From Bacteroidota bacterium (GTDB taxonomy: Bacteria; Bacteroidota; Bacteroidia; M30B66), in assembly GCA_027483445.1 (NCBI GenBank), contig JAIXUS010000033.1, positions 1 to 64,000 on the forward strand: 64,000 nucleotides of DNA. Reading direction: 5' to 3'. The translations under genes were made by a program, and so were the position numbers. Below are positions 1 through 64,000 of the stretch, piece after piece. Positions within the stretch are counted from its first letter, which is position 1; each line of letters opens with the position of its first letter. The notes below the pieces were generated by a model. That model worked only from the letters and a program-made list of their open reading frames with translations, was not told the DNA's origin and did not search any database.

Positions 1-133
1 ACGCATTTCGTATTACTGAATCGGCAACCCCCGAAAAAGACAGAAGTCTTCGTCACGCTGCTCCTCCGCTCTCTCCACAGGCGAGAGACGATACTGTAGT
101 GGTTAAACGGGGTTTACAGGTGAAAGGGAAAAA

Positions 134-161
134 GTCTGAAGTCTTGAGTCTTTAGTCTTTA
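134..161. repeat. Heptad tandem array, unit GTCTTTA
   Basis: Four consecutive 7-mers read GTCTGAA, GTCTTGA, GTCTTTA, GTCTTTA. The unit is the reverse complement of the TAAAGAC unit at 354-380, so the two arrays could pair as arms of a long imperfect hairpin. Confidence 0.7.
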
Positions 162-287
162 GACTGGATTCAAGGTAACACTAGGGTATGGGGAATCACT
201 GATTAACCTAATGGCATATTAAAACTTATAGCTAAAGTCATTGATAAACCTGAGTTTTAGGGTTATGTGAGCACCCAAATGGTATCC

Positions 288-315
288 TACGAAATACGAA
301 ATACGTTATACGTTA
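288..315. repeat. Heptad tandem array, units TACGAAA and TACGTTA
   Basis: Two copies of TACGAAA are followed directly by two copies of TACGTTA. This is the same 7-bp period as the flanking arrays but a different unit. Confidence 0.75.
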
Positions 316-353
316 TACCTTCACGTAGCCCCCAATGGTATCCAAATGCCTAC

Positions 354-380
354 TTTAGACTAAGGACTAAAGACTAAAAA
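354..380. repeat. Heptad tandem array, unit TAAAGAC
   Basis: Consecutive 7-mers read TTTAGAC, TAAGGAC, TAAAGAC, then a partial TAAAAA. It is in inverted orientation relative to the array at 134-161 and ends about 13 bp from the stop codon of the response regulator gene. Confidence 0.7.
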
Positions 381-392
381 TCCCACATCACG

Positions 393-1076
393 TTACACCC
401 TCACCACGAGTTTAAAGCCTTTGCCGTGGACGTTGAGGATTTCGATGTTGGGGTCGCCGGCGAGGTATTTTCGAAGGCGGGCAATGTAAACGTCCATGCT
501 GCGGGCATTAAAGTAGTTGTCTTCGGCCCAAATGGCTTTCAGGGCGAAGTTCCGCTCTAAAACGTCGTTCATGTGCAGGCATAGAAGCCGCAGGAGCTCC
601 ACCTCTCGCGTGGTAAGCTTGTGGTGCTCCTTCTCACTCACCAGCGAGTTGAGCACTGTATTAAACTGGTAGGCCCCGATGCTAAACTCGTGTTGTTCTT
701 CTTGTTCCTCCGTTTTTTCAGTGCGTTTGAGGATGGCTTTAATGCGCAAAGTAAGCTCCTCCATCGAAAAGGGTTTGGTCATATAATCGTCGGCGCCCAC
801 CTTAAAACCCTCGATGGTGTCTTCCTTCATCGACTTGGCCGTGAGGAAAATAATGGGAACGTCTTTGTTGTGCTTACGGATTTCGCGGGTCAAACTGAAA
901 CCATCCATCAGAGGCATCATCACATCGAAGATGCACAAGTTCCACCGCTCGCGCATGAATACCTTGAACGCCTCTTCACCATTGGAGCATAAGGTAGATT
1001 GAAAGCCTTTCGCTTCCAAATATTCCTGGATAATCATGCCTAGGTTAGGGTCGTCTTCCGCGAGTAATATCTTCAT
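393..1076 (-). CDS. OmpR/PhoB-family response regulator
   Basis: This is a two-component response regulator of 227 aa that should bind DNA once phosphorylated by its partner kinase. The receiver domain spans residues 1-120, with the acidic pair Asp8/Asp9, phosphoacceptor Asp51, the conserved Thr79 and Lys101 (KPF motif). A winged-helix output domain spans about 130-227, ending in the usual GKGFKL hairpin. The length is normal for the family. It starts 14 bp after the stop of the histidine kinase gene on the same strand, so the two are almost certainly a cognate pair in one transcript. The upstream operon members are rsmA and a DUF4286 gene. The regulated genes cannot be read from the sequence. 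Confidence 0.95.
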   Translation of the reverse strand: MKILLAEDDPNLGMIIQEYLEAKGFQSTLCSNGEEAFKVFMRERWNLCIFDVMMPLMDGFSLTREIRKHNKDVPIIFLTAKSMKEDTIEGFKVGADDYMTKPFSMEELTLRIKAILKRTEKTEEQEEQHEFSIGAYQFNTVLNSLVSEKEHHKLTTREVELLRLLCLHMNDVLERNFALKAIWAEDNYFNARSMDVYIARLRKYLAGDPNIEILNVHGKGFKLVVRV

Positions 1077-1090
1077 GGTCAGGTTTTAGG

Positions 1091-2731
1091 TTACGACAGT
1101 CCTTGTGAGAGCGGTAAATTCACCGTAAAGGTAGAGCCAATTTCGAGTTCACTCTCCAGTTGAACACTTCCGTTGTGCTTTTCGACCACCGTTTTCACAT
1201 AGCTTAATCCAAGTCCAAAGCCCTTAACATTGTGCAGGTTACCGGTGGGCACCCTGTAGAGTTTCTCGAAAATTCGCTTTTGCTCATCGCGCGAAATCCC
1301 AAGTCCGTTGTCGGACACTGAAACGGAGAAACGGGTGGATGAATTGCGCGTTTCGATAACAATTTGTGGGGCTTCGGGGCTATACTTGATGGCATTGTCG
1401 AGCAGGTTGTAAATCACATTGGTGAGGTGCACCAGGTCGCCTTCCAGCTCGTACTCCGTGGCTTGCAGTTTCAGGTCGACCTTTACCTTTCGCTTATCGA
1501 TGTGGATACGCATGCTTTTGAGCACTTTGTGGATGACCGCATGCATGTCGACCTTACCAAGCTGCATCTGGAATTCCGACTTATCGAGCAGGGCGCTTTG
1601 CAGGACGTTTTCGACGAGCTGCGAAAGGCGTTTGTTTTCTTCCGAAATCATACGGGTATAGTTCTCCGTGATGCGCGGTGTTTTTGCCACATCGGGGTCG
1701 TTGAGGGCTTCGCAGGCCAAGGAGATGGTAGAGATGGGCGTGCGCAGCTCGTGGGTCATGTTGTTGATGAAGTCGTTTTTAATGTCGGAGATTTTCTTTT
1801 GACGAATAATGGTAGCAATGGTGTAGTAAAATGTGGCAATAATGATGAGTATGAAAAAGGCCGAAATGGCGAACATCAACCTGAGATTGCTAAAGATATA
1901 GGTGTTCTGCTCCGGGAAAAACAGCATCAGGTAATCGGGGTGATAGAATACATCGTGCGGGAAGAGCCTCAGTCTGAAGCGGGTTTTCATGAGTTGCTCG
2001 GTGAAGTCGGTCGGGTGGTCCACAAACAGCTTGTTGTTCATGAAATCGTAGAGACCGAACTCATACGGGGTGTTGATTCCAGCGGCGGCGAACTCCATGC
2101 GCAGCAACGAATCGATGAGTTGAGGATTCACCCGGTCGTCGATGCTTGTACGCATATTGAGGTTGAAGAGCTCCTTGAACACATCGGTAACCATGCCCGA
2201 TTTTTTCATGAGGCGCTCCAGCCTCGGGTCGGCGTTTTCGGGGCCATTGGCAATGGTAGCAATATCGCTGTAAAAGGGAGAGCCATTGGTTTGGCGGGCC
2301 TTGCGCACCCGTTTAATCTGGGTTTTTCCGCTCGAATCGCTGTAGTTTTCTTCGATAATCTCCACGGTGCCGTCTTGACTGAGCTGCCTGATTTCGGTTT
2401 GAATCTCACCCGGGCTTACCTCATTCCAAAAAACGAGTCCTGAGGTGGTGGTATCCTTTCGGTTGATGTTTTGCCGAATGAGCGAATCGATGCCCAGGAA
2501 GAAGGTTTTGCCCTGTCGCGACACATCGAAGCGCTTGCGTACATTCTGGGCTACTTCGTTTTTTTCTACCAGCTCTACCACATTGGCCATCACCGTGTTA
2601 ACGGTACTTTCAAAGCGCTGTTTTTCGAGGGTGATGGCATTGTCGATCCAAAAAATCTGAATGGTAATCAAGCCGGTAAGGGCGAGCACCATCAGCGCGA
2701 TGATCAGGCGTATGTTGGTGCGGTTAATCAT
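1091..2731 (-). CDS. Membrane sensor histidine kinase
   Basis: This 546-aa protein is a membrane-bound sensor kinase. It has an N-terminal membrane segment (about 8-28), a large periplasmic sensor region (about 30-283) with no domain I recognise, and a second membrane segment (about 284-307). The HisKA helix carries phosphoacceptor His327 in the context MTHELRTPIS. The ATPase domain has an N box around Asn442-Asn446, a G1 box DNGLGI at 474-479 and a G2 box GFGLGLS at 504-510, so the catalytic core looks intact. The start overlaps the end of rsmA by 8 bp, and the downstream response regulator is its likely partner. The input signal is unknown. Confidence 0.95.
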   Translation of the reverse strand: MINRTNIRLIIALMVLALTGLITIQIFWIDNAITLEKQRFESTVNTVMANVVELVEKNEVAQNVRKRFDVSRQGKTFFLGIDSLIRQNINRKDTTTSGLVFWNEVSPGEIQTEIRQLSQDGTVEIIEENYSDSSGKTQIKRVRKARQTNGSPFYSDIATIANGPENADPRLERLMKKSGMVTDVFKELFNLNMRTSIDDRVNPQLIDSLLRMEFAAAGINTPYEFGLYDFMNNKLFVDHPTDFTEQLMKTRFRLRLFPHDVFYHPDYLMLFFPEQNTYIFSNLRLMFAISAFFILIIIATFYYTIATIIRQKKISDIKNDFINNMTHELRTPISTISLACEALNDPDVAKTPRITENYTRMISEENKRLSQLVENVLQSALLDKSEFQMQLGKVDMHAVIHKVLKSMRIHIDKRKVKVDLKLQATEYELEGDLVHLTNVIYNLLDNAIKYSPEAPQIVIETRNSSTRFSVSVSDNGLGISRDEQKRIFEKLYRVPTGNLHNVKGFGLGLSYVKTVVEKHNGSVQLESELEIGSTFTVNLPLSQGLS

Positions 2732-3536
2732 GTGGGTAGAGGGCTTCGGCGAGTTGGTGGAATTCGGAGATGCTCAGCTGTTCGGCCCGCAGATGCAGCC
2801 ATTGCTCGGCGCGGTGCTCAGGGTGAAGCATGGGCCTAAGGGCATTGCGTAAGGTCTTCCGGCGTTGGTTAAACGCCATCTTAACCACCTGCATAAAAAA
2901 GGATTTGGGTACCTTCAGATGGGTTTCGGTTTTTCGGCGAAGCCTGATGACCGCCGACTTTACCTTTGGTGGCGGTTGAAACACATGTTCATGCACGGTA
3001 AAAAGGTATTCGCAATCGTACCAGGTTTGCATTACAACGCTTAAAATACCATAGGTTTTGTTGCCATGAATTGAGGCAATGCGTTCGGCCACTTCTTTTT
3101 GGAACATACCGCAAATTTCATCGACCACCTCCAAATGGTCTAAGCAATGAAACAGGATTTGTGAGGAGATGTTGTAGGGGAAATTTCCAATAACAGCGCC
3201 TTGTCGACTGAGATATCGATCGAGGGGAAGGCGAAGAAAATCGGCCTCAATAATGCGCCCTTGTAAAGCCGGGAAATGCGTATTGAGGTAAGCCACCGAC
3301 TCGCGGTCGATTTCGACTACCTGCAAATCGATGGGGTGTTCGAGCAGAAAACGGGTAAGCACACCCATTCCCGGCCCTACTTCGATTACGGTTCGGCCGG
3401 CCTCCAGCCGGATGGCTTCAGCGGTATTTCGGGCAATATTGAGGTCGAAAAGAAAGTGTTGACCTAAGGCCTTTTTGGCTCTAACCGCTCCATCGGGTTT
3501 GCGGTTTGGTAGTTGCTGACGACGTTTTACACCCAT
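2724..3536 (-). CDS. rsmA: 16S rRNA dimethyladenosine transferase
   Basis: RsmA (KsgA) uses S-adenosylmethionine to dimethylate two adjacent adenines near the 3' end of 16S rRNA (A1518/A1519 in E. coli) during small-subunit assembly. The 270-aa protein shows the family start KKALGQHFL (21-29), the SAM loop EVGPGMG (52-58), the acidic ribose-binding EID (75-77) and catalytic motif NFPY (118-121, usually NLPY). A basic C-terminal segment with NQRRKTLRN follows. The length is typical. The gene overlaps the DUF4286 gene upstream by 10 bp and the histidine kinase downstream by 8 bp, indicating translational coupling in one operon. Confidence 0.97.
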   Translation of the reverse strand: MGVKRRQQLPNRKPDGAVRAKKALGQHFLFDLNIARNTAEAIRLEAGRTVIEVGPGMGVLTRFLLEHPIDLQVVEIDRESVAYLNTHFPALQGRIIEADFLRLPLDRYLSRQGAVIGNFPYNISSQILFHCLDHLEVVDEICGMFQKEVAERIASIHGNKTYGILSVVMQTWYDCEYLFTVHEHVFQPPPKVKSAVIRLRRKTETHLKVPKSFFMQVVKMAFNQRRKTLRNALRPMLHPEHRAEQWLHLRAEQLSISEFHQLAEALYPHD

Positions 3537-3829
3537 TCGAGAAGTGTTCTGAAAGCGACGAAACGGTCGCGGTATCGGGCAGTATGTTCGGCCTGCAAAG
3601 CGGGCGCAAATTGCTCACGGTAGCGTTCATAGTCTTCCATGTTCCGTGCAACGTATTGAATCGAATAGGTGTGCGCCTCGCCTTCTTCGGTGCTCAGAAT
3701 GCGCAAAAAGCGGTTCTCAATGAACATTCCGGTAGACAGCACATCGGGAATATGCTTGGTTTTCATCCAGTGCAGCCAGTCTTCATGCACTTCAGGATCA
3801 ACACTAACAGTTACGTTGTATAAAATCAT
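3527..3829 (-). CDS. DUF4286 family protein
   Basis: This small protein of 100 aa begins MILYNVTVSVD and contains HEDWLHWMKTKHIPDVL and YSIQYVA. These match the DUF4286 family of Bacteroidota, which has a ferredoxin-like or dimeric alpha-beta barrel appearance and no assigned function. There is no signal peptide, so it is probably cytosolic. It is the first gene of the operon DUF4286-rsmA-kinase-regulator. Its start is supported by a -7 element ending 4 bp before the ATG. The link to rRNA methylation is positional only. Confidence 0.85.
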   Translation of the reverse strand: MILYNVTVSVDPEVHEDWLHWMKTKHIPDVLSTGMFIENRFLRILSTEEGEAHTYSIQYVARNMEDYERYREQFAPALQAEHTARYRDRFVAFRTLLEWV

Positions 3830-3833
3830 CGCT

Positions 3834-3862
3834 CAAAGATACGGCTTTCCAATGGCCCCAAA
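3834..3862 (-). promoter_or_regulatory. Bacteroidota-type promoter of the DUF4286-rsmA operon
   Basis: Read on the minus strand, TTTG (3859-3862) is followed after 17 bp by TATCTTTG (3834-3841), fitting the TTTG / TAnnTTTG pattern. Only 4 bp separate the -7 element from the ATG at 3829, so the mRNA would be leaderless or nearly so. Confidence 0.65.
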
Positions 3863-3914
3863 TTCTTCTTATTTTATGGAGTGTACCGGAGATTTTTTCC
3901 TTCGCCGGGCTTCC

Positions 3915-3922
3915 TACATTTG
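3915..3922 (+). promoter_or_regulatory. -7 element TACATTTG of a T9SS cargo gene
   Basis: TACATTTG matches TAnnTTTG exactly and ends 7 bp before the ATG at 3930. No clear TTTG lies at the expected distance upstream, only a T-rich run at about 3893-3898. Confidence 0.5.
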
Positions 3923-3929
3923 ATGCGCT

Positions 3930-4922
3930 ATGAAAATCCTGAATACCCTTCTTTTCTTCACCCTTAGTTTACCGACTTTTGCACAGGTTGGCGACACACT
4001 GGGAATCACCGTGGGTACCTCGCCCGCCTTTGCCCCATCGAACGATGTGGTTATTTATCAGGACATCAACGGGGGTTACCTTTTTGGCACCAATGCCCAG
4101 GCGCAGAACACCCTTACGGCTATTGCGCAAGGATACATCAACCTCGATCCGGTGAAGGTTACCGGGGCGCTTGCCCTCATCAGCCGAAAGGCGAAAGGGC
4201 CATCGGCCACCGAATCGAAGCTCACCTTTTCGGTACACAACATGAGCCCCACGGGAGCCATCACTTATACCGGTCCGCCCGACAACCCAACTTTTCAAAA
4301 TGTTCCCGGTCCGGCTTCAACAGCGCTGGCAGTAGCTGAAATTTTCTTTTCTGAAATCGATACGTCGGCATCAACGTTTACAGTGGTGAATTTTGACAAT
4401 CCGCCATTGTGCACAGGCGATTTAGCCATTGCCTGCAACCTGGCCAATGTGAAGCAGCTTGGCGACACGGTTGGATTTCTCGGCGATGCTTCGGGCAACG
4501 GTCTTAATCTTCGCTACACCTTCCATAGGGTAACGCAGCCGCCATCCACATTTTGGTTTCCAACCGACTTCCTTTTTCCGGGCACCAACTGCAATGTGGC
4601 CATTTTTGCCATTACCGAAGATGCTACTTCGATTCGCGATTTAAAGGAGTCGACCTTTGTACAAGGCATCAGGGCCTTGGCTTACCCGAACCCGGCGGCA
4701 AGCGAGTGCCAGATAGAATTTGAGTTGAACGATCTGGGCGACATTTACTTCGAGCTGCTTTCGTCTGATGGACGGGTAGTTCAGCAGCAGTTCTGGGGTA
4801 AACGGGTACCGGGCACTTACACGGAGCGCATTTCGACCGATCAATTGGCGTCGGGAGCTTATTACTACTCGATCAGTAGCAGCCATGGCGGGCGTATAAC
4901 CCGCAGCCTTATTGTGAAATGA
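3930..4922 (+). CDS. T9SS type A sorting-domain protein, secreted
   Basis: This is a 330-aa exported protein. A signal peptide covers residues 1-19, ending in TFAQ. The middle region (20-245) is rich in Ser/Thr/Asn and beta-prone; I do not recognise its domain. From about residue 249 there is a T9SS C-terminal sorting domain, with the PNPA motif, an SSDGRVV-like strand and GAYYYSI near the end. The protein should cross the outer membrane by the type IX system and be attached to or released from the surface. It stands alone: the neighbour upstream is divergent and a long spacer follows. The function is unknown. Confidence 0.85.
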   Translation: MKILNTLLFFTLSLPTFAQVGDTLGITVGTSPAFAPSNDVVIYQDINGGYLFGTNAQAQNTLTAIAQGYINLDPVKVTGALALISRKAKGPSATESKLTFSVHNMSPTGAITYTGPPDNPTFQNVPGPASTALAVAEIFFSEIDTSASTFTVVNFDNPPLCTGDLAIACNLANVKQLGDTVGFLGDASGNGLNLRYTFHRVTQPPSTFWFPTDFLFPGTNCNVAIFAITEDATSIRDLKESTFVQGIRALAYPNPAASECQIEFELNDLGDIYFELLSSDGRVVQQQFWGKRVPGTYTERISTDQLASGAYYYSISSSHGGRITRSLIVK

Positions 4923-4965
4923 GTGCTTAGTGTTGGGGGAACAGAGCTAGCTTGGTGGACGTTAG

Positions 4966-5085
4966 TGCTATGAATATGTCGGGGCGCTGCCCCTTAATTC
5001 GGCAGCTTGAGAATGAAAGCGAAAAAAAATGTAGGAGCGAATTACAAATTCGCTGATGTTCAGAGCGGAATTGCAAATTCCGCTC
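4966..5085. repeat. Palindromic repeat unit, copy 1
   Basis: The unit begins TGCTATGAATATGTCGG (4966-4982) followed by GGCGCTGCCCC. It carries two perfect-arm palindromes: GCGAATT-ACA-AATTCGC (5037-5053) and GAGCGGAATT-GCA-AATTCCGCTC (5063-5085), joined by TGATGTTCA. A second copy begins at 5104. Confidence 0.75.
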
Positions 5086-5103
5086 AACTGAGGGGAACAT
5101 GAC

Positions 5104-5277
5104 TGCTATTAATATGTCGGAGCGCTGCCCCTTATTTCGGTAAAGTTGAATGCGTTAATCAGAATGGATGCGTTAAAAGCGAGCGAATTATAAATTCGCT
5201 GATGTTCCAAGCGGAATTACACCTGCGTAGCAAGCATGAATACATATAAAATAAACACGCATTCATAATTTCCGCTT
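5104..5277. repeat. Palindromic repeat unit, copy 2, second palindrome split
   Basis: This copy begins TGCTATTAATATGTCGG (5104-5120) and keeps the first palindrome as GCGAATT-ATA-AATTCGC (5183-5199) followed by TGATGTTCC. Its second palindrome is split. The left arm AGCGGAATTA (5210-5219) and the right arm TAATTTCCGCT (5266-5276) are separated by 46 bp instead of a few bases. Confidence 0.7.
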
Positions 5278-5454
5278 AACCAGGTTCTGCGACAAAATGC
5301 ACGCTTTCGCGACTCAAAATTTTCCACCCTGCACATTTTATCGTGTTTAATTTATTTTATTTCTGCTTTGTTCTTTTTATCAGAAATATTATTTTTTGTT
5401 CTACATTTTTTAATCATTCGTTAGTCCCATGGCTGCCTTACTTGTTAATCCTAA

Positions 5455-5467
5455 ACCCCGGAGGGGT
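5455..5467. repeat. Small hairpin ACCCC-GGA-GGGGT
   Basis: A perfect 5-bp stem with a 3-nt loop is followed by GACATAATCATAAC. From memory, closely similar CCCCGGAGGGGTGACAT strings are scattered between genes in many Bacteroidota. This is recollection, not a search result. Confidence 0.45.
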
Positions 5468-5716
5468 GACATAATCATAACACTAAGTCTGCGGTGAAAC
5501 ACCCAGCAAAACCCCCAAACCCTCAGCCTACCGAAATGCGCCCGCGATTGGAGCAAGCTACCGTGTAGCGCGGAAAGCGCGAATTTGGCGCCCAAAAAAA
5601 ATGACAGATTGCTGCGATATACTTTGCTTTAGCTTGAGATTACGACCGGGCGATGATGCCGCGCAATTGGGCCTGCCGGGAAGCCGAATAACAGTCCTTA
5701 CTTTCTCCATTCTTGC

Positions 5717-5724
5717 TACCTTTG
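5717..5724 (+). promoter_or_regulatory. -7 element TACCTTTG of trhO
   Basis: TACCTTTG matches TAnnTTTG exactly, 19 bp before the ATG at 5744. It leaves a very short leader. No upstream TTTG is seen at the expected spacing. Confidence 0.5.
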
Positions 5725-5743
5725 CCGCACCTTTATCTTGCCT

Positions 5744-6805
5744 ATGTTTTTGTATAACCGGGTGAATGCCGATGAGTTGCGCGAGCGCATCAAGAACGAT
5801 CCTACGCCCCGCACTACGCTTTCGTTTTACCGATATGTGATTTTGGAAAACGCCGCCGAAATGCGCGATCTGCTCTACAAGGAGTGGTTTCCTCTCGGCG
5901 TGCTCGGCCGCATTTACGTGGCCCGCGAAGGAATTAATGCTCAACTGAGCCTACCCACGGCCAATCTGGAAGCCTTCAGAAATCAGCTCGATACTCACCC
6001 GGAATTTAAGGATGTGCCTTTTAAAATTGCGGTCGACGACGATGGGAAGTCCTTCTTTAAATTGGCCATTAAGGTGCGCAAGAAAATTGTAGCCGACGGC
6101 CTCGACGACAACGCCTTCGACGTGACCAATGTGGGCAATCACCTGAGCGCTGAGGAGTTTAACGCCGCAATGGACAGCCCCGACACGATTGTGGTTGACA
6201 TGCGCAACCATTACGAAGCTGAGGTTGGCCGTTTCGAAGGCGCCATTACGCCTGATGTTGACACGTTTCGCGAGGAGCTGCCCTGGGTGGTTGAGCACTT
6301 GCAAGACAAGAAAGACAAGAAGATTCTGATGTACTGCACCGGCGGCATCCGTTGCGAGAAGGCATCGGCCTATTTGCGCCACCACGGTTTTGAAGATGTA
6401 AACCAGCTGCACGGCGGCATTATTGCCTATGCGCAGGAAATTAAATCGAAGGGCATTCCCAGCAAATTCAAGGGAAAAAACTTTGTGTTCGATGAGCGGC
6501 TGGGCGAGCGCATTACCGACGACATTATTTCGAACTGCCACCAATGCGGCGCGCCTTGCGACCACCATACGAATTGTGCTAACGAAGACTGCAACCTGCT
6601 GTTTATTCAATGTGCAGCCTGCGCCACACAATTTGCACACTGCTGCAGCGACGAATGCCACGAAATAGTAAGTTTGCCCGAAGCCGAGCAGAAGCAACTG
6701 CGCAAAGGCAAAACAAACCCTTACCAAAACATGATTTACCGCAAAGGCCGACTGCGCCCGAGCGGAAGAGATCTTCAAAAAGTGACCTACGCCAATAAAG
6801 CATGA
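5744..6805 (+). CDS. trhO: tRNA uridine(34) hydroxylase, rhodanese type
   Basis: TrhO (YceA family) makes 5-hydroxyuridine at the wobble position of certain tRNAs using O2, without prephenate. The protein is 353 aa from ATG 5744; a TTG two codons earlier is possible but less likely. An N-terminal alpha-beta domain (1-110) contains [10 protein letters not shown] rhodanese domain (about 130-235) has the active-site loop CTGGIRC with Cys198. A Cys-rich C-terminal segment (about 264-306) has several CxxC-like pairs and probably binds metal. The enoyl-CoA hydratase gene overlaps its stop by 4 bp (ATGA), so it is cotranscribed. Confidence 0.92.
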
Positions 6806-7581
6806 GCTATCAAAACATCCTCACCGCACAGGAAGACGGGATTTTCCAGATTACGCTGAACCGTCCCGACAAACTGAACGCCCTGAATTACCAAACCATT
6901 CAGGAAGTAGGTATGGCCCTTCGGGAGGCCAACAACGACCCTGAAATAAAAGCCGTGCTGATTACCGGCAGCGGCGAAAAGGCCTTTGCAGCGGGTGCCG
7001 ACATTAGCGAGTTTGCCGCTTACAGCCATGAGGAAGCCGAAAAACTGAGCCGCGACGGCAACCATGTGTTCACTTCCATTGAGCGCTCGCCCAAGCCGGT
7101 GCTGGCCGCGGTAAATGGCTTTGCCCTTGGCGGAGGCTGCGAGCTGGCCATGGCTTGTCACCTGCGTGTGGCTTCTGAAAACGCCCGGTTTGGTCAGCCC
7201 GAAGTAAACCTGGGCCTCACGCCCGGTTATGCCGGAACACAGCGCCTTGTGCAGTTGATTGGCAAAGGCAAGGCCTTGGAATACCTGATGACGGCCGACA
7301 TGATTCCGGCCGCAGAAGCACATCGCCTCGGTTTGGTGAATTACGTGGTTCCGCAGGCTGAGCTGATTGGTAAGTCGAAAGAGATTTTGCAAAAGATTGC
7401 CACCAAGGCACCATTGGCCATTGCGGCGGTGATTCGCTGTGTGAATTCGCATTTTGCCTACGATGAAGACGGCTTTGAAACGGAGGTGGAAGAGTTTTCG
7501 GAATGCTTCGACAGCGAAGACTTTAAAGAGGGCACGGCGGCCTTTTTGGAGAAGCGTAAAGCGGAATTCCGGGGACGCTGA
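6802..7581 (+). CDS. Enoyl-CoA hydratase/isomerase (crotonase family)
   Basis: This 259-aa cytosolic crotonase-fold enzyme most resembles short-chain enoyl-CoA hydratases, which add water across 2-enoyl-CoA in fatty-acid or butanoate metabolism. The oxyanion-hole segments AFAAGADI (61-68) and ALGGGCELA (108-116) are present. Both hydratase glutamates are kept: Glu114 in GGCELAMAC and Glu134 in QPEVNLG. That favours real hydratase activity rather than an isomerase variant. Translation is coupled to trhO by ATGA overlap. No other beta-oxidation gene is nearby, so the physiological substrate is unclear. Confidence 0.93.
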
Positions 7582-7601
7582 TTCGATAGCTCTTCACGCG
7601 C

Positions 7602-9098
7602 ATGAATCCACTCCGGCAGCTGGCCTCGCAAACCGCAGTATATGGGCTGAGTTCCATTGTTGGGCGTTTGCTGAATTACCTGCTGGTGCCACTTCACACC
7701 CGCGTTTTTGCCCCGGAGGCTTTCGGGGTGGTTACCGAAATGTATTCGTATGTGGCCTTCCTGCTGGTGGTGCTCACCTACGGCTTTGAAACGGCCTTTT
7801 TTCGCTTTGCCCGCGACAAGGAGCAGGAGCCTGCGGTATACTCAACAGCCTTGGTTTCGCTGGCCGGCAGCTCGGCGCTGTTTGTTGGTGTTATCTGGCT
7901 TTTTGCAAGTCCGCTGGCCGCGGTGATGGGCTACAGCGGCTACGAACATTACCTGCTTTGGTTTGCCCTTATCCTCGCCCTCGATGCCATAACGGCCATT
8001 CCTTTTGCACGGCTGAGGCTTCAGCAGAAACCGCTGCGTTTTGCGGCTTTTCGGCTTATCAATATTGGGATTAACATTGCGCTGAACCTGTTCTGGCTGC
8101 TGGTTTGTCCGATGTTGGCCCAAGAAAATACGCCAGTCTGGCTTGAGCTGGTGTACGACCCATCGGTAGGTGTTGGCTACGTGTTTCTGGCCAACCTGAT
8201 TGCCAGTGTTGTTAGCTTTTTACTCTTGCTGCCCGACATGCTCCGGCACGAATGGAAGCTGAGCAAGGCGCTTTGGCTGAGTATGCTGGCTTACGGCTTG
8301 CCCTTGTTGGTGGGCGGTTTGGCCGGAATTACCAACGAGATGTTTAGCCGGGTGAGTATGAAGTACCAGCTTGAGGGCGACGATGCGCTTTATCAGCTGG
8401 GCATTTTTGGGGCTTGTTATAAGGTTTCGGTGTTGATGACCTTGTTCGTTCAAACCTTTCGCTTTGCGGCTGAGCCCTTCTTTTTTTCGCGTGCAGCCGA
8501 CAAGAATGCGCCCGGCTTGTATGCCACGGTGATGCACTGGTTTATTATTGCCTGCAGCGCGATTTATTTGGGCGTGATGCTGTGTATGGAGTACATCGCC
8601 CATTTTGTAGGCGAGGAGTACCGCGAAGGCCTGGGCATTGTGCCGGTATTGTTGATGGCCAATCTGCTGCTGGGCGTGTATTATAACCTGAGCATTTGGT
8701 ACAAGCTGAACGACCGCACCGGTTTGGGCGCCTGGATGGCTGTAGGTGGAGCATTGCTGACGATTGCGCTGAATTTCCTGTGGATTCCACAATATGGATA
8801 TGTAGGCGCGGCATGGGCTACACTGGTGGTGTATCTGAGCATGGTGGTGGTTTCTTACTTTCTTGGAGCCCGTTTTTATCCCATTCCGTACAAACTCTTC
8901 AAGTGCTTAGGTTATCCATTGGCGGCAGTAGGTCTTGCCTTGCTGTTTGGGCAAATTTCGGGTGATGACCAAGCGTTTAACTGGCTGTTCCGCGTGCTGA
9001 TATTGTTGGTTTTCGTGGCGGTGGTGTTTAAGCTGGAGGACATAAAAAAACCCTTACCTTCGCCCGGTAGCAAAAGCGCAAACAAGCATGAAGATTAA
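7602..9098 (+). CDS. Wzx-like polysaccharide flippase (MOP superfamily)
   Basis: This 498-aa integral membrane protein has about 12-14 hydrophobic segments spread over its whole length. The start [20 protein letters not shown] and the loops are typical of lipopolysaccharide or O-antigen flippases of the MATE/MOP superfamily. These move undecaprenyl-linked sugars across the inner membrane. It lacks neighbouring glycosyltransferases of a classic O-antigen cluster. It sits instead before dut and a sugar nucleotidyltransferase, an arrangement I remember from other Bacteroidota. Its gene overlaps dut by 11 bp. The substrate cannot be told from the sequence. Confidence 0.88.
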
Positions 9099-9522
9099 GG
9101 TGCTGAACCATTCGCGACATCCTTTGCCGGAGTATGCCACGGAGCTCGCTGCGGGACTCGATCTTAGAGCGAACCTCGACGAACCGGTAACTTTGGCACC
9201 GCTCGAGCGGGCGTTGATTCCGACCGGGCTTTTTTTAGAAATTCCGGGTGGTTTTGAAGGGCAAGTGCGCCCACGTTCGGGGCTTGCCGCTAAGCATGGC
9301 ATAACCGTGCTCAATGCGCCGGGCACTATCGATGCCGATTATCGCGGAGAAGTGAAGGTGATTTTGGTAAACCTTTCCAACAAAGCCTTTACGGTTGAAG
9401 ATGGCGAGCGCGTTGCACAGCTGGTAATTGCCCGCCACGAACAAATTGAATGGCAAGAGGCTGAGAGCCTGGAAGACTCAGCCCGCGGGAGTGGCGGATT
9501 TGGTCACACCGGCACCCATTAA
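9088..9522 (+). CDS. dut: dUTP diphosphatase
   Basis: Dut hydrolyses dUTP to dUMP and pyrophosphate, keeping uracil out of DNA and feeding thymidylate synthesis. The 144-aa length is that of the trimeric family. All five motifs can be read: [40 protein letters not shown] and the C-terminal GGFGHTG, where the usual Ser is His. The start lies inside the flippase 3' end. Its stop is followed after 19 bp by the nucleotidyltransferase, suggesting one transcript. Confidence 0.96.
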
Positions 9523-9541
9523 CTTCACTGAACATCAAACT

Positions 9542-10549
9542 ATGAGAATTGTAATTCCAATGGCCGGCATGGGAAAGCGCATGCGGCCGCACACCCTTGT
9601 GACACCCAAGCCCCTTGTGGAGTTTGCCGGTAAACCTATGGTGCATCATATTGTAGAGGAGCTGGCCCGCACCTGTAAGGAGCCCATTGAAGAAGTGGCC
9701 TTTGTGGTGGGCCGTTTTGGCGAAGAAGCGGAGAAAAACCTTGTAGCAGTTGCTGAGAAAATTGGCGCCAAAGGCAGCATTTATTACCAGGACGAACCGC
9801 TCGGAACGGCGCATGCAGTGCTTTGTGCCGCCGAATCGCTCAGCGGAAAGGTGATAGTAGCCTTTGCCGACACTTTGTTCAAGGCCGATTTCGTATTAGA
9901 CGAAGAGAAAGACTCTGTTATCTGGGTTCAACGGGTAGATGACCCTAAGGCTTTTGGTGTAGTTAAGCTCAACGATCGGGGGCTGATTACCGATTTTGTG
10001 GAGAAGCCGGAGACCTTTGTTTCTGATTTGGCCATTATTGGCATTTATTATTTCCGCGACGGGCAAAATCTAAGGGCGGAGTTGCAGTACCTGATCGACA
10101 ACAACCTCAAGGAAAAGGGAGAATTTCAGATTACCAACGCGTTGGAGAACATGCAACGCAAGGGGCTTAAGTTTGCGCCCGGACAGGTTACCGAATGGCT
10201 CGATTGCGGCAACAAAAACGCAACTGTAGCCACCCATAACCGTTGGTTACAGCTTAATCCGGCAACGAATACAATGGCCTTGGATGCCGTTGTTGAAAAC
10301 AGCACCATTGTTCAACCCTGCTTTATTGGAAAGGGCGTAAAAATTAGCGGCTCGGTGGTTGGGCCGAATGTTTCGCTGGGCGATGGAACACAAATCACCG
10401 CGAGTGTGTTAAGTAATTCTGTGGTCCAGAAAAATACCCGCATCAGCAACAGCGTTATTGACAACTCACTGATTGGCAGCTTTGCAGAAATTCGTGGAAA
10501 AAAGCTGGATTTCAGTCTGAGTGATTACTCAACCTTAATTGCTGAATGA
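9542..10549 (+). CDS. Sugar-phosphate nucleotidyltransferase with left-handed beta-helix
   Basis: This 335-aa enzyme is of the glucose-1-phosphate thymidylyl/uridylyltransferase type. It activates a sugar phosphate with an NTP. The N-terminal Rossmann-like domain (1-235) has the nucleotide loop MAGMGKRMRP (7-16) and TPKPLVEF with Lys23. The C-terminal region (about 245-335) shows hexapeptide-like turns such as SGSVVGPNVSLGDG. I chose ATG 9542 rather than an in-frame ATG 114 bp earlier, because the earlier one lies inside dut and the family begins exactly at MRIVIPMAG. The nucleotide and sugar used are not certain. The next gene overlaps by ATGA. Confidence 0.88.
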   Translation: MRIVIPMAGMGKRMRPHTLVTPKPLVEFAGKPMVHHIVEELARTCKEPIEEVAFVVGRFGEEAEKNLVAVAEKIGAKGSIYYQDEPLGTAHAVLCAAESLSGKVIVAFADTLFKADFVLDEEKDSVIWVQRVDDPKAFGVVKLNDRGLITDFVEKPETFVSDLAIIGIYYFRDGQNLRAELQYLIDNNLKEKGEFQITNALENMQRKGLKFAPGQVTEWLDCGNKNATVATHNRWLQLNPATNTMALDAVVENSTIVQPCFIGKGVKISGSVVGPNVSLGDGTQITASVLSNSVVQKNTRISNSVIDNSLIGSFAEIRGKKLDFSLSDYSTLIAE

Positions 10550-12312
10550 TTACAAAATCGCTGATATCGTATCGTTTCCTCGCCCGCTGGGTGCTGGTTT
10601 TGCCCTTGTTACTTTTGGCCTGCAAAGCGCAAAAGAGTGCAAAGAATCCTGTTGGTAGCCAGTCCAATGCCGGTGGCGCATTAACGGAGCGCGAAATGAT
10701 TGATTTCAGTTACCTCTTTTTCGAAGCCAACAAAGAAAAGATCCTCGGCAATATTGGTCCGGCCATACAGAAGTTTAACCAGGCCATGCGCATTAATCCG
10801 CGCAGTGCTGCCGTTCACTACGAGCTCAGCCAACTTTACCTGAGAAGCGGCATGGGCGATCAGGCCGAGATTAGCGGGCAACAAGCGGTTCGATTCGACC
10901 CTCAGAACAAATGGTATATGCTCTCTTTGGCCGAGGTGTATGAAACCCGCGGCAAGAACGATAAGCTGTTGCCTTTGATGAAGACGCTGGCCGAAAACGA
11001 GCCGGGAAATGCCGAATACCAATACAATCTGGCCTCAGCCTACGAGCTCAACCGCAAATTCTCAGAGGCCATTGCTGTTTACGACAAGATTGAGAAGTTT
11101 TCCGGAGTGAGCGAAGAGCTGTCAGTACAAAAGAAAACGCTGTATCTGCAGCTCGACAAGCCCGAAAAGGCGATCGAAGAGATTGAACGTCTTATTAAAG
11201 CCTTTCCGGAGGAGGTGAGCTATCGCGGCTTTTTGGCTGAAATTTACCAGGCGCAGGGCGAGAAGGCCAAGGCCCTGGCCGAACTGGAGGCCATAGTTAA
11301 GATAGACCCCAACAACCCCAATGTTTACTTCAGTTTGGCCGAGTTTTACCGCCAGGAAGGAGAAAAGGAGAAATCGTTTGAAGCCTTGAAGAAGGCCGTT
11401 TCAAATCCCGAAGCCGAGCTCGACCTCAAGTTCCAGCTGTTGTCGTCGTACTTCGATTTAAGTCAGCAGTATGCCGAACTTGTGCCTCAGGCCATGGAGC
11501 TTTGCAGTTTGGTGGTGGAGAGCCACCCGGAGTCGGCCAGAGCCCGCGCGGCTTACGGCGATTTCCTGTATCGCGAAAACAAACTGGCGGAGGCCGCCGC
11601 CCAATACGAAAAGGTGCTGGAGCTCGACCCGTCGGTTTTTGGTGTGTGGAATCAGTTGCTGATGATTGCCTCGGAGCAGCAGCAGTTTGAAAAGATGCGC
11701 GACAAAAGCCGGCAGGCCATTGAGCTGTTTCCTACCTCGCCGGTGTTTTTTCTATACAGCGGCGTGGCTCAAATCCAGCTGAAGCAATACGAGAAGGCCA
11801 TTGAAGACCTTCGCAGTGGTGCTGAGATGACCGTAGACAATCCGGCGCTTTCGGCTCAGTTTTACTCTTCTTTGGGCGACAGTTACAATGCCATCAAGAA
11901 GCATGTGGAAAGTGATGAGGCTTACGAGAAGGCCCTCACGTTTGATGCCCGCAATGTTTATGTGATGAACAACTATGCCTATTACCTATCATTGCGCAAA
12001 ACCAATCTCGATCGGGCTTTGGAGTTAAGCAGCAGAGCCAATGAGCTGCAGCCTGCCAACGCTTCATTTCTCGACACCAAAGCCTGGGTGCTTTACCAGC
12101 GTGGCGAGTATGAGCAGGCCGAAGTTTGGATTGACAAGGCCCTGGAAAGTGGTGGAATGCGCAGTGCGACCATTATTGAGCATAAAGGCGATATTTTGTG
12201 GAAGGGTGGGAAGAAAACCGATGCCCTCGACTTTTGGAAGCGCGCTAAAGAGATGGGTGGAGGAAGTGAACGTTTAGAACAGAAAATCAATACCGAATCG
12301 CTCATCGAGTGA
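10546..12312 (+). CDS. Tetratricopeptide-repeat lipoprotein
   Basis: This 588-aa protein starts with a lipoprotein signal peptide, with lipobox LLAC and Cys26 as the lipidated residue. About a dozen TPR units cover residues 45-580, recognisable by repeats such as AIQKFNQAMRINPRSAAVHYEL and AAAQYEKVLELDPSVFGVW. It should sit as a superhelical scaffold in the periplasm, anchored to a membrane. Its place between a sugar nucleotidyltransferase and a DUF4292 lipoprotein suggests an envelope-assembly role, but this is inference. It is coupled on both sides: ATGA with the upstream gene and GTGA with the downstream one. Confidence 0.9.
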   Translation: MITKSLISYRFLARWVLVLPLLLLACKAQKSAKNPVGSQSNAGGALTEREMIDFSYLFFEANKEKILGNIGPAIQKFNQAMRINPRSAAVHYELSQLYLRSGMGDQAEISGQQAVRFDPQNKWYMLSLAEVYETRGKNDKLLPLMKTLAENEPGNAEYQYNLASAYELNRKFSEAIAVYDKIEKFSGVSEELSVQKKTLYLQLDKPEKAIEEIERLIKAFPEEVSYRGFLAEIYQAQGEKAKALAELEAIVKIDPNNPNVYFSLAEFYRQEGEKEKSFEALKKAVSNPEAELDLKFQLLSSYFDLSQQYAELVPQAMELCSLVVESHPESARARAAYGDFLYRENKLAEAAAQYEKVLELDPSVFGVWNQLLMIASEQQQFEKMRDKSRQAIELFPTSPVFFLYSGVAQIQLKQYEKAIEDLRSGAEMTVDNPALSAQFYSSLGDSYNAIKKHVESDEAYEKALTFDARNVYVMNNYAYYLSLRKTNLDRALELSSRANELQPANASFLDTKAWVLYQRGEYEQAEVWIDKALESGGMRSATIIEHKGDILWKGGKKTDALDFWKRAKEMGGGSERLEQKINTESLIE

Positions 12313-13163
12313 AAGCACAGTACCGTAAAACAGCAAACACGCTTGTGGGCGTACTGTTGCTGACCAGTTTTTTGATTTGGGGCTGCAAATCGCGTAAGGT
12401 GGAGGTGATGACCCCACAGCCGGTCGACACCTTGGAGGTTGAGCCCTATCCGTATTTCCTGCCCGACAGCCTTTACCAAGCCATTCGCCTGGCCGATGCG
12501 CCTCTTGGTTATTTTGCAGCCCGGGCAGCGGTTGAACTGGAGATGAACAAGGAAACCAAATCGTTCCAGGCCAACATTCGCATTCGCAGCGACTCTGCCA
12601 TTTGGATGTCTATTTCGCCGGCCTTGGGTATTGAAGTGGCCAGGGCTTTAATTACGCGCGATTCGATCAAGTTTATCAACCGCCTCAATGGCAGCTACTT
12701 TAAAGGCGACATTCACTTTCTCAATCAGATGATGCAGGTAGATGTGAATTTCGACATGATTGAGTCGGTGCTTACCGGAAATGCCTATCTACATTACAGT
12801 GTGGATAAATACATCAGCGACCGCGAAAACGGGGAGCGCATTCTGAGCACTTTTAAAAAGCGAAGGCTGCGCCGGGAAAACGAACTCGACATACCGCAGA
12901 TTCTTTCGCAGGAAATATGGTTTTCGCCTGTTTATCAAAAGATTACGCGCATGGAGCTGACCGATTACAAGCCCTTGCGCAAGTTGAGTGTTCAGTACCC
13001 GAACTTCGAGGTGATCGAAGGAATCAAGGTGCCGCGGACGCTTGTATTGCAGGCTTCGGCCGACAAGCAGGTGAAAATTCAAATCGACTATTCGAAGCAA
13101 TCTGTAAACAAGGAGCAAAATCTGCCCTTTTCGATTCCCGAAGACTATGAACCGATGCGTTAG
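12309..13163 (+). CDS. DUF4292 lipoprotein
   Basis: This 284-aa protein begins at a GTG that overlaps the TPR gene stop. It has a lipoprotein signal with lipobox IWGC (Cys26). The segment SDSAIWMSISPALGIEVARALI and the following KFINRLN are hallmarks of DUF4292, a Bacteroidota family. The beta-rich pattern after residue 60 is reminiscent of LolA/LolB-like folds, so a role in lipoprotein or lipid handling is possible, but this is conjecture. The next gene starts 17 bp before its stop. Confidence 0.85.
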   Translation: MKAQYRKTANTLVGVLLLTSFLIWGCKSRKVEVMTPQPVDTLEVEPYPYFLPDSLYQAIRLADAPLGYFAARAAVELEMNKETKSFQANIRIRSDSAIWMSISPALGIEVARALITRDSIKFINRLNGSYFKGDIHFLNQMMQVDVNFDMIESVLTGNAYLHYSVDKYISDRENGERILSTFKKRRLRRENELDIPQILSQEIWFSPVYQKITRMELTDYKPLRKLSVQYPNFEVIEGIKVPRTLVLQASADKQVKIQIDYSKQSVNKEQNLPFSIPEDYEPMR

Positions 13164-14415
13164 GTTTTTGCTGGTTTTGCTCACGAGCCTGATGGTCATC
13201 CCCGTACAGGGCCAAAAGGAAAATCTGGAGCAGCGCAAGAAGGCCTTGCAGGAGGAAATCAGGCAAACGAACCAGCTCATTAGCGAAACGCGGAAGAACA
13301 AAAACGCTTCGCTAACGCAGCTGAAGGCGCTCAACAAGAAGTTGCAGGACCGTATGCGATTGATTGGTGCTATTCAGCAAGAAATTAATGGATTAAGCAG
13401 CACCATTTCGCAAAACAGCCAGCGTATTGGAGAGCTGCAACGCGACCTTGAGCGCATCCGCGCCAGCTATGCCAAACTGGTAAGACGAGCCTATATGACG
13501 CGCAACCAGCAATCGGCACTTCTGTTGGTGTTTTCGGCCTCGACCATACAGCAGGCTTACAAAAGGTTGTATTATTTGAAATCGTATGCTTCGTTTCGGA
13601 AGGAGCAAGCCCGGCAAATTCAGGCTTCGCAGCAGGAGCTGGATGGCAAGGTGCGTGTGTTGAGGACAGATTTGAACACCAAGCAGCAGCTCTTAGGCTC
13701 GGAGGTAGAAGAGAAAAAGGAGTTGAGCAAAGAGAAGCAGGAGCGCGAAAAAACGGTGGCTACCCTGTCGAAGAAAGAGAAAGCACTGCGTAAGGAGCTC
13801 AGTCGTAAAGAGGCGGCCTCGAAGAAGCTCGACGCTGAAATCAGAAAGGTGATTGAACGGGAGATTGCCCGCGAGAGGGCTGCGGTGAAGGCGAAAGAAA
13901 CGGCGTCGCGAAAGTCCGGCAGTACAGCCGCCAAGCCATCCGCCGGTACGGCGGCCAAAACCCCAGAACCTGCACTCAAGGTAAGTCCTGAAACGGCAGC
14001 ACTTTCCGGAAAGTTTGAGGCCAACAAGGGGCGCTTGCCGTGGCCTGTCGACAAGGGCGCGGTAACGGAGTCGTTCGGAACCCATCCGCACCCGGTGCTG
14101 CGAGGCATTTCGACGGTAAACAATGGGATTGACATTGGCACTACGCGCAATGCCCGGGTGAAGGCCATTTACGATGGAGAAGTGATGGGCGTTGTTTCGA
14201 TTCCAGGCTCGGGCTCGGCGGTGATTCTAAAACACGGTGAGTACCTGAGCGTTTACAGTAACCTCGCCTCGGTGAGTGTGAGCAAGGGCGACAAGCTGAA
14301 AACCGGTTCGGTTATTGGCACTGCCGGCGACAACAACGAAGGTTCGCCGGAGGCCCATTTGGAAATCTGGAAGGGGAAGACCAAGCTGAACCCCGCATTA
14401 TGGATTGCGCGTTGA
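13147..14415 (+). CDS. EnvC-like murein hydrolase activator, degenerate M23 domain
   Basis: This is a periplasmic protein of 422 aa. A signal peptide covers 1-22. A long coiled coil spans about 23-235, followed by an Ala/Lys/Pro-rich linker (235-295) and a LytM/M23 domain (about 299-422). The zinc-site motifs are degenerate. In the HxxxD motif the His is Asn325, with Asp329 kept. In the HxH motif only His404 remains, with Glu402 in place of the first His. That pattern is typical of EnvC-type proteins that activate cell-division amidases rather than cut peptidoglycan themselves. It is the last gene of the operon and directly abuts the convergent barrel gene. Confidence 0.9.
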   Translation: MNRCVRFLLVLLTSLMVIPVQGQKENLEQRKKALQEEIRQTNQLISETRKNKNASLTQLKALNKKLQDRMRLIGAIQQEINGLSSTISQNSQRIGELQRDLERIRASYAKLVRRAYMTRNQQSALLLVFSASTIQQAYKRLYYLKSYASFRKEQARQIQASQQELDGKVRVLRTDLNTKQQLLGSEVEEKKELSKEKQEREKTVATLSKKEKALRKELSRKEAASKKLDAEIRKVIEREIARERAAVKAKETASRKSGSTAAKPSAGTAAKTPEPALKVSPETAALSGKFEANKGRLPWPVDKGAVTESFGTHPHPVLRGISTVNNGIDIGTTRNARVKAIYDGEVMGVVSIPGSGSAVILKHGEYLSVYSNLASVSVSKGDKLKTGSVIGTAGDNNEGSPEAHLEIWKGKTKLNPALWIAR

Positions 14416-15126
14416 TTAATACGTGAAATCGCGCTTAAACCAATACGAGAAACGGGGAAGGTAATAGGTAATTTCGAGCATTACAAAGTTACCGTTGGTG
14501 GCTGCAATTTGAGGGCTAAAGCGCTGCGAGTCGAATTGGAAGGAATACTGCTGCTGAGGGTTCCAGCGAAAGCTAAGGCCGAAAAACAGGGCGCCGTCGT
14601 TGTCGAATTCAGTGCCCACCTCGATACCGGCCATATAGCTGAGATAGCCGGTTGATCGGTATTGTTTGATGATTTGCGGTTTCCAGGCTGCGGCACTGTC
14701 GCCGGTGAGCTCAAGGTCTGATTGAAAAGACAGTGGCAGGTTGTAGGCCAGACCGATAAACTCGCGGTGTCGGAGCGAGCCCAGGAAGCCACCAAAGCCA
14801 ATTTTAACGGGAAGTTCGAGGCTGCTCATGCCCCAACGCATATCGACGCCGAAGTTGGCATTTGCATTTTGGCGAAAGGCAAAGTTGAGGCGGGAGTAGT
14901 TTACGTCGACGCGGCTCCAGATGCGATCACCGAAGGTAAAGGAGCCATTAATGCCGCCTTGAACACCAGCCCGGGAGGCGGTAAAGAAACTTTGACTTAA
15001 CACTTGATCATCGTCGGTTAAACCGAACGTTGGACCGGCCGAAAAGCCGAGACGGCCCGTTACCTGGGCCCCTGAAACCTGCGCAACCAAGCACAGCAGG
15101 CAAAGCCAAAATGCCTTATTAACCAT
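14416..15126 (-). CDS. Outer-membrane beta-barrel protein, PorT-like
   Basis: From the ATG at 15126 the protein has 236 aa; an ATG 21 bp upstream would add residues that spoil the signal peptide. The signal peptide runs to about VSGAQ. The rest is a small barrel with alternating hydrophobic strands and aromatic girdle residues, including VRPT-like TFGLTDDD near the start. It ends in a strand finishing with Phe-Thr-Tyr. This fits the PF13568-like porin family that includes PorT. The stop codon touches the EnvC-like gene stop with no spacer. No function can be assigned. Confidence 0.8.
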   Translation of the reverse strand: MVNKAFWLCLLCLVAQVSGAQVTGRLGFSAGPTFGLTDDDQVLSQSFFTASRAGVQGGINGSFTFGDRIWSRVDVNYSRLNFAFRQNANANFGVDMRWGMSSLELPVKIGFGGFLGSLRHREFIGLAYNLPLSFQSDLELTGDSAAAWKPQIIKQYRSTGYLSYMAGIEVGTEFDNDGALFFGLSFRWNPQQQYSFQFDSQRFSPQIAATNGNFVMLEITYYLPRFSYWFKRDFTY

Positions 15127-15144
15127 AGCAAGAAAAGGAAAGCA

Positions 15145-15152
15145 CAAAGAAA
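15145..15152 (-). promoter_or_regulatory. Variant -7 element TTTCTTTG of the barrel gene
   Basis: On the minus strand TTTCTTTG (one mismatch to TAnnTTTG) lies 18 bp before the ATG. A TTTA replaces TTTG 18 bp further upstream. The same variant occurs at 57063-57070. Confidence 0.35.
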
Positions 15153-15235
15153 AGTGATAATTCCATCATATAAACCTGTCGGCTAATTCAAAAATTGGAT
15201 GTACTTTTAATCGACGGTAGTAAGATAAAAGTAAG

Positions 15236-16600
15236 ATGGGCATATTCAGGATTACCGCTAAACCTCAATCGGGAGGGCTGCTTTTTAAGGCGGCTTCTGT
15301 GTATCCGATTGTGGCTCTAAGGCTAGCTTTTGGTTTTTCGATGTTCTTGTGGGCATTGATGATGGTGTTTTCGGGCCGGGTTTCGGCCATTTATTCGCCC
15401 GAGCTGATTCATATTCCTTACCGTGGATTAGAATGGGTGCAACCCCTACCGGTATGGGCCATGTACGTTGTTTTTGCAGGCATTGCCTTGTCGGCCCTGG
15501 CCTTGGGTGCCGGCTGGTTTTTCCGCCGCAGCGCCTTTGTGTTTACCCTGCTTTTTGCCTACGCTGCTTTGATTGATCAGGCCTCCTACCTGAGTTATTA
15601 CTACTTTGTTTTGTTGTTGGCTGTGATGCTGCTGCTCTCGCCGGCCCACCGGAACTTTTCAATCGACTTAATCCGAAAGCCCGAAATCCGCATCGACTAC
15701 ATTCCCCGTTGGCTTTTGCTCGCGTTTCAACTGCAGGTGGCCATGGTGTTTTTCTTTGCGGGTATGGCAAAGCTGAATGACGACTGGCTTTTTAGCGGGG
15801 CACAGATGGGCACGTGGATAATAAACAGCATTGAGCAGCTTGGCTGGTCGTTGAGTTTTCCGGGCTGGCTGCCGGTGGCTTTTTCGTGGATGATGCTGCT
15901 CTTCGATTTTATCATTCCACACTTTTTGTTCGACCAACGCACCAGCTACAAGGCCTTTTGGGTGGTGCTCATTGTGCAAACCATCGGTTTTTTACTGTTG
16001 CCGACCGGAATATTCCCACTGCTTATGATTTTGGCCTGCACGGTTTTTCTGCCGGCCGAGCGCATCCATAATTTCTTTTCGCGGGTGGCTTATTTTCTCT
16101 ACGATGTTTTTGAATTTAAGGGTGATGTCTTTCAGCCGGGCGGAAACTTTATGCTGCAATTCAAGACACGTTTTCTTTTTCCTTTGCTGGCGCTGATGTT
16201 TATTGGTATTCAGGTATTTGCACCCGTGGTTATGTATCTTCAAATGGGAAGTGTACGCTGGGCAAATACAGCCTTCCATTTCTCGGCCGAAATGCCCATT
16301 AACACCCTGTTTACCGATTTGCAGTTTTACAGCAAGAACACCCTTACCGGGCAAATTGATCGCATTGATGTGGAGCAGCTGCTCACCCCTGAACAGAAAC
16401 TGCGCATTAGCAGCGACACCTCGCTGGTCGAAGGGTTCATTGTTCAGTTGAGAGAGAAGTCGGAGCTGGGTTTGAACAAACCTGAGATACTTATTGAAGC
16501 GAAACATTGCAACTACACCGCCGAAGGCAGAATGGAATGTCGAACCCTTACTGTTCCGTTTGATGAAAGCGACTTTGCCGCAGCCTATACCGAAGACTAA
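15236..16600 (+). CDS. HTTM-domain membrane protein (vitamin K-dependent carboxylase-like)
   Basis: This 454-aa membrane protein has about 8 hydrophobic segments in its first 330 residues. The run through YLSYYYFVLLLAVMLLLSPA and FFFAGMAKLNDDWL is the signature of the HTTM domain, which is shared with vitamin K-dependent gamma-carboxylase. A soluble C-terminal part (about 335-454) follows. Bacterial members have no established substrate, so carboxylation is not implied. It is divergent from the PorT-like gene and overlaps the next lipoprotein gene by 38 bp. Confidence 0.75.
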   Translation: MGIFRITAKPQSGGLLFKAASVYPIVALRLAFGFSMFLWALMMVFSGRVSAIYSPELIHIPYRGLEWVQPLPVWAMYVVFAGIALSALALGAGWFFRRSAFVFTLLFAYAALIDQASYLSYYYFVLLLAVMLLLSPAHRNFSIDLIRKPEIRIDYIPRWLLLAFQLQVAMVFFFAGMAKLNDDWLFSGAQMGTWIINSIEQLGWSLSFPGWLPVAFSWMMLLFDFIIPHFLFDQRTSYKAFWVVLIVQTIGFLLLPTGIFPLLMILACTVFLPAERIHNFFSRVAYFLYDVFEFKGDVFQPGGNFMLQFKTRFLFPLLALMFIGIQVFAPVVMYLQMGSVRWANTAFHFSAEMPINTLFTDLQFYSKNTLTGQIDRIDVEQLLTPEQKLRISSDTSLVEGFIVQLREKSELGLNKPEILIEAKHCNYTAEGRMECRTLTVPFDESDFAAAYTED

Positions 16601-17522
16601 GGCCTTGGGCCTTCTCAGTATATTGTTACTTTATCTTGTTGCCTGTAAGCCCTATTCGCCCTCTATTGAAAGAATGCAGCAAGAGTGGCTAAAGGAAGAT
16701 TATCTGGGAACACTCGTCGAAGCCAACGCCCTGCTTAGTCTTGGCGACACACAATGTAACGTATTGGTTTTAAGGGCTGCAGCCTACCGAAAAATCTTAA
16801 AAGAAGAGCTGGCCAAAAGAGACCTGCTCACGGCGAGCCGACTGTTTCCCGAATGCGCCGAGGCTACCTTAGAACTGGCGAGGCTCTACGCGCAGCAGGG
16901 CGACACAAGCGCTGCAACAACCTATTTGAACCGCATTCTTCGACAAAACAATTCCTTAAAGCCTCTGGCCTACATCGAATTGGCCATGATTCGATTTATG
17001 CAAGACAATTTTGATTCGGCCCTAAACGAACTCAATAAAGCGACCACCTTCGATAGTCTCAATGCCATGGCCTGGTATTACAAAGGGTATTTGCGCTCTC
17101 GTTTTGTCGACCCCGACGGAAGTTCCGGTAAAAAACCATTCTCCCTGCTCAGCTTTTCGGAGGCCATGCACCATTTTAACCGTTCCATTGCACTCAACCC
17201 CCAATTTGCTGATGCCTGGTTTCAGCGGGCCATTGTTCATTTAAATGAGTTTCGCGACGCACAGGGTTTGGCCGATCTTCAACAGGCGCTTAAGCTCGAC
17301 CCCATCAATGCTTCTTATCATGTGGGGCGCGCTGAATACTACCTGCGCATCGGTAATTACAAGGCAGCCATCGCCGATGCCGATAGTGCCATCAGGCTGC
17401 AGCCCGGCGATTATTCGGCCTGGGAAGTGCGCGCTTCGGCCTATCGGAAATCGGGAAATGCATTCAGGGCACAACACGACGAGCAACGGGCAAGGCAGAT
17501 TCGTAACGCACCTAAGCCTTAA
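16563..17522 (+). CDS. TPR-repeat lipoprotein
   Basis: Starting at ATG 16563, the 319-aa product has a lipoprotein signal with lipobox LVAC (Cys28). A start at 16494 would put 23 polar residues ahead of the signal, so it is unlikely. About seven TPR motifs follow, for example AIALNPQFADAWFQRAIVHL and AIADADSAIRLQPGDYSAWEV. It is probably a periplasmic scaffold. It overlaps the HTTM gene and is followed 6 bp later by a multispanning membrane protein, so the three are likely one unit. Confidence 0.85.
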   Translation: MKATLPQPIPKTKALGLLSILLLYLVACKPYSPSIERMQQEWLKEDYLGTLVEANALLSLGDTQCNVLVLRAAAYRKILKEELAKRDLLTASRLFPECAEATLELARLYAQQGDTSAATTYLNRILRQNNSLKPLAYIELAMIRFMQDNFDSALNELNKATTFDSLNAMAWYYKGYLRSRFVDPDGSSGKKPFSLLSFSEAMHHFNRSIALNPQFADAWFQRAIVHLNEFRDAQGLADLQQALKLDPINASYHVGRAEYYLRIGNYKAAIADADSAIRLQPGDYSAWEVRASAYRKSGNAFRAQHDEQRARQIRNAPKP

Positions 17523-17528
17523 ACTTTT

Positions 17529-18896
17529 ATGCTTAAACGCCGCAATTTGCCTTACCTCATTTGCCTTGTGCTGGTGCTTGCCCCATTTGTGTGGCTGGCC
17601 CTGCATAGCATGGCTTCGAGCGACGATTATTACGACTACATGCTGCTTCAAAAGCATGGAATGTTGGGAGCGCTACGCCATTACTACCTGCACTGGAGTG
17701 GCCGGCTGTCGAGCTACGCGCTTATCTTTTTGCTTCGACCTCTGGCCTTTGGCGAGATTTGGGGACCGGCCATCGCCGGGGGTTTGTCCTTAGCCATGTT
17801 ATTGGCCACCTGCGCGATGCTGGCCGCGGTTTATGCGAAAGTGCTGCGCCACGAATCAGATTCGTTCAGGGTTTTTGTGGTATTCAGCATTTTTCTCCTC
17901 CTCTACGTACCTCGCCCGGTGGAGCTGCTGTTTTGGTTTACCGCATCGATGGCCTACCTCAGTGGTTTGTTCTTTCTATCGGCCTGGCTGTATCTGCATT
18001 TCTGTTCATCGAGGGCTCGGTTCATCACTAAGCTGTTGTATGTAGTGCTTCCATTTTGGGTGTGCACAGGCAGCGAGATTAATATTTTGTTGATGGCCTT
18101 GGTGTTCACATGCGTTGTAAATCGTTCGTGTTTGCAAGACCGCTGGTTTATGGGTGTGCTGATTGCTTTTGTGGCGGGTTCTGCACTCGAGTTGACGGCT
18201 CCAGGAAGCAAGGTACGCCTCGCCTTTTTTGCCGAGGCACAGGGCCAACAAGCCGGGAATCTCCACTTTGCCATTAGCGAAAGCCTGAGCCACACAGCGC
18301 ATTACCTCCGCGATTGGTCGAGAAGCACTCCCCTGTTGCTCATGGCCTTGTTGCTGCCTTTATTAAACCGCAAGCGGAACGATGGCAAACTTCATGTACG
18401 CGGCCTTATTCAACTTTTGCTGGCAGCACTCTGCATTCCGGCTTTGCTCTTCCCATTTTTCTACGGCACCGGCTTGGATGTGCCTCCCGACCGGCTGCTC
18501 AATGTGGTTTTCATTTTTCTCTCAGCCTTGGTTTTTGTCGGTCTTGGGCTTTTACTGGCACCGGTGTATTCCAAAATTCAAATTCCCGGAACCCTTGTTT
18601 TCCTGTTGTTGACCGCGGTCATTTGGCAGGCCAGTTACCAAAGTCGCTTGAGAACTGCGTTGTTCGACATTGAAAAACTGCCGGCATTCAATGCCGAACG
18701 CAGGTTGCGCACCGAACTTACTCGGCGGTTTGCGGCTTCAACTCCCAACGATACGCTGGTGCTGCCGCCCATCAAGGCCATCCCCTACACTATTTTTTAT
18801 GGCGACCTGCAAGCAGAACCCGGCCATTGGTTTAACGAGGGCTATGCCAGCTACCACGGCATTAAAGCTGTTGTTTGTAAGTCATCCACACCCTAA
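17529..18896 (+). CDS. Multispanning membrane protein, DUF6056/GtrII-like
   Basis: This 455-aa protein has about 10-11 membrane segments. Just after the first one is SSDDYYDY, and then HWSGRLSSY. An acidic DD motif and a GR-S motif in the first outer loop recall DUF6056 and GtrII-type lipid-dependent glycosyltransferases. A periplasmic tail of about 80 residues ends the protein. If it is a glycosyltransferase, it would use a polyprenyl-phosphate sugar outside the inner membrane. That is inferred from the motif only. It is last in the HTTM-TPR-membrane protein unit. Confidence 0.6.
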   Translation: MLKRRNLPYLICLVLVLAPFVWLALHSMASSDDYYDYMLLQKHGMLGALRHYYLHWSGRLSSYALIFLLRPLAFGEIWGPAIAGGLSLAMLLATCAMLAAVYAKVLRHESDSFRVFVVFSIFLLLYVPRPVELLFWFTASMAYLSGLFFLSAWLYLHFCSSRARFITKLLYVVLPFWVCTGSEINILLMALVFTCVVNRSCLQDRWFMGVLIAFVAGSALELTAPGSKVRLAFFAEAQGQQAGNLHFAISESLSHTAHYLRDWSRSTPLLLMALLLPLLNRKRNDGKLHVRGLIQLLLAALCIPALLFPFFYGTGLDVPPDRLLNVVFIFLSALVFVGLGLLLAPVYSKIQIPGTLVFLLLTAVIWQASYQSRLRTALFDIEKLPAFNAERRLRTELTRRFAASTPNDTLVLPPIKAIPYTIFYGDLQAEPGHWFNEGYASYHGIKAVVCKSSTP

Positions 18897-18999
18897 ACCT
18901 AAAACACGAAAAGGTAAGCCTTTAATGGAAAGTTCGGGGGTGCCACCTACATTAGAAGGGCGATTGTAAAGCCTCTGAAAAGCACGTTCCAGAGTGATT

Positions 19000-19965
19000 T
19001 CATGTAGGCTTTTCCTGCGGCACCACTGTGCTGAAATGTTTCCATCGCGAAGCCAGATAGGCCTGCTCGGTTTGTCCGGGTGTTGGAAAAAGTTCGGCGT
19101 CGTTGCGGCCAAGGCTCAGCAAATCGCAAAGGCTGGAGTAGCCTGCCGAACAAAGCACTTTTGTGGCCTGGCTCACTTCTGTGGCAAAGTCGTCATCGCT
19201 CAAATTGAGCCGCACCTCTTCGGCATAAGCACCATCGGGCATTTTCCAGCCCAAGGCACGAAATTCAAAGCCTTCGCGATGGGCCATTTGCCTTGCCCGA
19301 TGGTAAAAGCGGCTGTAGTGCGGCTCGGGACCAGAAAGGATAGCCAGCCAGGTTTGTGTGTGGCGCTGAGGCATTGATACCGGCTTAAACCGCGACAATC
19401 GTCCGATGTAGCGCAGCGGAGGTAATCCATCAAAGGGCTCACTGAGCCGACCGCTCAAACGCCCGGGTGCTTCGTTGTCGGGCACCCAGATTTCCTGAAA
19501 TGGCCGCAATAATCGACGCATTACCACGCGCATGAATGCCGATGTGAGCTTTCCGCCAAACGGAGCGCGCGGCTGTAGCTGATGCGTGAGCAAAATAGAA
19601 TGAATCTGAGGATGCCAGAGTCCGTACCGATTGTCGGAAATGACTTGTTGAACATCCAATGCCTGAGCCTGCTCGAGCAACCACTGGTGCTCTTGCCGAA
19701 TGGCGCGCCTCAGTTTGGGCAATTGCAACAACACCGAAAGCCAAACCGGAAGGCCTTTGTGATACCGAATGTTGTAACCGGGCAAGGAAATGAAATCGAC
19801 ATTCTGGAGCGAAAGCCGGAGGCGCGATTCTAATTCGGGGGGGCAGGCCACAAGCACTTTTGCCCCTTGTTCCTGAAGCTGCCAGATAAGCGGAATGCAT
19901 CGCGTGGCGTGGCCCATGCCCCAATCGAGCGGAGCCAACAAAATGCGCTTTTCAGGGTTTGCCAT
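19000..19965 (-). CDS. GT28/MurG-like glycosyltransferase
   Basis: This 321-aa cytosolic protein begins MANPEKRILLAPLDWGMGHATR. The GMGHATR loop and the later GPEPHYSRF and CSAGYSSLCDLLSLGR are typical of GT-B enzymes that use UDP-sugars, such as MurG and glycosyltransferase family 28. It is much too divergent to be MurG itself. I use ATG 19965, not the longer start at 20043, which would overlap the divergent SDR gene. A TATCTTGC (19973-19980, minus) resembles a weak -7 element. The acceptor is unknown. Confidence 0.8.
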   Translation of the reverse strand: MANPEKRILLAPLDWGMGHATRCIPLIWQLQEQGAKVLVACPPELESRLRLSLQNVDFISLPGYNIRYHKGLPVWLSVLLQLPKLRRAIRQEHQWLLEQAQALDVQQVISDNRYGLWHPQIHSILLTHQLQPRAPFGGKLTSAFMRVVMRRLLRPFQEIWVPDNEAPGRLSGRLSEPFDGLPPLRYIGRLSRFKPVSMPQRHTQTWLAILSGPEPHYSRFYHRARQMAHREGFEFRALGWKMPDGAYAEEVRLNLSDDDFATEVSQATKVLCSAGYSSLCDLLSLGRNDAELFPTPGQTEQAYLASRWKHFSTVVPQEKPT

Positions 19966-20006
19966 TGCTGCTGCAAGATATTTTATTCCCGTTTGTTGCT
20001 TCGGAT

Positions 20007-20014
20007 TACTTTTG
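20007..20014 (+). promoter_or_regulatory. -7 element TACTTTTG of the SDR-trmB-ATL operon
   Basis: TACTTTTG is an exact TAnnTTTG match and ends 4 bp before the ATG at 20019. It supports that start over the upstream in-frame ATG at 19959 and suggests a leaderless mRNA. Confidence 0.5.
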
Positions 20015-20018
20015 CCCC

Positions 20019-20717
20019 ATGTTGGCATTACTAACCGGGGCAACCCGAGGAATTGGCGCGGCAGTTTGCCGAAAGCTGCTTAAAATGGGGTACACTACGG
20101 CTTTTCTGTATCGTAACGAGCACACGTATCGGGCTTTTTTAGGAACACTGAGCGAAGAAGAGCAGTCGCGTGTTTGGGCTTTGCAGGGTAATCTGGCCAA
20201 GCCTGATGACATCACGGCCTTTTCAGAAAGATTACTGGCCGAAAAGGGGCTTCCGGAGACCATTATTCTCAATGCCGGCGTGTATGAAGGAGGCTTTCCA
20301 AGCGAGCTGAGTCCGGCCGAATGGGCCACACAGCTACAGCTGAATTTCGGGCAAGTTCAGCAAACCTTATTTCCGCTGTTGCCCGCGCTGAAAGTCCGTA
20401 AATCGGGAAAAATCATTCTCATTGGAACTGTGGTTACCCGCGAGCCGCGCACTTTTGCTGCTTCGTACACCCTAAGCAAAGGCTTGCTCGACCAATACGG
20501 CCGATTGTTAGCCGATGAGCTGAGGGGCTTCAACATTGACCTAACCCGAATTTTGCCGGGTTCGGTAAATACAGAAACCTGGGGCGATGCCGATGTGCCC
20601 CGCGAATGCTTTGTGGAGCCTGATGACATTGCCGGCACGGTTGAATTTGTGCTTAACCAACGCGCGCCGGTGTGGATTGAAGAAATCGTAGTTCGTCCGC
20701 TCGATAAAAACTGGTAA
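20019..20717 (+). CDS. Short-chain dehydrogenase/reductase
   Basis: This is an NAD(P)-dependent oxidoreductase of the classical SDR family, 232 aa from ATG 20019. The cofactor loop TGATRGIG is at 6-13, a NAG motif lies near 86, and the catalytic Tyr150-xxx-Lys154 reads YTLSK. Residue context IGTVVTREPR replaces the usual active-site Ser region, so the third catalytic residue is uncertain. The substrate is unknown. It heads a tight operon with trmB (2-bp gap) and an alkyltransferase-like gene. Confidence 0.85.
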   Translation: MLALLTGATRGIGAAVCRKLLKMGYTTAFLYRNEHTYRAFLGTLSEEEQSRVWALQGNLAKPDDITAFSERLLAEKGLPETIILNAGVYEGGFPSELSPAEWATQLQLNFGQVQQTLFPLLPALKVRKSGKIILIGTVVTREPRTFAASYTLSKGLLDQYGRLLADELRGFNIDLTRILPGSVNTETWGDADVPRECFVEPDDIAGTVEFVLNQRAPVWIEEIVVRPLDKNW

Positions 20718-20719
20718 GC

Positions 20720-21382
20720 ATGGGGAAGAATAAGCTTTTCAAATTCGCCCAGTTGGAGCATTTCTCCAATGTGATTCAACACCCTTTTGGAGCGGAGCGC
20801 TTCGACCAAGCGCTGAAAGGCCGCTGGAATCAGGATTTCTTCAAAACGGCGCGCCCGATTACTCTTGAAATTGGTTGCGGAAAGGGCGAGTATACTGTAG
20901 GCCTGGCGCGGAAACACCCCGAGCGCAATTTCATTGGCATCGATATGAAGGGCAACCGCATTTATGTGGGCGCCAAAGCTGCGTTGGATGAGGGTTTGAA
21001 CAATGTGGGCTTTTTGCGCACCCAGGCTGAGCATTTGCCTCACTTTTTTGCACCCGGCGAGGTGAGCGAAATCTGGGTCACCTTTCCCGACCCGAAACCC
21101 AAAAAGGGCGACACCCGCAAGCGCCTCACTTCGAAAGAAAACAATGCCCGTTACCGCGAAATGATGGCTGATGATGGCGTGGTACACCTAAAAACAGACT
21201 CTGACTTTAACGTTGAGTTTACTCTTGAAGTCATCCGCGAATGCGGCCTTGAAATTTTGCGCTACAGCAACGACATTGACCGCGATTTCCCGGGCGACGA
21301 ACTGGTGAACATCCGCACTTACTACGAGAGTCTGTTTCGTGAAAAAGGCTTTGCCATCAAGCTTATTTCCTACAAACCATGA
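20720..21382 (+). CDS. trmB: tRNA (guanine-N7-)-methyltransferase
   Basis: TrmB methylates N7 of G46 in the variable loop of tRNAs using S-adenosylmethionine. The 220-aa protein has the SAM site LEIGCGKGEYT, the acidic loop FIGIDMKGNR and the family motif VTFPDPKPKKGDTRKRL. The last normally reads FPDPWPKKRH in proteobacteria. The length is normal. It lies between the SDR gene and an ATL gene, overlapping the latter by ATGA. Confidence 0.95.
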   Translation: MGKNKLFKFAQLEHFSNVIQHPFGAERFDQALKGRWNQDFFKTARPITLEIGCGKGEYTVGLARKHPERNFIGIDMKGNRIYVGAKAALDEGLNNVGFLRTQAEHLPHFFAPGEVSEIWVTFPDPKPKKGDTRKRLTSKENNARYREMMADDGVVHLKTDSDFNVEFTLEVIRECGLEILRYSNDIDRDFPGDELVNIRTYYESLFREKGFAIKLISYKP

Positions 21383-21720
21383 AAGACCCAAGGTTGCAGC
21401 ACGACTTCTTTGAGCAGGTGTATGCCGTGGTGAAGCTCATTCCGCCCGGCAGAGCCACCAGCTACGGGGCCATTGCCAAGTATTTGGGAACCGGCAGCTC
21501 TGCAAGAACCGTAGGCTGGGCGATGAATGCCGCCCACAGTAAGCCCGAGATTCCGGCGCATCGGGTAGTAAATCGGTTGGGAATGTTAAGCGGAAAGATG
21601 CATTTCGGACACCCGATGGAAATGCAAAACCGCCTCGAAGCTGAAGGTGTGGTTGTGGTGGATGACCAAATACAGCAATGGGAGCGTGTGTTTTGGGATC
21701 CGATGACAGCGCTCGGTTAG
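21379..21720 (+). CDS. Alkyltransferase-like (ATL) DNA-binding protein
   Basis: This 113-aa homologue of the DNA-binding domain of O6-alkylguanine-DNA alkyltransferase keeps SYGAIAKYLG, the arginine-finger region SARTVGWAM and the hinge PAHRVVNRLG. The reactive Cys of PCHR is replaced by Ala60 (PAHR), so it cannot accept the alkyl group. ATL proteins of this kind bind O6-alkylguanine lesions, flip the base and hand the site to nucleotide excision repair. It is coupled to trmB by ATGA overlap. Confidence 0.9.
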   Translation: MKDPRLQHDFFEQVYAVVKLIPPGRATSYGAIAKYLGTGSSARTVGWAMNAAHSKPEIPAHRVVNRLGMLSGKMHFGHPMEMQNRLEAEGVVVVDDQIQQWERVFWDPMTALG

Positions 21721-21782
21721 GGTTTTCGGCTCAGGTGGTTTTCCTCCCCCGAACGTGGGATTTTCGTCCAATTTGAAGCCTT

Positions 21783-21790
21783 TAGTTTTG
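21783..21790 (+). promoter_or_regulatory. -7 element TAGTTTTG of the giant-protein cluster
   Basis: An exact TAnnTTTG match, 25 bp before the ATG at 21816. It is the only promoter-like element seen ahead of the four-gene cluster 21816-33110. No TTTG lies at 17-23 bp upstream; a TTTTC is at 21761-21765. Confidence 0.45.
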
Positions 21791-21815
21791 CAGAGGAAGC
21801 TGAGCTCCACCCTGC

Positions 21816-23519
21816 ATGAAACAAACGCTACACCTTCAACTCATCGCGGTACTGATTTCGCTTGCTCAAGCCCTACCGGCCATTTCTGATAGCAGCGGGG
21901 TTGGGAAGAAGCGTTTTATCAGTTTGTCGTCGGGAATTACCGTTTCGGCGCAGTACTACCGAAACTGGGGCGCCGACCCGCGGCAACAGCCCTTTATGTA
22001 TTCTATTTCGGGCGCTCCGGCACTTGACATTGGCGGTGTGAGTATGCCTTTTTCGGTGATTTACTCGAACCAGGCCTTCAGCTTTCAGCAGCCTTTCAAC
22101 CAGTTTGGATTAGCCCCGCGCTTCAAGTGGGGAACGGTATTTTTAGGTACCAGCAGTGTACGGTTTTCGAATTACACCCTGGCCGGGCAGCGCTTTATGG
22201 GTGCCGGAGCCGACTTGCAATTGGGTAAATTCAGGCTTGGCGGCATGTACGGACGATTACGCCGGGCCGTATTTCCTCTTGGAAACCTCAACGATCCACA
22301 AACCTTTTTGAACGAAGCCGAAGCCCCGGCATTTAAACGCAACGGATACACCTTCAAGCTGGGTTTTGGCACCAAGGAAAACTTCTTCGACCTGATTTGG
22401 TTCCGTGCCTGGGATGTAAGGCCCGACAATTACAGTGTAGCCGACTGGCCGGTGAAACCTACCGAAAATGTGGTGTTTGGCATCAACTCGCAGTTTAAAT
22501 TGGGTAAAAAAGTGACCCTGAAAAACGACTGGGCCATTTCGGCGCTCACCCGCGACATCAATGCCGATACCCTTGAAATTGAAAATGGAGCCCTTCGCGA
22601 TTTGGCCCGAAGCGTTCTGTTGCCGCGCACCACAACCTCTATTCGCATTGCCGGGGAGAGCTCGGTTCGCTACAACCATAAAATAGCGTCCCCATCGATC
22701 AGCTACAAGCGTATCGAGCATGATTTCACCTCCTTAGGAGCTTACTTTTTCCTGACGGACATCCAGCAAATCACAGGCAGCATTCAATTGAACCTCTTCA
22801 AAAAGAAGCTTTCCACCAACCTCAGTTACGGAAGGCAGCGCGACAATCTGCAAGGCCTACGTTTGCGCACCTCTACCCGAAACATTGGCGCGGCGAGTGT
22901 TCAGTTTAATCCTTCTTCCAAATGGGGTATGAGTCTGAATTACTCCAACTTCGGGATTTCACAAAGCCCGCTGCCCAAGGCGCTCACCGACACTTCGCGA
23001 ATCAATCAGGTGAACAACAGCTTAACCTTCATTCCACGACTCAACATTCAAAAGAAAAACAGCATGCACAGTTTGAATTTGGTGTTGGGTTATGCGGCTT
23101 TGACGAATCTGGGGGCTTCAATCGGAGCTTCGGCAGCTACTACAAGCTACAATGCTAACCTCAACTACAACTGGCAGTTTCAGCCCTTGTTCCTCAGCGC
23201 CGGGGTAACGCCGTCGGTCATCAACACCGAAACCATACTAGGCACCTTTAGGGCAACCGGGGCAAGTTTTAATGCCGGGAAGGGCTTCCTGAAAGGCAAG
23301 TGGATGCTCAATTATGCCTTAAGCGTTTTCGGAAACACCTTTAATGGCAGCGAGAACGGGCGAACGCTCACCCATTTGCTTTCGCTGAGCGGAAACATTC
23401 CCCGTTGGCCCTCCATCGCCTTGAACATTCAACACATCAACAATACCAGCAACAACCTGCAGGCGGCACCAAGTTTCAGGGAGTTGTATGCTAACCTATC
23501 CATTTCCTACAATTTTTAA
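21816..23519 (+). CDS. Outer-membrane beta-barrel protein of the giant-protein cluster
   Basis: This 567-aa exported protein has a signal peptide at about 1-24. From residue 35 on it is built of alternating hydrophobic/polar strands separated by short turns. It ends in LYANLSISYNF, a classic barrel C-terminus with terminal Phe. I estimate more than 16 strands. There is no plug or TonB box that I can see, so it is not an obvious TonB-dependent receptor. The giant 2195-aa gene begins 3 bp after its stop, so the two should be cotranslated and may work together as pore and passenger or anchor. The family is not recognised. Confidence 0.75.
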   Translation: MKQTLHLQLIAVLISLAQALPAISDSSGVGKKRFISLSSGITVSAQYYRNWGADPRQQPFMYSISGAPALDIGGVSMPFSVIYSNQAFSFQQPFNQFGLAPRFKWGTVFLGTSSVRFSNYTLAGQRFMGAGADLQLGKFRLGGMYGRLRRAVFPLGNLNDPQTFLNEAEAPAFKRNGYTFKLGFGTKENFFDLIWFRAWDVRPDNYSVADWPVKPTENVVFGINSQFKLGKKVTLKNDWAISALTRDINADTLEIENGALRDLARSVLLPRTTTSIRIAGESSVRYNHKIASPSISYKRIEHDFTSLGAYFFLTDIQQITGSIQLNLFKKKLSTNLSYGRQRDNLQGLRLRTSTRNIGAASVQFNPSSKWGMSLNYSNFGISQSPLPKALTDTSRINQVNNSLTFIPRLNIQKKNSMHSLNLVLGYAALTNLGASIGASAATTSYNANLNYNWQFQPLFLSAGVTPSVINTETILGTFRATGASFNAGKGFLKGKWMLNYALSVFGNTFNGSENGRTLTHLLSLSGNIPRWPSIALNIQHINNTSNNLQAAPSFRELYANLSISYNF

Positions 23520-23522
23520 GGC

Positions 23523-26500
23523 ATGAAAAGGCTTGTTCTGCTCCTTAGTCTCCTTGTTGCGATACTTTCCACCAAGGCCCAAAACTCGGTGAATGTTACC
23601 CTTTTGGTAACTCCGCCATACAGCCCGTATTTTTCCGACTACACCGAATTTGGCCAACAAAACGTGTTGCAGCTGCAAAATACCACAGCCGCCAGCTTGC
23701 AAGTGAAACTCATCGGCACCATCACCGGGCTCGACAACGGACTGTTTCTCAACACCGAACCCGACTATCAACCGGCCTTACCCATTGTGCTGGCTCCTTT
23801 TCAAACCTATTCGGTGACTTCAGCCTCGCCCTCGCGCGATTTCCTCGATGCGAACAATACCGAAACCAATGTAAGTCAGCAGCAGCAAAATGCCATCCTG
23901 GCTTCGGGTGTTCTTCCCGAGGGCACCTACCAACTGTGCGTTCGTGCTGTTGATTACAATACCAACGAACCGCTTTCGCCCGAAGGTACAGGTTGCGCTA
24001 CGTTTACCATTTCCTATCCGGTTCCGCCAATTCCCATTACTCCGATCTGCGGCAGTACGGTCGAAAATCCATTTCCATCGTTCTCCTGGACGCCTGTGTA
24101 TTCACAGGGCTCTTTCTTTCTGTACGACCTGTACTTGTTGCGCCTGGTAGAAAGTCAAATTCCCGACGATGCCATGTGGCTGGCCATTTCGGGCAATGTG
24201 GGCAACCCGATTGTGATTCGCAATCTCGTTTCGGGCATTTATCAGTACAAGCTATCCGACATTCCTCTGCAGCAAGGCGCAACCTATGCCTGGTGTGTGG
24301 TGGCCCGCGATGCTGCCCAAAACATTATTGTAGCCAATCAGGGCCGAAGCGAGGTGTGCGCCTTTGTTTACCAAACGCCGGCTCCTCCTGCAACGCCGGT
24401 TGTGGCGCAGGAAGAAACGACGCCGGTTTTGCCGGTCGAATTTAACCTCAACAACACCACAGTGAGCGGGCGCTTGCTGTATCGCTTTCACGACAAAGAG
24501 CTGTTTCCGGAACCCGGAATTCCGCCCTACGCCCCTACAAAGGCAATTGGAAGCGCCACTTTGAGTACGGCCGAAATTCTTCAGTTGCCCAATATGAATG
24601 GCGCAAGTTTAAGTCCGGTCGGCACCAATACTCCCGGCAGTTTTCAGCAATTGGGGAATTCCGGGTTTCAAAATCCGGGAGCACTATTGAGTGGCTTCAA
24701 TCAATCGGCCCTTGAATGGGCAAACGGAAGTGCCAACATGAATGTGCAAGGGGGTAAAATTTTGGTTGACCCCAGCGTGAAGTATTTGTACAACAACACC
24801 TTAAGCAACAATGGTTCAGAGCCACTGCGCAATACCAGTGTTTCTGTGTATCTCGAATATGTGGCTTTGAAGCGCACCCTGGAAAACGAAACCACTTTTT
24901 TCAAGGTGATTCCGGGCGGCGATTTGTATTTGAACCGCACCTCGAAAACGGCCAAAGGCCCGGCCATGGATCCGCAAATGGTAAAAGCGGCCATGCAACA
25001 GGGTTATTCCGGTCAAAATGCGATGGATTTAAGGCCTTTTGGCTCGGAATTGCTGGCCACGGTTTTTACCAATGAAAATGGAGATTTCAGTTTTGACTTC
25101 GACCTCACCGAAAACACTGGTTTGTTAAGTGCCGAAGCCAATTTGCTGACTTTTAAATACAATGTGCCTGATGATGAGGCTTTGGAGCAGGAATTTGTGC
25201 ATCCGCTCGACATGGTGAGCAATCCAATGCAGGAGATTACCAACCCCACTGAGCAGCTGCAAAACCCGGCAATGCAAGGACTTAATCCCGGCCAAACTCA
25301 GGGTTTATTCGGCAATGCACAATTGCAGGGCAATCAGGGTTGGGGCGGAAGCTCCGGCGCGCTCAACTCATTTCTAAACCCGGTTCAGGGCGGAAATATG
25401 CCCGGAATGAACAAGCAAATCAAAAGTGGGCCGGCCCAACCCGATTTAGCGTCGAGCCACGACAGCCCGGTTGAGTATATCCAATACAAGGCCTACTATG
25501 TGTTTAAGGTCTTGAGAATTAAAGTAAACGACCCTCGGTATGTTTGTCCCGATATTCTGGTATTTGCCCAGCCGGGCGATGTGCTGAATTTACCGCCGGT
25601 GAGCACATTTGTAAATAGCTACGATGTTGAGTTTACGGTAAAAGCCGGAGGTAAAGCCAGCGAAGCAGACGAATTGTACCTCAATCCGGGAAGTGCTTTG
25701 AGCGATTTTAATGTGCGCCTGGGCAGAACCAAAAACTTTTGGGATGGTAAGCCCGGAAATTTCCCCATTGGTGAAGGCATGGATTTGCAGCCGGAGGAAT
25801 TCTTCAACATCGCCACCACCGCGCCTTTTTACCTACCGGCCAATCCCACAAAACCCAATCAATTGCGCCTTAGCGCGATGGGTAAAACCAATGCCGGTGG
25901 GAAAGTTAAATTCAAGCGCCTGGTGAAGAATAAACAAAATGCCGCAGGCGACCTTCACTATTTTGAGGTACAGATGCCCCTTGATGGCATTTTCAATTAC
26001 GCCGGCTCCTGGGGTGGAGTGGGCACCACAGCCTCGCTGCCTGATCACATGTGCAATGCGCAGCACAGCTACAGCTTTGGCCCAGCGCAACTCTTTGCGG
26101 AGGTGAAGCTGGAACCCTTAGCTCCGGAGATTTTGTTGCGGACCATCACCAAAAGCAATATTGAAACCCAGCCCTTACCGGGTGTTTCTGTGTTCTTGCA
26201 GAATTACAATCAAAGCGGTGGGGCCTTTAATTACTCCGGCTACACCCAAAATGAAACCGACGCCAATGGATATCTCCGCATTAGCAATTTACCCATTGTG
26301 TCGGGCCTGCAAGGCGTAACCAATCCGTACCGCAGACTGCTGCTTATGAAAAACGGCTACCCTGTCCTGCATCTTCCCGGAGGGCAAGCCAACGCAGGCA
26401 ATAACGCCGCAAACTTCATTGAGCCCTTGAAAAAAGGCCAGCGACGCGATTTGGGAGAAATCCAGATGGAAGGGAAAACCGAAGTATTTGGCTATTTGCG

Positions 26501-29500
26501 CGATGAGGACAACAATCCGGTGATGGCCCTGGTAAAAATTGGTGATGGCCCCTTTTTGATGACCGACATGAGCCTTTCAAAAGAAGGCTACAACGCGCCT
26601 TTGCACCGAACTGTACCTGCCGAAACGGAGACACAGGGCCCGATGAGCGCGGCTCAAACCTTCCAGCTGCTCGACCAGGGAGCCTTGGGCAACTTAAACT
26701 TACCCAACAACGGCGCATTGGGAGGTGCCATTGGAACGAATCCGATGCCCGGAAACATGCAGGCCCAATCAGGAAATACCAACCTTGGCGGAAGCACTAT
26801 TGGCGCAACGTCGCAGAACTTTGGCGGTGTTCAATGGAGCAATCCCGCACTGGAAAACGTGCTCCAGCAGGTGTCGCGCTTTGCCATCAACGCCCCCTCA
26901 GGAGGCCAAACCAGGGTAATTGTAATTCCGATGTCGGATGCCTACTTCGCCGACACCTTTATGGTTAACATTCCCACCAGCAATAGTCCTTTGAACATCG
27001 GCACTTTCATGGTTTTTGAAAAAGCCCACCGCATCAAAGTAAAGGTGCGACGCCGTTCGACGAGCCCCAACAATTCCGTTACGGTTGCTTCTTCCAATGC
27101 CTTGGTAGAAATCGGCGATTACGCCTGCAACACCAATTCCAATGGAATAGCCATGTTTCGGTTTACAACGCCCGACTCTTATTTCAGGGTGTATGTAAAG
27201 GATGGCACCCGTGTACCCATCGAAGAATATCGGTACTTACCCATCGCGAAGCAATACACCGAAATCACCTACGAAACCGAGGCGGGCATGAAGGTGAGCG
27301 GAAAGGTAACCGACGCACAAACGGGCTTGCCCATTGCCCAGGCACGGGTGTTCTGTGAACTTGGAGCTAACATGTATGGCGCAAGTGTTTTGGAAACCTT
27401 TACCGATGCGGCAGGACTTTACATCCTTGAAGGTCTTCCACGTGAATCGGTGGCAATTCGGGTGGCTAAGCACGACGACAATATCACATACATCGGCACC
27501 TTGCGCGTGGTGCAGAGTGCAGCCCCCAATATTGTTGACTTTAACTTTAATCTGGAACGCTTCGCGGGAGGAAACCTCAGCAGAATTTATGGTTTCCCGG
27601 TGGAGATAACCCGGGTGAGAGACCTGAAAAACGGGCAATTCCAGGTGAGTGGGGCCTTTGTTAACATTCCCGAGAACCCCAATTTCAGGTTGTATGATCC
27701 GCAACAAAGACTGCGCTTCTCACAAATAAACATCGAGGCCTTGGCAACACCCAACCCTCAAGGTCAAACCGTTTGGAAACCCGTTGCCGAGCAAGTGGTT
27801 ACATCAGAGCGCGCGTTGAGGATGCGTTTGCACAATGCTTTTATGGCCGACATCAGCGGCTTACATCAGGGGCAGTTCATCACCGTTCGTCCAAAAACGC
27901 CACTGGTCGGAGGCATCTACGGCAAGGTTCAAACCGATTTGGAAAGTTTTCGTTTCGCGTTCGATTATTCGGGCGACTTCTTCCTTGGCGAGGCTGCCCA
28001 GGAGCCGGGTTTCCACCCTTTGGTTTCCAATGGCGCGATGTACCCCGAGCGGGAATTTTTCATCATGAACCTGAGCCCGATGAATCTGCCCCTTCCAATA
28101 CAATTTACAGTGCACGGGTTTAATGCCAGAGCCAATGCAGAGCTCTCGCGGCTCAAGAAAGACACCGTAAAGATTGTTACAGAACTCCTTCCGAATTTGC
28201 CACTGGCGGGAGATGTGGTAGTAGATGCGGGCACAATAAGGGTAAGTCCTACCATGATACAAATTGGCAACCCCGGCGAGCAACTCAGCTTCAACCTCGA
28301 AAAGTGGACGGTGAAGTCGCTCCAGGGTTGGTCGTACAGCATTCCACTCGGTGGAATCGTTGTTCCTAAAGCGCTGCTGCAAACCAAGGTAGCCGATATT
28401 CCCATCAACAACTTGATTTTGCGCCCCGACAACCTCATCATGGAGCAGTCGAACATCGATTTGAACAACCTCAGCGTCGGTGGTGGGGTCACCAAGCTCC
28501 GCCAATACCCGGGCAATCAGGCTATTTTTAGCTTCGATCCGGCCTGCACATTCGACATGGGGCCGCACTGGCGCTTCAGCCTCTTCCCATCAAACCCCGA
28601 CAACCCGGCTTGTTACCTGCAAGGCCTTCCCGGCTTTGCCGCAAACGATAAAATCGACATTGGCGCCTTTACCATTTACAGCAACGACGCCAGCCTGATG
28701 CAGCCCGTTTTTCAAAACAAGACATTCTCCAATGTGGCCCAATACAACATTGCCAACATTACCAACCTGAGCGATGGTATTATGCTGGCCGGACCGCTCG
28801 ATTTAGGCATTCCGGGAATGACCACGCCCAACATGATTTTGGTGTTTACCAAGCCCGCCGCGAGCATCGTTCGTGAGGTGAGAGCCCTCGATATTGCGCT
28901 GGAAACGCCCGGTAAAGTGTTCTTCAACGGCAACAATGGCACAGAGAATTACACCTTCAGCAACGGGTTCTTCGAAGCCAAAGGCAAGCTGATTTTTGAG
29001 GATGACAATCTGTTAGACGACAAAAAAGTAGAGTTGAAAGGCTTGCTCACGAAAAACAACAACCAAATCACCCTCACCATTCCGAAACTGATTGCCAACA
29101 GCAGTGCCGACAATGCCTTCCAATACATTCTTCTGAGCGGAGGAAACAGCAAACTCAAGGTGCTCAACGGCGAACAGCGGGTGATTGGCAACAGTTGGAA
29201 CACCTTGGCCTACGATGCCGACCTGATTACCAACCAGGGCTTGAGCGATGACAAAACCCTCACCTACCTGGTTTCGGGCGCCATGGAAGTTAGTCAGGCC
29301 GATGGCAACGCCCTGAAAATCGACAAAATCGATACGCCGCTGGGCGGGATGACCATCGTGTTTGACTGGCAAACAGGCATGTTCCTCGGCTCGGTGAACA
29401 TTGATTTCCCCATTACCATTTCGACCGTTACCTTGAATTCGGGCATGATGGAAATCTGCTTCAGTGGTAAGGGCTTTTACTTCGACATGATTGGCAACGT

Positions 29501-30110
29501 GAGCCTCCCCGGTCTGGATGCCTTTGCGAATGTGAACTTCGGTTTCCTCACGGGCTACTATCCGGATTTGCCGTCATCCGTGCTTGCACGCCACAAAGAC
29601 ATCATGTTTTTGTTGGATGTGCCGGTTTACCTGAAAAATGATGGAATTGCCGGTCTTTATTTCAACGCCAATATCGCGCCCCCGGCTGCCAACTGGAGTA
29701 CCAGTGTAACAATCCCAGTTTTGCCTCCAGTTACGGTTGGTGCCGGTGTTTCGGCGGGGGCTGATATGAATTTCATCATCAATTTTGGCAAACAAGATAT
29801 GGTGATGGCCATCGATGCGGCGGCCTATGCCAAAGCCTGGGCGGGTGTCGACATTCTGATGTGTCCTTTCTGTGTTGGAGCGCTTGCAAGGTTTACAGCC
29901 AATGGAACCATTAAAATATCCGAACCAGCCAATTTGACCGGTGGCGCCTGTGCATCATTAACCATGTTTGGAACCTTCTGTGGTGGCAGCTTCGATGTAA
30001 CGGCCGGTATAAATGCAAACTTCTCCACCGACGATGGAGTTGATGTTTCCTTAAAGTGGTCTCCCTGCGGCGCTCCGGCCTCAAAAAATGATATGCAATG
30101 CGAATTCTAA
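23523..30110 (+). CDS. Giant exported multidomain beta protein (2195 aa)
   Basis: The signal peptide is 1-19. Residues 20-150 and about 165-290 look like Ig/Fn3 modules, the second starting PVPPIPITPICG and containing FSWTPVY. Three Asn/Gln/Gly/Pro-rich low-complexity stretches at about 358-400, 565-637 and 1041-1115 interrupt beta domains. A carboxypeptidase-regulatory-like module lies at about 1254-1330 (VSGKVTDAQTGLPIAQARV). The last 650 residues are long runs of amphipathic strands rich in Gly and aromatics, with several Cys (MCPFC, TFCGG, SPCG). There is no T9SS sorting domain and no lipobox. The N-terminal part may relate to TANFOR-type proteins; I am not sure. Flanked by a barrel gene and an Fn3 gene, it is probably a surface or periplasmic structural protein. 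Confidence 0.8.
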   Translation: MKRLVLLLSLLVAILSTKAQNSVNVTLLVTPPYSPYFSDYTEFGQQNVLQLQNTTAASLQVKLIGTITGLDNGLFLNTEPDYQPALPIVLAPFQTYSVTSASPSRDFLDANNTETNVSQQQQNAILASGVLPEGTYQLCVRAVDYNTNEPLSPEGTGCATFTISYPVPPIPITPICGSTVENPFPSFSWTPVYSQGSFFLYDLYLLRLVESQIPDDAMWLAISGNVGNPIVIRNLVSGIYQYKLSDIPLQQGATYAWCVVARDAAQNIIVANQGRSEVCAFVYQTPAPPATPVVAQEETTPVLPVEFNLNNTTVSGRLLYRFHDKELFPEPGIPPYAPTKAIGSATLSTAEILQLPNMNGASLSPVGTNTPGSFQQLGNSGFQNPGALLSGFNQSALEWANGSANMNVQGGKILVDPSVKYLYNNTLSNNGSEPLRNTSVSVYLEYVALKRTLENETTFFKVIPGGDLYLNRTSKTAKGPAMDPQMVKAAMQQGYSGQNAMDLRPFGSELLATVFTNENGDFSFDFDLTENTGLLSAEANLLTFKYNVPDDEALEQEFVHPLDMVSNPMQEITNPTEQLQNPAMQGLNPGQTQGLFGNAQLQGNQGWGGSSGALNSFLNPVQGGNMPGMNKQIKSGPAQPDLASSHDSPVEYIQYKAYYVFKVLRIKVNDPRYVCPDILVFAQPGDVLNLPPVSTFVNSYDVEFTVKAGGKASEADELYLNPGSALSDFNVRLGRTKNFWDGKPGNFPIGEGMDLQPEEFFNIATTAPFYLPANPTKPNQLRLSAMGKTNAGGKVKFKRLVKNKQNAAGDLHYFEVQMPLDGIFNYAGSWGGVGTTASLPDHMCNAQHSYSFGPAQLFAEVKLEPLAPEILLRTITKSNIETQPLPGVSVFLQNYNQSGGAFNYSGYTQNETDANGYLRISNLPIVSGLQGVTNPYRRLLLMKNGYPVLHLPGGQANAGNNAANFIEPLKKGQRRDLGEIQMEGKTEVFGYLRDEDNNPVMALVKIGDGPFLMTDMSLSKEGYNAPLHRTVPAETETQGPMSAAQTFQLLDQGALGNLNLPNNGALGGAIGTNPMPGNMQAQSGNTNLGGSTIGATSQNFGGVQWSNPALENVLQQVSRFAINAPSGGQTRVIVIPMSDAYFADTFMVNIPTSNSPLNIGTFMVFEKAHRIKVKVRRRSTSPNNSVTVASSNALVEIGDYACNTNSNGIAMFRFTTPDSYFRVYVKDGTRVPIEEYRYLPIAKQYTEITYETEAGMKVSGKVTDAQTGLPIAQARVFCELGANMYGASVLETFTDAAGLYILEGLPRESVAIRVAKHDDNITYIGTLRVVQSAAPNIVDFNFNLERFAGGNLSRIYGFPVEITRVRDLKNGQFQVSGAFVNIPENPNFRLYDPQQRLRFSQINIEALATPNPQGQTVWKPVAEQVVTSERALRMRLHNAFMADISGLHQGQFITVRPKTPLVGGIYGKVQTDLESFRFAFDYSGDFFLGEAAQEPGFHPLVSNGAMYPEREFFIMNLSPMNLPLPIQFTVHGFNARANAELSRLKKDTVKIVTELLPNLPLAGDVVVDAGTIRVSPTMIQIGNPGEQLSFNLEKWTVKSLQGWSYSIPLGGIVVPKALLQTKVADIPINNLILRPDNLIMEQSNIDLNNLSVGGGVTKLRQYPGNQAIFSFDPACTFDMGPHWRFSLFPSNPDNPACYLQGLPGFAANDKIDIGAFTIYSNDASLMQPVFQNKTFSNVAQYNIANITNLSDGIMLAGPLDLGIPGMTTPNMILVFTKPAASIVREVRALDIALETPGKVFFNGNNGTENYTFSNGFFEAKGKLIFEDDNLLDDKKVELKGLLTKNNNQITLTIPKLIANSSADNAFQYILLSGGNSKLKVLNGEQRVIGNSWNTLAYDADLITNQGLSDDKTLTYLVSGAMEVSQADGNALKIDKIDTPLGGMTIVFDWQTGMFLGSVNIDFPITISTVTLNSGMMEICFSGKGFYFDMIGNVSLPGLDAFANVNFGFLTGYYPDLPSSVLARHKDIMFLLDVPVYLKNDGIAGLYFNANIAPPAANWSTSVTIPVLPPVTVGAGVSAGADMNFIINFGKQDMVMAIDAAAYAKAWAGVDILMCPFCVGALARFTANGTIKISEPANLTGGACASLTMFGTFCGGSFDVTAGINANFSTDDGVDVSLKWSPCGAPASKNDMQCEF

Positions 30111-32023
30111 AAACCATTTCCCTCCTTTTTTTCACACTGATTGCCCTGCCTGCAATTCAGGCTCAAACGGTGCGTTGCGGGGTTTCAGCACTGGGTGTTG
30201 TGCTCCATTATGATGGCCCAATTCACAAATCGGCCGTTGAGGTGTTTAAAAACGGCAAACCGCTGGGAAGCCTGCGTCTGAACAAAAGCGAAAAGGCCAT
30301 TGAAAACGCCCTCCAATCGTGGGAAGCGAAATTGCCGGGCTATCCGGAGGCCAACGATACACTGCGTAAATACTTGTTTCAGTCGATCGACAAAGCCACA
30401 CAAACCGAGGCCATTTACGGCAAATACTACCTCAGCGTTAAGTTGGCCATTGGTTTGGCTTTGGCCGATGAGGCCGGCAAGCCGGATGACCAATATACAG
30501 CTACGCGGGATGGCCAAACGGTTCCGGTAAACTGGGAGCGCAAGTCAGCCGTTTTTGCAGAGCCGGCCCTTGCTCCGGGGAAATACAAAAGCTGGTATGG
30601 CGATATTGAATCTTCCTGGGGCATAAACCCAAAAAATGAATTGCTCTTCACCCGACTCTTTCGAAAAGGGCACGATAGCACCGATTTCAGGCCGGTAAAG
30701 AATATCCTCTACACCATGACGAAAAACGGCGATTCAACGATGGTCATCGCCCGCGACACTCTGGTTCCAAAGCTGTCGTACTATCAATACAGTATGGTGG
30801 GTTTCGATTTCTACGGCAATGCCAGTAAGCCGTCGCCGGTAATGATGGCCGACAATCTCGACAATTCTACATTGCCCGTAGCCCTTCACTTTTCGGCCAA
30901 AGAAAACGAAGCCAAAAACCAGATATTCATCCGCTGGAAAATCAAACATGCAGAGCGGGTAAAATCGCTGGTGTTGCAGCGGAGCAACTACTCTAACAAG
31001 GAGTTTAGCACCATCAGTCAGCTGGGGCCTAACGATACCCTTTTTGTAGATGAGGTGTCGAACCCCATGGAGGCCGTGTATTACAAGCTGCTCATTTACG
31101 ACCTCAAAGGCTTGTTAGACAAAACACCGATGGTGCCGATGGTGAGCCACAGCAAGCCTGATGTAATGCCGCCATCATGGGTAGATGTGCAATGGGAAAA
31201 TGGAGCACCCAAACTGAGCTGGATCATTAGCGATCGCTCGGCCCGTGGGTTTAAGGTATACCGCACCGAAACCATCGGCGGTAACTTACAGGAAGTTTCG
31301 GGCTTTGTAGATGCCGACACCAGCTTCCGTTACACCTGGCGCGATACGAGCAAATACCTTGTGCCTGGAAGAAGCTACCACTATACGGTAATCGGACAGG
31401 GAAAGGGCTACACCGAAAGCGTGCCCGGGCCGTTTGCAACCCTTCAAATTCCAGACAACCAACCAACCGAAACGCCATCAGGCTTGGCCATACGACAGCT
31501 AAACGAAAACACCGTTTTTCTGGCCTGGAATACCCGGGGCGAAATGATCGGCAAGCCTCAAGGCTTCCATGTGTACCGATCGACCCGAAAAGAAGGGCCG
31601 TTCAGCAGACTTACCAAGGGGCCAATTGCCGGCGAAAACGCCTATACCGACACGCTCGATACCTTAGCCGACACCTTGTATTACGCCGTTTCGGCAATGA
31701 GCAAAACCGGCGTCGAAGGCCCCAAAAGCATGCCCATTGCCCTGAAACGAACCACCCGAAAAGGCATTCCGTTTATTCTGGCCCGTGCAACCGAAGCCGG
31801 CACCGAACTGAGTTGGGCTGTTGTACCGGATGTTGTTGAGGTTGAAATAGAAAGTTTAAACCCCGATGGACAAACCCTAAACTTAGGCAGACTCAAGGCC
31901 GAAAGCGGTAAACACCTTGTTCGTAAACAAGCGCAAGAAACAGCGCTTAGCTTCCGCTTAATTTCTATTTTTAAAGACGGAAGTCGCTCACAACCCAGCG
32001 CATGGCTGAGTCTTACCGAATAA
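30098..32023 (+). CDS. Exported fibronectin type III repeat protein
   Basis: This 641-aa protein has a signal peptide at 1-22 ending in IQAQ. Residues 23-250 have no domain I recognise. Four Fn3-like modules follow at about 258-350, 356-455, 456-550 and 555-641, recognisable by strands such as LSWIISDRSARGFKVYRTE and VFLAWNTRG...GFHVYRS. There is no T9SS sorting domain or lipobox, as in the giant protein before it, whose gene it overlaps by 13 bp. Translational coupling and shared architecture suggest the two proteins act together outside the inner membrane. Confidence 0.85.
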   Translation: MRILKTISLLFFTLIALPAIQAQTVRCGVSALGVVLHYDGPIHKSAVEVFKNGKPLGSLRLNKSEKAIENALQSWEAKLPGYPEANDTLRKYLFQSIDKATQTEAIYGKYYLSVKLAIGLALADEAGKPDDQYTATRDGQTVPVNWERKSAVFAEPALAPGKYKSWYGDIESSWGINPKNELLFTRLFRKGHDSTDFRPVKNILYTMTKNGDSTMVIARDTLVPKLSYYQYSMVGFDFYGNASKPSPVMMADNLDNSTLPVALHFSAKENEAKNQIFIRWKIKHAERVKSLVLQRSNYSNKEFSTISQLGPNDTLFVDEVSNPMEAVYYKLLIYDLKGLLDKTPMVPMVSHSKPDVMPPSWVDVQWENGAPKLSWIISDRSARGFKVYRTETIGGNLQEVSGFVDADTSFRYTWRDTSKYLVPGRSYHYTVIGQGKGYTESVPGPFATLQIPDNQPTETPSGLAIRQLNENTVFLAWNTRGEMIGKPQGFHVYRSTRKEGPFSRLTKGPIAGENAYTDTLDTLADTLYYAVSAMSKTGVEGPKSMPIALKRTTRKGIPFILARATEAGTELSWAVVPDVVEVEIESLNPDGQTLNLGRLKAESGKHLVRKQAQETALSFRLISIFKDGSRSQPSAWLSLTE

Positions 32024-32051
32024 AGTAAAACCAACATCAATCTCTCGCACC

Positions 32052-33110
32052 ATGAAAATTCGATTTACGCTTTTCCTCAGCTTTTGCAGCGTTCTCTTGG
32101 TTACGGCGCAGCCCGTGCTTCAATCAGAGAACATGGCCGGCCCCGGAACTCAGTACACCATGCGGGGAACCATTTTAGGCAATTCGCTTTTCTCTAATCT
32201 AACCGGCGAAAACCAGCAATGGGTCTTCGATGATGAAAGCAACGAATTAGGCTATCGCACCGAAATTTTCGACCCATTAGATTTTGCGCCCGGAGTTGCG
32301 GTGCCCTGCAGCCTGATTATTTCAAACATTTATGAGAGTCCTTTCGGAAACGACACCTCACTCACCTATGTAAATGTCGACCCCGATGGTTATTACTTGC
32401 TGGGCTACGGAACGATAAGCGAACTGCTCGTTACCGAGTTTACCCCTCCACGCCTGATTTACCCATTTCCGTTAAGCTATGGCGACCAGTATAACTCCAG
32501 CAACCGATTTGTTTACCAAGATGTTTGGGGCTCAGCCGGTACCGATTCGATTCGTTCAATTGTGAACGAGAACACCACCGTTTCAGTAAGTGCTTCGGGA
32601 TCTTTGAACATCAACGGGAACACCTTCACTGTGCTTCTGCTGAATTTGGTAACCGAAAGCATCGACTCCTCTTTCTTCTACCAAAATGGAGAATGGGATT
32701 TTACCGACAGCTTTAGCCAGACCTATTTCAGCCGGCAGTGGCTCGATGTTTCCAGCGGAATTGTGGTGCTTGAAGAAAGCGAAGAGGAAGGCTTTAAAGG
32801 GAGCGTAGATTACCGCTACACCTATTTTTTCGAGGGCAATATTGTACCAACCAAGGCCGTACCCGCAGAAAGTTCAACAAGGCTTCAGGTGTACCCCAAT
32901 CCAAGCTCGGGCTTAACGCAACTGCATGCCAATGAGGCGATTTCGCACATTCGGGTGTTTGCTGCCGATGGCAGGATGGCCATGCAACACACCCCAAGCC
33001 ATTCGACAGATGTGGCTATTGATCTTTCGCCCCTTCCGGCCGGGCTTTACCTTATCGACATTCAACTTGCCGATGGTTCGCGCACAATGCAAAAAGTGCT
33101 GAAGCAATAG
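32052..33110 (+). CDS. T9SS type A sorting-domain protein of the giant-protein cluster
   Basis: This 352-aa secreted protein has a signal peptide of about 1-19 (LLVTAQ). Its central beta-rich region (20-265) has Asn/Ser/Thr-rich loops and no recognised catalytic motif. A T9SS C-terminal sorting domain starts near 277 with VYPNPSSG, then ADGRMAM and GLYLIDIQ. It follows the Fn3 gene by 28 bp and is likely the last gene of the transcript. It is the only member of the cluster with an explicit type IX signal. The function is unknown. Confidence 0.85.
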   Translation: MKIRFTLFLSFCSVLLVTAQPVLQSENMAGPGTQYTMRGTILGNSLFSNLTGENQQWVFDDESNELGYRTEIFDPLDFAPGVAVPCSLIISNIYESPFGNDTSLTYVNVDPDGYYLLGYGTISELLVTEFTPPRLIYPFPLSYGDQYNSSNRFVYQDVWGSAGTDSIRSIVNENTTVSVSASGSLNINGNTFTVLLLNLVTESIDSSFFYQNGEWDFTDSFSQTYFSRQWLDVSSGIVVLEESEEEGFKGSVDYRYTYFFEGNIVPTKAVPAESSTRLQVYPNPSSGLTQLHANEAISHIRVFAADGRMAMQHTPSHSTDVAIDLSPLPAGLYLIDIQLADGSRTMQKVLKQ

Positions 33111-33293
33111 TAAGTACTTACTGAAAAAGCCAGAAGCGAGGCGCTCGCGAGATTCGAGCAACGCAATGGATGCGCCGAGCCCAATTCACGAAGCCATACA
33201 CTGGATGAATTCAGTTGTACGCAGATAGTAAAAAAGAACCCCAAACCGGCATCAAAGCCTCGGCAAACGGAGCTTAAAGTGCGGTGAAGAAAG

Positions 33294-34760
33294 CTACTGC
33301 GCGTTTTTCAGCAAGCTGCTCATGCCGGTGTGCTTGAACAGGATGCCTTCAAGAGCATCAATCGCCACACGTTCCTGCTGCATGGTGTCGCGATGGCGCA
33401 GGGTTACGGTGTCGTTTTGCAGCGATTCGTGATCTACCGTAATACAGAACGGAGTGCCAATGGCATCGTGCCTGCGGTAGCGCTTACCTATAGCATCTTT
33501 TTCCTCGTAGTGGCAACGGAACGAAGGCATGAGGCTGTCCATAATTTTACGTGCCTTTTCAGGCAAGCCATCTTTCTTGGTGAGCGGAAACACAGCCACC
33601 TTAACCGGGGCCACTTGCGGAGGAAGGGCCAGTACAGTGCGGATTTCCTTCTTGTCGCCCTCGCCTGTTTCTTCCTCGCGGTAAGCCGAGCACATCAACA
33701 ACAGAAAAAGGCGATCGAGCCCAATTGAGGTTTCAATCACATACGGTATGTAGCTCGAATTGGTCTCCGGATCGAAGTACTGCAGCTTTTTTCCGCTCAG
33801 CTCCTGGTGGTTGCGCAGGTCGAAATCGGTGCGCGAATGGATGCCTTCAACCTCTTTGAATCCGAAAGGAAACCTAAACTCGATGTCGGTAGCCGCATTG
33901 GCGTAATGGGCCAATTTCTCATGGTCGTGAAAACGATAGCTATCGGCCGGAATTCCCAACGCCAAATGCCAGTTGAGCCGGGTTTTCTTCCAATGTGCAA
34001 ACCACTCCATCTCGGTGCCGGGCTTCACGAAAAACTGCATTTCCATCTGTTCGAACTCACGCATGCGCATGATAAACTGACGGGCAATAATCTCGTTCCG
34101 GAAAGCTTTTCCGGTTTGGGCAATGCCGAAGGGGATTTTCATCCTTCCGGTTTTCTGCACATTGAGGAAGTTCACAAAAATACCCTGAGCCGTTTCCGGA
34201 CGCAGATACACCGCATCACTTTCGTCGGCCACCGAACCCATCTGCGTGCTAAACATCAGGTTAAACTGGCGAACCTCAGTCCAGTTGCGGGTTCCACTGA
34301 TCGGACAAACAATCTCGTGCTCTACAATAAGATTGTACATCGCCTTGAGGTCGTTGTCGTTCAAGGCCTTGTTCATCGCGGCATTTAGGGCCTCCGCCTT
34401 GTCGGTTTTGCCCTTCTTCTCATACTTCTCAATTTGCTCCTCGAGGAGTTGATCAGCTCGGTAACGCTTTTTCGAGTCCTTGTTGTCGATCATCGGATCC
34501 GAAAAACCATCTACGTGTCCGGAAGCCTTCCACACCTTAGGGTGCATAAAAATGGCCGCATCAATGCCTACAATGTTCTCATTCATTTGCACCATCGACT
34601 TCCACCAGTATTCGCGGAGATTGTTCTTCAGTTCAACGCCATTTTGGCCGTAATCGTAAACGGCTCCAAGTCCGTCGTAAATTTCCGACGACTGAAAAAT
34701 GAAACCATATTCTTTGGCGTGGGCTGTTACTTTTTTGAAGAGTTCTTCGGGCGAAATCAT
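33294..34760 (-). CDS. glyS: Glycine--tRNA ligase, single-chain dimeric type
   Basis: This class II aminoacyl-tRNA synthetase charges tRNA-Gly. It is 488 aa and of the alpha2 type found in Bacteroidota and eukaryotes, not the alpha2beta2 type. Visible features are the N-terminal GLGAVYDYG (30-38), RPETAQG (187-193), motif 2 around FRNEI and REFEQMEMQFF (220-244), and an anticodon-binding C-terminal domain from about 385. A charged insertion lies at about 95-145. I see no clear -7 element upstream. It is convergent with the T9SS gene. Confidence 0.96.
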   Translation of the reverse strand: MISPEELFKKVTAHAKEYGFIFQSSEIYDGLGAVYDYGQNGVELKNNLREYWWKSMVQMNENIVGIDAAIFMHPKVWKASGHVDGFSDPMIDNKDSKKRYRADQLLEEQIEKYEKKGKTDKAEALNAAMNKALNDNDLKAMYNLIVEHEIVCPISGTRNWTEVRQFNLMFSTQMGSVADESDAVYLRPETAQGIFVNFLNVQKTGRMKIPFGIAQTGKAFRNEIIARQFIMRMREFEQMEMQFFVKPGTEMEWFAHWKKTRLNWHLALGIPADSYRFHDHEKLAHYANAATDIEFRFPFGFKEVEGIHSRTDFDLRNHQELSGKKLQYFDPETNSSYIPYVIETSIGLDRLFLLLMCSAYREEETGEGDKKEIRTVLALPPQVAPVKVAVFPLTKKDGLPEKARKIMDSLMPSFRCHYEEKDAIGKRYRRHDAIGTPFCITVDHESLQNDTVTLRHRDTMQQERVAIDALEGILFKHTGMSSLLKNAQ

Positions 34761-34824
34761 AGGTGTTGGAAATCGTGGTTAAGATTTAGGTTTAGCAAGC
34801 ATTGGCCTATCGGCCTGATGGCTT

Positions 34825-35334
34825 TTAGTGGTGTTTGAAGTAATCGCGCTTTGAACGGCAGCGGTCGATCGACTTCATGTAGGTTTGCACGTTATTGTCG
34901 TTAAGCGAATACTGTATCGCCTTTTTAAAGCTTTCGATGGCCGTATTGTAATCGAGACAAAGCTCGTGGAGTATCCCAAACTCATTATGGATGGCAGCCT
35001 TGTCGATTCCGGGCACGGTAAGAGCCTGGGTAAGCAGTTTTTCGAGGTCTTTGTATTTCCCCAATGTAGAGAGTACAATGGCCATGTTCAGGTACACCGG
35101 CGGGTATTCGGGCGTGTAGGCCAGGCACTGTCGGTAATTGGTTTCGGCCCGCTCGTAATCGCGGAGTTTGGTTTCATACACCCAGCCCAGGTGGTTGTAG
35201 GCCTTCCCATAATCAGGGGCCTGGGCAATGATACTCTCCAGAAGGCTTACCGCTTGGGCAATTTTATTGTCGCGTATCAGGTCGTCGGCCTCAAAGAGGA
35301 GGTCTTCAAACTCCAGGTTGTCGTACTTGGCCAT
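34825..35334 (-). CDS. Small TPR protein
   Basis: This 169-aa protein is made of about four TPR units, for example KAYNHLGWVYETKLRDYERAETNYRQCL and AIESFKKAIQYSLNDNN. It has no signal peptide, so it is probably cytosolic and a protein-interaction module. It shares a 95-bp divergent promoter region with the DUF3109 gene and lies 64 bp upstream of glyS on the same strand. No specific partner is indicated. Confidence 0.8.
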   Translation of the reverse strand: MAKYDNLEFEDLLFEADDLIRDNKIAQAVSLLESIIAQAPDYGKAYNHLGWVYETKLRDYERAETNYRQCLAYTPEYPPVYLNMAIVLSTLGKYKDLEKLLTQALTVPGIDKAAIHNEFGILHELCLDYNTAIESFKKAIQYSLNDNNVQTYMKSIDRCRSKRDYFKHH

Positions 35335-35353
35335 AAGGCAGATAATTTGGGTG

Positions 35354-35361
35354 CAAACCTA
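35354..35361 (-). promoter_or_regulatory. -7 element TAGGTTTG of the TPR gene
   Basis: On the minus strand TAGGTTTG exactly matches TAnnTTTG and lies 19 bp before the ATG at 35334. It is divergent from the element at 35418-35425. Confidence 0.5.
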
Positions 35362-35417
35362 GGAAAATTAAGCCTTCGAAGCGTGAAAAATTCGAGTCTG
35401 AAGCGGAGAAATCGCTT

Positions 35418-35425
35418 TACCTTTG
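35418..35425 (+). promoter_or_regulatory. -7 element TACCTTTG of the DUF3109 gene
   Basis: An exact TAnnTTTG match ending 4 bp before the ATG at 35430. With a start point a few bases downstream, the mRNA would begin at or near the start codon. Confidence 0.55.
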
Positions 35426-35429
35426 CCGC

Positions 35430-36014
35430 ATGATTGCTGTGGGACACGTATTGCTGTCGGAAGACCTGCTCGAGAAAAAATTTGTATGCGACCTATCGGC
35501 CTGCCATGGGGCTTGCTGCGTGGAGGGCGATTCAGGAGCGCCGCTGCGCGAGGATGAACCCGGCGAACTCGAAGAAGCCCTCGACGCGGTGTTGCCCTTC
35601 CTGCCCGAATCGGGAAAGGCGGTGTTGCGCGAGGTGGGCGCCTTTGAAATCGACAGCGATGGCGATTGGGTAACACCACTGGTTGATGACAAGCACTGCG
35701 CCTACACTGTTTTCGACGAAAAAGGAAGCGCCCACTGCGGCATTGAGCTCGCCTGGAAGGCGGGAAAAACACACTTCCGCAAGCCCCTCTCCTGCCAGCT
35801 TTACCCAATTCGGGTGTTGAAGCTGAGCGATGGAACGGAGGCCCTGAACTACCACCGCTGGAATATTTGCGCTCCGGCGAGGGTATGCGGACAAAAAATG
35901 GGGGTTCCTGTTTATCGTTTTCTCAAAGATGCCCTTGTAAGGGCTTATGGTGAAGCCTGGTACGCCGATTTGGAAGAGACTGCAGAGGCCTGGCTGGGTG
36001 GAAACCCCCGCTAA
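35430..36014 (+). CDS. DUF3109 cysteine-rich protein
   Basis: This 194-aa cytosolic protein has a Cys cluster near the start: Cys20, Cys25, Cys29 and Cys30 in CDLSACHGACC. Further Cys follow in KHCAY, AHCGIE, LSCQLYP, NICAPA and RVCG. The pattern is that of DUF3109 and resembles the YkgJ-type zinc- or iron-chelating family. The LSCQLYPIRV motif is shared with that family. It probably binds a metal ion or Fe-S cluster, but no reaction is established. It is monocistronic by its flanks. Confidence 0.85.
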   Translation: MIAVGHVLLSEDLLEKKFVCDLSACHGACCVEGDSGAPLREDEPGELEEALDAVLPFLPESGKAVLREVGAFEIDSDGDWVTPLVDDKHCAYTVFDEKGSAHCGIELAWKAGKTHFRKPLSCQLYPIRVLKLSDGTEALNYHRWNICAPARVCGQKMGVPVYRFLKDALVRAYGEAWYADLEETAEAWLGGNPR

Positions 36015-36119
36015 TCCTGCATAGACAAACCGCTCTAGCTTTCCAAACGGGCATATACAATTCCCCGTTTAACACACTGTTAAAAGCGCTTTAACCCTCG
36101 GTTAATTAGGCGAATAACT

Positions 36120-36128
36120 TGTGTATAA
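36120..36128 (-). promoter_or_regulatory. DnaA-box-like 9-mer TTATACACA
   Basis: The plus strand reads TGTGTATAA, so the minus strand reads TTATACACA, a perfect match to TTATNCACA. It lies 279 bp before the nrdB start. In E. coli the nrdAB promoter is bound by DnaA, which makes the position meaningful. Confidence 0.45.
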
Positions 36129-36212
36129 CTCGATTTCGCATACGCAGTTAGCTTTCCGCTCCAAGGGCACTTTTCAAAGGTTTTGTACGTTTCTCTAAGG
36201 CTTTAATCCCGA

Positions 36213-36221
36213 TGTGAATAA
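36213..36221 (-). promoter_or_regulatory. DnaA-box-like 9-mer TTATTCACA
   Basis: The plus strand reads TGTGAATAA, a second match to TTATNCACA (minus strand) in the same orientation as the first, 186 bp before the nrdB start. Confidence 0.45.
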
Positions 36222-36406
36222 GTGCAGGTGAATGTTAACAAAAACGAATTGCAGCGGGACGTTTCCCCGTCGATTTTTGTGATGCCCGTTTTCCCCAAAC
36301 GATTTCTCAGTAAGCCTCTGACTTATAACCATTTGGTTTGAGTATATAACTGAGTCGCCGCCAACGAAAACGCAAACAACTGACATTCAATACTTTAAAA
36401 ATAATC

Positions 36407-37426
36407 ATGGAGCCAATCACACAAGTTGTAGCCGATCCGCTGGCGAATGCGGTAGTCACCGAAAATGAGCCAATCCTGCGGGAAAACAAAGACCGTTTTG
36501 TGCTCTTTCCTATTAAGCACTCCGAGATTTGGAAGATGTACAAGCAGGCCGAAGCCAGTTTTTGGACTGCGGAAGAGATTGACCTTTCGGCCGACCTAAC
36601 CGATTGGGCTGATCGGCTCAACAACGATGAACGCCATTTCATCAAGCATGTGTTGGCTTTCTTTGCCGCCAGCGACGGAATTGTGAACGAGAACCTGGCC
36701 GTAAACTTCATGAACGAGGTGCAATACCCCGAAGCCCGTTGCTTTTATGGCTACCAGATTATGATTGAGAACATCCACTCGGAAACCTATTCGCTATTGA
36801 TCGACACCTACATCAACGACAGCGCCGAGAAAAACCGTCTGTTCCACGCCATCGAAACCGTACCTGCCGTTACCCGCAAAGCCGACTGGGCCCTGCGTTG
36901 GATCGAAAAAGGCAGTTTCGCTGAGCGCCTGGTAGCCTTTGCGGCAGTGGAAGGAATCTTCTTCTCCGGCTCATTCTGCTCCATTTTCTGGCTGAAGAAG
37001 CGCGGTTTGATGCCGGGCTTAAGCTTCTCTAACGAACTCATCTCCCGCGACGAAGGACTTCACTGTGACTTCGCCTGCCTCCTTTACCGCCAGTTGCTCA
37101 ACAAGCTGCCGGAATCGCGCGTGCTGGAAATCATCACCCATGCCGTTGAAATTGAAAAAGAGTTTGTAACCGACGCATTGCCGGTTCAACTCATCGGTAT
37201 GAACGCCGAACTCATGCGCCAATACATCGAGTTTGTGGCCGACCGCCTGCTCGTGGAACTGGGCTGCTCTAAGGTTTACAATGCCACCAATCCGTTCGAC
37301 TTCATGGAGATGATTTCGCTGCAAGGAAAAACCAACTTCTTTGAAAAGAAAGTAGCCGAATACCAGAAAGCCGGCGTGATGTCGGACAAACAAGCCAACA
37401 CCATTCGTTTCGACGAAGATTTCTGA
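36407..37426 (+). CDS. nrdB: Ribonucleotide reductase class I small subunit
   Basis: NrdB (R2) carries the metal-tyrosyl cofactor that starts radical transfer to NrdA for making deoxyribonucleotides. The 339-aa protein has the full ligand set: Asp59 (AEEID), Glu121 and His124 (ENIHSE), Glu182, Glu216 and His219 (RDEGLH). Radical Tyr128 is in HSETY. The sequence is of the eukaryote-like class Ia type. Its C-terminal tail RFDEDF would dock on NrdA. nrdA follows after 32 bp, the reverse of the E. coli order. The long upstream spacer with DnaA-box-like sites suggests replication-linked control. Confidence 0.96.
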
Positions 37427-37458
37427 TTTATTCCTAACCCAACCATCCCCATAAACCC

Positions 37459-39891
37459 ATGTACGTAATCAAGCGCGACGGCCGTCAAGAGTCGGTTAAG
37501 TTCGATAAAATTACTGCCCGTATTCAGAAACTCTGTTACGGCCTAGACCCCAACCATGTCGACTCGGTGAGCGTTGCCATGAAGGTGATTCAAGGCATCT
37601 TCCCCGGTGTTACCACAGTACAGCTCGACAATCTGGCCGCCGAAACTGCGGCTTCCATGACTACCCGTCACCCCGACTATGCCTTGCTGGCCTCACGGAT
37701 TGCCATCTCCAACCTGCATAAAATCACCAAGAAGTCTTTCTCCGAAACCATGAAAGACCTCTACCAGTATGTTGACCCTAAAACTCAGCAGCATGCGCCG
37801 CTCATCGCCGACGATGTGTATGAGATCATCCGCGACAACGCAACCGAACTCGACTCAACCATCATCTACGACCGCGATTTCGGCTACGACTACTTCGGTT
37901 TCAAAACCCTCGAAAAGTCTTACCTGCTGAAACTTAACGGTCAGGTGGCAGAGCGCCCTCAACACATGCTTATGCGCGTTGCCGTTGGTATTCACAAAAA
38001 CGACATTGCCCAGGCCATCAAAACCTATGAGCTGATGTCGGAGCGCTGGTTCACCCATGCCACGCCTACGCTGTTTAACGCCGGAACACCCAAGCCGCAA
38101 ATGTCGAGCTGCTTTCTGCTAACCATGAAAGACGACAGCATCGAGGGCATTTACGACACCCTGAAGCAATGTGCCAAAATCTCGCAAAGTGCCGGTGGTA
38201 TTGGCCTGAGCATCCATAACGTACGGGCTACCGGCTCCTACATTCGGGGAACAAACGGCACCTCGAACGGTATTGTGCCCATGTTGCGCGTATTTAACGA
38301 TACGGCCCGCTATGTAGACCAAGGCGGTGGAAAACGCAAGGGCTCCTTTGCCATCTACCTCGAACCTTGGCATGCCGATGTGTTCGACTTTCTTAACCTG
38401 AAGAAAAATCACGGTAAAGAGGAAGTTCGTGCCCGCGACCTGTTCTACGCAATGTGGGTTCCAGACCTGTTTATGAAGCGCGTTGAAGAGGAAGGCGATT
38501 GGAGCTTGTTCTGCCCCAACGAAGCGCCGGGCCTCGCAGAAAGCTGGGGCGAAAAATTCGAAGCCTTGTATGAGCAGTACGAAGCCGAAGGTCGTCAGCG
38601 TAAAACCGTAAAAGCCCGCGAACTCTGGGCGGCGATTCTCGAAGCCCAAATCGAAACCGGAACGCCTTACATGCTCTACAAAGATGCCGCGAACCGCAAG
38701 AGTAACCAGCAAAACCTCGGCACCATCAAATCGTCGAACCTCTGTACCGAAATTATCGAGTACACCGACGAAAACGAGGTAGCCGTGTGTAACCTGGCTT
38801 CTATCGCCCTGCCACGCTTCATCAACGAAGGCCAGTTCGACCACCAGAAACTGTTCGAGGTAACCTACCAAATCACGCTGAACCTCAACAAAATCATCGA
38901 CAATAACTTCTACCCTGTTCCGGAAGCTGAACGTTCAAACCTGCGCCACCGCCCAATTGGTATTGGTGTGCAAGGGCTTGCAGATGCCTTTATTCTCCTC
39001 CGCTATCCTTTCGAAAGCGAAGAAGCCCAAAGGCTAAACAGTGAGATTTTCGAGACCATCTACTACGCTTCTATGACCGCATCGAAAGATTTGGCCAAAG
39101 AGCAAGGGCACTACGAAACCTACCCCGGCTCACCGGTGTCGAAAGGTGTTTTCCAATACGACATGTGGAACGAAACACCCAGCAACCGTTGGGAATGGGA
39201 TATTCTGAAGGAAGAAGTGGCCAAATACGGTGTGCGCAACTCTTTGTTGCTGGCGCCGATGCCTACCGCCTCTACCTCACAGATTTTGGGGAATAACGAG
39301 TGTTTTGAACCGTACACCTCAAATATCTATCTCCGCCGTGTGCTTTCAGGAGAGTTCCCCATCGTAAACAAGCACCTGCTTCGCGATTTGGTAGATTTAG
39401 GAATCTGGAATGAGAACCTGAAGAATAAGATTATCCGCGCCAACGGCTCGATTCAGGATATTGAAGAGATTCCTGAGAATATCAAGGAGCTTTACAAAAC
39501 CGTGTGGGAGATTAAGCAGCGGACCATCATCGACATGGCCGCCGACCGCGGGGCTTACATTTGTCAGTCGCAGTCGTTGAACATCTTCATGGAATCGCCC
39601 AACATGGCGAAAATAACCTCCATGCACTTTTATGCCTGGAAGCGCGGACTGAAAACAGGAATGTACTACCTGCGTACAAAGGCTGCCGCCGATGCCATCA
39701 AGTTTACCGTTCAAACCCAGGCTGAGAAAGCCCTTTCGCCGGTAGTGAATGCCGCTGTGGAAGTGAAGTCGGAAGTGCCGGTAAATGCAGTAGCACACGT
39801 AGCCATGACCGCTGCAGACGGTGGCGATATGCAAAGTCAGATTTCCTGCTCGCTCGACAACCCCGATGCCTGCGAGGCCTGCGGCAGTTAA
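37459..39891 (+). CDS. nrdA: Ribonucleotide reductase class I large subunit
   Basis: NrdA (R1) reduces ribonucleoside diphosphates. The 810-aa protein starts with an ATP-cone (about 1-90), giving allosteric activity control. The catalytic residues are Cys218 (SSCF), Asn427-x-Cys429-x-Glu431 (NLCTE) and Cys444. The radical-transfer pair is Tyr736-Tyr737 (YYLRT), and the redox-active tail ends Cys805-xx-Cys808. All key residues are present, so it should be active with the adjacent NrdB. A strong stem-loop terminator follows. Confidence 0.97.
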
Positions 39892-39917
39892 GCCAAGATT
39901 GTTTTATTGATTGTAGG

Positions 39918-39946
39918 AAAAGTCCCGGTAAATGCCGGGACTTTTT
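39918..39946 (+). terminator. Rho-independent terminator after nrdA
   Basis: Stem AGTCCCGG (39921-39928) and CCGGGACT (39935-39942) with loop TAAATG, then a T-run. The stem starts 29 bp after the nrdA stop codon. Confidence 0.85.
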
Positions 39947-40064
39947 GCATTTTTAATCAATCCCTGAAAGGTCTACAAAGTTTTTCGGAACCTAGGGGCG
40001 AATCACTATATTTACCGCTTCACAAACCGAATCATCCTTATCCTATTCGTCCATTAATTCCCTT

Positions 40065-41054
40065 ATGAACGTATTTGAAATAGTAGAACGGGTAATTCAG
40101 GAATTTCCCGTTTTGTTGATCGGCTTGAATGAAAATGCGGAGGTTGTGCGTTGGAACACCGAAGCGGAGCAGTCGTTGCTCCAAACCCAATCGAGCATGC
40201 AAGGAAAGGTGCTGGCCATGGCCGACTGGTTTGATCAGCCCGAGGCTGATGAGATTATTCGTGATTTGCTAACCAAAGAAGGCGACCACGAAATTGGAAT
40301 GATGCTCAGCCACCTCAATGCCAAAGACGAGCTGATTCACTTCCGTTTCCTTTTTCGCAAGCGCACCGACACTTTGCCCGAGGATGTGAAGCTTTGGCTC
40401 ATTGGCGTCGACATGACTAATGAAGTCAATTTACAGGAGCGCTACCAACTGGCTGAACTGCGCTTCAGAATGATTTCGAGAGCGACCAATGATGCTGTCT
40501 GGGATTGGAACATGGAAACCGATGAGCTTTGGTGGGGCGAAGGCATCAGAGAACAGTTTGGATACCCTGAAGCCGGAAGAGAAACCGCCTTTTCCTGGTG
40601 GGAAAACCGCGTGCATCCCGAGGACCGCGAGCGGGTTGTGAACAGTTTAAGAGATGCGGCCAAGCGAGGGGCTGAATTATGGACTGCCGAATACCGTTTT
40701 GAACGCAAGGATGGCTCTTACGCCCACATTTACGATCGGGGCTGGGCCGTTGAAAACAACCAGGGCAAGGCGATACGGATGATTGGCGGCATGCTCGACA
40801 TTACCGAACGAAAAATTCATGAGACCAACCTGCTGATTCGCAACCAGCAACTTACCGAGTTTTCGTTTTTCCATTCACACAAGGTGCGCGCCCCCTTGGC
40901 CAGACTCATGTCGTGCGTTGATTTGATGCTCAGCGACGAACACCTGCCGGCAGAGTTCCGCGACCTCACAACAACCATCCGCGATTCGGCTGAGGAGCTC
41001 GATCGGATGGTTCGTGACATCAACCGCATTTTAGGCTCCGGAAAAGGAGTGTGA
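40065..41054 (+). CDS. PAS-PAS-HisKA protein without an ATPase domain
   Basis: This 329-aa cytosolic sensor-like protein has a first PAS-like domain at about 5-120. A clear PAS/PAC domain follows at about 128-252 (ISRATNDAVWDWNMETDELWW ... GGMLDITERK). A HisKA dimerisation helix pair spans about 255-325 with candidate phosphoacceptor His272 in FFHSHKVRAPLARL. The protein stops there. No HATPase_c domain is present in any frame of the next 277 bp. It could be phosphorylated in trans by another kinase or act as a phosphotransfer or dominant dimer partner. The downstream operon is an efflux pump with its own TetR regulator, so no link is implied. Confidence 0.85.
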   Translation: MNVFEIVERVIQEFPVLLIGLNENAEVVRWNTEAEQSLLQTQSSMQGKVLAMADWFDQPEADEIIRDLLTKEGDHEIGMMLSHLNAKDELIHFRFLFRKRTDTLPEDVKLWLIGVDMTNEVNLQERYQLAELRFRMISRATNDAVWDWNMETDELWWGEGIREQFGYPEAGRETAFSWWENRVHPEDRERVVNSLRDAAKRGAELWTAEYRFERKDGSYAHIYDRGWAVENNQGKAIRMIGGMLDITERKIHETNLLIRNQQLTEFSFFHSHKVRAPLARLMSCVDLMLSDEHLPAEFRDLTTTIRDSAEELDRMVRDINRILGSGKGV

Positions 41055-41291
41055 GCAGGGGTTGGAGGCCTTGAAAACCTCAACGCCAAGCGGAGTGCAC
41101 CTCGGTTGGCGTTCAACCCCAATTAAACGAGTATGGTCAATTTCCAGATAGTCAACCTCTAAATTGGGTGGCAAGCTTCTGTGGTGTCTTTTTGTTTACA
41201 CGGGCGAAAAGCGAGTGTTCCAAATTTTTTATACTGATTATCTGAGATTTACAAGAAAACACAAGAGGCGCGGGAAACGTTTTTAATCTTT

Positions 41292-41325
41292 TTTGTTTCC
41301 AGCGTGTTGTATGTGCCTACATTTG
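41292..41325 (+). promoter_or_regulatory. Promoter of the TetR-efflux operon
   Basis: TTTG (41292-41295) and the exact -7 element TACATTTG (41318-41325) are separated by 22 bp. The ATG of the TetR gene is 6 bp further. This start is preferred over a TTG at 41293 that overlaps the promoter. Confidence 0.6.
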
Positions 41326-41331
41326 TGCCCC

Positions 41332-41946
41332 ATGAACGACAAAGAGGAACAGATTCTCCGATTGGCCAGAGACGTATTCATGCGTTTCGGACTGAAGAGC
41401 GTGACCATGGATGACGTTTGCCGCGAAATTGGAATTTCCAAGAAGACCTTGTACCAGTATGTGGGCGACAAGGCCGAGTTGATTCAGAAGATTCTCGAAC
41501 TGGACATCAAGGAAGATGAGGCCATGATCTGCGAATCGGAATCCAATAATCTTCAGGCTATTGATGAGCTTCTGGCGATACAGAAAATGGTGCAAAAGAA
41601 GATCAATGCCATCCACACCTCGGTATTGTACGATTTGAAAAAGTACTACCCAGAAACCTGGGCGATGATTACCCGTCACCGTTCGGGTTTTATCATCAAT
41701 GCCATTGAACAGAACATGATTCGCGGGCAGCAACAAGGCCTTTACCGCACCGATATCAATCCGGCCATACTGGCGCGCATTTATGTATATCGTCTTGAGG
41801 CGGTATTCGACCCGGCAGTGTTCGAAGGCTTAAACATGAATCCCTCTGAAATCTACGCCGAAGCCATGCGATACCACATTCGCGGAATTGCCACCAGCAA
41901 AGGCATACAGTATCTCGAAAAAACCCTCTCCAACTCATCTCAATAA
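41332..41946 (+). CDS. TetR-family transcriptional regulator of the efflux operon
   Basis: This 204-aa repressor-type protein has a helix-turn-helix at about 22-46 (SVTMDDVCREIGISKKTLYQYV) and a helical ligand-binding domain behind it, typical of AcrR-like TetR proteins. It is the first gene of a TetR-TolC-MFP-RND operon, 3 bp ahead of tolC, so it most likely autoregulates the pump in response to a substrate. The start at 41332 is chosen because a -7 element ends 6 bp before it. No operator palindrome is obvious in the short leader. Confidence 0.92.
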   Translation: MNDKEEQILRLARDVFMRFGLKSVTMDDVCREIGISKKTLYQYVGDKAELIQKILELDIKEDEAMICESESNNLQAIDELLAIQKMVQKKINAIHTSVLYDLKKYYPETWAMITRHRSGFIINAIEQNMIRGQQQGLYRTDINPAILARIYVYRLEAVFDPAVFEGLNMNPSEIYAEAMRYHIRGIATSKGIQYLEKTLSNSSQ

Positions 41947-41949
41947 ACT

Positions 41950-43287
41950 ATGAACTACTTCAGGCTCCTGGTGCTATGCACGCTGATTTCGGTTTCGGGC
42001 CGTGCCCAATCCGCTTTCACCTTGCAGCAGGCCATCGACTATGCATTGAAAAACGGCTACAGTGTCCAAAATGCCGCTACCGACATCGAAATCGCCCGGA
42101 AAAGAGTTGCTGAAATCCGTGGGATTGGTATACCACAGCTCTCGGCCGAAGGCGGTTACCAGAATTTCCTCCAGGTACCGGTTAGCGTGATTGAAGCCAA
42201 CGCCTTTAACCCGCTGGCTCCGCCGGGCGAATTTCTCCGTCTTCCTTTTGGGGTTCAACACAACCTCTCAATCGGCTACACGGCTTCGTGGCTGGCCTTC
42301 AGCGGCGAATACCTCGTTGGGCTACAGGCTTCAAAAGCCTATGTTGATGTTTCGAAAACCAGCCTCCGCAAAAGCGAAATAGAAGTAAAGGAATCCGTAA
42401 CACGAGCCTACAACACAGTTCTGATTCTTTATGAAAACAAGCGTATTCTCAACGAGAACATCGCTTCACTCGACAACTCCATCAACCAAACCTCAGCGTT
42501 TTTTAACGAAGGTTTTGTTGAGGAACTTGATGTAGATCGCCTTAAACTCCTGCGTAAAAACCTCAGCACCGCCCTTGCCACCCTTGAACAACAAACATTA
42601 TTGGCCGAAAAGCTCCTCAAGTTTAACATGGGCTTTGATGTGAACACAGCCATTACACTCAGCGACTCGATGAAAGACCTCGTTGCTGCGGCCGCCCTGG
42701 GTGTTGATGCTGAGCCCAAATTTGATGTCCGCAATAACATCGATTACCTCCTGCTCGACAAAGGGCTGAGCATGCAGAAACTGGAACTTAAACGCCAAAA
42801 AGCCAACTACCTGCCTACCTTATCGACATACTACACCTGGAAGGAAAACAGGATTACCAACGACTTTGACCTCTTGTTTGACCCTTTGTTCAGGGTTCCG
42901 GGCGGAACAATCCTTGGCGTAAACCTGAATGTCCCCATTTTCAAAGGCCTTAGCCAACGGGCCAGGGTTCAACAGGCAAAGCTGAATATTGCAAAAACAG
43001 AAATCACACAAAAGCAGGCTACCCAAGGACTTGAGCTCCAGGCCGCGCAATCGTTTACCGGTTACCGTGCAGCCCTCGACAACTACAAAAACAGTCAGGA
43101 AGCCGTTACGCTGGCCGAAAAGATTCGCGACCGTTCGCGCATCAAGTACAAGGAAGGGGTAGGTTCCTCCATCGAACTGCTCCAGGCCGAAAACGACCTG
43201 CTTAGCGCACAATCAGCCTACATCAATGCTGTTCAGCAACTTCTCGACGCTCGCGTTACCCTCGATAAAAACCTTAACAAATTCTGA
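41950..43287 (+). CDS. TolC-family outer-membrane efflux protein
   Basis: This 445-aa outer-membrane channel of a tripartite pump has a signal peptide of about 1-20 (GRAQ). Two OEP repeats of helical hairpins follow, with the barrel strands between; ALKNGYSVQNAATDIEIARKRV and EGVGSSIELLQAENDLLSAQSAY are typical. It forms a trimer bridging the periplasm, with the MFP lipoprotein and RND pump encoded next. It is 3 bp from the TetR gene and 18 bp from the MFP gene. Confidence 0.94.
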   Translation: MNYFRLLVLCTLISVSGRAQSAFTLQQAIDYALKNGYSVQNAATDIEIARKRVAEIRGIGIPQLSAEGGYQNFLQVPVSVIEANAFNPLAPPGEFLRLPFGVQHNLSIGYTASWLAFSGEYLVGLQASKAYVDVSKTSLRKSEIEVKESVTRAYNTVLILYENKRILNENIASLDNSINQTSAFFNEGFVEELDVDRLKLLRKNLSTALATLEQQTLLAEKLLKFNMGFDVNTAITLSDSMKDLVAAAALGVDAEPKFDVRNNIDYLLLDKGLSMQKLELKRQKANYLPTLSTYYTWKENRITNDFDLLFDPLFRVPGGTILGVNLNVPIFKGLSQRARVQQAKLNIAKTEITQKQATQGLELQAAQSFTGYRAALDNYKNSQEAVTLAEKIRDRSRIKYKEGVGSSIELLQAENDLLSAQSAYINAVQQLLDARVTLDKNLNKF

Positions 43288-43305
43288 TTCCACCCTACCC
43301 CAACC

Positions 43306-44433
43306 ATGAAAAATAGTTTAATCCTCGCCCTACTCGTTGTTTTGGCTGCCTGCCAGCCGGGAAATGAGCTTGAAACCAAAAAGGCTCAACTGGCAGCGTA
43401 TCGTGCAGAAATGGACGAACTCAAAACGAAAATGAATGCCCTCGAAAAGGAAATTGCCTTGCTCGATACTGCCGCAGCTGTTCAAAAACCGAAGCTGGTA
43501 ACGCTGGCGGCAGTTACGCGTTCCGACTTTAACCACTTCATCGACCTGCAAGGTTCTGTAGAATCGGAGGAAGACATTGCCGTTCAGCCCGGAATGCCCG
43601 GCGTTGTTACCCGCGTGTATGTGAAGGAAGGCGACCCGGTTAGCCCTGGAAAGATTCTGGCCGAAACCGACAATCGGGCCATCCGCGAAAGCGTGGAGCA
43701 ATTAAAAGCCAACCTCGATTTTGCCCGCACCGCCTATGAGAAGCAAAAGCGCCTTTGGGACAAGAAAATTGGCAGCGAAATGCAGTATTTACAAGCCAAA
43801 ACACAGGTAGAGTCGCTCGAAAAAAGCCTCTCTTCGCTGGAAGCCCAGCTCGACATGTCGCGCATCAAATCGCCCATTTCAGGTGTGGTAGATCAGGTAA
43901 ATGTGAAAATAGGTGAATATGCCGCGCCGGGCTTCAGTGGTGCCTTTCGCGTAGTCAATGTGAACTCCATGAAAGTAACCGCCAAGGTGGCCGACTCCTA
44001 CATTGGGAAAGTGAAAGTGGGCAATCCTGTGCAGGTTCGCGTTACCGACCTGAACGACACCTTGAATGCGAAAATCACCTACGTCGGAAAAGTGGTTGAC
44101 CCGATGAGCAGAACGTTCCGCATCGAAATTAACGTGAGCGGAATGAACACTGAAATACGTCCAAACATGCTCAGCATCGTTAGCATTAACGACCAAACCA
44201 TTCCACAGGCAGTGAATTTACCGGCCAACTACGTGCAACGCGATGCAGAAGGCCGCACCTACGTAATGGTGGCCGAAGGCTCGAAAGGGAAAATGGTCGC
44301 CCGCAAGAAACTGGTAAGCACCGGTATTGCTTACGGCGACCGCGTGGTCATCACTTCGGGGCTTGATGGCAGCGAACAGTACATTGTTTCCGGATATCAG
44401 GAAGTAACCGACGGTCAGCCACTGGTGCTTTAA
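43306..44433 (+). CDS. RND efflux periplasmic adaptor lipoprotein
   Basis: This 375-aa membrane-fusion protein has a lipoprotein signal with lipobox AAC (Cys16). A short coiled coil (about 22-50), a lipoyl/barrel-sandwich region split by a helical hairpin (about 85-190) and a beta-barrel domain (about 200-285) follow. PGMPGVVTRVYVKEGDPVSPG is the usual lipoyl half-motif. It joins the inner-membrane RND pump to TolC. It sits between the two partner genes in one operon. Confidence 0.94.
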   Translation: MKNSLILALLVVLAACQPGNELETKKAQLAAYRAEMDELKTKMNALEKEIALLDTAAAVQKPKLVTLAAVTRSDFNHFIDLQGSVESEEDIAVQPGMPGVVTRVYVKEGDPVSPGKILAETDNRAIRESVEQLKANLDFARTAYEKQKRLWDKKIGSEMQYLQAKTQVESLEKSLSSLEAQLDMSRIKSPISGVVDQVNVKIGEYAAPGFSGAFRVVNVNSMKVTAKVADSYIGKVKVGNPVQVRVTDLNDTLNAKITYVGKVVDPMSRTFRIEINVSGMNTEIRPNMLSIVSINDQTIPQAVNLPANYVQRDAEGRTYVMVAEGSKGKMVARKKLVSTGIAYGDRVVITSGLDGSEQYIVSGYQEVTDGQPLVL

Positions 44434-44459
44434 TTCCGGCACACTAACCTCAACGAGCC

Positions 44460-47400
44460 ATGGAAAAACACCATATCAAAGACTTTAAACCCACCAACTG
44501 GGCGATCAACAACAGCACCGCGGTGTACATCTTCACCGTGCTGATTTCGCTTGTCGGGATGATCATCTTCCAACGCATCCCCAAAGAGCAGTTCCCCGAC
44601 ATTGTGGTACCCACCATTTTCGTGTCGACAATCTATCCGGGCGCCAGCCCCGAAGACATCGAAAACCTGATTACCAAACCGATTGAGAAGCAAATCAAAG
44701 GCATCAACGGAATTAAAAAAATCACCTCCAACTCCATTCAGGATGTGGCACTTGTGGTGGTCGAATTTAACTCCGGAATCGACGTCGACATTGCCAAACA
44801 AAAGGTTTCCAATGCGGTCGACAAGGCCAAAACAGACCTTCCAACCGACCTGAAAAGCGATCCGGATGTTCAGGAGGTGAATTTCTCGGAGTTTCCCATC
44901 ATGAACATCAACGTTTCGGGAAAGTATCCGCTCGACCAACTGAAATCATACGCCGAAGACCTTAAAGATGAAATTGAAGGCTTGTCGGAAATCAGCCGTG
45001 TTGACCTGATTGGAGCCCTGGAGCGCGAAATTCAAATCAACGTAGATTTATACCGGATGCAGGCGCTGGGTATCACCTTTGGCGATATCGAAGGCGCTGT
45101 GGCCCGCGAGAACGTGAATATCTCGGGTGGAGAAATTCGGATTGATGACCTGCGCCGAACACTTCGGGTAACCGGTGAGTTCCAAAGCGCCGAACAAATT
45201 GGGAACCTCCTCATTCGTTCGGCCCGGGGCAACCTTGCTTATCTGAAAGACATTGCCGAAGTAAAAGACGGATACAAGGAAAAGCAAGACTTTGCCCGTT
45301 TGGAAGGCAAGCCGGTTATCACCATGAATGTGATTAAGCGTGCCGGTGAAAACCTGCTCTCGGCCGCCGCCCAAATTAAAGCGATTGTAAAAGAGTATGA
45401 AGCCACAAAATTCCCTGAGGGCGTTGATGTAGTCATCACCGGCGACACCTCCATGGAAACCCAAACCACACTGCACGACCTGATCAATACCGTTATCATC
45501 GGCTTTGTGTTGGTTGTGATTATTCTGATGTTCTTCATGGGCTTGCAGAGTGCCTTCTTTGTTGGACTTGCCGTACCGCTTTCGGTACTGGTGGCCTTGC
45601 TCTTCATGCCATCGTTGGGCTTTACCATGAACGTGATTGTTCTGTTCTCCTTCCTGCTGGCCTTGGGAATTATTGTGGATGACGCCATCGTGGTTATTGA
45701 GAACACCCACCGGATTTTTCACCAGTACGATTTCGACATCAAAACCGCTGCCCGTGCCGCCGCCGGTGAGGTATTCGTACCTGTATTGGCCGGAACACTC
45801 ACCACTATTGCGCCTTTCTTCCCGCTCCTTTTCTGGCCGGGCATTGTGGGCGACTTCATGAAGTTCCTTCCCATCACCTTAATTCTTACCCTTTTTGCCT
45901 CGCTCTTTGTCGCCTTTATCATGAATACCGTGTTCGCGGTAAGCTTCATGAAGAAAGACCACGAAGACATTCAGCCCGCCTCCAAAGCTTTCCGTAAACC
46001 CCTGCTGATTTTCATTGCCATAGCGGTGTTCTTTCACCTACTGAGCTCAAGGGCCATCGGAAATCTCTTCTTCTTGTTGGCGGCCCTCACGCCGGTGTAT
46101 TACTACATCATTCTTCCGGCCATCCAGCGTTTTCAGGGTTCGTTTTGGCCATCCGTAATTAGAGGCTACAAAAACCTCATTTTGTGGGTTTTGGTCGGCA
46201 AACGCCCTTACCTTGTAATTCTGGGCACAGTGGTGTTGTTCTTCGTGTCGCTCGGTGCCTTTATTGCATCGGGCACCAAAGTGGAGTTTTTCCCGAACGG
46301 AGAGCCAAACTTCGCCTATGTCTACATCGAAATGCCCATTGGAACCGATGCTACTGTTACCGACTCTGTTACACGCAAAGTTGAGGAGAAAGTGTACGGT
46401 GTAATCGGGAAAAACAACCCGAACGTAGAATCGGTAATTTCAAATGTGGGTATTGGCGCCGGCGACCCACAAAACCCCGACCGTGTGGCTACACCCAACA
46501 AAGGCAAGGTAAGTGTGGCCTTTGTAAATTTCGCCGAGCGGATTAACTTCTCTACCTCTGAATGTTTGCAGCAAATCCGCGAGGCTACCAAAAACATTCC
46601 GGGAGCCCGAATTACCGTCGATAAGGAGTCGAACGGCCCACCAACCGGTAAACCGGTAAACATCGAGATCAGTGGCGACAACTTCGACCAGCTCGTGAAG
46701 CTCGAAGCCATGGTGCGCGACGGCATTGCTCAAAACAAAATTGAAGGCATTGAAGATCTTCAGTCAGACCTGAAGCGCAACAAACCGGAAATTATCGTGA
46801 GCATCGACACCGACCGCGCCTTAGCGGTGGGCATGAGCAAGGCTCAAATCGCACTGGAGCTTCGTACCGCACTCTTTGGCAAGGAGGTATCGAAATTTCG
46901 CGATGCCGACGACGACGCCGAAATCAACGTTAGGCTTGCCCCTCAATTCCGCGATAAAGTGGAAGACCTGCTCAACATGGAAATTGCATTCCTCGATATG
47001 AGCACCGGTATGTTCAAGCAAATTCCGCTCTCGGCAGTGGCTACGGTAAAATACCAAAACGCCTTCAGTTCCATCAACCGAAAAGACCAACGCCGCGTGG
47101 TTACCTTGTCGTCGAACGTGCTCAATGGTTTCAATGCCAATGAAATCGTTACCCAGATTAATCAGATGGTTAGCACCCTCGATGTTCCCGAAGGCTACGA
47201 CATTCGCCTTACCGGTGAGCAGGAGCAACAAAAGGAGACTTCCGACTTCCTCGGTTTGGCCTTTTTGGGGGCGCTTGCGCTGATGTTCTTAATCCTCGTA
47301 ACACAGTTTAACTCTCTGGCGAAGCCCTTCCTCATTTTCTCTACCGTGCTATTCTCGCTGATCGGGGTGTTTTTGGGATACACCTTTACCGGCCAAACCT

Positions 47401-47819
47401 TCTCGATTGTGATGACCGGTGTAGGTATTTTCTCCCTGGCGGGGATTGTAATCCGTAACGGTATTCTCCTGTTAGAATTCATTGATGAGCTCAGGGCCCG
47501 TGGCTACGAAGAGAACGAAGCCATTGCCGAAGGCGGCTCCACGCGGATTACACCGGTGATTCTAACTGCTTCGGCAGCCATCCTCGGATTGATTCCATTG
47601 GCCATCGGGGTAAACCTCGATTTTGAAGGCCTCTTTGCCAGCCTCGAACCCAAATTCTTCCTCGGTGGCGACAATGTGGCCTTCTGGGGGCCGCTGGCCT
47701 GGACGATGATTTACGGATTGATAGTAGCCACCTTCTTAACATTGGTGGTGGTTCCTGCCATGTATACGCTCTACCTAAAGCTGAAGCGTCGGATTGGTCG
47801 CAAAGCACCAAGCGCCTAA
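44460..47819 (+). CDS. RND-family efflux permease
   Basis: This 1119-aa inner-membrane proton-driven pump of the HAE/AcrB class has 12 main membrane segments with two large periplasmic domains. The proton-relay pair is Asp407-Asp408 in GIIVDDAIVVIEN. The protein is about 70-90 residues longer than AcrB. Extra hydrophobic residues lie between TM6 and the second half, around 510-560 (PLLIFIAIAVFFHLL and GNLFFLLAALTPVYYYI). A second addition, GVNLDFEGLFASLEPKFFLGG, lies near the C-terminus. The export substrates may be drugs, bile-like compounds or lipids and cannot be predicted. It is the last gene of the TetR operon. Confidence 0.94.
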   Translation: MEKHHIKDFKPTNWAINNSTAVYIFTVLISLVGMIIFQRIPKEQFPDIVVPTIFVSTIYPGASPEDIENLITKPIEKQIKGINGIKKITSNSIQDVALVVVEFNSGIDVDIAKQKVSNAVDKAKTDLPTDLKSDPDVQEVNFSEFPIMNINVSGKYPLDQLKSYAEDLKDEIEGLSEISRVDLIGALEREIQINVDLYRMQALGITFGDIEGAVARENVNISGGEIRIDDLRRTLRVTGEFQSAEQIGNLLIRSARGNLAYLKDIAEVKDGYKEKQDFARLEGKPVITMNVIKRAGENLLSAAAQIKAIVKEYEATKFPEGVDVVITGDTSMETQTTLHDLINTVIIGFVLVVIILMFFMGLQSAFFVGLAVPLSVLVALLFMPSLGFTMNVIVLFSFLLALGIIVDDAIVVIENTHRIFHQYDFDIKTAARAAAGEVFVPVLAGTLTTIAPFFPLLFWPGIVGDFMKFLPITLILTLFASLFVAFIMNTVFAVSFMKKDHEDIQPASKAFRKPLLIFIAIAVFFHLLSSRAIGNLFFLLAALTPVYYYIILPAIQRFQGSFWPSVIRGYKNLILWVLVGKRPYLVILGTVVLFFVSLGAFIASGTKVEFFPNGEPNFAYVYIEMPIGTDATVTDSVTRKVEEKVYGVIGKNNPNVESVISNVGIGAGDPQNPDRVATPNKGKVSVAFVNFAERINFSTSECLQQIREATKNIPGARITVDKESNGPPTGKPVNIEISGDNFDQLVKLEAMVRDGIAQNKIEGIEDLQSDLKRNKPEIIVSIDTDRALAVGMSKAQIALELRTALFGKEVSKFRDADDDAEINVRLAPQFRDKVEDLLNMEIAFLDMSTGMFKQIPLSAVATVKYQNAFSSINRKDQRRVVTLSSNVLNGFNANEIVTQINQMVSTLDVPEGYDIRLTGEQEQQKETSDFLGLAFLGALALMFLILVTQFNSLAKPFLIFSTVLFSLIGVFLGYTFTGQTFSIVMTGVGIFSLAGIVIRNGILLLEFIDELRARGYEENEAIAEGGSTRITPVILTASAAILGLIPLAIGVNLDFEGLFASLEPKFFLGGDNVAFWGPLAWTMIYGLIVATFLTLVVVPAMYTLYLKLKRRIGRKAPSA

Positions 47820-47842
47820 TCTTATTGTTCCCTCGCTCTCCC

Positions 47843-47866
47843 AACCCGAAGCCCAAACTTCGGGTT
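47843..47866 (+). other. Stem-loop after the efflux operon
   Basis: AACCCGAAG (47843-47851) pairs perfectly with CTTCGGGTT (47858-47866) around a 6-nt loop. No T-run follows on the plus strand, so it is not a standard intrinsic terminator. It may mark the mRNA end or protect it. Confidence 0.5.
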
Positions 47867-47919
47867 GCGGCAGGGCGATTTCGCACACAATTCTCATCAA
47901 CAATTCGGCTGGCATTCCG

Positions 47920-47927
47920 TTACTTTG
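47920..47927 (+). promoter_or_regulatory. Variant -7 element TTACTTTG of sodA
   Basis: TTACTTTG differs by one base from TAnnTTTG and lies 27 bp before the sodA ATG. The upstream element is not clear. Confidence 0.35.
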
Positions 47928-47954
47928 CCGTGTTAACCCAATTATACAACTCTT

Positions 47955-48557
47955 ATGGCATTTGAACTTCCTTCTCTTTCCTATGCATACACGGCATTGG
48001 AACCCCATGTGGATGCCCGCACCATGGAAATCCACCATACTAAACACCACCAGGCTTACGTAACCAACCTGAACAACGCCCTTACCGGCACCGCCGCCGA
48101 AGGGAAATCGCTCGAAGCCCTCATGGCTGAGATTTCAAAGCTGCCGGCTGCTGTTCGCAACAACGGAGGAGGCCACTACAACCACAACCTTTTCTGGGAA
48201 ATTATGGCTCCAAATGCCGGCGGGCAACCCGCTGCCGACCTCGCTGATGCCATCAACCAGTCCTTTGGATCGTTCGATAAATTCAAAGAAGAATTTGGCA
48301 AAGCAGCCATGACCCGATTCGGTTCAGGCTGGGCATGGCTGGTAAAACACGATGGAAAACTGGCCATCACCTCAACCCCTAACCAAGACAACCCTTTGAT
48401 GGACATTGCCGACGTAAAAGGCGCACCTATCTTGGGCCTCGACGTTTGGGAACACGCCTACTACCTCAATTACCAAAACCGCCGCGCCGACTACATTACC
48501 GCTTGGTGGAACGTGGTAAACTGGAATGCCGTAAACGAACGATTCAAGAAAGCTTAA
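47955..48557 (+). CDS. sodA: Superoxide dismutase, Mn/Fe family
   Basis: SodA converts superoxide to O2 and H2O2. The 200-aa protein has the four metal ligands His27 (EIHHTKHH), His77 (YNHNLFW), Asp163 and His167 (LDVWEHAYY). The GGGHYNH context and Gln144 in NQDNPLM favour a manganese or cambialistic enzyme over a strict iron one. There is no signal peptide, so it is cytosolic. It has its own promoter-like element and a strong terminator. Confidence 0.96.
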
Positions 48558-48570
48558 ATCCGCTCGTATC

Positions 48571-48615
48571 AAGGCCGGACGAATCCGCTCGTATTCGTTC
48601 GGCCTTGTTATTTTT
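48571..48615 (+). terminator. Rho-independent terminator after sodA, overlapping the next promoter
   Basis: The arms AAGGCCGGACGAAT (48571-48584) and ATTCGTTCGGCCTT (48593-48606) form a 14-bp stem with one G-T pair, with loop CCGCTCGT, then TTATTTTT. The T-tract overlaps the -7 element of the following lipoprotein gene. Confidence 0.85.
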
Positions 48616-48616
48616 G
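48609..48616 (+). promoter_or_regulatory. -7 element TATTTTTG of the PKD lipoprotein gene
   Basis: An exact TAnnTTTG match 21 bp before the ATG at 48638, lying in the T-run of the sodA terminator. No TTTG is found at the usual distance, where the terminator stem lies instead. Confidence 0.45.
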
Positions 48617-48637
48617 CCCAGCCTAAAACCAACCGTT

Positions 48638-49345
48638 ATGTTGAAGTTACTTTCCGCTCTTGCCTTATCACTCGTTTTGCTGGCATCCTGCAACAAGCAG
48701 CCTCAGGCCTGCATTTCGGTTACCCAAACCAAGGTACGACCCAACGACCAAATTACCCTAAACAGCTGCTCCGAAGATGCCGAACGCTTCGTTTGGAATT
48801 TGGGCGACGGAACCACCAAAGAAGGCGCATCCATCACTCACGCTTACGCCTCACCGGGCCTGTATCAGGTTGAGCTAAAGGTGCTTTCGAAAAAAGACAA
48901 GAAATGGGACCGGGCTACTGTGCTCATGAATGTGAGTCCACCACCGGTGCGTTACCTCAACCGTATCACCATCAGCTCATTCAACATTAACAATCCATCA
49001 GGCCAGCCTTGGGACGTTGGAGCCGGACCAAACCCCGACATTTTCGTTCAGTTTGGTGTTGAGGTTGGTGCGGTAGCTCAAAGAACCACCATTGTTCTGG
49101 ATGCGGCATTGAACACATTACCCATATTTTGGGATTTCAGTGCGAACCCGGCTAAGCCGATTCTCTCTGATGCCATGTGGAAGTTTGAAATCCGCGACAA
49201 CGACTCCGTTTTGCCTCAAGACATGCTGAGCGAGTTAATGACGAGCTTCATTTTTAATCCAGCCACAACCCCTCCAAACGGTCCGAATAAAATCATTCTC
49301 GTTCAAAGCAACTATCAGATAGAATTGGATTTTATCGAACTCTAA
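48638..49345 (+). CDS. PKD-domain lipoprotein
   Basis: From ATG 48638 the protein has 235 aa with a lipoprotein signal (lipobox LASC, Cys18). The in-frame start 192 bp upstream lies inside sodA and is rejected. A PKD domain covers about 25-105, with FVWNLGDGTTKEGASITHAY and GLYQVELKV. The C-terminal half (110-235) is beta-rich and not recognised, possibly a C2-like sandwich. It is exposed on the outer or inner membrane. hemL follows 9 bp later, although no functional link is evident. Confidence 0.82.
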   Translation: MLKLLSALALSLVLLASCNKQPQACISVTQTKVRPNDQITLNSCSEDAERFVWNLGDGTTKEGASITHAYASPGLYQVELKVLSKKDKKWDRATVLMNVSPPPVRYLNRITISSFNINNPSGQPWDVGAGPNPDIFVQFGVEVGAVAQRTTIVLDAALNTLPIFWDFSANPAKPILSDAMWKFEIRDNDSVLPQDMLSELMTSFIFNPATTPPNGPNKIILVQSNYQIELDFIEL

Positions 49346-49354
49346 ACTACATCC

Positions 49355-50647
49355 ATGAACAGAAGCCGATCTGCCGAACTTTTTGAAACTGCAAAGACTT
49401 ATTTTCCGGGAGGTGTAAACTCTCCGGTACGCGCCTTTCGTTCGGTAGGCGGAACTCCACTGTTCATTAAGCAGGGCGACGGCGCTTACCTCACCGACGA
49501 AGACAACAATACCTTCATCGACTTCTGCCTTTCCTGGGGGCCGCTCATTTTAGGGCACAACAACACCCGAATCCGCGAAAAAGTCTGGGAAACCATCAAT
49601 CGCGGAACCTCCTTCGGAGCGCCCACCGCTCTCGAAAACGAGCTGGCTGATCTTATTCTGTCTAACAACCGGTTTTTAGAGAAAATTCGCTTCGTAAGCT
49701 CTGGCACCGAGGCGGTGATGTCGGCCATCCGGCTTGCCCGCGGTTATACCGGCCGCGATAAAATTCTCAAGTTCGAAGGGTGCTATCACGGCCACGTCGA
49801 CAGTCTATTGGTGAAGGCCGGTTCGGGACTCGTTACTTTCGGCAACTCCTCTTCGGCCGGCGTTCCCAAAGGCTTGGTAAACGACACCCTTGTGGTGCCT
49901 CTCAACCGCATCGATTTGGTAAAACAGGCCTTTGAAGAATACCCAGACCAAATTGCAGCCGTTATCATCGAGCCTATTCCGGCCAACAACGGCTTGCTGC
50001 AGGTGAGTAAAGAGTTTTTGTTCTGCCTCGGCTGCATTGCCCGCAAAAACGGGGCTCTGCTCATTTTCGACGAAGTAATTTCGGGATTCCGCGTGGGCTT
50101 TGAAGGAGCGGCCGGGCTTTACAATATCGCACCCGACATCATCACTTACGGAAAAATCATCGGTGGCGGCTTTCCGGTGGGCGCTTACGGGGCCAGCCGC
50201 GAAATCATGAGCCGTGTTTCGCCCGATGGCGACGTTTACCAGGCCGGAACGCTGTCGGGAAACCCCGTGGCTATGTCGGCCGGTATTGCCGCACTCAGCG
50301 AATGCCTCAAACCGGGCTTCTATGAGCAACTCGACGATAAAACCCGACGGTTTACCGAGAAAATTGAGGCGCATAGCCAAGGGCAAAATTACCCATTCCG
50401 CATCTTCCGCATTGGCTCAATCTTCTGGCTCGCCTTTACACGATCCGACATTCGGGCCGCTGAAGAAATCGATCCGGCCGGAATGGATAAGTTCAAGATA
50501 CTCCATGCTTTCCTTCTCGAACGGGGCGTGTATTTTGGTCCATCAGGCTACGAGGTAGGCTTTGTATCGGCCGCCCACAGCGAAAGCGATCTCGACACCG
50601 CAGCCAAGGCCATTTGCGATGGGCTCGACCTCGTTTACGGCCAGTAA
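49355..50647 (+). CDS. hemL: Glutamate-1-semialdehyde 2,1-aminomutase
   Basis: HemL turns glutamate-1-semialdehyde into 5-aminolevulinate, the tetrapyrrole precursor of the C5 route. The 430-aa PLP enzyme has the start FPGGVNSPVRAF, the GTEAVMSAIRLAR phosphate-binding region, FDEVISGFR with the PLP-ring Asp, and the Schiff-base Lys267 in YGKIIGGGFPVGA. It therefore indicates heme synthesis from glutamyl-tRNA. Its last 13 bp overlap the convergent UbiA-like gene. Confidence 0.96.
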   Translation: MNRSRSAELFETAKTYFPGGVNSPVRAFRSVGGTPLFIKQGDGAYLTDEDNNTFIDFCLSWGPLILGHNNTRIREKVWETINRGTSFGAPTALENELADLILSNNRFLEKIRFVSSGTEAVMSAIRLARGYTGRDKILKFEGCYHGHVDSLLVKAGSGLVTFGNSSSAGVPKGLVNDTLVVPLNRIDLVKQAFEEYPDQIAAVIIEPIPANNGLLQVSKEFLFCLGCIARKNGALLIFDEVISGFRVGFEGAAGLYNIAPDIITYGKIIGGGFPVGAYGASREIMSRVSPDGDVYQAGTLSGNPVAMSAGIAALSECLKPGFYEQLDDKTRRFTEKIEAHSQGQNYPFRIFRIGSIFWLAFTRSDIRAAEEIDPAGMDKFKILHAFLLERGVYFGPSGYEVGFVSAAHSESDLDTAAKAICDGLDLVYGQ

Positions 50648-51504
50648 ATGCCAAATACGTAGAGCCAAAACCATTGGTCGATCATAGTGCCTTCGAGCCA
50701 AAAAGCATAAACCCATTCGGGCGCATCCTCATCAATTTTGGCAATCAGCCATCCGGTGCTTGCCGCCGAAAAAATCAAGGCACCTGCATGCCCCGGACCA
50801 ATAAACGCGAGCCAGTAAGCGGCTACGGCCATCAGCGCAAAAACGGCTAACAGCGAACGACTCAACACCAGTGTGCGCGCTGTGCCCAGCATGGAGGCCA
50901 TCGTAACAACCCCATTGGAACGGTCGTGTTCCATATCGCGAATGTCGAAAGGCATCGTAATCGCAAACAGGAAAAGAAAGCGGGAAACCAATAGAAATGA
51001 AGCCTTCAGCGGTTCTGCATTCAGAAAATTATCAACCGTGCACACGGTGAGGAAGGTCCACACAAGGGCAATCAACCAGACTTTTAATCCCGGAACATCG
51101 CGTAAACGCAACCATTTCCCCTGTCGGGGGATGACAGGCGTTACATATAAAACCGCCAGACCCACCAAGCTGAGCGGAACAATCCAGCCCCAAATAGAGA
51201 GATACGGAAAAAACAAGACGGCCGAAACAATGCCGCAAGCCAGGCACAATGCCCAAAGCGGCCATCGATTGCCGAGCACCCAAAGATGCCGTTCAGAGGG
51301 CTGATGCGTGTAAATTTGAGGGGCCCGAAACACCCGCTGGAAAGTGTACACCGAAACGGTAGCCAGAAACAAGGCCGCCAATATCTGATAGTCGGGTAAA
51401 CGATGCATCAACAGAGCGCTCGCCCAGTACAAAGCCGCAGCACCGGCTGCAACCCATAAATTGGCGTAAACCACCACATTATAAATCCGTTGAAGCCAAC
51501 TCAT
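50635..51504 (-). CDS. UbiA-superfamily-like membrane protein
   Basis: This 289-aa protein has about 8-9 membrane segments. The second Asp motif of UbiA prenyltransferases is present, Asp187-xx-Asp190-xxx-Asp194 (DIRDMEHD), followed by RSNGVVTMASMLG. The first NDxxD motif is not seen. Its place between TM helices 2 and 3 is taken by SVYTFQRVFRAPQ. Either this is a variant with another substrate or it is no longer a prenyltransferase. It starts 3 bp after a small exported protein gene on the same strand, so the two form a short operon. Confidence 0.7.
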   Translation of the reverse strand: MSWLQRIYNVVVYANLWVAAGAAALYWASALLMHRLPDYQILAALFLATVSVYTFQRVFRAPQIYTHQPSERHLWVLGNRWPLWALCLACGIVSAVLFFPYLSIWGWIVPLSLVGLAVLYVTPVIPRQGKWLRLRDVPGLKVWLIALVWTFLTVCTVDNFLNAEPLKASFLLVSRFLFLFAITMPFDIRDMEHDRSNGVVTMASMLGTARTLVLSRSLLAVFALMAVAAYWLAFIGPGHAGALIFSAASTGWLIAKIDEDAPEWVYAFWLEGTMIDQWFWLYVFGIYWP

Positions 51505-51507
51505 CGA

Positions 51508-52113
51508 TTACGGTAGCACAGCGGTTAACACAATAACCCCTGTAGCATAGCCGATGCCCGCAAAAAGGGCAGCTCTTCGTACCGCCTTGCGCTTGGCCGC
51601 AGTGTTATACCCTTCCACATAGGGCTCAGAATCAACACACCATTGGTTAAAGCCCAGGCGCTGCTTGTGGGCAGGAGGAGTAAAGCCGACCAATCCGGTG
51701 TAAAGCAACATTCCAAACGGCCCGTACAGCAAACCGGCGCCGGAGCTCAAGCCACCCACCAAAAGGCCTCCGATGGCACCAGGAATGGTTCTTTTTCCGT
51801 AATGGTTTAAGGCGTCGGTCTGCCCCTGAATGTACTCGGCCATTTCGGCGGCGCTTCGCCAGTTGTTTTCGAGGGTGTCAACAAGGTAGAGCGTATCGAG
51901 AAGGCCATTACTTTTTCTCACGCCATATACACGATCGCGCTCGATCCAGCGCCAACGGCCATCCACCGACTTTTGGTAAAAAACACTATCGCCGGAAACT
52001 CTATAGCTAACAATGCTTTTGGCTTTACGATCGATGATGAGCAAGGTATCTGCCTGCGCCGAAACCGCGAAGGAACAAAAACACAATACAATCAAAGCGA
52101 ATCGCGCGATCAT
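51508..52113 (-). CDS. Exported protein of unknown function with glycine-rich membrane segments
   Basis: From ATG 52113 the protein has 201 aa with a signal peptide at about 1-21 (AVSAQA). A start at 52149 would lie beyond the -7 element and is rejected. Residues 22-110 are polar. A Gly-rich hydrophobic stretch GGLLVGGLSSGAGLLYGPFG follows at about 118-145, and a last hydrophobic segment ends the protein. I do not recognise the family. It is cotranscribed with the UbiA-like gene. Confidence 0.65.
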   Translation of the reverse strand: MIARFALIVLCFCSFAVSAQADTLLIIDRKAKSIVSYRVSGDSVFYQKSVDGRWRWIERDRVYGVRKSNGLLDTLYLVDTLENNWRSAAEMAEYIQGQTDALNHYGKRTIPGAIGGLLVGGLSSGAGLLYGPFGMLLYTGLVGFTPPAHKQRLGFNQWCVDSEPYVEGYNTAAKRKAVRRAALFAGIGYATGVIVLTAVLP

Positions 52114-52118
52114 CGCAC

Positions 52119-52150
52119 CAAACCTAGGAATTAAATCGGGGCCTGCCAAA
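52119..52150 (-). promoter_or_regulatory. Promoter of the exported-protein/UbiA-like operon
   Basis: On the minus strand TTTG (52147-52150) is followed after 20 bp by TAGGTTTG (52119-52126), matching the Bacteroidota consensus well. Five bp separate it from the ATG at 52113, again predicting a nearly leaderless mRNA. Confidence 0.65.
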
Positions 52151-52241
52151 CGTAAATTTCAGCACAACAAAACCTGTAAGGGTTTGATTTGTTTGTAAAT
52201 TCGCACGCCGCAGCGCCATACGTCTGGGCTATTGACTTTCT

Positions 52242-55115
52242 ATGATTCGTGATTTTGAAGCCCGCCACCTCGGGCCCCGTCCACACGAAGTGGACCACAT
52301 GCTGAAAACCATCGGTGTTCACTCACTCGATGAATTGATTGATGCGACCATCCCGAAGGGCATTCGCCAAAAAGAACCGATGCGTATCGACGAACCCATG
52401 TCGGAATTCGAATACCTCCGTCACATTCGCGATTTGGCCGCCCTCAACAAGGTGTACAAAACCTACATCGGTTTAGGCTATTACAACACCATCACACCTT
52501 CGGTAATTCTCCGAAACATCTTTGAAAACCCGGGTTGGTACACCGCCTACACGCCTTACCAGGCAGAAATTGCGCAAGGCCGACTGGAGGCTTTGCTCAA
52601 CTACCAAACCATGGTGATGGAACTTACCGGCATGGAGATCGCCAATGCTTCGCTGCTCGATGAAGCCACCGCTGCAGCCGAAGCCATGCATATGTTCTTC
52701 GCCATGCGCACCAAAGAACAGGTTAAGTCGAACGCCAACGTTTTGTTTGTGGCCGACACTTGCTTCCCGCAAACCATCGAATTGCTGAAAACCCGCTCAG
52801 CTCCATTAGGCATTGAATTGCTGATTGGCAATCCCAATACCCTGGAATGGAACCCTGCTATTTTCGGGGCCGTTATCCAATACCCCAATATTGATGGCGA
52901 AGTGGCCGACTACCGCAGCTTCACCGAGGCGGCCAAGGCCAATCAGGCTTACGTATGTGTATGCGCCGACCTTATGAGCCTCGTGTTGCTCACACCGCCC
53001 GGCGAATGGGGTGCCGATTGCGTAGTGGGCTCCTCACAGCGTTTTGGCGTTCCGATGGGCTACGGCGGACCGCATGCCGCGTTTTTCGCCACCAAAGAAG
53101 CATTCAAACGATTCATTCCCGGTCGTATCATTGGTGTTTCTATCGACAGCCAAGGCAACCGCGCGCTCCGCATGGCGCTGCAAACCCGCGAACAGCATAT
53201 CAAACGCGACAAAGCCACTTCGAACATCTGCACGGCCCAGGCCTTGCTCGCCATCATGGCCTCGATGTACGCCGTGTACCATGGCCCTGATGGATTGAAG
53301 CAGATTGCCGCCCGCATCCACGCAAAAGCCTCCACTCTGGCCGAATGCCTTAAAAATGCAGGCTATACCATCCGCAACAACTCTTGGTTCGATACCCTCA
53401 GCATTGGGCTGCCGGCCGGGAAATCGGCCACAGCACTTATGGATGCTGCCGTAGCCAAGGAAATTAACTTACGATTGGTCGATGAGCACACCGTAGCAGT
53501 TTCGCTCGATGAAACCACGGCCGGCGAAGATTTACAATCGCTCGTTTCTCTGTTCGTCCAATTCGCAGGGGCTGCAGAGCAGATTGTACAATTACAGGAG
53601 CGCGAAAACCTGCCCGCCTCCTTGAAGCGCCAAAGTCCATTCCTCAGCCATGAGGTGTTTAACAGCTATCATTCCGAAACAGAGATGATGCGTTACATCA
53701 AGCGTCTGGAAAACAAAGATTTGGCCCTGAACCACTCCATGATTTCGCTGGGCTCATGCACCATGAAGCTCAATGCGGCCACTGAGTTGATGCCACTAAG
53801 CCTTCCCGAATTTGCCAATCTGCACCCATTTGTGCCGGTTGATCAGGCCGAAGGCTACCACCGCATGTTCCGCACGCTGGCCGCCGACTTATGTCAGGCT
53901 ACCGGTTTCGAAGCCGTTTCGCTGCAACCCAATTCGGGCGCGCAAGGTGAGTACGCAGGCTTGATGACCATTCGTGCTTACCACCTCGATCGTGGCGACG
54001 CGCACCGCAACATCGCCTTGATTCCATCGTCGGCGCACGGTACAAACCCGGCCTCGGCAGTCATGGCCGGAATGGATGTAGTGGTGGTGGCTTGCGATGA
54101 GGACGGAAACGTAGACATTGCCGATTTACGGGCGAAAGCAGAGCAATACAAAGACACATTGGCGGCCTTAATGGTGACCTATCCTTCGACGCATGGTGTG
54201 TTTGAAGAGGGCATCACAGAGATCACCCGGATCATCCATGAAAATGGCGGCCTCGTTTATATGGACGGAGCCAACATGAATGCCCAAGTGGGCTTAACCA
54301 GTCCGGGGAACATTGGGGCCGATGTTTGTCACCTCAATCTCCATAAAACCTTTGCCATTCCGCACGGCGGCGGTGGTCCGGGAATGGGTCCGATTGGCGT
54401 AAACCACAAGCTGGCGCCTTATCTTCCTGGTCACGGATTGGTAAAAACCGGTGGCGAAAAGGCCATCCACGCAGTGTCGGCTACGCCTTTCGGCAGCTCA
54501 TTGATTTTGCTTGTTTCTTATGCTTACATCAAAATGCTGGGCGCTGATGGCCTTACGAATGCCACCCGTTATGCCATCCTCAATGCCAACTACATGCGGG
54601 CTAAACTGGAGCGCCACTTCCCGGTGCTTTATAAAGGACACGCCGGAAATGTAGCGCACGAGATGATTCTCGACTGCCGCGAATTTAAGAAGACCGCCAA
54701 GGTTGAAGTAGCCGATATTGCTAAACGTTTGATGGACTACGGCTACCATGCACCCACTGTTTCTTTCCCGGTTCCCGGAACAATTATGATTGAGCCCACA
54801 GAAAGTGAAGCTCTGGCTGAACTCGACCGTTTTTGTGAAGCCATGATTAGCATCCGTAACGAGATTGCAGAAATTGAAACCGGTTTGGCTTCGCCGGAGA
54901 ACAATGTGATTGTGAACGCTCCACATACGGCGAAAATGGTCATTAACGACAGTTGGGAAAAGCCATACAGCCGCGAAAAGGCCGCCTACCCGCTGGCGTG
55001 GGTGTCGGAGAATAAATTCTGGCCTTCGGTGGGTAAAGTCGACAACGCTTATGGTGACCGTAATCTGGTTTGCAGCTGTTTACCGATGGAGGCTTACGCC
55101 AAAGCCGACGTATAA
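52242..55115 (+). CDS. gcvP: Glycine dehydrogenase (decarboxylating), P protein
   Basis: GcvP decarboxylates glycine and passes the aminomethyl group to the H protein in the glycine cleavage system. The 957-aa protein is the fused homodimeric form with two aminotransferase-like halves. The PLP Lys702 lies in [15 protein letters not shown]. The start [17 protein letters not shown] is typical. The other genes of the system are not in the window. I see no glycine riboswitch in the 128-bp spacer upstream. Confidence 0.97.
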
Positions 55116-55129
55116 ACTTTCAACACAGG

Positions 55130-55160
55130 TTTGTAATTCCAGTTCATAACCCTACATTTG
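55130..55160 (+). promoter_or_regulatory. Consensus promoter TTTG-N19-TACATTTG
   Basis: TTTG (55130-55133), 19 bp, TACATTTG (55153-55160): the best match to the Bacteroidota consensus in the window. It lies 28 bp before the ATG at 55189, ahead of a gene with codon use suggesting high expression. Confidence 0.7.
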
Positions 55161-55188
55161 CCAAATAATAACCACACGTTAACACACG

Positions 55189-57006
55189 ATGAAATCACGT
55201 TTCCTAATCGCTTCGCTGCTCGGGTGCACAGTGATGGCCTTTGCTCAAAAGGCTCAACTGCCCGGTGTAGGCGTAACAAAAAACAAAGCCGCCTTTGGTA
55301 ATGCTGAGGCCGGTGTAATTAACGAAGGTCCAAGACAAACCATTTGGACTGATGACTTTTCCAATGCTTCGAACTGGGTAATTGCCAACGAAGTGGGGAA
55401 CAACGACAACTGGGTAATTGGAACTGAAGGTCCTGCGGGAACTCAGTTTGGTATTCCAGATATAGCTTCAACCACTGCTTCTAACGGTTTTGCATTGTTC
55501 GATTCTGACATCCTTTGTTCAGGAAACCAAATTGCAAACCTGACTTTGGCCAATGGCATCGACTGTTCTGGCTTCACTGAAGTGGCATTGCGCTTTCAGC
55601 AGCAGTACAGAAGATTCCGCGATTCTACTTTCGTATTCGTTTCAAACGATGACGGAGCAACTTGGGTAAAATACCCCGTAAATGAGTCGCTGACAAACAA
55701 CGACTTCGTGGCCAGCAACCCTGACGTTGCCTCTGTATTGATTAGCCCTACTGCGGCTGGTCAGTCGAACGTTAAAATTCGTTTCCAGTTCTACAGCCCT
55801 TCTACATTGGGTGCAGGTTCTGGTTGCGCTTATTCATGGATGGTTGATGACGTTGAATTGTACGTTCCTCCAGTTAACGAACTTCGCGTAACAGCTATGT
55901 ATCACGCAGACATTGTAGCTGATTTTGAGCAAGGTACTACACCACTTAGCCAAGCTGACACAGTGTTCGCTGGTTTCTCAGTGAAAAGCGAAGGTTCGGC
56001 AGTACAGAATGCCACTGTAAACTGGTCTGTAAAGCGCAGTGGTGCTACAGTAGCCAGCGGTACAGCTCCAACTCCTGTTACTGTTGGTCCATTTGAAACG
56101 GTAACAGCATTCTTGTCGACCAACTATGTACCTGACCAAACCGGAAGCTACACTGTAGAGGTGGCGGTTGTAGGTGGCGACAATGACCCAACTCCGGATA
56201 ATAACAACGGTGTAAAGGACTTTACCATTTCGCAAAACCTATTTGCCTCAGTAAATGGTCTGGCCAATGTTGGTACTGTATCATACAGCGGTCCTGGCCC
56301 GATATTCGAAGCTTACAAAGCCGGTCAGCAATACTTAATTAAAGCACCTCAGACCTTATACAACATCGACTTCGCCGTTTCGGGTGGAAGCACACCTGCT
56401 GCTCAAAACGTTGAATTACAGGTTGAGCTGTACGACAACTCTTTGGCCACTCCTCTTGCCTTAGAAGCTTATAACATTTCTGCAAGCCACCCTACAACAC
56501 CTACTTGGGTTTCTTCAGCGCTTTCAAGCCCTGTTGACTTAGCGGCAGGTGTGTACATTGCTGCAATCGGAAACCTCGATTCAGACAAGCGTTTCACATT
56601 CTTTGCTGAAGATGGTGACGATGATGTAGGAACTTTAATGTATGGTCCTTTCGGTGCCAACCAAGCTGTTGACTGGTTTATTGGTTACGATTTCTCTCCG
56701 GCAGTAGCCCTGAATTTCGAGAACACCATTGGTTTCGAATCCATTGAGAACGTAAACAACCTCAACGTATTCCCTAACCCAGCCAATGAAAGCATTACTG
56801 TAACTGCTACATTCGGAAAAGTAAGCAGCATGCGTTTAAGCCTCGTTGATTTGAGCGGTAAAGAAGTATACTTCAAGTCGATTTCTGGCAACGTAGCCGC
56901 ATTCAAAGATGTAATCGCACTGGACGAGTTCGCTAACGGTATTTACACCTTGCGTCTCGAAAGCAGCAAAGGCATCTCTACTCAAAAAGTAGTAGTAGCA
57001 CACTAA
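55189..57006 (+). CDS. T9SS type A sorting-domain protein, probably abundant
   Basis: This 605-aa secreted protein has a signal peptide at 1-20 (VMAFAQ). The region 40-230 (IWTDDFSNASNW ... CAYSWMVDDVELYVP) looks like a MAM / choice-of-anchor J beta-sandwich with paired Cys. Ig-like modules follow, about 235-345 and 350-510. A T9SS sorting domain starts near 525 (VFPNPANES, SGKEVYFK, NGIYTLRLES). Third codon positions are visibly more A/T-rich than in gcvP, and the promoter is near consensus. Both fit a highly expressed surface protein. The binding target is unknown. Confidence 0.85.
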   Translation: MKSRFLIASLLGCTVMAFAQKAQLPGVGVTKNKAAFGNAEAGVINEGPRQTIWTDDFSNASNWVIANEVGNNDNWVIGTEGPAGTQFGIPDIASTTASNGFALFDSDILCSGNQIANLTLANGIDCSGFTEVALRFQQQYRRFRDSTFVFVSNDDGATWVKYPVNESLTNNDFVASNPDVASVLISPTAAGQSNVKIRFQFYSPSTLGAGSGCAYSWMVDDVELYVPPVNELRVTAMYHADIVADFEQGTTPLSQADTVFAGFSVKSEGSAVQNATVNWSVKRSGATVASGTAPTPVTVGPFETVTAFLSTNYVPDQTGSYTVEVAVVGGDNDPTPDNNNGVKDFTISQNLFASVNGLANVGTVSYSGPGPIFEAYKAGQQYLIKAPQTLYNIDFAVSGGSTPAAQNVELQVELYDNSLATPLALEAYNISASHPTTPTWVSSALSSPVDLAAGVYIAAIGNLDSDKRFTFFAEDGDDDVGTLMYGPFGANQAVDWFIGYDFSPAVALNFENTIGFESIENVNNLNVFPNPANESITVTATFGKVSSMRLSLVDLSGKEVYFKSISGNVAAFKDVIALDEFANGIYTLRLESSKGISTQKVVVAH

Positions 57007-57030
57007 GCTGTCATAATCCGCATTTATAAA

Positions 57031-57061
57031 GCCCTCTGAGCACAAACTCAGGGGGTTTTTT
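57031..57061 (+). terminator. Rho-independent terminator after the abundant T9SS gene
   Basis: CCCTCTGAG (57032-57040) pairs with CTCAGGGGG (57047-57055), with one G-T pair and a 6-nt loop, followed by TTTTTT. The T-run continues into the -7-like element TTTCTTTG of the next gene. Confidence 0.85.
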
Positions 57062-57062
57062 C

Positions 57063-57070
57063 TTTCTTTG
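57063..57070 (+). promoter_or_regulatory. Variant -7 element TTTCTTTG
   Basis: One mismatch to TAnnTTTG. It lies 8 bp before the ATG at 57079 and 1 bp after the terminator T-run. The same sequence precedes the barrel gene at 15145-15152. Confidence 0.4.
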
Positions 57071-57078
57071 CAAACTCA

Positions 57079-57990
57079 ATGAAAAATATCCTAATCTTCT
57101 TTGCACTTGGAATTTGCACCTTAGGTGTTCGGGCGCAAACCGATACGCTCGACCAATTCTGGAAGCAAGCTGCCGATACAGGTATCATTGTTTCGCCTAA
57201 CGGCGGATGGGTTTCCGGGACAAACGGTTATGGCGATCGGGAGAAGCATCAGGCGTTTTTTAATACACGTACCTATTCCGTGTTAGGCGCCATTGTTTGG
57301 ATTGCCCGCCTTGATACCCCATCAGGAAATCCGGAAAACTCCCGCACCTGGCTCAAACTTAAGCGGCTCGACATTACCACCACTACTACGGCCCCGTTCA
57401 TCCGCGGTCCGCGCGAAACCATCGACTCTGTTGCATTCCCGCTTTCTACACTGCAGGCCGGAGATAGCCCTGAAACAGGGTTCAACTGGCTGCCCTTCCC
57501 AACACCTGTGCTGGTGAACCAACCCTATACCATGGGACTAACCGTGTTTGAAGAAATTCAAAACGATACACTTGCCCTCATGCATTCCGAACCCGATAGC
57601 GTGAGTGCAGCCGGACGCAGTTGGGAGCTCTACAACGGACGCTTTCGACGCATGATCGATAGCTGGGGCCTCAACATCGACTTCGCTATTTTTCCGGTAA
57701 TCGACACCACACTCAACGCGACAAATTCACCGGCTTCGGCCTTCGATTTAACGCTCTTCCCCAATCCAACCCAGTCGGTTTTACACCTCACTGGGTTTCC
57801 CGATTCCAGTAATGATGCGTACGATGTGAGCCTGTATTCCGCGGATGGCCGACACCTCAGAAATCAAAAATTACAACACAACAGCGGCACTCTAACCCTA
57901 AGTGTGGATGACCTCACGCCCGGAATTTATCTCATCAAACTCAGTAATGGTAAAGCCTGGGGTGTGAAACCTTTTATAATCCACCGATAA
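57079..57990 (+). CDS. T9SS type A sorting-domain protein
   Basis: This 303-aa secreted protein has a signal peptide of about 1-20 (GVRAQ). Residues 21-215 are a beta-rich domain with SGTNGYGDREKHQAFF near the start. They resemble the start of the region in the next gene, where both describe a short beta-sandwich. I do not recognise the family. A T9SS sorting domain begins near 228 (LFPNPTQS, SADGRHLR, GIYLIKLS). It is transcribed separately from its neighbours, judging by the terminator before it and the spacer after. Confidence 0.82.
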   Translation: MKNILIFFALGICTLGVRAQTDTLDQFWKQAADTGIIVSPNGGWVSGTNGYGDREKHQAFFNTRTYSVLGAIVWIARLDTPSGNPENSRTWLKLKRLDITTTTTAPFIRGPRETIDSVAFPLSTLQAGDSPETGFNWLPFPTPVLVNQPYTMGLTVFEEIQNDTLALMHSEPDSVSAAGRSWELYNGRFRRMIDSWGLNIDFAIFPVIDTTLNATNSPASAFDLTLFPNPTQSVLHLTGFPDSSNDAYDVSLYSADGRHLRNQKLQHNSGTLTLSVDDLTPGIYLIKLSNGKAWGVKPFIIHR

Positions 57991-58055
57991 ATCAGAAAAT
58001 TTGTTTTTTCCTATCTTGCCCTCAGATTCTAACTTTAGCTTCAAATACCCACGAC

Positions 58056-59231
58056 ATGAGAAAGTTCTGTACGATTTTATCCCTACTCTTTAGTTTGACT
58101 GTCTTCGGACAATCGGCTGTTCCACGCGTTAATCTTGAGAAATACCGTGTTTCAAACGAAGAAGTGGCCGCTGCAAAGGCCCGCCTGAATCAGGCTGCCG
58201 AAAGAACAAGCTATTCAATTTACGTCGACTATCCGGTTGCCGATCAAATTGAAGCAGGTGCACCAACTATTCAAAACTTCCTTTGGACCTTCAATTCGGG
58301 CTACGATGCCAATGATACCGACGTAGTAGCGATGAACTACATTGGTGTGCGAATCCGCGATTTAATTGGATACACCGATCCGACTCAAGACCCATTGGCT
58401 TCCTACGTTGGGCCATTCCCTTACAACAATTCAACAACAATCACCATCGACTCAATCTATGCGCTGTTTTCACATGAAAACAACTCAGGTTTGCCCGATA
58501 CCTTTATCGTTGAATTGCGCCAACAAAATTCCGGCGGTAATCTATTGCCTACCGGCCCACTCGTATGGGCTGACTCAATCATTACCACTACCAGCCTCTC
58601 TCCCGGTGGAAACTGGCTTGGAAGCAATGCCCTCTTCTCATTGGCCATACCATGCGGTATTACTACCACCCCTAACCAGCGTGTAGGCGTTACCCTTCAA
58701 TACAGAGCTCCTGAAGCTGATACACTCGGTATGCTCGCCGGCTTTGTTCCAAACCCCGACAACACCGAACTTGCACTCAAAACCCGCTTTCCAAACTCTT
58801 TCTTCCGTTGGATGGGCGTTCTAGGTAGCGCTGTTGTAAACAGTTCCAACATCTTCTTCCCTCCTGCTCCAGGTGCCGACACCGGTTATTTTGAAGCACA
58901 AAACTGGCAGATTTGGGCTTTAGTGACCTTCATCGACGAAACAGGCTTCAAGAAAAGCATGTACACCTCCATGGACATGGGCAACAGCTTCCCGAACCCA
59001 ACCCTCGATGCAAGCCGCTTTAACTTTAGCACCGCCAAAGCACAAAACATCAACCTTGAAGTGTTCGACCTCAATGGCCGCGTGATTTACACCCGCAACC
59101 TGGGCTTCCGCAATACCGGCGATCACCTCGTTGAACTGCCCTCTGAGCAATTGGAATCAGGCACTTACTTCTATCGATTACAAGGCGAAGAAGGAGCTTC
59201 AGAAATGAAGAAGTTTACAGTACTGCGCTAA
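58056..59231 (+). CDS. T9SS type A sorting-domain protein
   Basis: This 391-aa secreted protein has a signal peptide at 1-19 (TVFGQ). A helical, Lys/Ala-rich segment (about 25-50) precedes a beta-rich domain (60-300) with no catalytic signature. The T9SS sorting domain begins near 309 (FPNPTLD, LNGRVIYT, GTYFYRLQ). TAACTTTA (58030-58037) is a 7-of-8 match to the -7 element. It ends at a strong bidirectional terminator shared with queA. Confidence 0.82.
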   Translation: MRKFCTILSLLFSLTVFGQSAVPRVNLEKYRVSNEEVAAAKARLNQAAERTSYSIYVDYPVADQIEAGAPTIQNFLWTFNSGYDANDTDVVAMNYIGVRIRDLIGYTDPTQDPLASYVGPFPYNNSTTITIDSIYALFSHENNSGLPDTFIVELRQQNSGGNLLPTGPLVWADSIITTTSLSPGGNWLGSNALFSLAIPCGITTTPNQRVGVTLQYRAPEADTLGMLAGFVPNPDNTELALKTRFPNSFFRWMGVLGSAVVNSSNIFFPPAPGADTGYFEAQNWQIWALVTFIDETGFKKSMYTSMDMGNSFPNPTLDASRFNFSTAKAQNINLEVFDLNGRVIYTRNLGFRNTGDHLVELPSEQLESGTYFYRLQGEEGASEMKKFTVLR

Positions 59232-59252
59232 ACAACGTTTTAAAAAATAAAG

Positions 59253-59287
59253 AAGCCCCGGAGTTTACTGAATTCCGGGGCTTTTTT
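59253..59287. terminator. Bidirectional terminator between a T9SS gene and queA
   Basis: AAGCCCCGGA (59253-59262) pairs perfectly with TCCGGGGCTT (59274-59283). T-runs follow on the plus strand (to 59287), and A-rich sequence precedes it, which supplies T-runs on the minus strand. It serves both convergent genes. Confidence 0.88.
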
Positions 59288-60510
59288 TATTGCTTATACA
59301 ACAACGAACTATCCCCAAAACTCAGGAAGCGATAGTCGTTTGCTAAAGCGTGCTCATATACCTTGCGCCAATCGTCGCCAATAAATGCCGATACCAACAG
59401 CAACAACGTGCTTTTAGGTTGATGAAAATTGGTAATCAGGCGATCAGCCATGCGAAGCTTATAGCCCGGCGCAATCAACAAGCCGGTTTCTCCATGCAAC
59501 GACTTAACGCCATGCCTCTGCATCCTTTCCAACAGCGAACTCAGTATTTCCGGGTAAGGCAAACACTCCGCTTCGGCATACTCGTATGGCTCCCATTGAT
59601 GCACCTTCATGGCAGGCACCTCCGATTCTGGGGCGCGGTGTAAACGGAGCGCGGTCCAATAAAGGCTTTCTAAACTGCGTAAAGAGGTTGTGCCCACCAC
59701 CGTAATGTTACCGCTGTGTTTGGCCAACAAAGCAATGAGTTCCAGGGGAACAATCACCTCCTCCTCATGCATGGTGTGCTCAGCCATGGTTGCCGCCTTA
59801 ACGGGCTTAAAGGTTCCGGCACCAACATGAAGGGTTAACGATTCGGTAAGCACTCCTTTTGCCTTAAGATCGGCAAATGTTCTTTCGGTGAAATGCAAAC
59901 CCGCTGTGGGTGCGGCAACCGAGCCTTTCTCCTTGGCATACACGGTTTGATATCGCTCGGCGTCGCCGGCAACTGGCTCCCGTTTCAGATAGGGTGGCAA
60001 TGGAATGTTTCCGGCAAGCTCCAATACGTCGGCAAAACAAAAGGTGCTGGGAGCCCACTCAAAATGAACCTTATAGCCATCCAAAACACGCTCACCCTTG
60101 CGGGCCCAAAGTTTTAAAGGCCCAACTTCCAAAAACAATACATCGTGGTCTTTCCACTTCCGGGCATGACCTACCAAACAAAGCCACTCAGCCGAACCGG
60201 TTTGCAGCATGGCCGTAGGAATATCGCAATGCGATCCGGCGGGCTCCAAACAGAAAATTTCGATAGCCGCCAGCGAAGGCGTTTGGAAATGCAATCGGGC
60301 CTGAACAACACGGGTGTGGTTGAAAATCAATAAATCGCCCGCATCGAAATACTCGGACAACTCGTGAAACACCCGATCGCTGATGTTTCCGTTACGGTAA
60401 ACCAACAGCTTCGAGGCATCGCGCTGCTCTGTTGGAAACCGGGCAATCCGCTCGTCGGGTAAATCGAAACCAAAGGCCTCTATCGATAGCGTTGAAGGAT
60501 GCTTGCTCAC
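59287..60510 (-). CDS. queA: QueA-like S-adenosylmethionine:tRNA ribosyltransferase-isomerase, long form
   Basis: QueA transfers and isomerises the ribosyl part of S-adenosylmethionine to form epoxyqueuosine at the wobble base of tRNAs. The 407-aa protein has FNHTRVVQARL, YQTVYAKEKGSVAAPTAGLHFT, LHVGAGTFKPV and NFHQPKSTLLLLVSAF, the family core. It is about 50 residues longer than E. coli QueA, with an insertion in the middle (about 90-150) and a C-terminal extension. It could therefore be the long paralogue found in Bacteroidota rather than the main QueA. Its start overlaps the ABC ATPase gene by 4 bp. Confidence 0.85.
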   Translation of the reverse strand: MSKHPSTLSIEAFGFDLPDERIARFPTEQRDASKLLVYRNGNISDRVFHELSEYFDAGDLLIFNHTRVVQARLHFQTPSLAAIEIFCLEPAGSHCDIPTAMLQTGSAEWLCLVGHARKWKDHDVLFLEVGPLKLWARKGERVLDGYKVHFEWAPSTFCFADVLELAGNIPLPPYLKREPVAGDAERYQTVYAKEKGSVAAPTAGLHFTERTFADLKAKGVLTESLTLHVGAGTFKPVKAATMAEHTMHEEEVIVPLELIALLAKHSGNITVVGTTSLRSLESLYWTALRLHRAPESEVPAMKVHQWEPYEYAEAECLPYPEILSSLLERMQRHGVKSLHGETGLLIAPGYKLRMADRLITNFHQPKSTLLLLVSAFIGDDWRKVYEHALANDYRFLSFGDSSLLYKQ

Positions 60511-61268
60511 AATTTCTGGGAAGCTTTACGGATTCGTTGAAATAACTCGGAAGCGTACACAAAATCGTTCACCTCCGCATTGTCGGTTTCAAGGATGCTA
60601 TTCTTGTCGCCTTCCCACCACTTTTGCCCCTTGTTCAGGTAAATGATTTTCTGGCCAATCTCCAACACCGAATTCATATCGTGCGTGTTTACCACCGTGG
60701 TTATATTGTACTCCTCCGTGATCTCCTGGATCAGATTATCAATAACAATCGACGTTTTAGGATCCAGGCCGGAGTTAGGCTCGTCGCAAAATAAATACTT
60801 GGGGTTTAAGGCAATGGCGCGGGCGATGGCCACACGCTTCTTCATACCCCCACTAATCTGACTTGGATACAGTTGATACGCCGCATTCAAGTTCACCCGA
60901 TTCAGACAGAACTCTACCCGGTCTTTAATTTCAGATTCGCTCAAAGAAGAGAACATCTGCAATGGAAACGCAACGTTCTCCCAAACGGTCTGCGAATCAA
61001 ACAAGGCCCCGCCCTGAAATACCATTCCGAAATCTTTACGCAGCAATCGCTTGTCTTCTTCTGTCGACTTGGAGAACTGTCGGCCATCATACAAAATATC
61101 GCCTTCATCGACCGTATACAAGGCTACCAGACACTTCATCAATACCGTCTTCCCGGAGCCACTGCCACCAATGACCAGATTGGTCTTCCCCGTTTCGAAA
61201 ACCAACGAAACGTCATCCAGAATTTTACGCCCACTAAACGACTTACTGATGTGCTGAACCTCAATCAT
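60507..61268 (-). CDS. ABC transporter ATP-binding protein, MlaF-like
   Basis: This 253-aa ATPase has a Walker A GGSGSGKT (34-41), a signature ISGGMKKR (138-145) with the unusual ISGGM that marks Mla/Ttg2-type lipid transporters, and a Walker B YLFCDEPNSGLDP (158-170). It pairs with the MlaE-like permease encoded just upstream (4-bp overlap) to move phospholipids or similar lipids between membranes. An MlaD-type substrate-binding protein is not in the window, although it may be elsewhere. Confidence 0.92.
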   Translation of the reverse strand: MIEVQHISKSFSGRKILDDVSLVFETGKTNLVIGGSGSGKTVLMKCLVALYTVDEGDILYDGRQFSKSTEEDKRLLRKDFGMVFQGGALFDSQTVWENVAFPLQMFSSLSESEIKDRVEFCLNRVNLNAAYQLYPSQISGGMKKRVAIARAIALNPKYLFCDEPNSGLDPKTSIVIDNLIQEITEEYNITTVVNTHDMNSVLEIGQKIIYLNKGQKWWEGDKNSILETDNAEVNDFVYASELFQRIRKASQKL

Positions 61269-62005
61269 GAAAGCATCATTTGAGTGAGTAAATAATTGGC
61301 CAACAATAAAATGATACTGCTATACACAACGGCTTTTGTGCTCGAAACACCTACCTCAAGTGCGCCCCCTTCGGCGTAATACCCAAAAAAGGCTGAAATA
61401 GAGGTAATCAGAAACGCAAAAACCACTGTTTTAATGAGCGCATACGACACGTAAAATGGCACAAAGGCATATTGAAGTCCATACACAAACTCATGCGTCG
61501 ATACCACCCCGGCCAGCAAACCAAAAATTAACCCGCCGGCCATCCCCAAAAACATTGAAATCACAATGAGAAAGGGGTTGATAAAAATGGCCGCCAAAAT
61601 TTTGGGCAACACCAAAAAAGAACCCGAATTCACACCCATAATTTCGAGGGCATCAATCTGTTCTGTAACACGCATCATTCCAAGCTCAGAGGCAATCGAA
61701 GAACCTACTTTTCCGGCCAAAATAAGGCTGATAATGGTAGGCGAAAACTCCAATAAAATCGAGTCGCGCGTGGCTAAACCTACCGCGTAAAGCGGGATGA
61801 ATGGACTGGTAATATTGTAGGCCGTTTGTATGGTGAGGGCCGCACCCATAAACAATGAAATAATCATGATGATGGGCAATGAATTGATGCCCAAAGAGTT
61901 AATCTCGAAGAAAAACTGTTTCCAGAAGCGCTTCCATTGCTGAGGCTTGCTGAATACAAGGCCGATAAAAAGGAAATACTTTCCGAGCGTTTCAAAAACC
62001 TTCAT
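61265..62005 (-). CDS. MlaE-family ABC transporter permease
   Basis: This 246-aa inner-membrane protein of the MlaE/Ttg2B family has an amphipathic N-terminal helix and about 5 membrane segments. The motifs ELGMMRVTEQIDALEIMGVN and PKILAAIFINPFL are typical. From ATG 62005 the start MKVFETLGKYFLF is right for the family; 17 more residues upstream would overlap the divergent pabB region. It forms a lipid-transport complex with the following ATPase gene. Confidence 0.92.
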   Translation of the reverse strand: MKVFETLGKYFLFIGLVFSKPQQWKRFWKQFFFEINSLGINSLPIIMIISLFMGAALTIQTAYNITSPFIPLYAVGLATRDSILLEFSPTIISLILAGKVGSSIASELGMMRVTEQIDALEIMGVNSGSFLVLPKILAAIFINPFLIVISMFLGMAGGLIFGLLAGVVSTHEFVYGLQYAFVPFYVSYALIKTVVFAFLITSISAFFGYYAEGGALEVGVSSTKAVVYSSIILLLANYLLTQMMLS

Positions 62006-62088
62006 CGGGGTAAATTTCGGTGAAATTTGGCCAACTGAACACGCGCTTTGAGGCAATTATCAGAGTGCTGTTGTTAATGCCTTGCATG

Positions 62089-62096
62089 TACCTTTG
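62089..62096 (+). promoter_or_regulatory. -7 element TACCTTTG of pabB
   Basis: An exact TAnnTTTG match ending 4 bp before a GTG at 62101 that is in frame with pabB. It lies inside the longer reading frame that begins at 62020, which argues against that ATG. Confidence 0.45.
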
Positions 62097-62100
62097 CAGG

Positions 62101-63342
62101 GTGGATTCAACCTTTGCTCAACAATTCAATGCCCTGAGCCTCGAGCACGAATGTGTAACCTGGCTGGAATCGAACGGTTATGCCGACCCTTTCGGTCGCT
62201 TCCAACGTATGCTGGCGGCGGGCGGTAAACGCAAAGCAGAAGTCTGGCAAGCAGACGCATCACAATGGGATGCCTTTTGCACCTTCACCGAAACCAGTCC
62301 CGAAACCATCAAGCCGATGCTGCTCAGCTATGGCTTAAAAGACCTCTTCGAAGGGCTCCATTCCGCCCATCCTGAAACCGGCGGTTTTCCATTGGCGGGC
62401 TGCTTCATTCCCGAAGTGCTCACCCTTGAAACCCGGAACGATAAAGTGCTGCAAACCGAAAGGGCTGACGAAAAACTTCAGCCCAAGCGCCTCGAAACAA
62501 GCCACATTCCGGCCCTGAAAGTACATACCTCCAGAGAGGCTTACCGCGCTGTTTTTGAACGCATTCAGCAGCAATTAAAACGCGGAAACATTTACGAAAC
62601 CAACTACTGCATCCACTTCAGCGCGCATGTTCCGCAACTCGACCCGGTTGAGCTTTTCGAAAAACTCAATGCGCGTGCACCTGCGCCGTTTGCAGCCCTG
62701 ATTAAATGGAACCAGTCGTGGTTAATTTGTGGAAGCCCCGAACGCTACCTGTTGAGGCAAGGGCCACGTCTGATCAGTCAGCCCATCAAGGGCACCGCCC
62801 GTAGAACTGGCGACCCCGAAACCGATGCTGAAACCCAAATTCGGCTTCGAAACGACCCAAAAGAACGGGCCGAGAACATTATGATTACCGATTTGGTGCG
62901 CAACGACCTCTCAGCACTGGCGCTACCCGGAAGTGTAATGGTGGATGAACTTTGCGGCATCTATCCATACAACCGCGTGTTTCAAATGATTAGCACGGTG
63001 AGCGCCGAACTCGAAGCCGGAAGCCGCAACAAACCAGTGTGGGAACATTCCTTCCCGATGGGTTCGATGACCGGTGTGCCTAAACGCAAAGCCATGGAAA
63101 TTATGGATGAGCTCGAAGGCTTTAACCGCGGACTCTACTCGGGAAGCGTTGGTTACATTGGAAATCCCGATACCTTTGACCTCAACGTGGTTATCCGGAG
63201 CTTTATTTGGAATGCCCAATCAGGACTGTTAAGTTACAGTACCGGCGGGGCGATTACCATCCGTTCCGATGCCGACCAGGAATACGACGAATGTCTGCTC
63301 AAAGCCGAATCACTCCTGCAAACCCTGCATTCGCTGCACTAA
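62101..63342 (+). CDS. pabB: Aminodeoxychorismate synthase component I
   Basis: PabB turns chorismate and ammonia into 4-amino-4-deoxychorismate for folate synthesis. The protein has 413 aa from GTG 62101 (440 aa from ATG 62020, whose extra residues look like no known start). The chorismate-binding motifs are GNIYETNYC, PFAALIKW, CGSPERYL and FPMGSMTGVPK. The key PIKGT with Lys230 separates PabB from TrpE, which has Ala. Its amidotransferase partner is not in the window. It is followed by tilS, which overlaps its 3' end by 52 bp. Confidence 0.88.
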   Translation: MDSTFAQQFNALSLEHECVTWLESNGYADPFGRFQRMLAAGGKRKAEVWQADASQWDAFCTFTETSPETIKPMLLSYGLKDLFEGLHSAHPETGGFPLAGCFIPEVLTLETRNDKVLQTERADEKLQPKRLETSHIPALKVHTSREAYRAVFERIQQQLKRGNIYETNYCIHFSAHVPQLDPVELFEKLNARAPAPFAALIKWNQSWLICGSPERYLLRQGPRLISQPIKGTARRTGDPETDAETQIRLRNDPKERAENIMITDLVRNDLSALALPGSVMVDELCGIYPYNRVFQMISTVSAELEAGSRNKPVWEHSFPMGSMTGVPKRKAMEIMDELEGFNRGLYSGSVGYIGNPDTFDLNVVIRSFIWNAQSGLLSYSTGGAITIRSDADQEYDECLLKAESLLQTLHSLH

Positions 63343-64000
63343 GCCTGCTGCTGAACAAAAAACTCAGCAATTGGGGCATCAGCACCGGCGATAGGCTCAT
63401 TGTGGCCTGTTCTGGAGGTTGCGATTCGATGGTACTGCTGCATCTTTTGGCAGAAAATGGCTTCAACGCAGAGGTGGCGCATGTAAATTATCAGTTGCGA
63501 GGCCTCGAATCTCAGCGCGACGAAGACCTGGTCAGAGAAACGGCCGAGCGCCTTAACCTTCCATTTCACCATGCCAATGGCCGCGATGCCATCCCCCCGA
63601 AGGGGAACAACCTACAAGAACATGCCCGCCGGTTTCGCTATGCCTTTTTTGAACGATTGATGCAGGAACGCAAAGCCCGGGCGACACTCACCGCGCACCA
63701 CCAGGATGATGTGGCTGAAACATTCTTGCTGAATCTGCTACGCGGCGCCGGCCTAAACGGCTTAAGTGGCATTCCCGAGCAGAACAACAGCGTGTTGAGG
63801 CCCTTGTTGGCAGCCAGTAAGCAAACGCTCCTCCAGGCTGCTGCAGAAATGGGTATTCGCTGGCGCGAGGATGGCAGTAACGCCGAAACCAAATACCGCC
63901 GAAACCAAATACGGCACGACTGGCTCTCAAAGCTCCGGCAGCTCGACCCCGATATTGTTGAAAAACTGGCTAAAACTGCCATACGTATGAAAAAAACGGC
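63291..64000 (+). CDS. tilS: tRNA(Ile)-lysidine synthetase, N-terminal part
   Basis: TilS adds lysine to C34 of the AUA-reading tRNA-Ile using ATP. The frame is open from ATG 63291 to the right edge, so only the first 236 codons are present. The PP-loop SGGCDS is at 41-46, then HVNYQLRG, HHQDDVAETFLL and LNGLSGIP. The family motif DGSNAETKYRRNQIRH follows near 194-209. No ATG lies between 63294 and the PP-loop, so the start inside pabB is the only reasonable one. It contains a 16-bp tandem repeat (63881-63912). Confidence 0.9.
   Translation, partial: MSAQSRITPANPAFAALSLLLNKKLSNWGISTGDRLIVACSGGCDSMVLLHLLAENGFNAEVAHVNYQLRGLESQRDEDLVRETAERLNLPFHHANGRDAIPPKGNNLQEHARRFRYAFFERLMQERKARATLTAHHQDDVAETFLLNLLRGAGLNGLSGIPEQNNSVLRPLLAASKQTLLQAAAEMGIRWREDGSNAETKYRRNQIRHDWLSKLRQLDPDIVEKLAKTAIRMKKT
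63881..63912 (+). repeat. Perfect 16-bp tandem duplication within tilS
   Basis: CGCCGAAACCAAATAC occurs twice in direct succession (63881-63896 and 63897-63912). The unit is not a multiple of three, so the copies are read in different frames, giving NAETKY and RRNQIR. Together they form the conserved TilS motif. Confidence 0.85.

What the first reader, a model, noticed from the sequence alone, without database searches (positions are those of the whole stretch)
21816..33110. Four-gene cluster: outer-membrane barrel, 2195-aa giant, Fn3 protein and T9SS cargo
The sequence shows four co-oriented, tightly spaced genes (3 bp, 13-bp overlap, 28 bp) behind one promoter-like element. The first encodes a barrel without TonB features. 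The second encodes a giant secreted protein with three low-complexity insertions, a carboxypeptidase-regulatory-like domain and about 650 residues of amphipathic strands. The third is an Fn3 protein. Neither the giant nor the Fn3 protein has a T9SS sorting domain or lipobox, although the last gene has one. I know of no characterised system with this composition. An outer-membrane or surface assembly whose barrel anchors or exports the giant is a reasonable hypothesis.
Basis: partly seen in the sequence, partly recalled or inferred. Interest (0 to 1): 0.75.

Follow-up and report, generated by a model that had tools for sequence, protein, structure and literature searches.

The report
Outer-membrane barrel with exchangeable giant protein
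A bacterial gene cluster pairs an undescribed outer-membrane barrel with the start of a giant secreted protein, while the rest of that giant and its neighbouring gene are swapped between species like a cassette; this suggests a dedicated surface display or export platform that could be tested directly.

Summary
The cluster is real, and the barrel–giant–Fn3 triad is conserved across Bacteroidota. All 80 named relatives of the barrel have the giant directly downstream (median gap 5 bp). The fourth gene, a type IX (T9SS) cargo, belongs only to the closest relatives. The giant's N-terminus is a divergent TANFOR domain, known from Bacteroidetes polymorphic toxins (Jana 2020, PMC7073777). No Pfam, NCBIfam or PDB family matches the barrel. 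In 397 genomes the barrel occurs in 65, TANFOR in 63, both in 59.

New result: the operon is two evolutionary modules joined inside the giant near residue 300–370. Barrel and TANFOR-N distances correlate at 0.94. Giant middle, giant C-terminus and Fn3 correlate at 0.91–0.95. Across modules the values are only 0.55–0.66. In two Runella species the barrel is 97% and giant residues 1–372 92% identical, then similarity stops for a 5.5 versus 8.2 kb cassette, with 90–92% DNA identity resuming behind it. In the window's own genus, giant residues 301–1550 look replaced by a divergent allele.

Best reading (inferred): the barrel recognises TANFOR-N at the outer membrane and exports or anchors interchangeable giants that lack a T9SS signal. 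Whether T9SS takes part is open. No experiment shows surface location.

The parts
21783..21790 (+). TAGTTTTG, a match to the Bacteroidota -7 type element TAnnTTTG, 25 bp before the barrel ATG; no matching -33 element seen
   Evidence: sequence; the consensus is recalled knowledge, so weak evidence; no sigma-70-like site found here
21816..23519 (+). Outer-membrane beta-barrel, 567 aa, about 24-26 predicted strands; first gene of the constant platform
   Evidence: ORF; AF2 pLDDT 84, pTM 0.75; Foldseek: only generic large barrels; family phylum-wide
23523..30110 (+). Giant secreted protein, 2195 aa, body type I
23523..24422 (+). Giant residues 1-300: signal peptide, divergent TANFOR domain (22-152) and Ig/Fn3-like domain; second half of the constant platform, co-evolving with the barrel
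   Evidence: TIGR02542 E 5.8e-4, below its cut-off; 14 of 22 family members match, best 8e-15; 91% identical to the same-genus relative; distance r 0.94 with the barrel
24423..28172 (+). Giant residues 301-1550: exchanged middle region with the three low-complexity insertions and CarboxypepD_reg (27294-27470)
   Evidence: 36-82% identity and saturated synonymous divergence against the same-genus relative, flanks mostly 84-98% and dS about 1; insertions; domain
28173..30110 (+). Giant residues 1551-2195: type I C-terminal region of long beta-strands, no PDB fold match
   Evidence: pLDDT 84, pTM 0.61; TM about 0.1; shared by most barrel-linked giants
30098..32023 (+). Fn3-type protein, 641 aa, no T9SS CTD; co-varies with the giant body, so belongs to the cassette
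   Evidence: distance r 0.95 with the giant C-terminal region against 0.66 with the barrel
32052..33110 (+). T9SS type A cargo, 352 aa (CTD 32889-33107); accompanies the cluster only in close relatives, not part of the conserved core
   Evidence: TIGR04183 E 4e-10; adjacent homologues only in L045 and L046; otherwise only CTD-type matches in its genome

Best explanation
It is a two-module surface system. Module 1, the platform, is the barrel plus the first ~300 residues of the giant (signal peptide, TANFOR domain, Ig/Fn3-like domain). Module 2, the cassette, is the rest of the giant plus the Fn3 protein. Shown by sequence: the gene order is ancient; platform parts co-evolve with each other and cassette parts with each other; cassettes are exchanged behind a constant platform. 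Inferred: after Sec export the TANFOR N-terminus acts as an address tag recognised by its cognate barrel in the outer membrane. The barrel then passes the body to the outside or holds it there, without a T9SS C-terminal signal, and the Fn3 protein is the cognate partner of the body (assembly partner, stalk or protector). Exchange keeps the docking interface while varying the exposed part, as in polymorphic effectors. The window carries body type I.
For: Order and spacing: 80 of 80 named barrel loci have the TANFOR giant directly downstream, median gap 5 bp, 80 of 81 within 100 bp; 12 of 20 loci sampled from the wider phylum have the full triad and 2 more have TANFOR just upstream. Co-occurrence in 397 class genomes: barrel 65, TANFOR 63, both 59, Fisher p 3e-58, including genomes where the two are unlinked. 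Two-block distances in 45 type I loci: barrel-TANFOR-N 0.94; giant middle-C-terminus 0.95; C-terminus-Fn3 0.95; between blocks 0.55-0.66; TANFOR-N with the middle of its own chain only 0.58. This holds when columns are matched for conservation. Body types change about 18 times on the barrel tree. Runella, orthologous locus: barrel 97%, giant 1-372 92%, then no similarity over 5.5 versus 8.2 kb, DNA identity resuming at 90-92% at the next Fn3 gene and beyond. The same pattern occurs in Larkinella, Fibrella and Spirosoma. In the window's genus dS is about 0.85-1.4 in barrel, N-terminus, C-terminus and Fn3 but 2 to saturated in giant 301-1500. Giants and Fn3 proteins consistently lack T9SS CTDs. 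A distant relative pairs a 690-906-aa barrel-like and a 363-388-aa TANFOR-like gene with, in one locus tested, an OmpH/Skp-type chaperone, and with RHS giants.
Against: No interaction, export or surface location has been shown, and the TANFOR-barrel interface was not modelled. Every barrel genome tested has the T9SS translocon SprA, and T9SS cargo genes sit beside the cluster here and in Cytophagales, so T9SS may do the export. The predicted barrel resembles only generic large barrels (TM up to 0.46). In about a dozen genomes barrel and TANFOR genes are unlinked, and 6 of 20 loci from the wider phylum show no TANFOR neighbour. Distances are confounded by shared ancestry; the giant body is an internal control, not a perfect one.
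Confidence: 0.6

Rival explanations
1. T9SS does the export, and the barrel is a cargo-specific shuttle or surface anchor for TANFOR-N, working like SprF/PorP for type B cargo but from an unrelated family.
For: SprA in all 65 barrel genomes; T9SS-CTD genes follow the cluster in the window and, as a large Fn3-CTD protein, in Cytophagales; unlinked barrels sit beside SprB-repeat/CTD proteins; T9SS substrates enriched near TANFOR genes (PMC7073777); type B cargo needs a cognate linked barrel (PMC12618676).
Against: Neither giants nor Fn3 proteins carry a known CTD; SprA is in 191 of 197 class genomes, so its co-occurrence is nearly uninformative; no PorP/SprF match to the barrel.
Confidence: 0.3
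2. The giant is a polymorphic toxin like other TANFOR proteins, with the toxin in its C-terminal region and the co-varying Fn3 protein as immunity or protection factor.
For: TANFOR N-terminus; documented TANFOR toxins (PMC7073777); the body and the next gene are exchanged together.
Against: The barrel-linked bodies fall into three main large families (64, 22 and 9 of 103), not many small varied toxin tips; no toxin domain found; a 640-aa secreted Fn3 protein is unlike known immunity proteins; the type I C-terminus is shared with very distant relatives (L197).
Confidence: 0.12
3. Barrel and giant are a nutrient or lipid-handling pair in which the barrel is an uptake channel and the giant a periplasmic or surface binding protein.
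For: Barrel next to a large secreted protein; the C-terminal model aligns weakly with LptD chains.
Against: LptD alignments have TM about 0.1; no TonB features; exchange of the giant body behind a constant N-terminus fits display or effector variation better than transport.
Confidence: 0.05

Closest known systems
TANFOR-containing polymorphic toxins of Bacteroidetes (Jana, Salomon, Bosis 2020, PMC7073777)
   Same: Homologous N-terminal domain with Sec signal, giant size, Fn3 and T9SS-cargo genes nearby, different bodies behind a shared N-terminus
   Different: No toxin or small immunity gene found here; bodies are three main conserved giant families; a dedicated barrel and barrel/TANFOR-N co-evolution do not appear in the sections of that paper read here
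SprF/PorP shuttle barrels with type B T9SS cargo (PMC9143113, PMC12618676)
   Same: Cargo-specific outer-membrane barrel encoded next to a giant surface protein; cognate pairs
   Different: Recognition there is at a C-terminal CTD, here the co-evolving part is the N-terminus; no PorP_SprF match; the barrel gene lies upstream, not downstream, of the cargo gene
Two-partner secretion and contact-dependent inhibition (recalled knowledge, not tested)
   Same: Dedicated outer-membrane partner, constant N-terminal address region, exchangeable remainder of a giant protein
   Different: No POTRA, Omp85 or haemagglutination-domain match in the family scans; a different barrel family, found here in Bacteroidota
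Chaperone-usher barrel FimD/PapC
   Same: Among the best fold matches; large export barrel paired with Ig-like secreted proteins
   Different: TM only 0.28-0.46; no usher Pfam hit, no pilin or pilus chaperone genes in the cluster

Membership tests
TANFOR domain proteins (TIGR02542) | N-terminal TANFOR domain over the curated cut-off | tested here: inconclusive
   Window giant E 5.8e-4, 19.8 bits against cut-off 67, over 133 of 145 positions; 14 of 22 family members match, best 8e-15. Homologous but divergent.
TANFOR polymorphic toxins | C-terminal or downstream toxin domain with immunity gene | tested here: not met
   No toxin domain in 22 giants by Pfam or NCBIfam; C-termini conserved in large families
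Polymorphic effectors in the broad sense | Constant trafficking N-terminus joined to exchangeable bodies | tested here: met
   (constant N-terminus and exchange shown; the trafficking role itself is inferred)
T9SS substrates | C-terminal sorting domain (TIGR04183 or TIGR04131) | tested here: not met
   Absent from giant and Fn3 in the window and in 22 aligned members of each; gene 4 has it
SprF/PorP shuttle barrels | PorP_SprF family match | tested here: not met
   No hit for the window barrel at E<=1 or for 27 barrels at E<=0.01
TonB-dependent transporters / SusC | Plug domain and TonB-dependent receptor barrel match | tested here: not met
   No hit; no sequence match in PDB
Ushers (FimD-like) | Usher family match with partner chaperone and pilins | tested here: not met
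   No Pfam hit; fold similarity only TM 0.28-0.46
Dedicated export channel for the giant | Giant requires the barrel to reach the surface | not testable with these tools
   Needs a barrel deletion and surface assay

The most novel reading that the evidence does not exclude
Bacteroidota have a dedicated outer-membrane display or export route independent of T9SS sorting signals, in which an undescribed barrel family reads the TANFOR N-terminus as an address, and cassettes encoding thousands of residues of surface protein plus a cognate Fn3 partner are exchanged between species behind it. The same route would serve the TANFOR toxins and, in a distant version with a Skp-like chaperone, RHS giants.
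Probability: 0.35. Interest if true: 0.9.

Novelty: new variant of a known kind. Interest (0 to 1): 0.72.

Why it matters
How TANFOR proteins leave the cell was left open in 2020, with T9SS as the guess. This supplies a specific, phylum-wide candidate partner that co-occurs and co-evolves with exactly the domain in question, and it weakens the T9SS co-occurrence argument because SprA is in 97% of sampled genomes of the class. It also shows exchange of multi-kilobase surface cassettes with defined joints, one inside a reading frame. Both points lead to simple gene-removal and reporter-fusion tests in harmless soil and water bacteria.

Tried and rejected
Barrel as TonB transporter, PorP/SprF or usher by family: no hits. 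PDB sequence profiles: nothing for the barrel; only the carboxypeptidase-like Ig domain of the giant; weak Fn3/Ig-type matches for the N-terminus. Anti-phage defence models: none. Fold search of the giant C-terminus: pilin/CnaB-like Ig domains plus meaningless LptD alignments at TM 0.1. T9SS presence as a discriminator: uninformative, 191 of 197. Gene 4 as a core member: rejected. First hypothesis that all barrel-linked giants have fixed bodies: rejected after finding body swaps. Alignment noise as the cause of the two-block pattern: rejected because middle, C-terminus and Fn3 correlate at 0.91-0.95 with each other and matched-conservation columns give the same picture. Positive selection alone as the cause of the variable middle in the window's genus: disfavoured because synonymous sites are also more diverged there. 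First family scan of loci timed out and was repeated with a faster alignment.

Full report
Observation. The four ORFs, their lengths and their spacing are as stated. The barrel has no TonB or other named family match, and its model is a confident large barrel of about 24-26 strands. Its best fold matches are generic large barrels such as MtrB and FimD at TM 0.28-0.46. The giant has three low-complexity stretches, a CarboxypepD_reg domain, and a C-terminal 1076 residues that fold with good local confidence (pLDDT 84, pTM 0.61) but match no solved structure beyond pilin/CnaB-like Ig domains. T9SS sorting domains are absent from giant and Fn3 and present on gene 4.

What the giant is. Residues 22-152 match the TANFOR domain TIGR02542 weakly (E 5.8e-4), but 14 of 22 aligned family members match it, best 8e-15. 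TANFOR proteins were described as Bacteroidetes polymorphic toxins and hypothesised T9SS substrates (PMC7073777). That study lists SprB, Fn3, PKD and CTD domains as enriched neighbours; no barrel is mentioned in the sections read, and none of the libraries searched here contains this barrel family.

Conservation. A search of 80 named barrel loci, from Pedobacter, Spirosoma, Dyadobacter, Larkinella, Runella, Flavobacterium and a Kapaibacterium among others, shows the TANFOR giant directly downstream in all 80. An Fn3 gene follows in most loci where the contig is long enough; median gaps are 5 and 12 bp. In 397 genomes of the class (window included) the barrel (E<1e-60) is in 65, TANFOR-N (E<1e-30) in 63, both in 59, neither in 328, p 3e-58. 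About ten of the genomes with both have them on different contigs, where the TANFOR genes are of the shorter toxin-like kind (mostly 750-1810 aa). There the barrel often sits beside secreted proteins, those tested having SprB repeats or PKD-like domains and a T9SS CTD, or is followed by an unrelated 978-aa protein and Fn3. Across the phylum 59 of 296 genomes have the barrel. Of 20 such loci fetched from outside the class, 12 have the full triad with giants up to about 4,050 aa, 2 have TANFOR just upstream, and 6 have no TANFOR neighbour. The fourth gene is adjacent only in L045 and L046.

Two modules. Pairwise distances in 45 loci with the same body type as the window give two blocks. Barrel-TANFOR-N r is 0.94; giant middle-C-terminus 0.95, C-terminus-Fn3 0.95, middle-Fn3 0.91; cross-block values are 0.55-0.66. 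TANFOR-N is thus closer in history to the barrel than to the rest of its own polypeptide (0.58 with the middle). Matching the conservation level of the columns gives the same answer. Shared ancestry alone would raise all these values together, so the giant body serves as an internal control.

Exchange. Among 103 complete giants, C-terminal regions fall into three main families of 64, 22 and 9. On the barrel tree these change about 18 times. Runella defluvii (L119/L227) and R. limosa (L124/L228) have the same upstream genes, barrels 97% identical and giants 92% identical to residue 372. Then nothing aligns until the start of the second Fn3 gene, after which identity of 90-92% continues through the downstream genes; the exchanged piece is 5.5 kb in one and 8.2 kb in the other. 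The same joint near residue 295-370 is seen in Larkinella, Fibrella, Dyadobacter and several Spirosoma pairs, while same-body control pairs align end to end. In the window's own genus (G003: L044 and L009, whose ends overlap in identical sequence) identity is 92-98% for residues 26-300, 36-82% over 326-1500 and mostly 84-98% from 1559 to 2158. Synonymous divergence is about 1 in the flanks and 2 to saturated in the middle, which points to replacement by a divergent allele and not only fast change.

Mechanism. Shown: conserved unit, co-evolution, exchange, absence of T9SS CTDs. Inferred: TANFOR-N docks to the barrel; the giant is exported through it or anchored by it; the Fn3 protein serves the body. 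The main rival is T9SS export with the barrel as a shuttle or anchor analogous to SprF (PMC9143113, PMC12618676). SprA is in all barrel genomes tested but also in 191 of 197 class genomes, so co-occurrence cannot decide it.

A distant relative. Barrel-like proteins of 690-906 aa stand directly before 363-388-aa TANFOR-like proteins in five of seven loci sampled (HMM E 1e-13 to 1e-31 for the barrel and 1e-23 to 1e-29 for TANFOR); in another the TANFOR-like gene lies three genes on. They are followed by small lipoprotein-like genes, in one locus tested an OmpH/Skp-type chaperone, a conserved ~2,200-aa protein and a giant with RHS repeats. This independently links the pair to giant secreted proteins, and was not pursued further.

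Limits. Organism names are unknown for the numbered genomes; functions are inferred; sampling of named loci was by similarity to the window barrel, so 80 of 80 overstates linkage for the whole family, and the unselected figure is 47 of 76 barrels with TANFOR within 500 bp downstream.

Noticed in passing
L213-L219 and L220-L226 (full downstream parts): Distant version of the pair: barrel-like 690-906 aa, TANFOR-like 363-388 aa, an OmpH/Skp-type chaperone (L215:6800-7318), lipoprotein-like gene, conserved ~2,200-aa protein starting ...ALTSGPSQPEV, a ~240-aa gene, then a giant RHS-repeat/DUF6443 protein. May be an undescribed delivery system.
   Followed up: partly
L163, L167-L170, L172, L173, L178: In genomes where barrel and TANFOR toxin-like genes are unlinked, the barrel (or the TANFOR gene in L178) sits next to ~780-1190-aa secreted proteins; those tested carry SprB repeats or PKD-like domains and a T9SS type A CTD.
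   Followed up: partly
L165:7921-10857, L166:8703-11639, L174:117-3044: Barrel followed by a ~975-aa secreted protein without TANFOR similarity, in L165/L166 then Fn3: possibly a third cargo type for the same barrel.
   Followed up: no
L227-L236: In Cytophagales the cassette is followed by a second, larger Fn3 protein with a T9SS-type tail and usually a ~146-aa lipoprotein (..CQPK..PITDLI..VWKANTVKE..), conserved even when the cassette is exchanged.
   Followed up: partly
L102, L105, L124/L228, L139, L152: Body type II loci carry an extra ~350-aa gene between giant and Fn3.
   Followed up: no
upstream of the barrel in L119, L124, L135, L142, L143, L149, L150, L158 and others: 14 of 75 loci have a receiver-domain-like protein of 190-265 aa among the two nearest upstream genes, often with a ~635-aa kinase-like gene, suggesting two-component control.
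   Followed up: partly
genome sample: SprA (T9SS) is present in 191 of 197 sampled genomes of the class, so the published '>95% of TANFOR genomes have T9SS' carries little specific information.
   Followed up: yes
G008 (L045, L065, L081), G649, G639: Several genomes carry two to five copies of the barrel, some of them with different giants.
   Followed up: no
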